The translations under genes were made by a program, and so were the position numbers. From positions 1-34,396 of the forward strand of contig JANWZN010000015.1 of NCBI GenBank assembly GCA_025054575.1: a stretch of 34,396 nt of DNA. Direction: 5' to 3'. Positions 1-34,396 of this stretch are shown here, in pieces (position 1 is the first letter of the stretch; the number at the start of each line of letters is the position of its first letter). Below the pieces are notes generated by a model. It was not told where the DNA came from. It saw only the letters and a program-made list of their open reading frames with translations, and ran no database searches. Source of the DNA: Geminicoccaceae bacterium (GTDB lineage Bacteria > Pseudomonadota > Alphaproteobacteria > Geminicoccales > Geminicoccaceae).

Positions 1-708
1 GACCACCGTGATCTGGAAGGAGGGGGCGGCACCGGCCTTGCCGCGCCTCTTGCCTTTGGCCGCGGCCGAGCCGTCGTCGAGCTCGAGCACGAGCTTGACG
101 AACTGTTTGTCGGCGAACGGTTTGCGCAGATTGACCTGCAACTCGCCCGTGCTCGGATTGTAGTTGATTCCGTTCTTGGCGATCTTGGCGCCGCCCTTGC
201 CGCGCAGCACCCGGCCGATGTCGTAGACCGTGTCGAGATTGGCGTAGCCCGTGATCTCGCCGCCCGAAACGGTGGGCACCAGCAGCGTCGGCAGGAGATT
301 GGCCGACAGATCGAGACGGAAGGAGGTCGCCCCCGGACCGACTCCGATCCCGACCATGCGATCGAGGCCGGCATAAGCGAGATCGGTCGAGCTCGAGGCG
401 GTCAGATCGCGCGCGTTGCGGTTGAGATTCGAGGTGCTCAAGATCCGATTGACGTCGCTGCGCGTGATCGTGCCCATCTGATCGCGCGCGAGCGCCCGTT
501 CGATCTTCTTGAAGATCGCGTCCTCGGCCAGCCGCTCGCCCTGCACCGCCTGCTTGTTGGAGGCTGTGAGCTCGGCGAACACCTCGGGCAGCCAGAGCAC
601 GTTGTCGGCGACGAACGCACCGCCCTTCTTCTGCGCGAGCGCCGTATGCGGCGCCGTGAACAGGCCGACCGCGGCCGCGGTCGCGAGGAGCATCACCCGA
701 AGCTGCAT
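1..708 (-). CDS. Secreted protein of unknown function (3' end outside window)
   Basis: Only the first 236 residues are inside the window; the gene runs off its left edge. The ATG at 708 follows a GGGAG ribosome site (717-721). Residues 1-25 form a clear Sec signal peptide (hydrophobic LLATAAAVGLF, then TALA before QKK), so the product is probably periplasmic, surface-bound or released. The mature part starts with a mixed alpha/beta segment and later has Gly/Ala-rich stretches and a basic KGKRRGKAG patch near residue 222. I recognise no family: there is no lipobox, no haem CXXCH and no catalytic signature. It is transcribed away from the crp gene, with 166 bp between them that holds a perfect 12 bp palindrome. 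The reading frame is well supported by the signal peptide and codon use; the function is unknown. Confidence 0.75.
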   Translation of the reverse strand, partial: MQLRVMLLATAAAVGLFTAPHTALAQKKGGAFVADNVLWLPEVFAELTASNKQAVQGERLAEDAIFKKIERALARDQMGTITRSDVNRILSTSNLNRNARDLTASSSTDLAYAGLDRMVGIGVGPGATSFRLDLSANLLPTLLVPTVSGGEITGYANLDTVYDIGRVLRGKGGAKIAKNGINYNPSTGELQVNLRKPFADKQFVKLVLELDDGSAAAKGKRRGKAGAAPSFQITVV

Positions 709-808
709 GGTCTACTCTCCCGGAAGGCGCCAGCGCGTAGCACGCTCTCGCGCAAAGGTTATGCAAGCACGCGTAACGCGCAAGACCCTAGCGAGAGAAA
801 ACTACCAG

Positions 809-820
809 AACGTTAACGTT
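809..820. promoter_or_regulatory. Perfect 12 bp palindrome AACGTTAACGTT, possible operator
   Basis: AACGTTAACGTT is a perfect AT-rich palindrome in otherwise GC-rich DNA. It lies about 100 bp upstream of the secreted-protein ATG (708) and 55 bp beyond the stop of the Crp-type gene. Such a symmetric site suits a dimeric repressor or activator. It does not match the CRP (TGTGA-N6-TCACA) or FNR (TTGAT-N4-ATCAA) consensus, so the binding protein is unknown. Confidence 0.3.
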
Positions 821-874
821 GCGCGGCACCCGCGGCAGCGCCGTCGCCCATGCGAGCCTGCTCGCGCAGGCGCC

Positions 875-1576
875 TCAGCGCCCGTCGGCGGCGATCCGCT
901 CGAGCGCCGGCCGGTCGACGAGGACGAGCCGGCGGCCGTCGTGCCGGACGAGCCCGGCCTCGCGCCAGAGCGAGAGCTGGCGGTTGACGTTCTCGCGGGC
1001 GAGCCCGCAATAGGCGCCGAGCTCGCGCTGGCTGAGCTCGAGCTCGATGCGCACCCCGTCCGCCACCGCCCGGCCGTGGTCGGCGGCGAGACGCAACAGC
1101 GCGCGCGCGACCCGCGGTGCCATCGCCCGCAGGCCGGCGTCCTCGACCATCTCGGTGGTCCGCCGCAGCCGCTGGCACAGAACGCCGATCACCCGCAGCG
1201 CCACCTCGGGATGCCGCTCGAGGAAGGCCAGGACGTCGCGCCGCTTGAGGCAGAAGAGCTCGCAAGCCTCGAGCGCGGTGGCATCGGCACTCCGGGGCTT
1301 GCCGTCGAGGATCGCCATCTCGCCGAAGGTCTGGCCGGGATCGACGAAATTGAGCACCGCCTCGCGGCCCTCGGGCGTCACCGTGGCGATTCGCACCCGG
1401 CCGCTCACGACGACGGCGAGGCTGTCGCCGGGATCGCCTTTCTGGAAGATCGTCCGGCCCGCGGGCACCTTGACCATGGTGCCGAAGGCCACGAGCCGGT
1501 CGATCTCGTCCTCGGTCAAGGAGCCGAAGAAATCGCTGTCGGCGAGTGCCTCGCGGACGCGCTCGAGCTTTTCCAC
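875..1576 (-). CDS. Crp/Fnr-family transcriptional regulator
   Basis: A 233-residue cytoplasmic regulator of normal family length. Residues 15-125 form the cyclic-nucleotide-binding beta-roll. The phosphate-binding cassette is well kept (F84 G85 E86 and R95 S96, matching G71/E72 and R82/S83 of E. coli CRP), so cAMP or a similar ligand is plausible. A long dimerisation helix follows (about 112-145), and then a winged helix with a Crp-type recognition motif at 183-206 (LSQRELGAYCGLARENVNRQ). The N-terminal cysteine cluster of oxygen-sensing FNR proteins is absent. The start is GTG at 1576 with GGAGG eight bases upstream (1585-1589). The gene lies 58 bp downstream of an alcohol dehydrogenase on the same strand and may be co-transcribed with it. 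Its targets cannot be read from the sequence. Confidence 0.9.
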   Translation of the reverse strand: MEKLERVREALADSDFFGSLTEDEIDRLVAFGTMVKVPAGRTIFQKGDPGDSLAVVVSGRVRIATVTPEGREAVLNFVDPGQTFGEMAILDGKPRSADATALEACELFCLKRRDVLAFLERHPEVALRVIGVLCQRLRRTTEMVEDAGLRAMAPRVARALLRLAADHGRAVADGVRIELELSQRELGAYCGLARENVNRQLSLWREAGLVRHDGRRLVLVDRPALERIAADGR

Positions 1577-1634
1577 GGGCGGTTCCTCCAGGTGCCGGCC
1601 CCCGTCTTTCGCGGGATGCCGCTGGCGCGCGCAC

Positions 1635-2624
1635 TCAGAGTATCAGGACCGCCGCCCCCTGTAAGCGCCCATCCCGCAGCGCAGCGAGCGCCTCGTTCGC
1701 GGCCTCGAGCGGATAGCGCACGGTCTCGGTCGCCACGGGCGTGCGCGCGAGCTTGTCGAAGAGCCCGAGCCCGTCGGCGCGGGTCAGGTTGGCGACCGAG
1801 CGGACCACCCGCTCCTCCCACAAGATCCGATAGGGAAAGGCGGGAATGTCGCTCATGTGGATGCCGCCCAGCACCACGACCCCGCCCTTGTCGACCGCGC
1901 GCAGGGCGGCCGGGACGAGGGCCCCCACCGGTGCGAAGACGATCGCGGCATCGAGCGGCACGGGCGCCGGCTCGTCGGAGCCCCCGGCCCACGCCACCCC
2001 GAGCCGCCGGGCGAAGGCCTGCGCCGCCCGATCGCCGGGGCGGGTGAAGGCGTAGACCTCGCGCCCGTCCGCGCGCGCGATCTGGGCCAGGATGTGCGCC
2101 GCGGCGCCGAAGCCGTAGATGCCGAGCCGCTTCGCCTCCCCCGCCATGCGGTAGGCGCGAAAACCGATGAGCCCGGCGCACAGAAGCGGCGCCTGGGCGA
2201 CCGGATCGCCCGGCGGCAGCGGAAAGCAGTAGCGGGCATCGGCCAGCGTATACTCGGCATAGCCGCCGTCGCGGGTGTAGCCCGTGAACAGCGGGTCGTC
2301 GCAGAGATTCTCCCGCTGCGAGCGGCAGAAGCGGCAGACCCCGCAGGTCCGGCCGAGCCAGGGCACGCCCACCCGCTGGCCGATCGCGAGGCCCGCGACG
2401 CCTGCGCCGAGGCCCGCGACCTCGCCCACGATCTCGTGCCCCGGCACGACCGGGAGCTTCGGCTCGGGCAGCTCACCGTCGACCAGGTGCAGATCGGTGC
2501 GGCAGACCCCGCAGGCGAGCACCTTCACGAGCACCTCGCCCGGCCCGGGGGTCGGTATCGCGAGCTCGGCCAGGCGCAACGGCCGGCCCGGCGCCTCGAG
2601 CAGCATCGCACGCATGCCCGCCAC
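1635..2624 (-). CDS. Zinc-dependent alcohol dehydrogenase (MDR family)
   Basis: A 329-residue medium-chain dehydrogenase that should oxidise an alcohol or reduce an aldehyde with NAD(P). The catalytic zinc site is visible as C41 in GVCRTDLH, H63-E64 in PGHE, and a cysteine in LLCAG. The structural zinc lobe has four cysteines with classical spacing (C94, C97, C100, C108). A Rossmann loop follows in GIYGFGAAAHILAQIA. The closest group I recognise is the short AdhP-like 'zinc-binding alcohol dehydrogenase family'; the substrate is unknown. The GTG start at 2624 is supported by a strong GGAGGGAGGA ribosome site (2631-2640). It diverges from a small membrane protein gene with 73 bp between starts, and that gap carries an AT island (TTATATG, 2659-2665) that could be a promoter element. 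The Crp-type regulator lies downstream. Confidence 0.9.
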   Translation of the reverse strand: MAGMRAMLLEAPGRPLRLAELAIPTPGPGEVLVKVLACGVCRTDLHLVDGELPEPKLPVVPGHEIVGEVAGLGAGVAGLAIGQRVGVPWLGRTCGVCRFCRSQRENLCDDPLFTGYTRDGGYAEYTLADARYCFPLPPGDPVAQAPLLCAGLIGFRAYRMAGEAKRLGIYGFGAAAHILAQIARADGREVYAFTRPGDRAAQAFARRLGVAWAGGSDEPAPVPLDAAIVFAPVGALVPAALRAVDKGGVVVLGGIHMSDIPAFPYRILWEERVVRSVANLTRADGLGLFDKLARTPVATETVRYPLEAANEALAALRDGRLQGAAVLIL

Positions 2625-2697
2625 GGGCGTTCCTCCCTCCGCTCGCGTCCAGCGCTTCTTATATGCGGGCGAGCCGCACCGATCGGGAGGCCGCCCC

Positions 2698-2916
2698 TTG
2701 ACCCTACCCTGGACGCTGGCACTCCTGTTGGCCGGCCTCGGCCTTTCGGGCTTCTGTCTCTGGCATCAGCGCCGGCCGCGCGAGCTCGGCGAGGTGTCGC
2801 TCTTCCCCTCGACCTTCCTGTTGGGCGTGGGCCTGATCCTCGTGGTCCTGGCGCTCGCGCATCTGGTCACGCTCGCGACCGGCCATGCCCCGCCGGGGCG
2901 GATCCCGCGGCTGTGA
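2698..2916 (+). CDS. Small two-helix membrane protein
   Basis: A 72-residue protein starting at TTG (2698), with GGGAGG seven bases upstream (2685-2690). It has two strong hydrophobic segments, about residues 4-22 (WTLALLLAGLGLSGFCLW) and 41-63 (FLLGVGLILVVLALAHLVTLA). They are joined by a short basic and acidic loop (HQRRPRELGEVS), with a proline/arginine-rich tail. It is probably an inner-membrane hairpin. I recognise no named family. It diverges from the alcohol dehydrogenase and ends 30 bp before the convergent stop of the next dehydrogenase. The ribosome site, the two membrane helices and the clean stop make it credible despite its size; the function is unknown. Confidence 0.6.
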   Translation: MTLPWTLALLLAGLGLSGFCLWHQRRPRELGEVSLFPSTFLLGVGLILVVLALAHLVTLATGHAPPGRIPRL

Positions 2917-2946
2917 GAACCGCCAGTGCGGCCGGGCCGCGCCGGC

Positions 2947-4095
2947 TCAGGCGGCGAGGAGCGTCTCGTCGGGCACGATCGTGGCCTTGACCGCGCGCAT
3001 CTGGTTGGCGGCGTCGATCGCCGCCTGCACGCCCTGCTCGTCGAACGGGAAGAGCGTCTGCATCGCGCGCCAGGGATAGCGGTCGCGGGCCCGGTCGAGC
3101 ATCTTGATGCCGAGCGGGATGTCGTTCGCGGTGAACGCCCAGGAGCCCAGGATCGTCACGTCCTTGGTGCAGATCCGGTGCCAGTTGGTGAGGATGGGCC
3201 CGGCATCGGTGAACTGGCCCATCTCGACGTAGCAGCCGCCGTCGCGAAGGAATTCTATCCCCTCGGGCCCGGCGGTGGGATGGCCCGAGCAGTCCATGAC
3301 CAGATCCGCGCCGTAGCCGCCCACGAGCTCGCGCACCCGCGCGATCCGCGCCTCGGGGGTGGAAACCTCCTCGATGTTCACGGTGGCGACGGCCCCGAAG
3401 GCGCGGGCGAGCTCGAGCCGCGGCGTCTCGGGGGCGCCGACCGCGATCACCTTGCCCGCCCCCATCTCGTAGGCCGCGGCGATCGCGAGGATGCCGATCG
3501 GCCCCGTGCCCTGGATGACGACCGAAGCCCCCCAGGGGAAGCCGCCCGCCTTTTTGGCCCGCTCGAAGCCGCGGATGCAGGAGGTCAAGGGCTCGGAGAG
3601 CGAGCCCAACAAGAGCGGCATGTCGTCCGGCAGCTTGTAGATCTTGGTGCCGGGCAGCATGTCGAGATCGACATAGACCATCTCGGCCCAACCGCCCCAC
3701 AAGTGCGGCGGCTTCTCGAAGCCCAGATAGCGGCCGTAATAGACGGGCGTGAGGCACTTGTTGGCCTGCTCGGGATAGCGCCGGCACCAATCGCACTGGC
3801 CGCAGGGCATCAAGGGCGGCAGCATGACCTTGGAGCCGACCTCGAGCTTCTGGCCGGTCCAATCCGTCTCGAGCTCCGGGCCTTTCTCGACGATCACGCC
3901 TGCGAGCTCGTGGCCGAGGGTGAAGGGCCAGGGCAGCGGCTTGGGCCAGTGACCCTTCAAGATGTGCAGATCCGTTCCACACACCCCGCAGCAGCCGATG
4001 CGGATGAGCGCCGCCTTCTTGGGCACCGGGGGTTTCGGGACGGTGCGGATGACCGGCTTCGCCCCCGGCCCGTCGAACGTCGCCACGCGGATCAC
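2947..4095 (-). CDS. Zinc-binding MDR dehydrogenase, sorbitol/threonine dehydrogenase-like
   Basis: A 382-residue zinc dehydrogenase. The catalytic zinc ligands are C39 (CGVCGTDLH) and H62-E63 (LGHE), with a probable further ligand in LSEPLTSC. The cofactor loop is GTGPIGILA. The structural zinc lobe has C98, C101, C104 and C114, so the last gap is nine residues instead of the usual seven. An aromatic insert follows (YYGRYLGFEKPPHLWGGWAE), typical of a poorly characterised MDR branch. It is not crotonyl-CoA carboxylase/reductase, which lacks this zinc lobe. The GTG at 4095 is chosen because GGAG lies six bases upstream; a second in-frame GTG at 4086 is less likely. It lies 149 bp downstream of the acyl-CoA mutase genes on the same strand, suggesting but not proving a shared pathway. 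The substrate is unknown. Confidence 0.88.
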   Translation of the reverse strand: MIRVATFDGPGAKPVIRTVPKPPVPKKAALIRIGCCGVCGTDLHILKGHWPKPLPWPFTLGHELAGVIVEKGPELETDWTGQKLEVGSKVMLPPLMPCGQCDWCRRYPEQANKCLTPVYYGRYLGFEKPPHLWGGWAEMVYVDLDMLPGTKIYKLPDDMPLLLGSLSEPLTSCIRGFERAKKAGGFPWGASVVIQGTGPIGILAIAAAYEMGAGKVIAVGAPETPRLELARAFGAVATVNIEEVSTPEARIARVRELVGGYGADLVMDCSGHPTAGPEGIEFLRDGGCYVEMGQFTDAGPILTNWHRICTKDVTILGSWAFTANDIPLGIKMLDRARDRYPWRAMQTLFPFDEQGVQAAIDAANQMRAVKATIVPDETLLAA

Positions 4096-4224
4096 GCTCG
4101 TCTCCAGCCTCGCTGCCAGCGCCTGCGCCGATCCTGGAACGCGCGGCCGCGATCGGCAATCGGCGTCGTCGGATGCCCCGCCGGCGCGGGCTGCGGGAAG
4201 GGCGCTCGCCGCCTGAGGCGTCCC

Positions 4225-4240
4225 CCCGCCGGCCGGCGGG
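4225..4240. repeat. Perfect 16 bp GC palindrome after the mutase stop
   Basis: CCCGCCGGCCGGCGGG is a perfect inverted repeat four bases beyond the stop of the mutase large subunit. It may mark an RNA 3' end or slow transcription, but no T-tract follows on the minus strand, so it is not a canonical intrinsic terminator. A similar element with the same GCCGGCCGGC core lies at 22927-22942. Confidence 0.45.
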
Positions 4241-4244
4241 CGGA

Positions 4245-6419
4245 TCAGGCCGCCTTGCGTCGGGCGGAAAGGACGAGCTCGACGATGTCGGCCATGATCT
4301 GGTCGACGCGGTAGTCCTTGGGCGTGTAGACCCGGGCGACGCCCATCGCGAGCAGGCGCTTCGCGTCCTCGGGCGGGACGATGCCGCCCACCACCACCGG
4401 CACCTCGCCGATCCCGAGCTTGCGCATCCGCTCGAGCACCTCGCGCACGAGCGGCTCGTGCGAGCCCGAGAGGATCGAGAGGCCGACGAGGTGCACCCCC
4501 TCCTCGAGCGCGGTCGTGGCGATGCGCGCCGGCGTGAGGCGAATACCGTCGTAGACCACCTCCATGCCGGAATCGCGGGCCGCCACCGCGATCTGCTCGG
4601 CACCGTTGGAATGGCCGTCGAGGCCGGGCTTGCCCACGAGGATCTTGAGCCGCCGGCCGAGCCGGCGCGAGGCCTCCTCGACCCGGGCGCGGACCGGTGC
4701 GAGGAGATCGCTGCCGACCCCGGCCACCGCCCCGACACCGGTGGGGGCGCGATATTCGCCGAACACCTCGCGCAACACCTGGGCCCATTCGCCGGTCGTC
4801 ACCCCGGCCCGGGCACAGTCGATCGAGGGCGGCAGGATGTTGCGGCCCTCCTGCGCCGCCTCGCGCAACGCCGCCAGCGCCGCCGCCACCGCCTTCGCAT
4901 CGCGCCGCGCCCGATGCGCCTCGAGCCGCGCGATCTGCTCGGCCTCGGCACGCGGATCGACCGCCAGAAAGCCGCCCTCGCCGGCGGTCAAGGGCGAGGG
5001 CTCGCTCTCGGTGAAACAGTTGACGCCGACGACCGGCAAGGCACCCGAGGCGATCGCCGCCACGCGCTTGGTGTTGCTCTCGACCAGCCGTGCTTTCATG
5101 TAGCCGCTCTCGACCGCGGCCATCGCGCCCCCCATCGATTCCACTCGGCCGAGTTCCTCCATGGCCGCTTCTTCGAGCTCGCGGACCTTGGCTTCGATCA
5201 CCGGCGAGCCGTCGAACAGGTCGTCGAATTCCAAGAGATCGGTCTCGTAGGCCAGGATCTGTTGGAGGCGCAGCGACCATTGCTGGTCCCAGGGCCGCGG
5301 CAGCCCGAGCGCCTCGTTCCAGGCCGGCAGTTGCAGCGCCCGGCAACGGGCCCGCTTGGAGAGGGTGACGCCGAGCGCCTCCAGAAGAATCCGATAGACG
5401 TTGTTCTCCGGCTGCTGCTCGGTGAGGCCCAAGGAATTGACCTGGACCCCGTAGCGGAACAGCCGATGCTTGGGGTCCAAGACCCCGTAGCGCTCGCGGC
5501 AGATGCGGTCCCACAGGTTGGTGAAGGCCCGCATCTTGCACATCTCGGTCACGAAGCGGATGCCGGCGTTGACGAAGAAGGAGATGCGGCCCACCACCTC
5601 GGGCAGCTCCTCCGGCCGCACCCGGCCCGAGGCCTTCACGGCGTCCAACACCGCGATCGCGGTGGCGAGCGCGTAGGCGATCTCCTGGACCGGGGTCGCC
5701 CCCGCTTCCTGCAGATGATAGGAACAGACGTTGATCGGGTTCCAGCGCGGCATCTCGCGCGCGGTGAAGGTGATCAGGTCGGTGGTCAGCCGCAGCGACG
5801 GGCCGGGCGGGAAGATGTAGGTGCCGCGCGCCAGATATTCTTTGACGATGTCGTTCTGGGTGGTGCCGGCGAGCTTCTTGCGGTCCGCCCCCTGGCGCTC
5901 GGCGACCGCGACGTAGAGCGCCAACAGCCAGGCCGCGGTGGCGTTGATCGTCATCGAGGTGTTCATCTGTTCGAGCGGGATGCCGTCGAACAGGATCCGC
6001 ATGTCCAGGATCGAATCGATCGCCACCCCGGCCATGCCGACATCGGCCACCACGCGCGGATGGTCGCTGTCGTAGCCGCGATGGGTGGCGAGGTCGAAGG
6101 CGATCGAAAGGCCGCGCTGGCCCTGCGCCAGATTGCGCTTGTAGAACGCGTTCGATTCTTCGGCCGTGGAGAAGCCGGCATATTGCCGGATCGTCCAGGG
6201 CTGGGTCGTGTACATGGTGGGATAGGGCCCGCGCAGATAGGGCGGCAGGCCCGGCAGGGTGGCGAGGAAATCGAGCCCGGCTACGTCGTCGGGGCCGTAG
6301 CGGCGGGCGAGGGCGATGCCTTCGGGCGTGAGGAACGGCTCCGACGCGTCACCCGCGCCCGGACCCGGCGCCCGCGCGGCGAGGTCGATCGCGTGCAACG
6401 ACGGGATCCGGCTCCTCAT
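4245..6419 (-). CDS. B12-dependent acyl-CoA mutase large subunit, MCM/Ecm-like hybrid
   Basis: A 724-residue coenzyme-B12 mutase that should rearrange the carbon skeleton of an acyl-CoA. The N-terminal ~155 residues read like a methylmalonyl-CoA mutase large subunit: a docking extension, then RGPYPTMYTTQPWTIRQYAGFS and ATHRGYDSDHPRV. From about IPLEQMNTSMTINATAAW onward it reads like ethylmalonyl-CoA mutase/MeaA (SYHLQEAGATP, RISFFVNAGIRFVTEMCKMRAF, VNSLGLTEQQPENNVYRI, LPAWNEALGLPRPWDQQWS). The C-terminal B12 domain is intact (D601-G-H603-SNG, then LSILSGSH and VVVGGIVPPED). Ecm/MeaA proteins that I know are shorter and act without a separate small subunit, whereas this gene's ATG overlaps the stop of a MutA-like gene by four bases (ATGA). 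The TIM-barrel arginine (PSLRL) and histidine (SYHLQ) are kept. It is certainly an acyl-CoA mutase; the substrate (methylmalonyl-, ethylmalonyl- or another CoA) is open. Confidence 0.92.
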   Translation of the reverse strand: MRSRIPSLHAIDLAARAPGPGAGDASEPFLTPEGIALARRYGPDDVAGLDFLATLPGLPPYLRGPYPTMYTTQPWTIRQYAGFSTAEESNAFYKRNLAQGQRGLSIAFDLATHRGYDSDHPRVVADVGMAGVAIDSILDMRILFDGIPLEQMNTSMTINATAAWLLALYVAVAERQGADRKKLAGTTQNDIVKEYLARGTYIFPPGPSLRLTTDLITFTAREMPRWNPINVCSYHLQEAGATPVQEIAYALATAIAVLDAVKASGRVRPEELPEVVGRISFFVNAGIRFVTEMCKMRAFTNLWDRICRERYGVLDPKHRLFRYGVQVNSLGLTEQQPENNVYRILLEALGVTLSKRARCRALQLPAWNEALGLPRPWDQQWSLRLQQILAYETDLLEFDDLFDGSPVIEAKVRELEEAAMEELGRVESMGGAMAAVESGYMKARLVESNTKRVAAIASGALPVVGVNCFTESEPSPLTAGEGGFLAVDPRAEAEQIARLEAHRARRDAKAVAAALAALREAAQEGRNILPPSIDCARAGVTTGEWAQVLREVFGEYRAPTGVGAVAGVGSDLLAPVRARVEEASRRLGRRLKILVGKPGLDGHSNGAEQIAVAARDSGMEVVYDGIRLTPARIATTALEEGVHLVGLSILSGSHEPLVREVLERMRKLGIGEVPVVVGGIVPPEDAKRLLAMGVARVYTPKDYRVDQIMADIVELVLSARRKAA

Positions 6420-8263
6420 CCCCGTTCTCCCTCGCCCCCGATCCCCAACAGACGGTGCAGCGTGTCGTGGAACGCGAGCACGTCCAGACCCGGCGCCAGC
6501 CGGTCCGCCTCGTCGATGCTCGCGGGCGCTGTCCCCGCGACCCAGATCCTTTTCACACCTGCGCCGCGAAGAGCCGCAACCTGCTCCGCCGCGCGCTCGG
6601 CAGCACTCGCGCCCACGCACAGCACCGCGGCCGGGGCCCCACGGGCCGTCGCGATCGGGTCGCCCTCGGCGCGCAGCCGCAGGGCGCCGATGCCGCCCAC
6701 GGCCAGGAGATTCTCGACCCAGGTCGACAGATCGTGCAGCTCGGCCGGCCGGCCGAGGCCCACGACCGGGATGCTCGGTCGCGCACCGCGCCGCCTCGCG
6801 GCGGCATCGGCCCGTTCGCGCAGCCGCTCGAAGGGTTCGGCGAGACGGATCCGCGGCAAGGGTGCGATCCCGCTTTCGACCGCGCGCGACCCGGCGTTCG
6901 CGAGCGCCGCTCGCGCCGCCGTGAGCGCGGGTTCGAGATCGACCGGCTCGGGCGCCGGAGGTGCCCGCTCCTCGAGGGTGGGGAACGCCGAGACACCGGT
7001 GAGCTCGAGCGCGCGGCCGGCCAGCAACCGCTCGCGCTCGCCGCGGGTCGTCGCGACCTCGGCCTGCGGGCGCCCGCTGCGCAGCGCCGCCAGGATTCCG
7101 CCTTCCTCCTCGATCCGCCGCGTCCCTTCGAACGCGGTCTCGGCGAGCGAGCGCGTCAGATGTCCGACGTACCAGCTTCCGGCGGCCGGGTCGCGGACCC
7201 GGCCGAGGCCCGCTTCCTCGCGCAGGATCAGCTGGACGTTGCGGGCGATCCGGCGCGCGAGCGGGCTCGGCTCCTGCAGCGGTCGATCGAAGGGCACCAC
7301 CGTGACGGCCTCGGCTCCGCCCGCCACGGCGGCGAACGCCGCTACCGTGGTACGCAAGATGTTCACCCAGGGGTCGAGCCGGGCCAGCATCCGCTGGCCG
7401 GTCTCTGCCCGGATCCGGACCCGCGCGGCCGCATCCGCGACACCGGAGGCCTCCAGGATCCGCTCCGCCACGAGCCGTGCGGCGCGGAGCTTGGCGAGCG
7501 AGAGGAAGAGATCGTCGTCGACCGCGAGCACGAGCTCGATCCGGTCCGCGGCTTCTTCGACCGTGAAGCCGCGCGCTTCGAGCGCCCGCAGACAGAAGAG
7601 CCACGTCGCCAGCGTCGCAGCGAGTTCCTGTGCCTCGCTCGCCCCGGCCGCGTGCCAGGGCCGCCCGTCGGCCACGAGGAACAGTCGCGGCGAGGCGGGC
7701 ATGGCCGCGAGGAGGCGAGCCAGCTCGTCCTCGGGATCGACCGGTGCCCCCTCGAGCACCGCACCGATCGGATCGGCCGCCACCCGCGCGGCCTCGCCAG
7801 CGAGCGCATCCGCGACGTTGAGGGCGCGCGCACCCGCCTCGAGCACCACCTGCTCCGGCGCGAGTCCGTCGAGAAGCCGCGCGAAGGCGTCGCGATCGTA
7901 GGCGAGGACACCGTCGGGGACCTCTCCGCCCCGAGCAAGGGCGCGATCGAGCCGCACGATCGCGGCCGTGGCCCCGTTGCCGAGATCCTCGCGGATCTGC
8001 CGGTTGGCGGTCGCCGGATCGGGGTGGCGATGCGGCTGTGCCACCTCCCACCCGCTCGGCCAGCCGCCCGCGGGTGCCGCGACCGGTTGGGCGTTGCCGA
8101 GCGGTGGCGCGTAGAGCGGATCGACCGCGATGCGATCGAGAGTGTGCCGGACGAGCCGGCCGAGACCGCCTTCCCCCGCGGCCTTGGCGGCAGCCTTGCG
8201 CCAAGCCTCGACGTCCGGCGGCAGAAACGGTGCCGCCAGGGGCTCGAACCCGCCCGCTTCCAT
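6416..8263 (-). CDS. mutA: Methylmalonyl-CoA mutase small (beta) subunit-like protein
   Basis: A 615-residue homologue of the non-catalytic mutase subunit, which forms a heterodimer with the large subunit. It has the degenerate TIM barrel with family landmarks such as DPAAGSWYVGHLTRSLAE and LDPWVNILRTT. The C-terminal half resembles a B12-binding fold but lacks the DXHXXG cobalamin motif, as expected for a small subunit. The ATG at 8263 is preceded only by a weak purine-rich site (GGGATCGGG). The stop overlaps the start of the large-subunit gene, so translation is probably coupled and the subunits made in equal amounts. It diverges from the tyrosine-kinase gene, with 190 bp between them. What is odd is the partner, whose catalytic part looks like a mutase type that normally needs no small subunit. 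Confidence 0.88.
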   Translation of the reverse strand: MEAGGFEPLAAPFLPPDVEAWRKAAAKAAGEGGLGRLVRHTLDRIAVDPLYAPPLGNAQPVAAPAGGWPSGWEVAQPHRHPDPATANRQIREDLGNGATAAIVRLDRALARGGEVPDGVLAYDRDAFARLLDGLAPEQVVLEAGARALNVADALAGEAARVAADPIGAVLEGAPVDPEDELARLLAAMPASPRLFLVADGRPWHAAGASEAQELAATLATWLFCLRALEARGFTVEEAADRIELVLAVDDDLFLSLAKLRAARLVAERILEASGVADAAARVRIRAETGQRMLARLDPWVNILRTTVAAFAAVAGGAEAVTVVPFDRPLQEPSPLARRIARNVQLILREEAGLGRVRDPAAGSWYVGHLTRSLAETAFEGTRRIEEEGGILAALRSGRPQAEVATTRGERERLLAGRALELTGVSAFPTLEERAPPAPEPVDLEPALTAARAALANAGSRAVESGIAPLPRIRLAEPFERLRERADAAARRRGARPSIPVVGLGRPAELHDLSTWVENLLAVGGIGALRLRAEGDPIATARGAPAAVLCVGASAAERAAEQVAALRGAGVKRIWVAGTAPASIDEADRLAPGLDVLAFHDTLHRLLGIGGEGERG

Positions 8264-8453
8264 CACCCGATCCCGTCCGCCTCGAGCGAAACCCCGTGGC
8301 GCCGCTTTTCTCGCAACGCAGCGAGCTGCGCCAGAGGGGGCGGGCCGGGGGCCGCCGCCGGCGACGGTCGGCTGGCGCCGGCCGGCGGCGCTCAACCCAG
8401 AGAGATTGTGGCGAGCACGATTTACCACTTTCGCGAGTGTCCCCGGATGCGGT

Positions 8454-10790
8454 ATGAGCGATCAGCGTCGTTCATTCTCCATCGCGGGTTGGGGTCGGGG
8501 ACAGTCCAGCTCGGTTGCGGGGGCGATGAGCATGGCGAACTCGGAAGCCGCGCAGGCCGGCAACGCGCACGTTGGCGCGACGGAGCCCGGGGGTGTCGAC
8601 GTCAAGGAGCTCGTCGCGATCCTCCGCCGCAGGCGGAGCGTCATCGCGGGCACGGTGCTCGTCCTGACCTCGCTCGCGCTGCTCGTGGGCTTTCAGATCA
8701 CACCGAAATTCACCGCCAAGGCCCTCGTGATGATCGATCCGAGGCAAGCCAAGGTGGTCGACCTGCAGGCGGTCTTGCAGGGCCTCGGGACGGATGCCTC
8801 GACGGTCGAGACCCAGATCAAGATCTTGAAGTCGCGCAACCACGTCGAACAGGTGATGGAGGATCTGCGGCTGTTCGACGATCCCGAGTTCAATCGCCAC
8901 GTCGACGGCGGCAGCTCGGTGGTACGGTTGCCCTTGGGCGGGGTCTTGGAGACGCTGGTCTCCTGGCTGCCCGACGAATGGCTGATCGCGAGCGGCCTCG
9001 CCGAAGAGCCGCGCCCGGCCGAGGAGGGGCCGAGCGAGCTCGTCCGCGAAGCCGCGATCGAGCGCTTCGACGATCGCTACAAGGTCACCCAGGAGGGCCG
9101 CTCCTACGTCATCGGCGTGAGCTTCGCCTCGACCGATCCGCGCAAAGCGGCGCAGATCGCCAATCGCGCAGCCGAGCTCTACGTCGAGGGCCAGCGCCGC
9201 CTCAAGCTCGACGCCACCGTCCGCGCCACCGACTTTCTCGGCAGCCGGCTCGACGAGCTCAAAGCCGACGTCCAGCGCGCCGAAGCGGCGGTCGCCGAGT
9301 TCCGCAAGCAGCACAAGCTGGTCGACGCCAAGGGGGCGACCCTCAACGAAAGCCAGCTCGCCGACATCTCCCGCGAGCTCATCACCGCACGCTCCGCGCT
9401 CGCCGAAACGCAAGCCAAGCTCCGGCTCGTCAAAGACCTCCGCGATCGCGGCGGCGACGAATTGGCATCGGTCGCAGACGTGTTGCAGTCGCCGGTGATC
9501 GTCGATCTGCGCCGCCAAGAAGCCCAGCTGCTGCGCGAAGAATCCGAGCTCAGGACCTTCTACGGCGAGCGCCATCCGAAGATGCTCAATCTCGTCAACG
9601 AGAAGGCGAACCTGCAAGCCAAGGTCCGCACCGAGGTCGATCGCATCATCAAGAACCTCGAGAACGATGTCAAAGTGGCTTCGGCTCGCGTCGCGGCGCT
9701 CGAGCGCGAAACCGCGGCGCTCAGCGCCCAGACCGCCGGACAGCGCGAGCTCGACGTCCAGCTGCGCCAGTTGGAACGCGAAGCGCAGGCCAGCCGTCAG
9801 CTCTACGAGAGCTTTCTCCAGCGCTTCAAGGAGACGAGCGAGCAGAAGGGCATCATCGAGTCCGACGCCCGCGTGATCCAGGTCGCCTCGCCGCCCGAGA
9901 AGCCGTCCTCTCCCGGTCCCGTGCTGTTCGGGGCGGTCGGCTTCACCGCCTCCTTGATGTTGGGCACGCTGCTGGCTCTCCTGCTCGAGCGGCTCGACAG
10001 CGGGCTTCGCACCGCCCGCCAAGTCGAGACCCATCTCGGGATCCCGGCCCTGGGCCTCGTCCCGCGGGTCGACCGCTTGAAGCGCCGGCAGAAGCCGCAC
10101 CAATACCTTCTGGCCAAGCCTTTGTCGGCCTATGCCGAGAGCATTCGCGCGATCTTCACCTCGCTCAAGCTCTCGAACGTCGACGATCCGCCCAAGGTCG
10201 TGCTCGTGACCTCGTCCTTGCCGCAGGAAGGCAAGACCACCTTGGCCTTGTCGCTCGCGACCTTCGCCGCGCGCTCGAGCCAGCGCGTCCTGCTGCTCGA
10301 CCTCGACCTGCGGCATCCGAGCATCCATCGCGACCTCGGCATCGAGCCGCGCATCGGCTTCATCGAGCTCATGGCGGGCGAAGCTTCGCTCGCGGACGTC
10401 ATCGTCCACGACGAGGAAACCGATATCGACCTTTTGCCGGTCAAGAAGCAGACCGCCAATCCGACCGACATCCTCGGCAGCAACAAGATGGTATCGCTGA
10501 TCGGCGAGCTGCGCTCTCGCTACGATTTCATCGTCATCGACTCGGCCCCGCTGCTCGGCGTGACCGATACCAAGGTGGCCTCGCTGCTGGCCGACAAGGT
10601 CCTGTTCGTCACCCAGTGGGAAAAGACCAACGCCGAGACCGCACGCAACGGGCTTTCGCATCTGCTCGAAACGAGAGCCTCGCTGGCGGGTGCGGTGCTG
10701 ACGCAGGTGGACATCAAGAAGCACGCCACGTACGGCTATGGCGACGTGGGCCAATACTATGGCAAATATCAGCGCTACTACGTGAACTGA
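8454..10790 (+). CDS. Wzc/ExoP-type polysaccharide co-polymerase tyrosine autokinase
   Basis: An inner-membrane protein of about 778 residues that controls capsule or exopolysaccharide chain length and export. An N-terminal Wzz domain begins near VDVKELVAILRRRR, followed by the first membrane helix (VIAGTVLVLTSLALLVGF), a long periplasmic coiled-coil region and a second helix (VLFGAVGFTASLMLGTLLALLL). The cytoplasmic BY-kinase domain has Walker A (QEGKTT, K594), Walker A' (LLLDLDLRHPS) and Walker B (DFIVIDSAP). The last 19 residues carry seven tyrosines, the usual autophosphorylation cluster. The start is uncertain: ATG 8454 has a weak ribosome site, and in-frame ATGs at 8526 and 8532 follow a GGGGG run; 8532 would remove 26 residues. 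No wza, flippase or glycosyltransferase gene lies nearby. It ends 13 bp from the convergent SRAP gene. Confidence 0.92.
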   Translation: MSDQRRSFSIAGWGRGQSSSVAGAMSMANSEAAQAGNAHVGATEPGGVDVKELVAILRRRRSVIAGTVLVLTSLALLVGFQITPKFTAKALVMIDPRQAKVVDLQAVLQGLGTDASTVETQIKILKSRNHVEQVMEDLRLFDDPEFNRHVDGGSSVVRLPLGGVLETLVSWLPDEWLIASGLAEEPRPAEEGPSELVREAAIERFDDRYKVTQEGRSYVIGVSFASTDPRKAAQIANRAAELYVEGQRRLKLDATVRATDFLGSRLDELKADVQRAEAAVAEFRKQHKLVDAKGATLNESQLADISRELITARSALAETQAKLRLVKDLRDRGGDELASVADVLQSPVIVDLRRQEAQLLREESELRTFYGERHPKMLNLVNEKANLQAKVRTEVDRIIKNLENDVKVASARVAALERETAALSAQTAGQRELDVQLRQLEREAQASRQLYESFLQRFKETSEQKGIIESDARVIQVASPPEKPSSPGPVLFGAVGFTASLMLGTLLALLLERLDSGLRTARQVETHLGIPALGLVPRVDRLKRRQKPHQYLLAKPLSAYAESIRAIFTSLKLSNVDDPPKVVLVTSSLPQEGKTTLALSLATFAARSSQRVLLLDLDLRHPSIHRDLGIEPRIGFIELMAGEASLADVIVHDEETDIDLLPVKKQTANPTDILGSNKMVSLIGELRSRYDFIVIDSAPLLGVTDTKVASLLADKVLFVTQWEKTNAETARNGLSHLLETRASLAGAVLTQVDIKKHATYGYGDVGQYYGKYQRYYVN

Positions 10791-10803
10791 GGAGGAACCC
10801 GGC

Positions 10804-11517
10804 TCACAGCAAGCGGGGCTGCACGGGCGTGGTCGCGGCGGCTCGCAGCGCCGGCTCCTCGCGCACCGGCCGCACCAGCTCCGGGCCGTCGTTGCGCGGA
10901 TCGTTGACGGCCCGGCTCACTTCCACCGCTTCGAGCCCCACCGGCGCCGACAGCGCCGCCAGCAGCTCCGGGTCGACCGGGTCCGGTGCCATCCAGCGCG
11001 CCCACAGCGCCTTCGGCACCACGACCGGCATCCGATGGTGGATCGCCGCGATCTCCGGATCGGCGTCGCGGGTCAGGATGGCGACCGTGTCGAGGAGCGC
11101 GCCGTCGGCCAGCCGGTTGCGTCGCCACAAACCGGCGAAGGCGATCGGGCGCCCGTCCAGCGGCCGAAGGAAGAACGGCCGGCTCGGCCCCTTGGGCTGC
11201 TTCTGCCACTCGTAGAAGCCGTCCGCCGGCAAGAGACAGCGGCCTTTGAGGAAGGCGGCCTTGAACATGGGCTTGCCGGCGGCGGTCTCGATCCGGGCGT
11301 TGATCTGCCGGCCGGGATCCTGAACTTCGTTCATCCACGGCCCGAGAAAGCCCCAGCGGAGCATGACCGCTTCGGGACCGCGCGGGCCCGCGCGGATCAC
11401 CAGGACCGGGCTGTCCGGTGTGACGTTCCAGCGCGGCCGGTAGCCCTCCGGTGCCTCGACACCCAACAGCTCGGGCATCTCGGCGGCGACGATCGACAGC
11501 GCGAAGCGACCGCACAT
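10804..11517 (-). CDS. yedK: SRAP-domain DNA-protein crosslink protein (YedK/HMCES family)
   Basis: A 237-residue SRAP protein. Family members cap abasic sites in single-stranded DNA through a covalent bond to Cys2, protecting the DNA during replication. All expected residues are present: C2 right after the initiator methionine (MCGRF), N73, R75 and E77 in INARIET, E103 in DGFYEW, and H160 in AIHHRMP. The need for Cys2 at the new N-terminus fixes the start at 11517. That ATG lies one base after the stop of the upstream phosphotransferase/kinase gene (TGA-G-ATG), so the two are almost certainly co-translated. The C-terminal tail (about 190-237) is Pro/Arg-rich and weakly conserved. Its position converges with the tyrosine-kinase gene. 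Confidence 0.93.
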   Translation of the reverse strand: MCGRFALSIVAAEMPELLGVEAPEGYRPRWNVTPDSPVLVIRAGPRGPEAVMLRWGFLGPWMNEVQDPGRQINARIETAAGKPMFKAAFLKGRCLLPADGFYEWQKQPKGPSRPFFLRPLDGRPIAFAGLWRRNRLADGALLDTVAILTRDADPEIAAIHHRMPVVVPKALWARWMAPDPVDPELLAALSAPVGLEAVEVSRAVNDPRNDGPELVRPVREEPALRAAATTPVQPRLL

Positions 11518-11518
11518 C

Positions 11519-13072
11519 TCACCGCTCCCCCGCGAGCACCGCGCGCACCCGGGCACAGATCGCCTCGGGCGTACCGGAAGCATCGATCCGCAGCCAGCCC
11601 TCCTCGGGCGAGGGTGCGGCGACCGTCTCGGCCTGGCGGCGGACGATCGCGACATCGGCATCCGAAGCGTCGCCCCGGCGAGCCGCCACCCTCGCCTCCA
11701 GCACCTCTTCCGGCGCCTCGAGCCAGATCCCGGTGAACGGCACGCCCGCGCGTTCCGCCGCGGCCCTGAGCTCGGCGCGCTGCTCGGGCAGACCGTAGAC
11801 GGCATCGCACACCACCGCCCGGCCGGCCGCGGCGAGCCTACCGGCCCGCTCGGCGAGCGCGGCGAACACCCGCCGGGTCACCTCGGGCCGGTAGGCCTCG
11901 GCAGCAAGCCGCTCCTCCGGCTGCCGGCCGAAGGATCGCTTGCGGACCACGTCGCTGCGCAGCACGAGGGCCCCGGGCACCGGCCCGAGAGCGGGCGCGA
12001 GGGCGGCGGCGATGCTCGACTTGCCGGTCCCCGATCGGCCGGCGATCGCCACGAGCCGCACCGGGCGCGGCTCCAGAACACGCAGGACCTGCTCCAGATA
12101 ATGCTGTGCCGAGGTGCGGTGCCGCGCCCGCTCCTCGGCAGCGCGGACCGCGCGGGCGGTGAAGCCCTCGACCTTGGCCCGGATCTGCGCCCGGATCGCG
12201 ATCAGGAGCGGCAGGAGCGCGAGCCCTTGGTCGTCGAGTCGCGCGTCCGCCCAGGCCTGCAGGCAGGTGCGCGCCGCCTCCTCGAGCCCGCGCGCGAGCA
12301 GGTCCATGAGCAGAAAGGCCAGATCGTAGAGCAGGTCGGTGCAGGCGAGATCCTCGTCGAACTCGAGGCAGTCGAAGGGCGTGGGCTCGCCGTCGAGCGC
12401 CACGATGTTGGCGAGGTGGAGATCGCCGTGGCCGTGGCGGACGAGCCCGGCCAGACGGCGCGCCTCGAGCAGCGGTTCGACGGGCGCCAACGCCCGCTCG
12501 ACCGCGGCACAGGCGCGTTCGACCCTCTCGCCCGGCAACAGCTCCGGCACGAGCTCGCGCAGATCGGACGCGTTGCCGCGCACGACGGCGGCGAGGGCGG
12601 CGGCCCCGCCCTTGTCGCGACGGATCGCGGCACGAGCGTGGAACCGCGCGACCCCCTGGCCGAGCCGCTCGGCGAGCTCGCGATCGAGCCCGCCGCGCTC
12701 GGCGATGCGGTCGAGCCGCGCCTCGGCCGGAAAGCGCACCATCTCGAGCAGCCACTCGACGGGCCGGCCCTCACCGTCGAGTGCGAGCCCGCCGTCTTCC
12801 TCGCGGGTGACCGGCACGAGCCGGCGGTAGAGCGCGGGTGCCGTGCGCCGATTGAGGACGAGCTCCGCTTCCAGCGCGGCGCGGCGGCGTTCGCGCGTCG
12901 TGAAGTCGAGAAAGCTGAAGCGGACGGCTTTTTTGAGTTTGTAGGCGCGCTCGCCGACCAGCAGCACGACCGCCGCGTGCGTGTCGATCCGCTCGGGCCG
13001 CCCGCCGAACCCGCCCCCTTCGAGAAAGGCCAGGACTTCGGCCTGCTCGTCCGCATCGGGAATTCTCGCCAT
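11519..13072 (-). CDS. Fused aminoglycoside-phosphotransferase-like / P-loop kinase protein
   Basis: A 517-residue two-domain protein of a known but poorly understood family. The N-terminal half is an APH/choline-kinase fold with the ATP lysine region [15 protein letters not shown] (about 43-57), catalytic [10 protein letters not shown] (D217, N222) and the metal aspartate in DCLEFDED. The C-terminal third is a zeta-toxin/gluconate-kinase-like P-loop domain with Walker A GRSGTGKS (345-352) and a likely substrate lid segment ([12 protein letters not shown]). The family is usually labelled 'bifunctional aminoglycoside phosphotransferase/ATP-binding protein', but nothing shows it confers drug resistance; the true substrate is unknown. 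The ATG at 13072 is chosen from the reading frame. Its stop is one base before the SRAP gene. It diverges from queF, with 136 bp between starts. Confidence 0.88.
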
Positions 13073-13208
13073 CGCTCAGCCGATCTCGGCGCCGCGACGT
13101 GCGGATGCCATCGCGGTGCGTCGCTCGGTCGCAGGTCCGGGCGCCGGCCGCTCGACGCTCGGGGCGCGGCGCGCTACAGGCGCGCGCCCCGTCGCGGAGG
13201 AACAGCCG

Positions 13209-13676
13209 ATGATCAGCCAGGAGATCGAGGCCGGGCTGCGCCAGCTCGGCCGGAGCGTGCCGATCCCGAAGAGCCCCGAGGAGGCCCTGCTCGAGACCGT
13301 CGCGAATCCCGAGCCCGGCCTCCTCTATCTCGTCCGGTTCACCTGCCCCGAGTTCACCACGCTCTGCCCGATCACCGGGCAACCGGACTTCGCCCACTTG
13401 GTGATCGACTACGTCCCCGATGCCCGTCTGGTCGAGAGCAAGTCCTTGAAGCTCTTTCTCGCGAGCTTTCGCGATCATCGCGGCTTCCACGAGGCCTGCA
13501 CGCTCCTGGTCGGGCGCCGGCTGGTCGAGGCCGCGGCACCGCGCTGGCTCAGGATCGGCGGCTACTGGTACCCGCGCGGCGGCATCCCGATCGACCTCTT
13601 CTGGCAGACGGGCGAGCCGCCCGCCGGCCTGTGGCTGCCGGACCAGGGGGTCGCACCCTATCGCGGCCGCGGCTGA
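13209..13676 (+). CDS. queF: NADPH-dependent 7-cyano-7-deazaguanine (preQ0) reductase
   Basis: A 155-residue single-domain (short type) QueF. It reduces preQ0 to preQ1 in queuosine tRNA modification, in the cytoplasm. The thioimide nucleophile is C53 and the acid is D60 ([10 protein letters not shown]). The QueF motif is E76-S-K-S-L-K-L-F83, and the NADPH-site histidine-glutamate pair is at H94-E95 (GFHE). These positions match the Bacillus subtilis type within two residues. The ATG at 13209 has GGAGG eight bases upstream (13196-13200). No other queuosine gene is in the window. The upstream 136 bp shows no A-rich preQ1 riboswitch tail. Confidence 0.95.
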
Positions 13677-13775
13677 GCGGGATTCGATCCGGCGTTAGGG
13701 GTCCGTTAAGGGGTGGGCCCTATGCTCTCCTCCGACGCGGCGGCGCGGCCCGCCGCGCGTGGCGGGAGAGGGTCG

Positions 13776-13967
13776 ATGGCGCGGAGCACGCAGGCGCTCG
13801 AGCTCGATCAGCCGGCCGGTTGGCAACCGCAGCAGGATGCTGCCTGGACCAGCGAGGCGGCGCAGGAGGAAGAGCGCTGGCCGCTGTACAAGACCGCGCT
13901 CTTCGTGATCGCGAGCTCGGCCGCGCTCTGGGGCGGGATCTTCGCGCTGATCGGTTGGTTGTTCTGA
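13776..13967 (+). CDS. Small single-helix membrane protein
   Basis: A 63-residue protein with a hydrophilic acidic N-terminal region rich in Gln, Glu and Ala. One C-terminal membrane helix follows (TALFVIASSAALWGGIFALIGWLF), preceded by RWPLYK, the layout of a tail-anchored inner-membrane protein. The ATG at 13776 has a GGGAGAGG site just upstream (about 13764-13771). An in-frame GTG at 13713 would add 21 unconvincing Ala/Arg-rich residues. Similar short proteins with a W-P-L-x-x-T-A-L-F start to the helix occur in alphaproteobacteria, but I know no function. It lies between queF and uvrB. Confidence 0.6.
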   Translation: MARSTQALELDQPAGWQPQQDAAWTSEAAQEEERWPLYKTALFVIASSAALWGGIFALIGWLF

Positions 13968-13997
13968 GCCCGGCCGGCCTTTCGCGGCGCCGCCCGA

Positions 13998-14020
13998 GCG
14001 GGCGCGGCTGCGGCGCCCGC
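13998..14020. repeat. GC-rich hairpin 30 bp after the small membrane gene
   Basis: An 8 bp perfect stem (GCGGGCGC / GCGCCCGC) with loop GGCTGCG lies 30 bp past the stop at 13967. There is no following T-tract, so if it ends transcripts it does so non-canonically. The rest of the 179 bp gap before uvrB holds a short direct repeat, CCTCGAGCCGG, at 14042-14052 and 14057-14067. Confidence 0.4.
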
Positions 14021-14146
14021 CGGTCGAGTGGGCCGGGGCGCCCTCGAGCCGGCCGTCCTCGAGCCGGGGGCCGTCCCGCAGGGCGCCCTTGAGACCGGTG
14101 GCGCGCATCGCCATCATCCTCGTTCGCTGGCGAGGAGACGGTCGCG

Positions 14147-16327
14147 ATGCGGAGCGAAGCCCTCAACCTGCTCGATCGGTTGACCGACCTTTCGGGCGAG
14201 CCCGGGACGGTCGCGCGGCCGGAGGGCGGGCGGCGGTTCGAGCTGGTCTCCGACTACCGGCCGGCGGGCGACCAGCCGCAGGCGATCGACGAACTGGTCG
14301 CCGGGCTCGAGCGCGGCGAGCGCGACCAGGTCCTGCTGGGCGTGACCGGCTCGGGCAAGACCTTCACCATGGCCAACGTCATCGCTCGGATGCAGCGGCC
14401 GACGCTGATCCTGGCACCGAACAAGATCCTCGCCGCCCAGCTCTACGGGGAGATGAAGAGCTTCTTTCCGAACAACGCCGTAGAGTATTTCGTCAGCTAT
14501 TACGACTATTACCAGCCCGAGGCCTACGTCCCGCGCACCGATCTCTACATCGAGAAGACCTCGAGCATCAACGAGCAGATCGACCGCATGCGCCACAGCG
14601 CCACCCGCGCGCTGTTCGAGCGCGACGACGTCATCATCGTCGCCTCGGTCTCCTGCATCTACGGTATCGGTTCGCCGGAGGTCTACGCCCGCATGACCTT
14701 GACCTTGCGTGAAGGCCAACGGGTCGAGCGTCAGCAGCTCCTGCGGGCGCTGGTCGAGCTGCAATATCGTCGCAACGATCACGATTTCTCGCGCGGCACC
14801 TTCCGCGCCAAGGGTGACGTGATCGAGATCTTCCCGGCCCATCTCGAGGATCGCGCCTGGCGGATCACCCTCTTCGGCGATCGGATCGAGCGCATCGTCG
14901 AGGTCGATCCCTTGACCGGCGAGCGCACGGCCAAGCTCGAGATGGTCCGCCTCTATCCCAACAGCCACTACGTCACGCCGCGGCCGACGCTCCAGCAGGC
15001 GGTGGAAGCGATCAAGAAGGAACTCAGCGAGCGGCTCGCCGAGTTCCGCAGCCAGGGCAAGCTCTTGGAGGCCGAGCGGCTGGAGCAGCGGACCAATGCC
15101 GATCTCGAGATGATCTTGACGACCGGCTCGTGCCCCGGCATCGAGAATTATTCGCGCTACTTGACCGGCCGTAAACCCGGCGAGCCGCCGCCCACCCTGT
15201 TCGAGTATCTCCCCGACAACGCGATCCTGGTGGTCGACGAGAGCCACGTCACCGTGCCGCAGGTGGGCGGCATGTTCCGCGGCGACTGGCACCGCAAGTC
15301 GACGCTCGCCGAGTACGGCTTCCGGCTGCCCTCCTGCTGCGACAACCGCCCGCTCAAATTCGAGGAATGGGACGCGATGCGGCCGCAGACGATCTTCGTC
15401 TCGGCGACCCCGGGCCCGTTCGAACTCGGCCGGACGGGCGGCGTGTTCGTCGAACAGGTGATCCGGCCGACCGGGCTCGTCGACCCCGAATGCATCGTTC
15501 GCCCGGTCGAGCACCAGGTCGACGATCTGTTGGCCGAGTGCCGGACCGCGCGCGAAAAAGGTTATCGCGTGCTGGTCACCACGCTCACCAAGCGCATGGC
15601 CGAGGACCTCTCGGAATATCTCCACGAGCAGGGCGTGCGCGTGCGCTACATGCACTCGGACATCGACACGCTCGAGCGCATCGAGATCGTCCGCGATCTT
15701 CGCCTCGGCAAGTTCGACGTGCTGGTCGGCATCAACCTCTTGCGCGAGGGCCTCGACATCCCCGAATGCGGCCTCGTCGCCATTCTCGATGCCGACAAGG
15801 AGGGCTATCTCCGCTCCGAGACCTCGCTCGTCCAGACGATCGGCCGCGCCGCGCGCAACGCCGAGGGCCGCGTCATCCTCTACGCCGACACCATGACGCG
15901 CTCGCTCGAGGCCGCGATCCGCGAGACCAACCGCCGACGCGCCAAGCAGATCGCCTGGAACGAGGCGCACGGCATCACCCCGCAGTCGGTCAAGAAGCAC
16001 ATCAACGACATCCTGGGCTCGGTCGCCGAGCGCGACTACCTCACCGTCGAGCTCGGGCCGGACGCGCCCAAAACCCTGGTCGGCAAGGATCTCGCCGCCT
16101 ACCTGGCCGAGCTCGAGCGGAAGATGCGCGAGGCCGCGGCCGATCTCGAGTTCGAGGAGGCGGCCCGGCTGCGCGACGAGATCCGTCGGCTGGAGCAGAG
16201 CGAACTCGGCTTGCCGACCCCGACCACCACCCCGCTGCCGCCGCAGAAGCGCAACATCCGCGAGGAAAAGCGGCAGAAGGCGGAGGCGGCGCGGCGCGCC
16301 CGCGCCCGCCGTCGCACCGGCGCATGA
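14147..16327 (+). CDS. uvrB: Excinuclease ABC subunit B
   Basis: A 726-residue UvrB, the damage-verifying helicase-like subunit of nucleotide excision repair. Walker A is GVTGSGKT (residues 65-72). The DNA-gripping beta-hairpin contains [16 protein letters not shown]-like box DESH and helicase motif VI (QTIGRAARN) are intact. The C-terminal UVR motif that binds UvrC spans about 653-680 ([20 protein letters not shown]). The protein is some 50 residues longer than E. coli UvrB, because of an N-terminal leader and a basic Lys/Arg/Ala-rich tail after the UVR motif. The ATG at 14147 has GAGGAG nine bases upstream (14132-14137). The stop overlaps the start of a thioesterase gene by four bases (ATGA). 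I saw no alphaproteobacterial SOS box (GTTC-N7-GTTC) immediately upstream. Confidence 0.98.
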
Positions 16328-16776
16328 GCGCGGCGCGCGTCGAAGACGGCGCCGCTGTCGAGGCGCGTGTCCGCGGGGCGTTCGCAGCCCAAGGCCTGGT
16401 GCGGTTGCTCGGCGCCGAGTTGCTGGCCGTGGCCCCCGGCCGGGTCGCGATCGGGCTGCCGTTCCGCAGCGAGTTCGGGCAGCAAGACGGCTTCTTTCAC
16501 GGGGGCATCCTGGCGACGCTCGGCGACGACGCGGCCGGCTTCGCGGCCTTGAGCCTGATGCCTCCCGACCACCGGGTGCTGACCGTCGAGTTCAAGATCA
16601 ACTTCCTGGCACCGGGCCTCGGCGAGCGGGCGATCGCGCGCGGCGAGGTGGTTCGCTCCGGACGTACCCTCACGGTCGCCCGCGCCGAGGTCGCCGTGGT
16701 GCAGCGGGGCAGCGAGCGGCCCGTCGCCCTGCTCCTGGCGACGATGATGAGCCTGCCGAGCGCGGCCCCTCCATGA
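16324..16776 (+). CDS. PaaI-type hotdog-fold thioesterase
   Basis: A 150-residue hotdog thioesterase that should hydrolyse an acyl-CoA thioester in the cytoplasm. The signature is [19 protein letters not shown] (H59, G60, G61 and D69), the standard active-site helix of the PaaI/YdiI group. The strands after [14 protein letters not shown] and the C-terminal beta-sheet fit the family, as does the length. The ATG at 16324 overlaps the uvrB stop (ATGA), so it is probably translated by coupling, although the two functions are unrelated. The substrate is unknown; phenylacetyl-CoA-type aromatic acyl-CoAs are the family precedent. After it come 547 bp with no credible gene. Confidence 0.88.
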
Positions 16777-17323
16777 GCCGGCCTGCCATGGCGTCGCTCG
16801 AGGCACCCGTGGTCGCGATGCGATCGGCGGACGACGGCTCGATCCCGAACGATCCGCGCTCGTCGAGTCTGCGGCGGCGCCGGCCGGTGCCTCGGCGCGT
16901 TCGCGTCCCGGTGGTGACGCCGGCCGCGATCTTCCGAAGGCGCGGCCGGCTTTCGGCCCGCTGCCACGGCGCCTATCCTCCTCCCGGGACGACGGCTGCG
17001 CAGACGAGGTGCTCGCAATCGCCCACGGGCGCGCTCGGCTCCGGCGCGCCGCTGCCGCGCGGTCGCGCGCGCGAGGTCGCGGCGGGCGAGGTCGTGCCCT
17101 CGTCGGTCGGGGTGGGCCATCGGCGACTCGGGCCGGCCGCCGGTCTCCTCCTCGTGGTTGCCCGTCCTCCAGGCCGAACGTCCGATCCTCGCCGCGGCGT
17201 GCCCGACGCGCGGGCCAAAGGCCGCGCCCACGTCGCCGCCCCGGCCGATCCGCCGGATCCCGTCCGCGGCGGTCCGCTCGCCGGCACCGAGCGGCAGCCC
17301 GCCAACGCGCGCGGCCGCTCCTG
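16777..17323. other. 547 bp with no supportable gene
   Basis: Every open frame here translates to Arg/Pro/Gly/Ala-rich sequence without domains, ribosome sites or membrane helices, the usual appearance of non-coding DNA at this GC content. A short stretch near 16990-17050 (plus strand, reading DDGCADEVLAIAHGRARLRRA) looks slightly more protein-like but has no start and dissolves into Arg repeats, so it may be a decayed remnant. No convincing promoter, terminator or repeat was seen. Confidence 0.6.
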
Positions 17324-17542
17324 ATGCCCTGGGCGAGCACGCTCGATCTGCCGCCCGCGATCCGCGACCACATCGTCGAGGAAGAGGGGCGGCGGCTGTT
17401 CCTCGAGGTCTTCAACGCCGCCTGGGCGCGTGGCCACGACGAAGCCGCGTGCTTCCGTCGGGCCTGGGGTGCGCTCAAGCGCGCCGGCTGGCGACGCTGC
17501 CCGGACGGGCTGTGGCGCCGCTTGCCCGCCTCGCTGCGCTGA
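17324..17542 (+). CDS. ChaB-like small protein
   Basis: A 72-residue protein resembling ChaB, a small family first tied to cation transport regulation in E. coli but of unsettled role. The family pattern is visible: LPPAIRDHI at the start, a central helix LFLEVFNAAW (compare IY..AFN.AW), then CFRRAWGALKRAGW (compare A.RVAW.AVK..Y). It is diverged: the usual LP-HAQ segment is replaced by EEEGRR, and a basic WRRCPDGLWRRL tail is added. The ATG at 17324 has no good ribosome site, and longer in-frame starts give only Arg-rich sequence. It stands alone, with a gene-free stretch on either side; the only clear intrinsic terminator of the window lies 260 bp downstream. Confidence 0.55.
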   Translation: MPWASTLDLPPAIRDHIVEEEGRRLFLEVFNAAWARGHDEAACFRRAWGALKRAGWRRCPDGLWRRLPASLR

Positions 17543-17639
17543 ACCGCGACCGATCCTCGGTCGAACGCGGCGATCGCTACAACTTTCGGTGGATAACTCC
17601 TACAGCTTGTAGCTGAGCTCGTTGACTGGAACGAGATGT

Positions 17640-17827
17640 TGTGAAGTGATGGGGGCGAGGAGAACAACGAGGAAAGCCCCGCGGCAGACCGGAACGGCGC
17701 ATCGATCGGCCGATCGGCGATCCGTCCGGCGGACCGACGTTCCCTTGCCCCGACCATCGCCGGTGCCCCGACCGGCGCGAGCATCGAAGCCCTGCCCCCT
17801 AACCGCCCGCCCCGGGCGGTTTTTTTT
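17640..17827 (+). ncRNA. Candidate small RNA ending at an intrinsic terminator
   Basis: The 309 bp between the ChaB-like gene and the acyl-CoA synthetase has no credible ORF but does carry a strong plus-strand terminator at 17801-17827. Upstream lies a GC-poorer stretch with a -35-like TTGACT (17622-17627) and a weak -10 candidate AGTGAT 17 bp later. The presumed transcript can close on itself: GGGGGC (17651-17656) pairs with GCCCCC (17794-17799). Inside are CGGCGAT/ATCGCCG (17715-17721 with 17756-17762) and CCGGT/ACCGG (17760-17775); these last two overlap slightly and may compete. The size and rod-like closure recall 6S RNA, but I cannot recognise its conserved bubble. It could equally be a long 3' untranslated region of the ChaB-like gene. 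Boundaries are guesses. Confidence 0.35.
17801..17827 (+). terminator. Rho-independent terminator
   Basis: A perfect 9 bp stem (AACCGCCCG / CGGGCGGTT) with a three-base CCC loop is followed at once by eight T residues (17820-17827). The T-tract is only on the plus strand, so it stops plus-strand transcription. On the minus strand the acyl-CoA synthetase, which ends at 17852, gets a hairpin but no useful T-run. No plus-strand gene ends within 250 bp of it. Confidence 0.85.
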
Positions 17828-17851
17828 CGCGCTCGCTTCGCCGGAGCGGGC

Positions 17852-19639
17852 TCAGGCGGCGGCGTAGAGCCGCTCGAGCACCGCCCCGTGCCGTTCGACG
17901 ATACGCGACCGGCGCAATTTGAGGGTCGGTGTCATGAGGCCGTTTTCGACCGTGAAGCGCTCGGCCAAGAGCTCGACCCGGCGGATCCGCTCGAGCGAGG
18001 AGAGCTTGGCGTTGGCGCGCGCGACCGCCGCCTCGACCGCGCGGCGGAGCTCCGGATCGGCGACCAGCTCCTGGCTGCCCGGTGGCCGCCCGGCGCGCGC
18101 GGCCGCGGCCTCGAGGAGCTCTTCGGAGGGAACGACGAGGGCCACGAGATGCGGACGACGATCGCCGTAGACCAGGACCTGGCCGATCTCGGGCTCGAGC
18201 GCGAGGATGCCCTCGATCTTCTGCGGTGCGACATTGTCGCCGCCCGAGAGCACGATGATGTCCTTCTTTCGATCGGTGATCGTGAGAAAGCCGTCGGCGT
18301 CGATCGTGCCGATGTCGCCCGTGTGCAGCCAGCCGTCGCGCAAGGCTGCCGCGGTCGCCTCCGGATCCTTGTAATAGCCTTTCATGACGAGCTTGCCGCG
18401 GACCAGGATCTCGCCGTCCTCGGCGATCGCGACCTCGACGCCGTCCAAGGGCGGACCGACCGTCTCGACCTTGTTGCGCCGCGGCCGGTTGGCGCTGATC
18501 ACCGGGCTCGCCTCGGTCTGGCCGTAGCCCTGGAGGAGCGGCACGCCCAGCGCCAGAAAGAAGCGGCCGACCTCCGGGCTCAAGGGCGCCCCGCCCGACA
18601 CCATGGCCTTGAGCCGGCCGCCGAAGCGGGCCCGCACCTGCGCCCGCACGAGCCGGTCGAGCACGAGGTCGACCGCCGCCCGCAAGGGATCGAGCCGGCC
18701 GCCGCGCTCGAGCCGCCGCAGGCCGTTGGCGAGTGCGAGGTGGAACAGCTTCGCTTTGATCCCGCCCTGCCGCTCGACGCTCGCGAGGATGCGCTGGCGC
18801 AGCACCTCGAGCAGGCGCGGCACGCAGGTGAAGATCGTCGGCCGCGCCTCCACGAGATCGTGCGACAGCCGCTCGACACCGTCGGCGTACCAGATCTGCG
18901 CGCCCATCGCGATCGGCAGGAACTGGCCGACGGTGTGCTCGTAGGCGTGACTGAGCGGCAGGAACGACAAGAACAGGTCGTCACCGATGCCGACCTCCTC
19001 GAGCAGACCCCAGGCACCTTCGAGGTTGGCCATGATGCTCTCGTGCGTGAGCATCACGGCCTTGGGTCGGCCGCCCGTGCCGGAAGTGTAGATGAAACAG
19101 GCGAGATCGCCCCCTTCCGCCCGCTCGCCCGGCAGCTCGCCGCCGGCCGCGCGATCAAAGGCGAGCGCGTCGGACCAAGCGAGGAGCGGGGTTTGGGCGG
19201 GAAGCTCGGGTGGCCGGTCGAGCGCCACGACCAGCCGCAAGGGCGGCAGGCGCGCGAGCGCGGCCGCGAGCCGGTCGGGAATCGTGCCGCCGCCCACGAC
19301 GACCGCGACCGCTTCGCTGTGGGCGAGGACGTAAGCGAGGTCCTCGGCGGTCCAGGTGGTGTAGGCCGGGACGGTGACCGCACCGGCGGCCAGGCAGGCG
19401 AGGTCGGCCGCACACCATTCCGGCCGGTTCTCGGCGACGATCGCGACGCGATCGCCCGGTCGCACCCCGTGGGCGAGCAAGCAGGCCGCCAGAGCGCGGG
19501 CCTGCGCGTCGATCTCGCCCCAGGACCGGCTGCGCACGACACCCCGCTCGCGGCGATGGAGGAACGGCCGGTCGCCACCGCGGCGTGCGGCGCGCGCGAA
19601 CATCGCCCAGAGATTGGCGCCGAGATCGGGTGCCGCCAC
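17852..19639 (-). CDS. fadD: Long-chain acyl-CoA synthetase (AMP-forming)
   Basis: A 595-residue ANL-superfamily ligase that activates a fatty acid to acyl-AMP and then acyl-CoA. The P-loop is YTSGTGGRPK (184-193). Later motifs are GYGQTEASP (A5-like), DGWLHTGDIG (A7/A8), and the C-terminal subdomain with NGLMTPTLKLRR carrying the adenylation lysine. The length and the insert around the ALANGLRRLERGG region fit the bacterial FadD15/long-chain type rather than E. coli FadD. The GTG at 19639 is chosen because GGAGGA lies six bases upstream (19646-19651); longer frames add unlikely Arg-rich sequence. It diverges from pepF across 89 bp containing an AT island, GCATATATGAA (19691-19701), that may serve as a promoter element. 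Chain-length preference cannot be read. Confidence 0.9.
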   Translation of the reverse strand: MAAPDLGANLWAMFARAARRGGDRPFLHRRERGVVRSRSWGEIDAQARALAACLLAHGVRPGDRVAIVAENRPEWCAADLACLAAGAVTVPAYTTWTAEDLAYVLAHSEAVAVVVGGGTIPDRLAAALARLPPLRLVVALDRPPELPAQTPLLAWSDALAFDRAAGGELPGERAEGGDLACFIYTSGTGGRPKAVMLTHESIMANLEGAWGLLEEVGIGDDLFLSFLPLSHAYEHTVGQFLPIAMGAQIWYADGVERLSHDLVEARPTIFTCVPRLLEVLRQRILASVERQGGIKAKLFHLALANGLRRLERGGRLDPLRAAVDLVLDRLVRAQVRARFGGRLKAMVSGGAPLSPEVGRFFLALGVPLLQGYGQTEASPVISANRPRRNKVETVGPPLDGVEVAIAEDGEILVRGKLVMKGYYKDPEATAAALRDGWLHTGDIGTIDADGFLTITDRKKDIIVLSGGDNVAPQKIEGILALEPEIGQVLVYGDRRPHLVALVVPSEELLEAAAARAGRPPGSQELVADPELRRAVEAAVARANAKLSSLERIRRVELLAERFTVENGLMTPTLKLRRSRIVERHGAVLERLYAAA

Positions 19640-19728
19640 CAGCCGTCCTCCCCGCTCAGGCGCCGGCCGCCTGGATCGCGGCCGCCGCGGGCATATATGA
19701 ACCGCAGCCCGAAGCTTGGAGTCCATGA

Positions 19729-21549
19729 ATGCGTGCGAGGCTTTCCGCCCAGCCAGCGAGCCCCGAGGAGACCCGGCCGGAGGCGCCGCGCTGGGATCTC
19801 TCGGATCTGTTCGCGGGGCCGGACGACCCGCGCGCGCAAGCACTCCTGGACGAGGCCGCTGCCGAGGCCGCTCACCTCGAGGAGACCTTCAAGGGCCGGC
19901 TCGCTGCGATCTCGGGCGAGGAGCTCGCCCAGCTGATCGCCGCCTACGAACGGCTCGAAGAGAAGCTCGGTCGGGTCAACAGCTACGCCTCGCTCTTGTT
20001 CGCCGCGCATCGCGACGACGTCGAGATCGGCCGCTTCTACCAGAACGTCGAAGAGCGGGTGAACGCGATCGAGACCCGGCTTCTGTTCGTGACGCTCGAG
20101 CTCAACAAGCTCGAGGACGCCGAGCTCGAGGCCAAGATCGCGGCCAGTCCGGCGCTCGCCCGCTACCGGCCGTGGATCCGCAACGTCCGTGCCTTCCGCC
20201 CGCACCAGCTTTCCGACGAGATCGAGCGGGTGCTGCACGAGAAGCACGTCACCGGCCGCGCCGCCTGGATCCGCCTGTTCGACGAGACCATGGCGGGCTT
20301 GCGCTTCCCGCTCGACGGCCGCGAGCTCACGGCCCAGCAGGCCTTCGACCTCCTCTCGGCCAAGGATCGCAGCCAGCGCGAAGCGGCCGCGACCTCGATC
20401 GGCAAGGTGCTGGCCGCCAACATCAAGCTCTTCGCGCGGATCACCAACACGCTCGCCAAGGACAAGCAGATCGAAGACGGCTGGCGGAAGTTCCCGCGCC
20501 CGATCAGTGCGCGCAACCTCGCCAACCAGGTCGAGGACGAGGTGGTCGACGCCCTGATCGCCGCGGTCCGCGACGCCTATCCGCGCATCTCGCACCGCTA
20601 CTACGCCTTGAAGGCGCGCTGGCTCGGACTCGACAAGCTGCAATATTGGGATCGCAACGCGCCTCTGCCCGAGGACGACGATCGCCGCCGGCCCTGGGGC
20701 GAGGCCAAGGTCGTCGTGCTCGACGCCTATCGCCGCTTCTCGCCGCGGCTCGCCTCGATCCTCGATCGCTTCTTCGAGCAGCACTGGATCGACGCCGAGG
20801 TCCGTCCGGGCAAGGACAGCGGGGCCTTCTGCCATCCGACGGTACCCTCGGTGCACCCGTTCGTGCTCATGAACTATCAGGGCAAGACCCGCGATATCAT
20901 GACCCTCGCGCACGAGCTCGGCCACGGCGTGCACCAGACGCTGGCCGCCGAACAGGGCTATTTGATGTCGGGCACGCCGCTTACGCTCGCCGAGACCGCC
21001 TCCGTGTTCGGCGAGCAGCTGACCTTCGAGGCGCTGCTCGACCAGGAGCGCGATCCGGCGCGCCGGCGCGTGTTGCTGGCCGCCAAGATCGAGGACAAGA
21101 TCAACACGGTCGTCCGCCAGATCGCCTTCTGCGAGTTCGAGCGCCGCGTCCACGATCGCCGCAAAGAGGGCGAGCTCACCCCCGACGACATCGGTGCGTT
21201 GTGGATGGAGGTCCAGAGCGAGAGCCTGGGGCCCGCCTTCGAGTTTCGTGAGGATTATCGGACCTACTGGTCCTACATTCCGCACTTCGTACACGTACCC
21301 TTCTATGTCTACGCTTATGCCTTCGGCGATTGCTTGGTGAGCTCGCTCTACGCCGTCTACGAGCAGCAGCCCGAGGGTTTCGAGGAGCGCTACCTCGGGC
21401 TGCTGCGGGCCGGCGGCACGCTCCGCCACAAGGAGCTGCTGGCGCCGTTCGGGCTCGATGCGAGCGATCCCGCCTTCTGGGCCAAGGGCCTGGGCCTCCT
21501 CGAACGCCTCATCGACCGGCTCGAGGCCGAGCTGCCGGCAGCCGGGTGA
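19729..21549 (+). CDS. pepF: Oligoendopeptidase F (M3 family zinc peptidase)
   Basis: A 606-residue cytoplasmic metallopeptidase that trims short peptides. The zinc site is H395-E396-L-G-H399 (TLAHELGHGVH) with the third ligand E422 in LTLAETASVFGE. The N-terminal helical PepF domain (about 20-200) and the catalytic M3 domain (about 200-590) are both complete, and the FYVYAYAFGDCL segment near the C-terminus is typical of the clade. The ATG at 19729 has GGAG seven bases upstream (19718-19721). The stop overlaps a possible GTG start of the following kinase gene (GTGA), so the pair is likely one operon. There is no signal peptide. It may process peptides feeding the 5-oxoproline genes downstream, but that link is only positional. 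Confidence 0.95.
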   Translation: MRARLSAQPASPEETRPEAPRWDLSDLFAGPDDPRAQALLDEAAAEAAHLEETFKGRLAAISGEELAQLIAAYERLEEKLGRVNSYASLLFAAHRDDVEIGRFYQNVEERVNAIETRLLFVTLELNKLEDAELEAKIAASPALARYRPWIRNVRAFRPHQLSDEIERVLHEKHVTGRAAWIRLFDETMAGLRFPLDGRELTAQQAFDLLSAKDRSQREAAATSIGKVLAANIKLFARITNTLAKDKQIEDGWRKFPRPISARNLANQVEDEVVDALIAAVRDAYPRISHRYYALKARWLGLDKLQYWDRNAPLPEDDDRRRPWGEAKVVVLDAYRRFSPRLASILDRFFEQHWIDAEVRPGKDSGAFCHPTVPSVHPFVLMNYQGKTRDIMTLAHELGHGVHQTLAAEQGYLMSGTPLTLAETASVFGEQLTFEALLDQERDPARRRVLLAAKIEDKINTVVRQIAFCEFERRVHDRRKEGELTPDDIGALWMEVQSESLGPAFEFREDYRTYWSYIPHFVHVPFYVYAYAFGDCLVSSLYAVYEQQPEGFEERYLGLLRAGGTLRHKELLAPFGLDASDPAFWAKGLGLLERLIDRLEAELPAAG

Positions 21550-21557
21550 GCGCGGCG

Positions 21558-22910
21558 ATGGCGACCCCCAAGACCCGCAACGAGAACACGCTCGGCGGCC
21601 GGATGCGTCGCTACGCCCAGGTCGGCGGCACGGTCGCCGGCCAAGCGGCCAAGCTCGCGGGCGCCAGGCTCGTGGGCGGGTTCGACCGCACGAGCCACGC
21701 AGCCGAGCTCAAGGCCGCGCTCGGCGGGCTCAAGGGCCCGCTCATGAAGGTCGCCCAGATGATGGCGACCATCCCCGACGCGCTGCCCGCGGAGTACGCG
21801 GCCGAACTGGCGCAACTGCAAGCGAACGCGCCGCCCATGGGCAAGCCGTTCGTGCGACGCCGCATGGCGGCCGAACTCGGGCCCGACTGGCCGCGCTATT
21901 TCGCCGAGTTCCCGCTCGAAGCCGCAGCCGCCGCCTCGCTCGGCCAGGTCCACCGCGCCCGCCTCCACGACGGCCGGATCGTCGCCTGCAAGCTGCAATA
22001 TCCCGACATCGAATCCGCGGTCGAGGCCGACTTGGCCCAGCTCGGCGTGATCTTGTCGATCTGGCGGCGGTTCGACAGCGCGATCGACACGAGCCGGATC
22101 TACGAAGAGATCTCGGCACGGCTCCGCGAGGAGCTCGACTACGCGCTCGAGGCCAAGCACATGCGGCTCTACCGCCACATGCTCGCGGGCGAGCCTCGGG
22201 TGCACGTCCCCGAGCCCGTACCGGAGCTCTCGACCCGTCGGCTGTTGACCATGAGCTGGCTCGAGGGCCGCCCGCTCATGAGCTATCGCGACGCCGATCA
22301 GGAGACCCGCAACGAGCTCGCGCTCGCGATGTTCCGCGCCTGGTACGTGCCGTTCTACGAGCACGGCGTGATCCACGGCGATCCGCATCTCGGCAACTAC
22401 ACGGTACGGCCCGATCTCTCGATCAACCTCTTGGATTTCGGCTGCGTGCGGATCTTTCCGCCGAGCTTCGTCCAAGGCGTGATCGACCTCTATTGGGCGC
22501 TCGTCCGCAACGATCGCGAGCTCGCCGTCCACGCTTACGAAAGCTGGGGCTTCAGCGGCCTGACCCACGAGCTGATCGACGTGCTCAACGAATGGGCGGC
22601 CTTCCTCTACGGCCCGCTCATGGAGAACCGGACCCGCAAGATCAACGAGACCAACAGCGGCGAGGCGGGCCGCAGGGTGGTCGAGCGGGTCCACCGGCGC
22701 TTGCGCGAGGTCGGTGGGGTCACCATCCCCCGCGAGTTCGTCTTCATGGATCGCGCCGCGATCGGGTTGGGCTCGGTGTTCCTCCACCTCGCCGCCGAGA
22801 TCAACTGGTACGAGCTCTTCATGAGCCTGGTCGAGGATTTCGACGTCGCAGCCGTGGCCGCCCGCCAGGCCCGCGCCCTCGAGGTCGCGGGGCTCGCGGG
22901 CCGCGCCTGA
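21558..22910 (+). CDS. ABC1/AarF/UbiB-family atypical kinase
   Basis: A 450-residue member of the UbiB/ADCK family of atypical kinase-like ATPases, which support ubiquinone or other lipid metabolism. Visible motifs are the N-terminal K-x-x-Q segment (LMKVAQMMA, with Ala where the canonical motif has Gly), the Ala-rich nucleotide loop AAAAASLGQVHRA, the conserved lysine in VACKLQYP, the catalytic loop GVIHGDPHLGNY and the metal motif DFGC. The Ala variant is usual in an alphaproteobacterial sub-clade I recall. It lacks the C-terminal membrane helices of E. coli UbiB. The ATG at 21558 has GGGTGA about eight bases upstream; the in-frame GTG at 21546 would overlap the pepF stop. It is co-directional with pepF. 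Confidence 0.9.
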   Translation: MATPKTRNENTLGGRMRRYAQVGGTVAGQAAKLAGARLVGGFDRTSHAAELKAALGGLKGPLMKVAQMMATIPDALPAEYAAELAQLQANAPPMGKPFVRRRMAAELGPDWPRYFAEFPLEAAAAASLGQVHRARLHDGRIVACKLQYPDIESAVEADLAQLGVILSIWRRFDSAIDTSRIYEEISARLREELDYALEAKHMRLYRHMLAGEPRVHVPEPVPELSTRRLLTMSWLEGRPLMSYRDADQETRNELALAMFRAWYVPFYEHGVIHGDPHLGNYTVRPDLSINLLDFGCVRIFPPSFVQGVIDLYWALVRNDRELAVHAYESWGFSGLTHELIDVLNEWAAFLYGPLMENRTRKINETNSGEAGRRVVERVHRRLREVGGVTIPREFVFMDRAAIGLGSVFLHLAAEINWYELFMSLVEDFDVAAVAARQARALEVAGLAGRA

Positions 22911-22926
22911 GCGGGCGCGCGCAGCG

Positions 22927-22942
22927 CGAGCCGGCCGGCTCG
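22927..22942. repeat. Perfect 16 bp GC palindrome between convergent genes
   Basis: CGAGCCGGCCGGCTCG is perfectly symmetric and lies midway in the 44 bp between the converging kinase gene and pxpA. It could end transcripts from both sides, but there is no T-tract on either strand. It shares the GCCGGCCGGC core with the palindrome at 4225-4240. Confidence 0.45.
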
Positions 22943-22954
22943 GGCGACCGACTC

Positions 22955-23731
22955 TCAGCCCAGCCGTTCGACGAACGGTCGGATCGCGACGTTCGCCCGC
23001 TCGAGCGCCGCCCGGATCGCGCGCGCCATGGCGACCGCAGCGGGATTGTCGCCGTGCACGCAGATCGTGTCGATCCGCGCCGGGATCTTCTTGCCCGACT
23101 GGCTCGTGATCGCCTGCTCCTCGAGCATGCGCAGGATCCGGCGGGCGGCCTCCTCGGCATCGTGCAGCACCGCCCCGGGCAGCTTGCGCGAGACCAGCAT
23201 GCCGCGATCGTCGTAGGCGCGATCGGCGAAGACCTCGCGCGCGACCCGCAAGCCCTTGCGCTCGCCCGCCCGCTCGAGGGCACTTCCCGGCATCGCCACG
23301 AGCACGAGCTCGCGCCCGCACAGCGCGGTCGCCTCGGCCACCGCGAGGGCGAGCCCGTCGTCCTCGGCTGCCATGTTGCCGAGCGAGCCGTGCGGCTTGA
23401 CGTGGGTGACACGATGCCCGACCGCCGCCGCCACCGCCTGCAGCGCCCCGATCTGGTAGACGCACTGGCGCATGATGTCCTGCGGCCGCTCGCCCTGGAT
23501 CGGCCGTCGCCCGAAGCCCCAGAGGTCGAGGAAGGAGGGATGCGCGCCGACCGCCACCCCGTTGGCCTTGGCGAGCCGGCAGGTCTCCCACATCACGAGC
23601 GGATCGCCGGCATGGAAGCCGCAAGCGACGTTGGCCGAGCTCACGATGCCGAGCATCGCCTCGTCCTCGCCCATCTTCCAGGCACCGAAGCTCTCGCCGA
23701 GATCGCTGTTGAGATCGACCGTCGTCTGCAT
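22955..23731 (-). CDS. pxpA: 5-oxoprolinase (ATP-hydrolysing) subunit A
   Basis: A 258-residue LamB/YcsF-family protein. With PxpB and PxpC it opens 5-oxoproline (pyroglutamate) to glutamate at the cost of ATP, removing a toxic by-product of glutamine and peptide breakdown. Family landmarks are the N-terminal DLNSDLGESFG, the VACGFHAGDP loop, VAVGAHPSFLD, HVKPHGSL and ICVHGDNP near the C-terminus. The length is normal. The ATG at 23731 is the natural family start. Unlike the common pxpBCA or pxpBAC order, it is on the opposite strand, and it diverges from pxpBC with 104 bp between starts, so one control region may serve both directions. Confidence 0.95.
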   Translation of the reverse strand: MQTTVDLNSDLGESFGAWKMGEDEAMLGIVSSANVACGFHAGDPLVMWETCRLAKANGVAVGAHPSFLDLWGFGRRPIQGERPQDIMRQCVYQIGALQAVAAAVGHRVTHVKPHGSLGNMAAEDDGLALAVAEATALCGRELVLVAMPGSALERAGERKGLRVAREVFADRAYDDRGMLVSRKLPGAVLHDAEEAARRILRMLEEQAITSQSGKKIPARIDTICVHGDNPAAVAMARAIRAALERANVAIRPFVERLG

Positions 23732-23835
23732 CGCGCCGCTCCCCGTCCGCTGCCGCGGCGAGCCTAGACCCTCTCGCCCGCGCGGCAACAGCGGGCGAGG
23801 CTGACGACCGGCGCGGGCCGCGCTAGCTCTCTTCC

Positions 23836-24576
23836 ATGAGCGAGAGCCTGCGCGAGCCCTTCCGACCGCGGATCGTCCCGGTCGGCGATGGCGCGATCCT
23901 GATCGAGCTCGGCGAGACCATCGACCCCGCGATCAACGCTTTGGTGCTGGCGCTCGACGCGCGTATCCGGGCGATGGCGCTCGAGGGCGTGGTCGAGCTC
24001 GTGCCCACCTACCGCTCGCTGCTCGTCCACTACGATCCCGAGCGGGTCGATGGCCGGGCCCTGCTCGCGCGCCTTTCGTCCCTCGATCTCGACCATCCCG
24101 GCAGCCCGCCCGAGGGCCGGCTCTGGACCGTGCCTGTCGCCTATGGCGGCCCGTTCGGGATCGATCTCGAGGCGGTCGCCGCCCGCCACGGTCTGAGTGC
24201 GGAGGACGTGGTCCGGCTGCACACGGCCCCGACCTACCGGGTCTACATGGTGGGCTTCGTTCCGGGCTTCACCTATCTGGGCGGGCTGGATCCGCGGCTG
24301 CACACCCCCCGTCTCGACGATCCGCGGCCGCGCACACCCGCCGGCAGCGTCTCGATCGGCGGCATCCAGGCCGGCATCGCCTCGCTCGAGATCCCCTCGG
24401 GCTGGCATCTGCTCGGCCGCACGCCGGTGCGCACCTTCGACCCGGAGCGCACGCCCCCCTTGCTTCTCGAGCCGGGCGACCGCGTCCGCTTCGTGCCGAT
24501 CGATCCGGCGACCTTCGCCGAGCTCGACCGCCGAGCTGCCGCGCACGACCCGCTGATCGCCCCGGAGCCCGCGTGA
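23836..24576 (+). CDS. pxpB: 5-oxoprolinase subunit B (KipI-like)
   Basis: A 246-residue PxpB/KipI-family protein, the cyclophilin-like subunit that pairs with PxpC. The conserved block GFVPGFTYLGGLDPRLHTPR is followed by RTPAGSVSIGGIQAGI and PSGWHLLGRTP, all typical. The N-terminal region (about 1-90) is the KipI N-domain. The ATG at 23836 has only a weak upstream site (CTAGCTCTCTTCC); no better in-frame start exists. The stop overlaps the GTG start of pxpC by four bases (GTGA). The original KipI label (sporulation kinase inhibitor) comes from Bacillus; with pxpA and pxpC beside it, the 5-oxoprolinase role is the right reading here. Confidence 0.95.
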   Translation: MSESLREPFRPRIVPVGDGAILIELGETIDPAINALVLALDARIRAMALEGVVELVPTYRSLLVHYDPERVDGRALLARLSSLDLDHPGSPPEGRLWTVPVAYGGPFGIDLEAVAARHGLSAEDVVRLHTAPTYRVYMVGFVPGFTYLGGLDPRLHTPRLDDPRPRTPAGSVSIGGIQAGIASLEIPSGWHLLGRTPVRTFDPERTPPLLLEPGDRVRFVPIDPATFAELDRRAAAHDPLIAPEPA

Positions 24577-25607
24577 GCGACCCCGTCCCCGCCCTCTTCG
24601 TCGAGCGCTGCGGCCCGCTCGTCACGGTCCAGGACGCGGGCCGCTTCGGCTATCAGCGCTTCGGCGTGACCCCGGCGGGGCCGATGGATCCCTGGGCCTT
24701 TCGGCTCGCCAACCGCCTGCTCGGGCAGAGCGAGCGCGAGGCCGGGCTCGAGCTCGGCCCGGGCGGCCTCGTGCTCCGGGTCGAGGCCGAGCGCGTTCGG
24801 CTCGCCTTCGCCGGTGCGGAGCGTCCGATCGAGCTCGACGGGCGGCCGCTTCCCTGGTGGTCGGTCACGAACCTGGTCCGCGGCCAACGGCTCGCGATCG
24901 GGCCCGCCCGCGGTGCGGTCTGGTCCTATCTCGCGATCGCAGGCGGGCTCGCCCTCCCGCCGGTCATGGGCAGCCGGGCGACGCATACTCTGACCCGGCT
25001 CGGCGGGCTCGAGGGGCGACCCTTGCGCGCGGGCGATCGCCTGCCGCTCGCCGATCCCCTCGCCGGAGCGGACATGCCCGAGCTCGTCCTGGCCGAGCCG
25101 CCCTTCCCGCCCGCGGGCCCGATCCGGGTGCTGCTCGGACCCCAGGAAGCCTGGTTCGGCCCGGCCGCGATCGCGACCTTCCTCGATGCGGCCTGGCGGA
25201 TCTCTGCGCGCAGCGATCGCATGGGCTATCGCCTCGAAGGACCGCGCATCGAGCACGCCCGCTCGCCCAACATCGTCTCCGACGGGATCGTCATGGGTTC
25301 CGTCCAGGTCCCGGGCTCGGGCCAGCCGATCGTGCTCGTGGCCGATCGCCAGAGCACCGGCGGCTATCCCAAGATCGCCACCGTGATCGGTGCCGACATC
25401 GGCCGCTTGGCCCAGGTCCCGGCCGGCGGCACGGTCCGCTTCCGCGCGGTCGGGTTCGAGGAAGCGCTGGCCGCCCGGGCCGAGGCGCGGGCCCGGCTCG
25501 AGGCCACGCCCTCCCGCCTCGTCCCCCTCGCGAGCGGCGGGCGGCTCGATGCCGGCTTCCTGCTCTCGGTCAATCTCGTGAGCGGGGTGACGGCGGGCGA
25601 GCCCTGA
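24573..25607 (+). CDS. pxpC: 5-oxoprolinase subunit C (KipA-like, biotin-dependent carboxyltransferase fold)
   Basis: A 344-residue PxpC/KipA protein. It has a fold related to urea-amidolyase and carboxyltransferase domains and completes the PxpABC enzyme. Landmarks are GPLVTVQDAGRFGYQRFGV and AGPMDPWAFRLANRLLG near the N-terminus, the central SDRMGYRLEGP, and VADRQSTGGYPKIATV toward the C-terminus. The GTG at 24573 overlaps the pxpB stop, so the two are translationally coupled. It is followed by a strong hairpin (25641-25670) before the next gene. Length and motifs are complete. Confidence 0.95.
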   Translation: MSDPVPALFVERCGPLVTVQDAGRFGYQRFGVTPAGPMDPWAFRLANRLLGQSEREAGLELGPGGLVLRVEAERVRLAFAGAERPIELDGRPLPWWSVTNLVRGQRLAIGPARGAVWSYLAIAGGLALPPVMGSRATHTLTRLGGLEGRPLRAGDRLPLADPLAGADMPELVLAEPPFPPAGPIRVLLGPQEAWFGPAAIATFLDAAWRISARSDRMGYRLEGPRIEHARSPNIVSDGIVMGSVQVPGSGQPIVLVADRQSTGGYPKIATVIGADIGRLAQVPAGGTVRFRAVGFEEALAARAEARARLEATPSRLVPLASGGRLDAGFLLSVNLVSGVTAGEP

Positions 25608-25640
25608 ATCCCGACGGGCGCGCTCTGCGCTGCGACCTCT

Positions 25641-25670
25641 GCCGAGCGCTCGGGCTTGCCGAGCCTCGGC
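25641..25670. repeat. Long hairpin between pxpC and the hydroxyacid dehydrogenase
   Basis: A 12 bp stem made of GCCGAG and GCTCGG on the left (a single C bulge at 25647) pairs with CCGAGC and CTCGGC on the right around a GCTTG loop. It starts 33 bp after the pxpC stop and ends 40 bp before the next ATG. No T-run follows on the plus strand, so it may act as a processing or stability element, a leaky terminator or a leader structure. Confidence 0.5.
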
Positions 25671-25710
25671 GCGGCGGGCAAAGCTGCCGGGCCCCGGGCG
25701 GAGGGAGGGG

Positions 25711-26640
25711 ATGAGGGTCGTCCTGCAGACAACCTGGAACACGACGGCGGCCTGGCGCGCCGAGCTCCTGCGCCAGGCCCCCGACCTCGACGTCCGGGTC
25801 TGGCCCGAGATCGGCGATCCGGCCGAGATCGACGCGGTCCTGTGCTGGCAACCGCCCCCCGACCTCTTCGCCGGCATGCGCAACTTGCGCCTGATCCAGA
25901 TCCTGGGGGCCGGGGTCGACGGCCTGTTGCGCGCGCATCCGCGGCTGCCGCCGGTACCGGTGGCGCGGCTCGTCGATCCGGTCATGTCGCAGCGGATGGC
26001 GGAGTACTGCCTCTACGCCACGCTCCGCTTCCACCGCCAGTTCGACCTCTACGAGCGCCAGCTCGCCCAGGCAAAATGGGAGCGGCATCAGCACCCCGAT
26101 CCGGCCGAGATCGGGGTCGGGGTGATGGGCCTCGGCGCGATCGGCAGCGCCGTCGTCCGGCTGTTGCGCCAGCTCGGCTACAATGTCGCGGCCTGGACCC
26201 GCTCGCCGCATCCCGAGGCCGAGGTCCCGGTCTTCGTGGGCGAGGAGGGCCTGCCCGCCTTCTTGGCCCGCACCCGGATCCTCATCTGCCTGCTGCCGCT
26301 CACGCCCGAGACCGCGAGCATCCTCGACCGCCGGCTGTTCGAGCAGCTCCCGCGCGGCAGCTGGCTCGTCAACGCCGCCCGCGGCGAGCATCTGGTCGTG
26401 CCGCATCTGCTGGCGGCGCTCGAGACCGGCCGGCTCGAAGGCGCCATGCTCGACGTCTTCGCCCACGAGCCTTTGCCCAAGAGCTCGCCCCTCTGGCGCC
26501 ATCCCAAGGTGTTCGTGACCCCGCACGCGGCCGGCATCACCAACCCGCGCACCGCCACCGCCGTGATCGTGGCCCAACTCCGACGCCTAGAGCGCGGCGA
26601 GCCGCTCGCGCATCTGGTCGATCCGGCGCGCGGCTACTGA
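25711..26640 (+). CDS. D-isomer-specific 2-hydroxyacid dehydrogenase (GhrA-like)
   Basis: A 309-residue NAD(P)-dependent 2-hydroxyacid dehydrogenase that should reduce glyoxylate, hydroxypyruvate or a related 2-keto acid. The nucleotide loop is GVMGLGAIGSAV (G140-G145). The catalytic triad is R224 (NAARGEH), E253 (FAHEPLP) and H272 (TPHAAG). The A-H-E-P form and the LIQILGAGVDGLL segment place it with the glyoxylate/hydroxypyruvate reductase A group. The ATG at 25711 follows a very strong purine-rich site, GGAGGGAGGGG. It is 103 bp after pxpC on the same strand, across a stable hairpin. The true substrate is not determined by the sequence. Confidence 0.9.
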   Translation: MRVVLQTTWNTTAAWRAELLRQAPDLDVRVWPEIGDPAEIDAVLCWQPPPDLFAGMRNLRLIQILGAGVDGLLRAHPRLPPVPVARLVDPVMSQRMAEYCLYATLRFHRQFDLYERQLAQAKWERHQHPDPAEIGVGVMGLGAIGSAVVRLLRQLGYNVAAWTRSPHPEAEVPVFVGEEGLPAFLARTRILICLLPLTPETASILDRRLFEQLPRGSWLVNAARGEHLVVPHLLAALETGRLEGAMLDVFAHEPLPKSSPLWRHPKVFVTPHAAGITNPRTATAVIVAQLRRLERGEPLAHLVDPARGY

Positions 26641-26723
26641 AGCGGGCCCACCCCGCGCGCGCGGCCCTTCTCCCGCCCGGGCATCGGCGCTAGGCGAGCC
26701 GGCGGGGAGGGGAGGCCCGGGCC

Positions 26724-27884
26724 ATGGCGCGCTTCGATCTGATCCTGCGGGGCGGGCGGATCCTCGATCCCGGCACCGGCCGCGACGAGATCGCCGACAT
26801 CGCCTTCGCGGACGGCAAGGTCGCGGCGATCGGTGCGGAGGCCACCGCCGGCCGGGCCCCGATCGAACGCCGGATCGACGGCTGCGTCCTCACCCCGGGC
26901 CACATCGACTTCCACGCCCACGTCTATTGGGGCGGCACCTCGCTCGGGATCGACGCGGACGCCCTCGCGCGCCGCTCCGGCACCACCACCTGGCTCGACG
27001 TCGGCTCGGCGGGCCCCGGCAATTTCGCGGGGTTCCGCAAGCACGTGATCGAGCGATCGGAGACCCGGATCCTGGCCTTTCTCCACATCTCCTTCGCCGG
27101 CATCTTCGGCTTCGCGCACGAGGTGATGGTGGGCGAATCGGGTGATCTGCGGCTGTTGAGCCCCGAGGCCTGCGCCCGCGTCGCCCGTGCCCACCCCGAT
27201 CTCGTCAAGGGCATCAAGGTCCGCGTGGGTGCCAACACCTCCGGTGCCAATGGTCTGGCACCGCTTCATTTGGCGATCGAGGCGGCCGACCGCGCCGGGC
27301 TTCCGGTCATGTGCCACATCGACCGGCCGCCGCCGCGCTATGTCGACGTCCTCGAGGTGCTGCGGCCGGGCGACATCCTGACTCACTGCTTCAAGCCGTT
27401 CCCCAACGCACCCTGCTGGGCCGACGGCCGCGTGCGCGAGCAAGTCTGGAAGGCGCGCGAGAAGGGTGTCGTCTTCGACATCGCCCACGGCAAAGGCTCG
27501 TTCTCCTTCGCGACCGCACGCGCCATGCTCGCAGCCGGCTTCTTGCCCGACGTGATCAGCTCGGACGTCCACACGCTCTGCATCGACGGGCCGGCCTTCG
27601 ACAATCTCGTGACGATGTCGAAGTTCCTCTGCTTGGGCATGCCGCTCGTCGAGATCGTCCGCGCGGTCACCGCCACCCCGGCCCGGCTCCTCGGCCGACC
27701 CGACCTCGCCGATCTGCGCATCGGCTCGACCGGCGATGCCACCGTCGTGCGGATCGTCGAGGGCGAGTTCGTCTACGAGGACGTGGTCGGCGAGCGGATG
27801 GTCGGCGATCGACGGCTCGTCGTCGACAGCATCGTGCTGGCCGGTCGGCTCTGGCACGCGGCCGAGCCCGGCAGCGCGGCGTGA
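26724..27884 (+). CDS. Metal-dependent amidohydrolase / deacetylase
   Basis: A 386-residue TIM-barrel amidohydrolase. The metal site shows H64 and H66 (DFHAHV), the probable carboxylated lysine K165 (VKGIKVRVG), H198 (MCHID), H221 (ILTHCF) and the aspartate in SSDVHTL. This matches the 'amidohydrolase/deacetylase family metallohydrolase' group, often mislabelled dihydroorotase; plausible activities are cleavage of an N-acyl amino acid or a cyclic amide. The ATG at 26724 is preceded by GGGGAGGGGAGG (26704-26715). That ribosome site is flanked by two copies of the palindrome GCCCGGGC (26675-26682 and 26715-26722). It follows the hydroxyacid dehydrogenase by 83 bp and converges on the TolC gene 10 bp away. 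An amide-hydrolysing role would suit its 5-oxoprolinase neighbours, but that is inference. Confidence 0.88.
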   Translation: MARFDLILRGGRILDPGTGRDEIADIAFADGKVAAIGAEATAGRAPIERRIDGCVLTPGHIDFHAHVYWGGTSLGIDADALARRSGTTTWLDVGSAGPGNFAGFRKHVIERSETRILAFLHISFAGIFGFAHEVMVGESGDLRLLSPEACARVARAHPDLVKGIKVRVGANTSGANGLAPLHLAIEAADRAGLPVMCHIDRPPPRYVDVLEVLRPGDILTHCFKPFPNAPCWADGRVREQVWKAREKGVVFDIAHGKGSFSFATARAMLAAGFLPDVISSDVHTLCIDGPAFDNLVTMSKFLCLGMPLVEIVRAVTATPARLLGRPDLADLRIGSTGDATVVRIVEGEFVYEDVVGERMVGDRRLVVDSIVLAGRLWHAAEPGSAA

Positions 27885-27894
27885 GCCGCGCGGG

Positions 27895-29298
27895 CTATTT
27901 GGCGGCGGGCGCGCGGCGCTCGAGGACCGGCGTCGGCTCGATCGACAGGCCGAACAGCCGGTCGCGTGTCACCCGGTAGTTCCGCTCGGCGTCGTAGCGC
28001 TCGACCTTGAGGCTCAAGCCCTCGACCGTGAGCTCGCCGACCGCGGCCTTGAGCTGGAAGCTCGCGAGGATCTCCTCGCGTTCGGCGCGCACCAGGTTGA
28101 CGCGCGAGCTGAACAGTTCCTGCTCGGCATCGAGCACGTCGAGCACGGTGCGAGCGCCGACCAGGTTCTCCTCCTGCACGCCCTGCAGCGCGATGTCGTT
28201 GGCCCGGACCTCGGCGCGCAAGGCCTGGATCGCGGCGGTCGCGGCCAACAGCCGGTCCCAGGCGGCGGCGACGTTCTGCTGGACCGTGCGATGCGCCGCC
28301 TCGAGGTCGTTGCGCCGCTGTTCGACGGTCTGCCGGGCCGCGCGCACCCGGGCGTACTCGGCACCCCCCTGATAGAGCGGGATCGTGACCGTCACACCGA
28401 GCGTCGCCGCCCGCGACCAGCTCAAGGTCGCCTGCGGCTCCTCCTGTCGCTCCGCGCGCGCGACCAGATCGACCGACGGCAAGAGGCTCGAGAAGCTCAC
28501 GTCGACGTCGTCGCGCGCGGCCGCGAGCGCGAAGGTGCCGGCGATCACCTGCGGATTGTTGGCGGCCATCGCCCTGGCCTCGGCCAGGCTCTTGGGCAGG
28601 GCGGTAAGGCGCGCGGGCCTGGCGAGCCGACCCGGCTCCTTGCCCACCACCCGCTGATAGAACGCGACCGAGCCCGCGAGGTTGGCCTTGGCCGCCTCGA
28701 CATCGGCACGCGCCCGCGACAGCCTGGCCTCGGCCTGGGCGACGTCCGTCCGCGCCACCTCGCCGACCTGGAAGCGGTCGCGCGTCGCTTGCAGCTGTCG
28801 GCGCAGGCGCTGCTCGTTGTTGAGCGCGAGGTCGAGCACGGCGCGATCGCGCCAGACGGCGGTGTAGGCGTCGATGCCGTCGAGCAGCACCCGCTGCTCC
28901 AGCGCCAAGAGATTGGCGCGCTCGGCCCGGACCAGGTTCTCGGCCCGGCTGGTGGCGGCGGTGGTAGCACCACCGGCGTAGAGGTTCTGCCGCGCCTGGA
29001 TGCCGATCCGCCGGCCGGTCCGGTCGATGTCCTGCTGCAACCCGGTGACCGAGGACTTGGCCTGGCCCGACACGCCCTCGATCCCGGCATCGGCGGTGAT
29101 CGTCGGTCGCCAGCCGGCGGTCGCCTGCGGTACCAGTTCGTCGACCGCGCGCAGCCGCGCCCGGCCGGCGGCGAGTTCGGGATTGCCGACGTAGATCTCG
29201 ACCAGGGCCTCTTCGAGCGTCTCGGCGCGACTCGACCATGGCGCGGCCAAAAGCGCCGCCACCAGGAGCCCGCTCAGGGCCGTCGCCAACCGCCGCAC
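27895..29298 (-). CDS. tolC: TolC-family outer-membrane efflux channel
   Basis: A 467-residue outer-membrane channel for type I secretion or drug efflux. A Sec signal peptide occupies residues 1-25 (basic MRRLAT, hydrophobic [12 protein letters not shown], cleavage after SSRA). Two homologous OEP repeats follow, each with long coiled-coil helices (for example [23 protein letters not shown]) and beta-barrel strands ([17 protein letters not shown] and [17 protein letters not shown]). The [22 protein letters not shown] segment is characteristic. The GTG at 29298 is chosen because it yields a perfect signal peptide and follows GGGAGAGG; a longer GTG start at 29355 would bury it behind an Arg/Pro-rich leader. 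No inner-membrane pump or adaptor gene is nearby. It diverges from dinB. Confidence 0.93.
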
Positions 29299-29486
29299 CC
29301 GCCCTCTCCCCCGAGCCGCCCGAGGGGGCCCGGCCCTCGGGAACGCCGAACCCACCGGAGCCTAGGCTAGTGTCTACAGGTTCTTCCGGGCAAGCCTGCA
29401 AGCGTCGTGGAAGCCAGGAATGGCGGCGAGCCCTTGCCGGGCGTGGGATCGCGGCCACAATGCTCGCTCGACAGTCGAGGTCGGCC

Positions 29487-30569
29487 GTGTCGCGCAAGAT
29501 CGTCCATGTCGACATGGACGCCTTCTACGCCGCGATCGAGCAGCGCGACGATCCGCGGCTGCGCGGGCGGCCGGTCGCGGTCGGCGGCTCGGGACCGCGC
29601 GCGGTCGTCGCGACCGCGAGCTACGAAGCGCGCGCCTTCGGCATCCGCTCGGCCATGCCGATGGCACGAGCGCGCCTGCTGTGTCCCGATCTCGTCGTGG
29701 TGCCGCCGCGCTTCGAGACCTATCGCGCGGAGAGCCGACGCATCCGCGCCATTCTCCGCCGCTGGTCGAGCCTGGTGGAGCCGCTCTCCCTCGACGAAGC
29801 CTATCTCGACGTCACCGAGCCCTTGCCGGGGCCGATGCCCGCGCTCTAGGTGGCCCGCCTCCTCAAGCTCGAGATCCGGGCCGCCACCGGCTTGACCGCC
29901 TCGGCCGGCGTCTCGTGCAACAAGCTCTTGGCCAAGCTCGCATCGGGCCACGCCAAGCCCGACGGGCTCACGCTCGTCCGACCGCAAGAGGCGCGAAACT
30001 TCATGGCAGCACTCCCGGTCGAGGCGATCCACGGCATCGGGCCCAAGAGCGCCGCGCGGTTGCACCGGCTCGGCATCGCCACCGGTGCCGACCTGCAACA
30101 GCGCGATCCGGCCGAACTCGTCGCCACGTTCGGGCGGATCGGGCTTCTCTGGTGGAACCTCGCCCACGGCCGCGACGACCGCCCGGTCGAGCCCGACCGG
30201 CCCCGCCGCTCGCTCGGGATCGAAACGACCTTCGCGCGCGATCTCGTGGGCCCGGCCGCGCTCGAGGCCGCGCTGCGCCCACTCGCCCACGAACTCGATC
30301 GGCGGGCGCATCGGGCAGGCTTCCGCGCCCGCACCCTCGTGCTCAAGATCAAGCACGCCGATTTCCGGCTCGCGACCCGCTCGCTCACGCTCGCCCGGCC
30401 GCCCGAGGGGCCGAGCGAGCTCTTTGCCCTCGCTCGCCGGCTGTTGCACATCCCTGCCCCGCCCGCGGGGCCGGTCCGCCTGCTCGGCCTTTCTTTGTGC
30501 CTGCCGAACCGGGTGGAGGATCCGCGCCAGCTGCCGCTCGAGCTCGCCGAGCCCCGTGATCAGGGGTAG
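29487..30569 (+). pseudogene. dinB: DNA polymerase IV (dinB), split by an in-frame amber codon
   Basis: A full-length Y-family translesion polymerase frame (360 codons, against 351 residues in E. coli) interrupted only by TAG at 29847-29849, codon 121. The first part carries the catalytic acids D9 ([10 protein letters not shown]) and D103-E104 ([10 protein letters not shown]). The second resumes in the same frame with the rest of the palm (LTASAGVSCNKLLAKLASGHAKPDG), the HhH region (IHGIGPKSAARL), the little finger and a clamp-binding-like QLPLEL near the end. There is no frameshift, and codon use stays normal after the stop, so the lesion is recent, a sequencing error, or tolerated. A GTG directly follows the TAG and could restart translation. 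The GTG start at 29487 has GAGG upstream; ATG 29460 is an alternative. The 3' end overlaps the convergent gene by 10 bp. Confidence 0.85.
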
Positions 30570-31297
30570 TCGCAGACCCGCAGCGTCACCTCGAGCATCC
30601 CGCGCCGCTCGCCGGCCCTGGCCGCGAAGCGGTACTCGCGCCGCTCGAGCACGAGGGTCTCCTCGAACGGCAAGACCCGGCTCGCGAGCCGCGGCTCCTG
30701 GCCTGCGAGCCGGATCACGAGCTGGACCGGTTGCGCCGGATCGAACCAGGCCTCGGTCCGACCGGTCGGGCTCTTGGCCGCGACCCCGCGTGCCGCGACC
30801 GTGAACCGGCCGCCGCCGAAGCTGCGGCTGCCGCTTTCGCGCATGGGCGTGATCGCGACCGGAAGGCTCTTGACCTCGCTCTCGGGGTCGCAGACCGGCT
30901 CGCGCGGCAGCGCCAGGATCGCGCGTGCCAACCGGTCGACCGGCACCCCTTCGCGCAGCCGCGCCTCGAGCAGCGGCAGAAGCGGCTCGAGCTCGGGTCG
31001 ACGCACCGGCTCGGCCGGAGCCGCCGCTTGCCGCTGGGTCGCGAGCCGCGCGAACCGTTCCTCGACCGCAGCCGCCCGCGCCACCGCTTCGCGGCTCGCC
31101 GCGCGCGCCGCCTCGAGGTCGGCCACGAGCCGCTCGCGCTCGCTCGCCGATTGCGCCACGCCCACCAGATAGGCGGCACCGAGGCTGAAGAGGAACAGGA
31201 CGAGCCCGCTCAGAAGAGCGAGGCCGATCGCCACGGCCCGCTGGCGGCGGCGCCGGGCGGTGAGGCCGAGCGCGCCGACCGTGCGCGCCGGGGTCAC
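30560..31297 (-). CDS. Bitopic membrane protein with coiled coil, unknown function
   Basis: A 245-residue protein of no family I recognise. A basic cytoplasmic start (TARRRRQR) precedes one membrane helix (about 21-48, AVAIGLALLSGLVLFLFSLGAAYLVGV). Next come an Ala/Glu/Arg-rich coiled coil (about 50-92) and a probable periplasmic beta-rich domain. Two cysteines (C136 in EPVCDPE and C242 in RVCDYP near the C-terminus) could form a disulfide across that domain. The GTG at 31297 starts 10 bp after the ppsR stop, so the gene is probably read from the ppsR transcript. It converges with and overlaps the end of dinB by 10 bp. The membrane helix and coiled coil make the frame credible. Confidence 0.7.
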   Translation of the reverse strand: MTPARTVGALGLTARRRRQRAVAIGLALLSGLVLFLFSLGAAYLVGVAQSASERERLVADLEAARAASREAVARAAAVEERFARLATQRQAAAPAEPVRRPELEPLLPLLEARLREGVPVDRLARAILALPREPVCDPESEVKSLPVAITPMRESGSRSFGGGRFTVAARGVAAKSPTGRTEAWFDPAQPVQLVIRLAGQEPRLASRVLPFEETLVLERREYRFAARAGERRGMLEVTLRVCDYP

Positions 31298-31307
31298 GGG
31301 CTCGTCG

Positions 31308-32174
31308 TCACGGCTCCGCCGCCGCCGCGGCGACGAGCGCGCCGATCTCCGGTCGATCGCGCGCCTGCAGCATCTGATAGACGGTGGCCGCGGTCTCTTC
31401 GACCGAACGCTTGGTGACGTCGAGCTCGGGCCAGCCCATCCGGGCATAGAGCCGGCGGGCGGCGACGAGCTCGGCGCGCACCCTCGCGAGATCGGCGTAA
31501 TCGCCACCGTAGCGGCCGAGATCGCCCGCACGAACGCCCAGCATCCGCTGCCGGTTGGCCCGGATCTCGGCCAACAATTCGGGGCTCAGGGTGAGCCCCA
31601 CGACGAGCGGCCGCTTGAGCCGCTCGAGCACCGGATGCGGCGGCACGTCGGGGACGAGCGGCACGTTGCCGGCCTTGATCCCGCGATGCGCGAGATAGAC
31701 ACAGGTCGGCGTCTTCGAGGTCCGCGACGGCCCCACTAGCACGACGTCGGCCTCGTCGAGCTCCTCGGCGAACTGGCCGTCGTCGTGCCGCATCGCGAAG
31801 TTCATGGCCTCGATGCGCGAGAAATAGCCCTCGTCCATCGCGTGTTGACGACCGATCTGCGGCTTGCCGGCCGAACCCAAGAGCTGGGTCAAGGCACTCA
31901 TCACCGGATCGAGCACCGCCACGCACGGGATCCCGAGGCGCTGGCAACGCTCGTGCAGGACGTGGCGGAGCTCGGGCGAAACGAGCGTGTAGAGGACCAC
32001 GCCCGGCAGCGCCTCGATCAGCGGGAGGACCTTCTCGAGCTGCTTGCGCGTGCGGACGAAGAACCAGACGTGCTCGACCGGGCTCACGTCCTCGAACTGC
32101 GAGACCGCCGCCCGCGCCACCGTGGTGACCGTCTCGCCGGTCGAATCGGAGATCAGATGCAAGTGCAGCCGCAC
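31308..32174 (-). CDS. ppsR: Pyruvate,water dikinase (PEP synthase) regulatory protein, DUF299
   Basis: A 288-residue bifunctional kinase/pyrophosphorylase of the PPSR/PDRP family, which switches PEP synthase or pyruvate phosphate dikinase off and on by ADP-dependent phosphorylation. The N-terminus HLHLISDSTGETV, the AMRHDDGQ block (about 127-134), the P-loop GPSRTSKTPT (148-157) and LTLSPELLAEIRANR are all family marks. The GTG at 32174 follows GGGAG six bases upstream. This is the RP001-type gene that borders the chromosomal origin in Caulobacter and Rickettsia; here it faces hemE across 401 bp and is transcribed away from that gap. Family members cannot be split into PpsR and PpdR types by eye, so the exact target enzyme is open. 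Confidence 0.93.
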   Translation of the reverse strand: MRLHLHLISDSTGETVTTVARAAVSQFEDVSPVEHVWFFVRTRKQLEKVLPLIEALPGVVLYTLVSPELRHVLHERCQRLGIPCVAVLDPVMSALTQLLGSAGKPQIGRQHAMDEGYFSRIEAMNFAMRHDDGQFAEELDEADVVLVGPSRTSKTPTCVYLAHRGIKAGNVPLVPDVPPHPVLERLKRPLVVGLTLSPELLAEIRANRQRMLGVRAGDLGRYGGDYADLARVRAELVAARRLYARMGWPELDVTKRSVEETAATVYQMLQARDRPEIGALVAAAAAEP

Positions 32175-32575
32175 GGAGCTCTCCCGGGACGAATGCGGGA
32201 AGAGGCGGGGACGGGCGGCGGATCGGTTCCGCGCCCGCCGCCCCGGCGTTCGGTGCCTGCCGTTGGCCCGCGATCCGTCCACAGCGATCGACGGCCGGGA
32301 CGGTGCCGCCCCGTGGCTTGGGGAACACCGCCCGACGGGCCGATTATCCCCACCATCCCGTCGATGGACAAGTTGTGCCGGACCGGCGATCCGCCAACCC
32401 CTTGGCGAGTTCCGGGGCACCCTTGTCCGCATCGGCCAGGCGTGCCAACGGGATTGCGGAAAGCTCTGGGGATGCTGCGGGAAACCGACCGATCCCCGGC
32501 TTGCGGCCCCTCACCACTGCTCACCACCCTTCGTGAACGAAAAGGACTGAGGTCGGGGAAAGGGAGGCTCGCAGC
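32175..32575. other. Probable chromosomal replication origin (oriC)
   Basis: A 401 bp gap with no gene lies between divergent ppsR (RP001-type) and hemE, the position of oriC in Caulobacter crescentus and Rickettsia. DnaA-box-like 9-mers against TTATCCACA are TTATCCCCA at 32344-32352 (8 of 9), TTGTCCGCA at 32423-32431 (7 of 9), and weaker CCGTCCACA at 32275-32283 and GCATCCCCA (minus strand, 32467-32475), 6 of 9 each. The best box sits in the loop of an inverted repeat, CGACGGG (32333-32339) / CCCGTCG (32357-32363). I saw no CtrA site (TTAA-N7-TTAA) and no strongly AT-rich unwinding element. The call rests mainly on synteny. The gap must also contain promoters for ppsR and hemE. Confidence 0.5.
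32344..32352 (+). promoter_or_regulatory. DnaA-box-like site TTATCCCCA
   Basis: TTATCCCCA matches the consensus DnaA box TTATCCACA at eight of nine bases and is the best match in the ppsR-hemE gap. It lies in the 17-base loop between a 7 bp inverted repeat. One such match could occur by chance; the location makes it worth noting. Confidence 0.4.
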
Positions 32576-33622
32576 GTGGATCGTTCGCACAAACCCTTCC
32601 TCGCCGTGCTCGCGGGCGAGCGACGCGACCCCCCGCCGGTCTGGCTGATGCGCCAGGCCGGGCGCTACCTGCCCGAATATCGCGCGGTCCGCGCCCGCGT
32701 CCGCGATTTCCTCGAGCTCTGCTACACGCCCGAGCTCGCGGTCGAGGTGACCCTCCAGCCGATCCGCCGGTTCGGCTTCGACGCCGCGATCCTGTTCTCC
32801 GACATCCTCGTGGTTCCGCACGCGCTCGGCGCCGAGGTCCGCTTCGCCGAAGGCGAGGGACCGCGGCTCGACCCGATCGCCGATGCGGCGGACCTCGCCC
32901 GGCTCGATTTGGCCCGCCTGCACGAGCGGCTCGAGCCGGTCTACGAGACCCTGCGCCGGCTGGCATCGGCCCTGCCGGAGGAGGTGGCCCTGATCGGCTT
33001 CGCGGGGGCGCCCTGGACGCTCGCCGCTTACCTGGTCGAGGGCCGCGGCTCGAAGGAGTGGCTCGCCCCGCGTACGCTCGCCCGCCGCGAGCCCCGGCTG
33101 TTCGCGAGCCTCGTCGATCTCTTGACCGAGGCCGTGGTCGAGTTCCTCTCGGCCCAGGTCCGGGCCGGTGCGCAGGCCCTGCAGCTGTTCGACAGCTGGG
33201 CCGGGGTGTTGCCCGAGGCCGAGCTCGAGCGCTGGTGCCTGGCTCCCGCCAAGCGGATCGTGGCGGCGCTGCGCGCCCGCCATCCCGAGGTGCCGGTGAT
33301 CCTCTTCCCGCGCGGCGTCGGCGCCCACCTCGCCCGCTTCGCGCGCGAAACCGGTGCGGCCGGGCTGTCGCTCGACACCACCGTGCCGATAGCCTGGGCG
33401 GCCGAGGCGGTCCGCGCGGCGCATCCGCTGGCACTCCAGGGTAACCTCGACCCGGTGGCACTCTTGGGACCGGAGCAGGCACTGCTCGAGGAGGCCCGGC
33501 GGATCCGCGACGCCGCGGCCCTTCGGCCACACATCTTCAATCTCGGCCACGGCGTTTTGCCCCCGACCCCGCCCGAGCGGGTCGCCGCACTCGTCCGCTA
33601 CTTGAAATCCGCTGGCGGATGA
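32576..33622 (+). CDS. hemE: Uroporphyrinogen decarboxylase
   Basis: A 348-residue HemE, which removes four carboxyls from uroporphyrinogen III to give coproporphyrinogen III in haem synthesis. The N-terminal signature LMRQAGRYLPEYR spans residues 24-36 with the substrate arginines. The catalytic aspartate is D76 in AILFSDILVVPHALG. The GFAGAPWTLAAYLVEG and LQLFDSWAGVL blocks and the C-terminal FNLGHGVLP are complete. The GTG at 32576 has GGGAGG eight bases upstream (32562-32567). It is the first gene to the right of the putative origin, reads away from it, and is followed by hemJ after 147 bp, in which I see no feature. Confidence 0.97.
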   Translation: MDRSHKPFLAVLAGERRDPPPVWLMRQAGRYLPEYRAVRARVRDFLELCYTPELAVEVTLQPIRRFGFDAAILFSDILVVPHALGAEVRFAEGEGPRLDPIADAADLARLDLARLHERLEPVYETLRRLASALPEEVALIGFAGAPWTLAAYLVEGRGSKEWLAPRTLARREPRLFASLVDLLTEAVVEFLSAQVRAGAQALQLFDSWAGVLPEAELERWCLAPAKRIVAALRARHPEVPVILFPRGVGAHLARFARETGAAGLSLDTTVPIAWAAEAVRAAHPLALQGNLDPVALLGPEQALLEEARRIRDAAALRPHIFNLGHGVLPPTPPERVAALVRYLKSAGG

Positions 33623-33769
33623 GCGATTTTCGCGCTGTGGGGTCGCGGCGAGCGCATCCCACGCCCGCCTGCTGCCACCGACCCGTACGTTCCGTCGCTG
33701 TGGACGTCCTGGCCGGGCACGCGTCGATTGTGTGCTGGTGGCGACCATCCGACCCGTGATCGTGACGAC

Positions 33770-34201
33770 GTGACCGACGCCCTCCTCTGGCTCAAGGCGC
33801 TGCACATCATGGCCTTCGCCGCCTGGATGGCGGGCATGTGGTACCTGCCGCGGCTCATGGTCTATCACGCCGATCAACCGGTCGGCGCGGCCGCTTCCGA
33901 GACCTTCAAGATCATGGAGCGGCGGCTGTTGAAGGCGATCACCACGCCTGCGATGGTGGTGACCGTGGCCGTGGGCCTCTGGCTCGCCACCGCCCAGGGC
34001 CAGTGGCGCGAGGGTTGGCTGCACGCCAAGCTCCTCTTGATCCTCGCCATGCTCGCCACCCACGGGCTGTTGGCCCGCCACGTCCGCGCCTTCGCCGCCG
34101 ACCGCCGCGACCACTCGACCCGGTATTTCCGCATGCTCAACGAGGTGCCGACGGTGCTGTTCGTGCTCATCGTCCTCCTCGTCGTCTTGAAGCCTTTCTG
34201 A
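33770..34201 (+). CDS. hemJ: Protoporphyrinogen oxidase HemJ
   Basis: A 143-residue inner-membrane protein of the HemJ (UPF0093) family, which oxidises protoporphyrinogen IX to protoporphyrin IX in bacteria lacking HemG and HemY. It has four predicted helices. Conserved residues are H12 in LKALHIMAFAAWMAGMWYLPRL, the following R28 and H33 (LMVYH), and the KAITTPAM turn after helix one. The C-terminal segment NEVPTVLFVLIVLLVVLKPF is typical. The GTG at 33770 gives the family-like start TDALLWLKALH; an upstream GTG (33728) would add 14 hydrophilic residues. The ribosome site is weak. Adjacency to hemE and probable rho is the usual alphaproteobacterial order. Confidence 0.95.
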   Translation: MTDALLWLKALHIMAFAAWMAGMWYLPRLMVYHADQPVGAAASETFKIMERRLLKAITTPAMVVTVAVGLWLATAQGQWREGWLHAKLLLILAMLATHGLLARHVRAFAADRRDHSTRYFRMLNEVPTVLFVLIVLLVVLKPF

Positions 34202-34244
34202 AGCCGGAACGACGCCCCGTCCCCGGCGAACGAGGACCGCGACC

Positions 34245-34396
34245 TTGGCCGAGAGCGACCCGACCGACGGCAAGCTTCCCCTCGCCGAGCCCGCCGAACC
34301 GGCGGCCGAGACGCCGGCACCCCGCCGCCGGCGCGGCCGGCCGCGTCTCGAGCGGCCGAGCGAGCCCGCTGCCCCGCCGCAGCCGGCGATGGAGCA
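34245..34396 (+). CDS. rho: Probable transcription termination factor Rho, N-terminal start (partial)
   Basis: Fifty codons before the window ends. The TTG at 34245 has GAGGA eight bases upstream (34232-34236). The peptide begins AESDPTDGKLPLAEPAEP, is rich in Ala, Pro and Glu, and contains an AT-hook-like RRRRGRPR. No Rho core motif is inside the window. The assignment rests on position (hemE-hemJ-rho is common in alphaproteobacteria) and on the existence of Rho proteins with disordered basic N-terminal extensions. If it is not rho, it is another protein with a disordered leader. Confidence 0.45.
   Translation, partial: MAESDPTDGKLPLAEPAEPAAETPAPRRRRGRPRLERPSEPAAPPQPAME

Follow-up and report, generated by a model that had tools for sequence, protein, structure and literature searches.

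The replication origin of Caulobacter crescentus, Cori, is located at the boundary between hemE and the COG1806 gene, ppsR, as described in the accessible part of PMC1914354. In the same portion of that source, the criteria for predicting an origin include an intergenic region of 200-1000 bp, and the hemE-type predicted origins of Rickettsia and the Anaplasmataceae measure 383-620 bp and carry numbers of CtrA sites that vary down to zero. According to the available sections of PMC4468827, origins outside Caulobacter do not show CtrA sites, with the possible exception of that of Rickettsia prowazekii. An open-access literature search on Geminicoccaceae origins gave, among the matches listed, no paper naming the family, and the accessible part of PMC2877005 contains nothing specific to this family.

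The DNA analyzed here (the window, 34,396 nucleotides) is the entire contig C66 of a draft Geminicoccaceae assembly of 3,546,225 bases in 429 contigs. It contains a putative oriC, the 401-bp ppsR-hemE intergenic region at 32175..32575, identified by gene order, gap conservation and the density of DnaA-box-like sites. On one side of this gap lies a ppsR-type gene for an RP001/DUF299 kinase-pyrophosphorylase (31308..32174, minus strand; NF003742, E 1.3e-96), the product of which scored above the NF003742 subfamily cut-off and below that of the PpsR equivalog NF049928; dinB and tolC are found on the same side. On the other side hemE (32576..33622, plus strand; TIGR01464, E 2.8e-118) is followed by hemJ (33728..34201, plus strand; TIGR00701, E 7.4e-44), whose true start may be further in, since residue 19 is the first one covered by the TIGR00701 match. 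Next come the opening codons of rho (34245..34396, plus strand); this 5′ part is cut by the contig end and was assigned by its likeness to the L034 homologue, which is Rho. GTG is the start codon of both genes bordering the gap (position 32174 for ppsR, minus strand; 32576 for hemE, plus strand), and they diverge from the gap, as a sequence-only reading of the window had stated. That reading had also matched the gene order to the origin regions of Caulobacter and Rickettsia, which agrees with the hemE-COG1806/ppsR boundary given for both in the accessible part of PMC1914354. Frames resembling by eye tolC, dinB, ppsR, hemE, hemJ and rho were found in the order of the window in Arboricoccus pini (L044). 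In AP024683.1 (L034) rho is the second gene after hemE, and a dinB-like frame next to ppsR was not seen. The DNA polymerase IV (dinB) frame of the window is open over 29376-30569 apart from an in-frame TAG at 29847-29849, and is either a broken gene or a draft error.

A divergent gap between ppsR and hemE was present in 58 of 65 loci. After duplicates between two collections were merged, 42 distinct gaps of 342-736 bp remained; these and the 401-bp gap of the window fall inside the 200-1000 bp range. The seven excluded loci (L001, L027, L031, L060, L062, L063 and L064) did not carry both genes, L001 being the dnaA locus. The comparison among relatives that had been proposed for the gap found its place and length conserved. 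The family set consisted of 29 gaps, 22 with the family label f1 and seven (L037, L038, L043, L047, L048, L051 and L054) added by PpsR identity of 60-77%; L049, a near copy of L048, was left out of the family counts. Among the five loci closest to the window in PpsR (84-88% identity) is that of a complete genome, AP024683.1 ('Geminicoccaceae bacterium KatS3mg117'), which corresponds to our genus-mate genome G005 (one contig; ppsR-hemE gap sequence identical).

DnaA-box-like sites were scored with a model trained on the 23 family gaps of other genera, the window's genus never being in training. An initial fit against a zero-order background degenerated into pyrimidine tracts and was dropped. 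Fifteen fits (five seeds with three caps each) then used a second-order background and a capped site frequency. Eight of them produced a DnaA-like motif: the six begun with the two DnaA-like seeds all did so, as did a single fit for each of two enriched-word seeds; the other seven gave low-complexity or unclear motifs. The model used (seed TTATCCACA, cap 0.01, second-order background) places the family consensus near TTGTCCACAG. Pieces of the DnaA box were also among the words most enriched over shuffles in the 29 family gaps, with TTGTCC present in 25 (6.2 expected), TGTGGA in 21 (4.6) and TTATCC in 18 (1.8). Since a count of 25 was also attained by individual other words under shuffling, it is the set of words and not any one of them that carries weight.

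With this model the gap contains nine sites of at least 6 bits, against a window mean of 1.76 per 401 bp, and five of at least 9 bits, against 0.22. No sliding window elsewhere in the 34-kb window reached the gap's count at 6 or 9 bits when the gap surroundings (starts 31701-32700) were set aside, and the count at 6 bits was reached by 0.1% of 2,000 shuffled gap copies. The two boxes named by the sequence-only reading, an 8/9 match TTATCCCCA at 32344 and a 7/9 match TTGTCCGCA at 32423, are real; its total of two was an under-count. In 1,000 Markov-shuffled gap copies the frequency was 0.006 for one or more boxes with a single mismatch and 0.019 for two or more boxes with up to two mismatches.

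The best score in the gap, 12.1 bits, belongs to B1, TCCGTCCACAG (32274..32284, plus strand), in which CCAC at 32279-32282 is unchanged in all six genus genomes. The earlier 8/9 box is part of B2, ATTATCCCCAC (32343..32353, plus strand, 10.8 bits); its ATTATCC at 32343-32349 is likewise unchanged in all six and is followed by an invariant ATCC at 32355-32358. The earlier 7/9 box falls in B3, CTTGTCCGCAT (32422..32432, plus strand, 9.9 bits), where CTTGTCCG is unchanged in 6/6. Minus-strand sites were located at 32318..32328 (9.1 bits), 32454..32464 (9.6 bits) and 32362..32372 (CTTGTCCATCG, 8.0 bits), the last of these with CAAGT at 32369-32373 unchanged in the six genomes. Weak sites are present towards hemE, at 32530..32541 on both strands (6.3 and 7.7 bits) and at 32553..32563 on the minus strand (6.9 bits). 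A 7-bp inverted repeat, GGACAAG at 32366-32372 and CTTGTCC at 32422-32428, could be read from the sequence, its arms being two DnaA-like half sites in opposite orientation. An inverted repeat had been claimed for the gap, and we guess that this is the one that was meant.

Alignment of the six genus genomes identified seven invariant runs of at least four bases: GGGA, CCAC, ATTATCC, ATCC, CAAGT, CTTGTCCG and CGTGC. The longest of them was reached in 3 of 10,000 column shuffles and their number in none. The spacing between B2 and B3 is 79, 79, 80, 79, 79 and 79 bp. The distance of B2 from ppsR is also nearly constant (168-170), so indels are generally rare in the ppsR-side half of the gap. An element CGTGC(C/G)AAC (32441..32449 in the window) has its start 19 bp beyond that of B3 in 6/6 genus genomes and was found in none of the 23 other family gaps, while its distance to hemE varies from 133 to 146 bp across the six. 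With nine occurrences in 800 kb of G005 and two in the window, the element is not confined to the origin. The persistence of the box runs and their spacing, while the rest of the gap diverged, suggests selection.

At the scale of the chromosome, box density distinguishes the gap less sharply. Over 988 kb of G005, the gap homologous to that of the window has seven sites at 7 bits and shares first place with regions at 670 kb and 2.17 Mb. With five sites at 8 bits it is tied with others and falls behind the region upstream of nrdJ at 2.17 Mb, which contains six; at 9 bits the best 14 rows do not include it. Other G005 stretches rich in box-like sites were observed at about 0.3, 610 and 670 kb. 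The gene nrdJ encodes the vitamin B12-dependent ribonucleotide reductase, and box-like sites were found upstream of it in 10/10 Geminicoccaceae (L180:2305-2434 in the source genome, contig C188; L178:2067-2450; L179 and L181-L187). The best site scored 12.6-16.3 bits per locus and in nine of the ten loci exceeded every box of the genus origins, for which the maximum over six genomes is 12.8. These sites suggest that DnaA may control dNTP supply, or that they may act as a DnaA sink. Among the matches listed by a literature search on DnaA boxes and nrdJ, one paper, on a Cupriavidus genome, had both terms. The nrdJ cluster was rejected as a second origin because its position in G005, 2.17 Mb, is near the skew maximum. 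The dnaA locus was rejected as well: the stretch upstream of dnaA, where the preceding gene is presumably rpsT, is without any box of 8 bits.

As DnaA boxes cluster upstream of nrdJ too, a cluster alone is no proof of an origin. The gap could then be only a divergent ppsR/hemE promoter region with DnaA as a transcription factor, the origin being elsewhere, for example near parAB or dnaA. Sites resembling parS (up to one mismatch) were found in 16 of 18 genomes. Wherever parS and hemE share a contig (11 genomes) they are about 7 to 128 kb apart, thus within 130 kb in all 11; in the other five, including the source genome, the two are on different contigs. In favour of the promoter reading, the distance is about 73-83 kb in the two genus genomes with such a contig (G002 and G005), against 7-29 kb in most sister genera. 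In G005, however, the skew goes on decreasing past parS (497 and 502 kb), apart from a slight local increase at 490-498 kb, and reaches its turning point around the hemE gap, at about 546-582 kb. Together with the lack of any 8-bit box upstream of dnaA and the retention of the gap in place and length among relatives, this makes a promoter without origin function very improbable, and an origin at the ppsR-hemE gap remains our preferred reading.

A skew minimum at the gap had been named as a check, and one elsewhere on the chromosome as a refutation. As the source genome is a 429-contig draft, skew was analyzed in relatives. In G005 cumulative GC skew over 40 samples of 20 kb falls to the 470-490 kb sample and rises from 564 kb to a maximum at about 2.27-2.46 Mb; the antipode of the gap is at 2.457 Mb. 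Continuous skew over 430-678 kb placed the minimum at 553,876, in the flat basin mentioned above and about 22 kb off the gap (575,750-576,148). A two-arm test on the 40 samples gave p 0.0005 with the best origin at 583 kb, 16 of 20 samples being positive on the right arm and 13 of 20 negative on the left; the support is broad, origins at 395-752 kb fitting within 10% of the best. Sharp placement by skew failed in two other genomes: G022 (40 samples) reached p 0.008 when the gap itself was tested and 0.089 in the scan, and G008 (20 samples) was not significant, with p 0.197 at the gap and 0.783 for the scan. The check is thus borne out by the turn near the gap in the genus-mate, within a broad basin, and not by G022, where the signal is weak, or G008.

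Several further observations concern these chromosomes. In locus L136 (G000:C155) ctrA (14615-15370, contig coordinates) lies about 4-9 kb from parS (18933 and 21786) and parAB (22382-24153). In G002, G004 and G005 a match to an OmpR-type regulator, not typed as CtrA, is located about 5 kb from parS. The first G005 sample (L066, G005:C1:1-20000) has 52% GC against 66-75% in the other 39; it may be a foreign island or contain an rRNA region. Around and beyond the G005 gap, on the ppsR side, about 120 kb (G005:C1, about 558-678 kb) have 63-69% GC against mostly 69-75% elsewhere.

The sequence-only reading saw no obvious AT-rich element in the gap. This is correct as to overall composition, the gap having 70% GC in a window of 66-75% GC per kb; it overlooks a peak of 44% AT at the place where the AT-rich element of the family usually lies. 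In 28 of the 29 family gaps (the exception is L047) the AT-richest 50 bp start at 72-86% of the gap length, near hemE, and the centre of the peak is a median of 63 bp (range 38-185) from hemE. In the window the most AT-rich 50 bp are at 32516-32565, a value equalled or exceeded at 2.5% of window positions. The least stable 50 bp, at 32512..32562, occupy this family position and are a candidate unwinding element; 1.3% of window positions are less stable. This likely unwinding element is unusually GC-rich. One could see here an ancestral origin that has decayed in this genus, its unwinding element drifted to GC and its strong boxes lost, with initiation moved elsewhere. The AT peak of 44% compares with 50-66% in the other five genus gaps, and no box of at least 13 bits is present in any of the six genus gaps (maximum 12.8), though the same is true of 11 of the 23 other family gaps. 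Against decay, the box runs and spacing have stayed invariant in six genomes in the way expected under selection, and the skew of G005 still turns at the gap. We consider such a decayed origin very improbable, more so than a promoter-only gap.

Overall, synteny, gap length, box density in the window, box spacing, the parS sites of relatives and the G005 skew support the earlier proposal of a likely chromosomal origin. We put the probability that the ppsR-hemE gap is an oriC of the type known from Caulobacter and Rickettsia at roughly 0.9. At such an origin DnaA binding would be cooperative, on an array of boxes that have low affinity, tolerate GC (consensus about TTGTCCACAG) and keep a fixed spacing in the central part of the gap. 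Growth of the DnaA oligomer towards hemE would then reach and open the weakest duplex (32512-32562), where DnaB would be loaded. Forks would leave both ways, with ppsR and hemE transcribed in the direction of the forks.

The absence of a CtrA site, also noted before, was confirmed: a search for TTAA-N7-TTAA with up to two mismatches gave no match in the gap (0.1 in shuffles) and none in the other five genus gaps (0.1-0.4 in shuffles of genus gaps). At the same threshold at least one site was present in 10 of the 29 family gaps, including L017 and L037 with one mismatch; counts exceeded shuffles in L011 (9 vs 2.5), L017 (5 vs 0.6) and L037 (4 vs 0.6). A perfect site was observed in two of 12 gaps of other alphaproteobacteria (L026 and L055). 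As the available sections of PMC4468827 report none outside Caulobacter, R. prowazekii possibly excepted, the missing sites at the gap are ordinary. CtrA would probably not act directly at the gap, and the source genome nevertheless encodes it (NF045991, 380 bits, cut-off 350), along with SciP (NF051866, 130 bits, cut-off 100), which was found in 19/20 Geminicoccaceae.

GcrA was detected in 0/20 Geminicoccaceae and above cut-off in 4/5 other alphaproteobacteria, with the proviso that drafts may miss genes; among control genomes the model matched Caulobacter and, oddly, Sulfolobus. Under the same proviso, a strong CcrM-like match was found in 0/12 Geminicoccaceae: searches for N6_N4 methylases gave nothing in six and weak, partial or odd-length matches in the other six (best 2.0e-21), compared with about 1e-67 in the outgroups G032 and G037. 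GANTC is not enriched in the genus gaps, where shuffles contain more than the 0-1 sites counted per gap. With GcrA and strong CcrM-like matches not found and SciP retained, Geminicoccaceae seem to lack the methylation half of the cell-cycle circuit. Such absences have parallels, since in the accessible part of PMC8116508 ctrA, gcrA and ccrM are present in 72-82% of the Rhodospirillales genomes examined. One loose form of the IHF consensus gave no match in the gap and matched one of the 29 family gaps; an IHF alpha gene is present in 6/6 genus genomes. A Hda-like match above cut-off was obtained in 5/6 genus genomes with a model that is a poor test because it was silent in the Caulobacter control. 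The suggestion that control may differ from the Caulobacter model thus gains support from the sequence, with no CtrA site in the six genus gaps and neither GcrA nor a strong CcrM-like match.

How replication would be timed at such an origin is a matter for a tentative and rather doubtful proposal. In this genus, initiation without origin CtrA sites, GcrA and CcrM methylation might be set by weak boxes, a GC-rich opening element and a regulator bound at CGTGC(C/G)AAC, with the stronger boxes at the nrdJ promoter acting as competitors for DnaA and coupling dNTP supply to initiation. The unusual features of the locus are modest: only weak boxes, the GC-rich opening element and the genus-specific element. 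An origin free of CtrA sites is expected from the literature, and what is new is a further member of the known ppsR-hemE type. It places an origin in the little-studied family Geminicoccaceae, and the family box consensus can help to orient assemblies from it. It also offers a natural case of an alphaproteobacterium with CtrA and SciP and without GcrA, a strong CcrM-like match or origin CtrA sites.

The Geminicoccaceae gap shares its flanking genes with Cori (PMC1914354, accessible part). Like Cori with its G- and W-boxes it has weak rather than strong DnaA boxes, and stronger boxes lie elsewhere, as some Caulobacter promoters have boxes of higher affinity than the origin (both from the available sections of PMC4468827). 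It differs in CtrA sites, of which the same sections give five in Cori and of which none is present here with up to two mismatches. It may differ also at IHF, for which one loose consensus gave no match, and the family departs from Caulobacter-type control in GcrA (0/20) and strong CcrM-like matches (0/12). Rickettsia and the Anaplasmataceae are obligate intracellular bacteria with AT-rich genomes, whereas the origin proposed here has 70% GC and an opening element that is barely AT-rich. The origin of Rickettsia nevertheless lies at the same hemE-COG1806 boundary (accessible part of PMC1914354). From other alphaproteobacterial origins without CtrA sites the gap shows no difference in kind; what it adds to them is the family box consensus and the genus-specific element.
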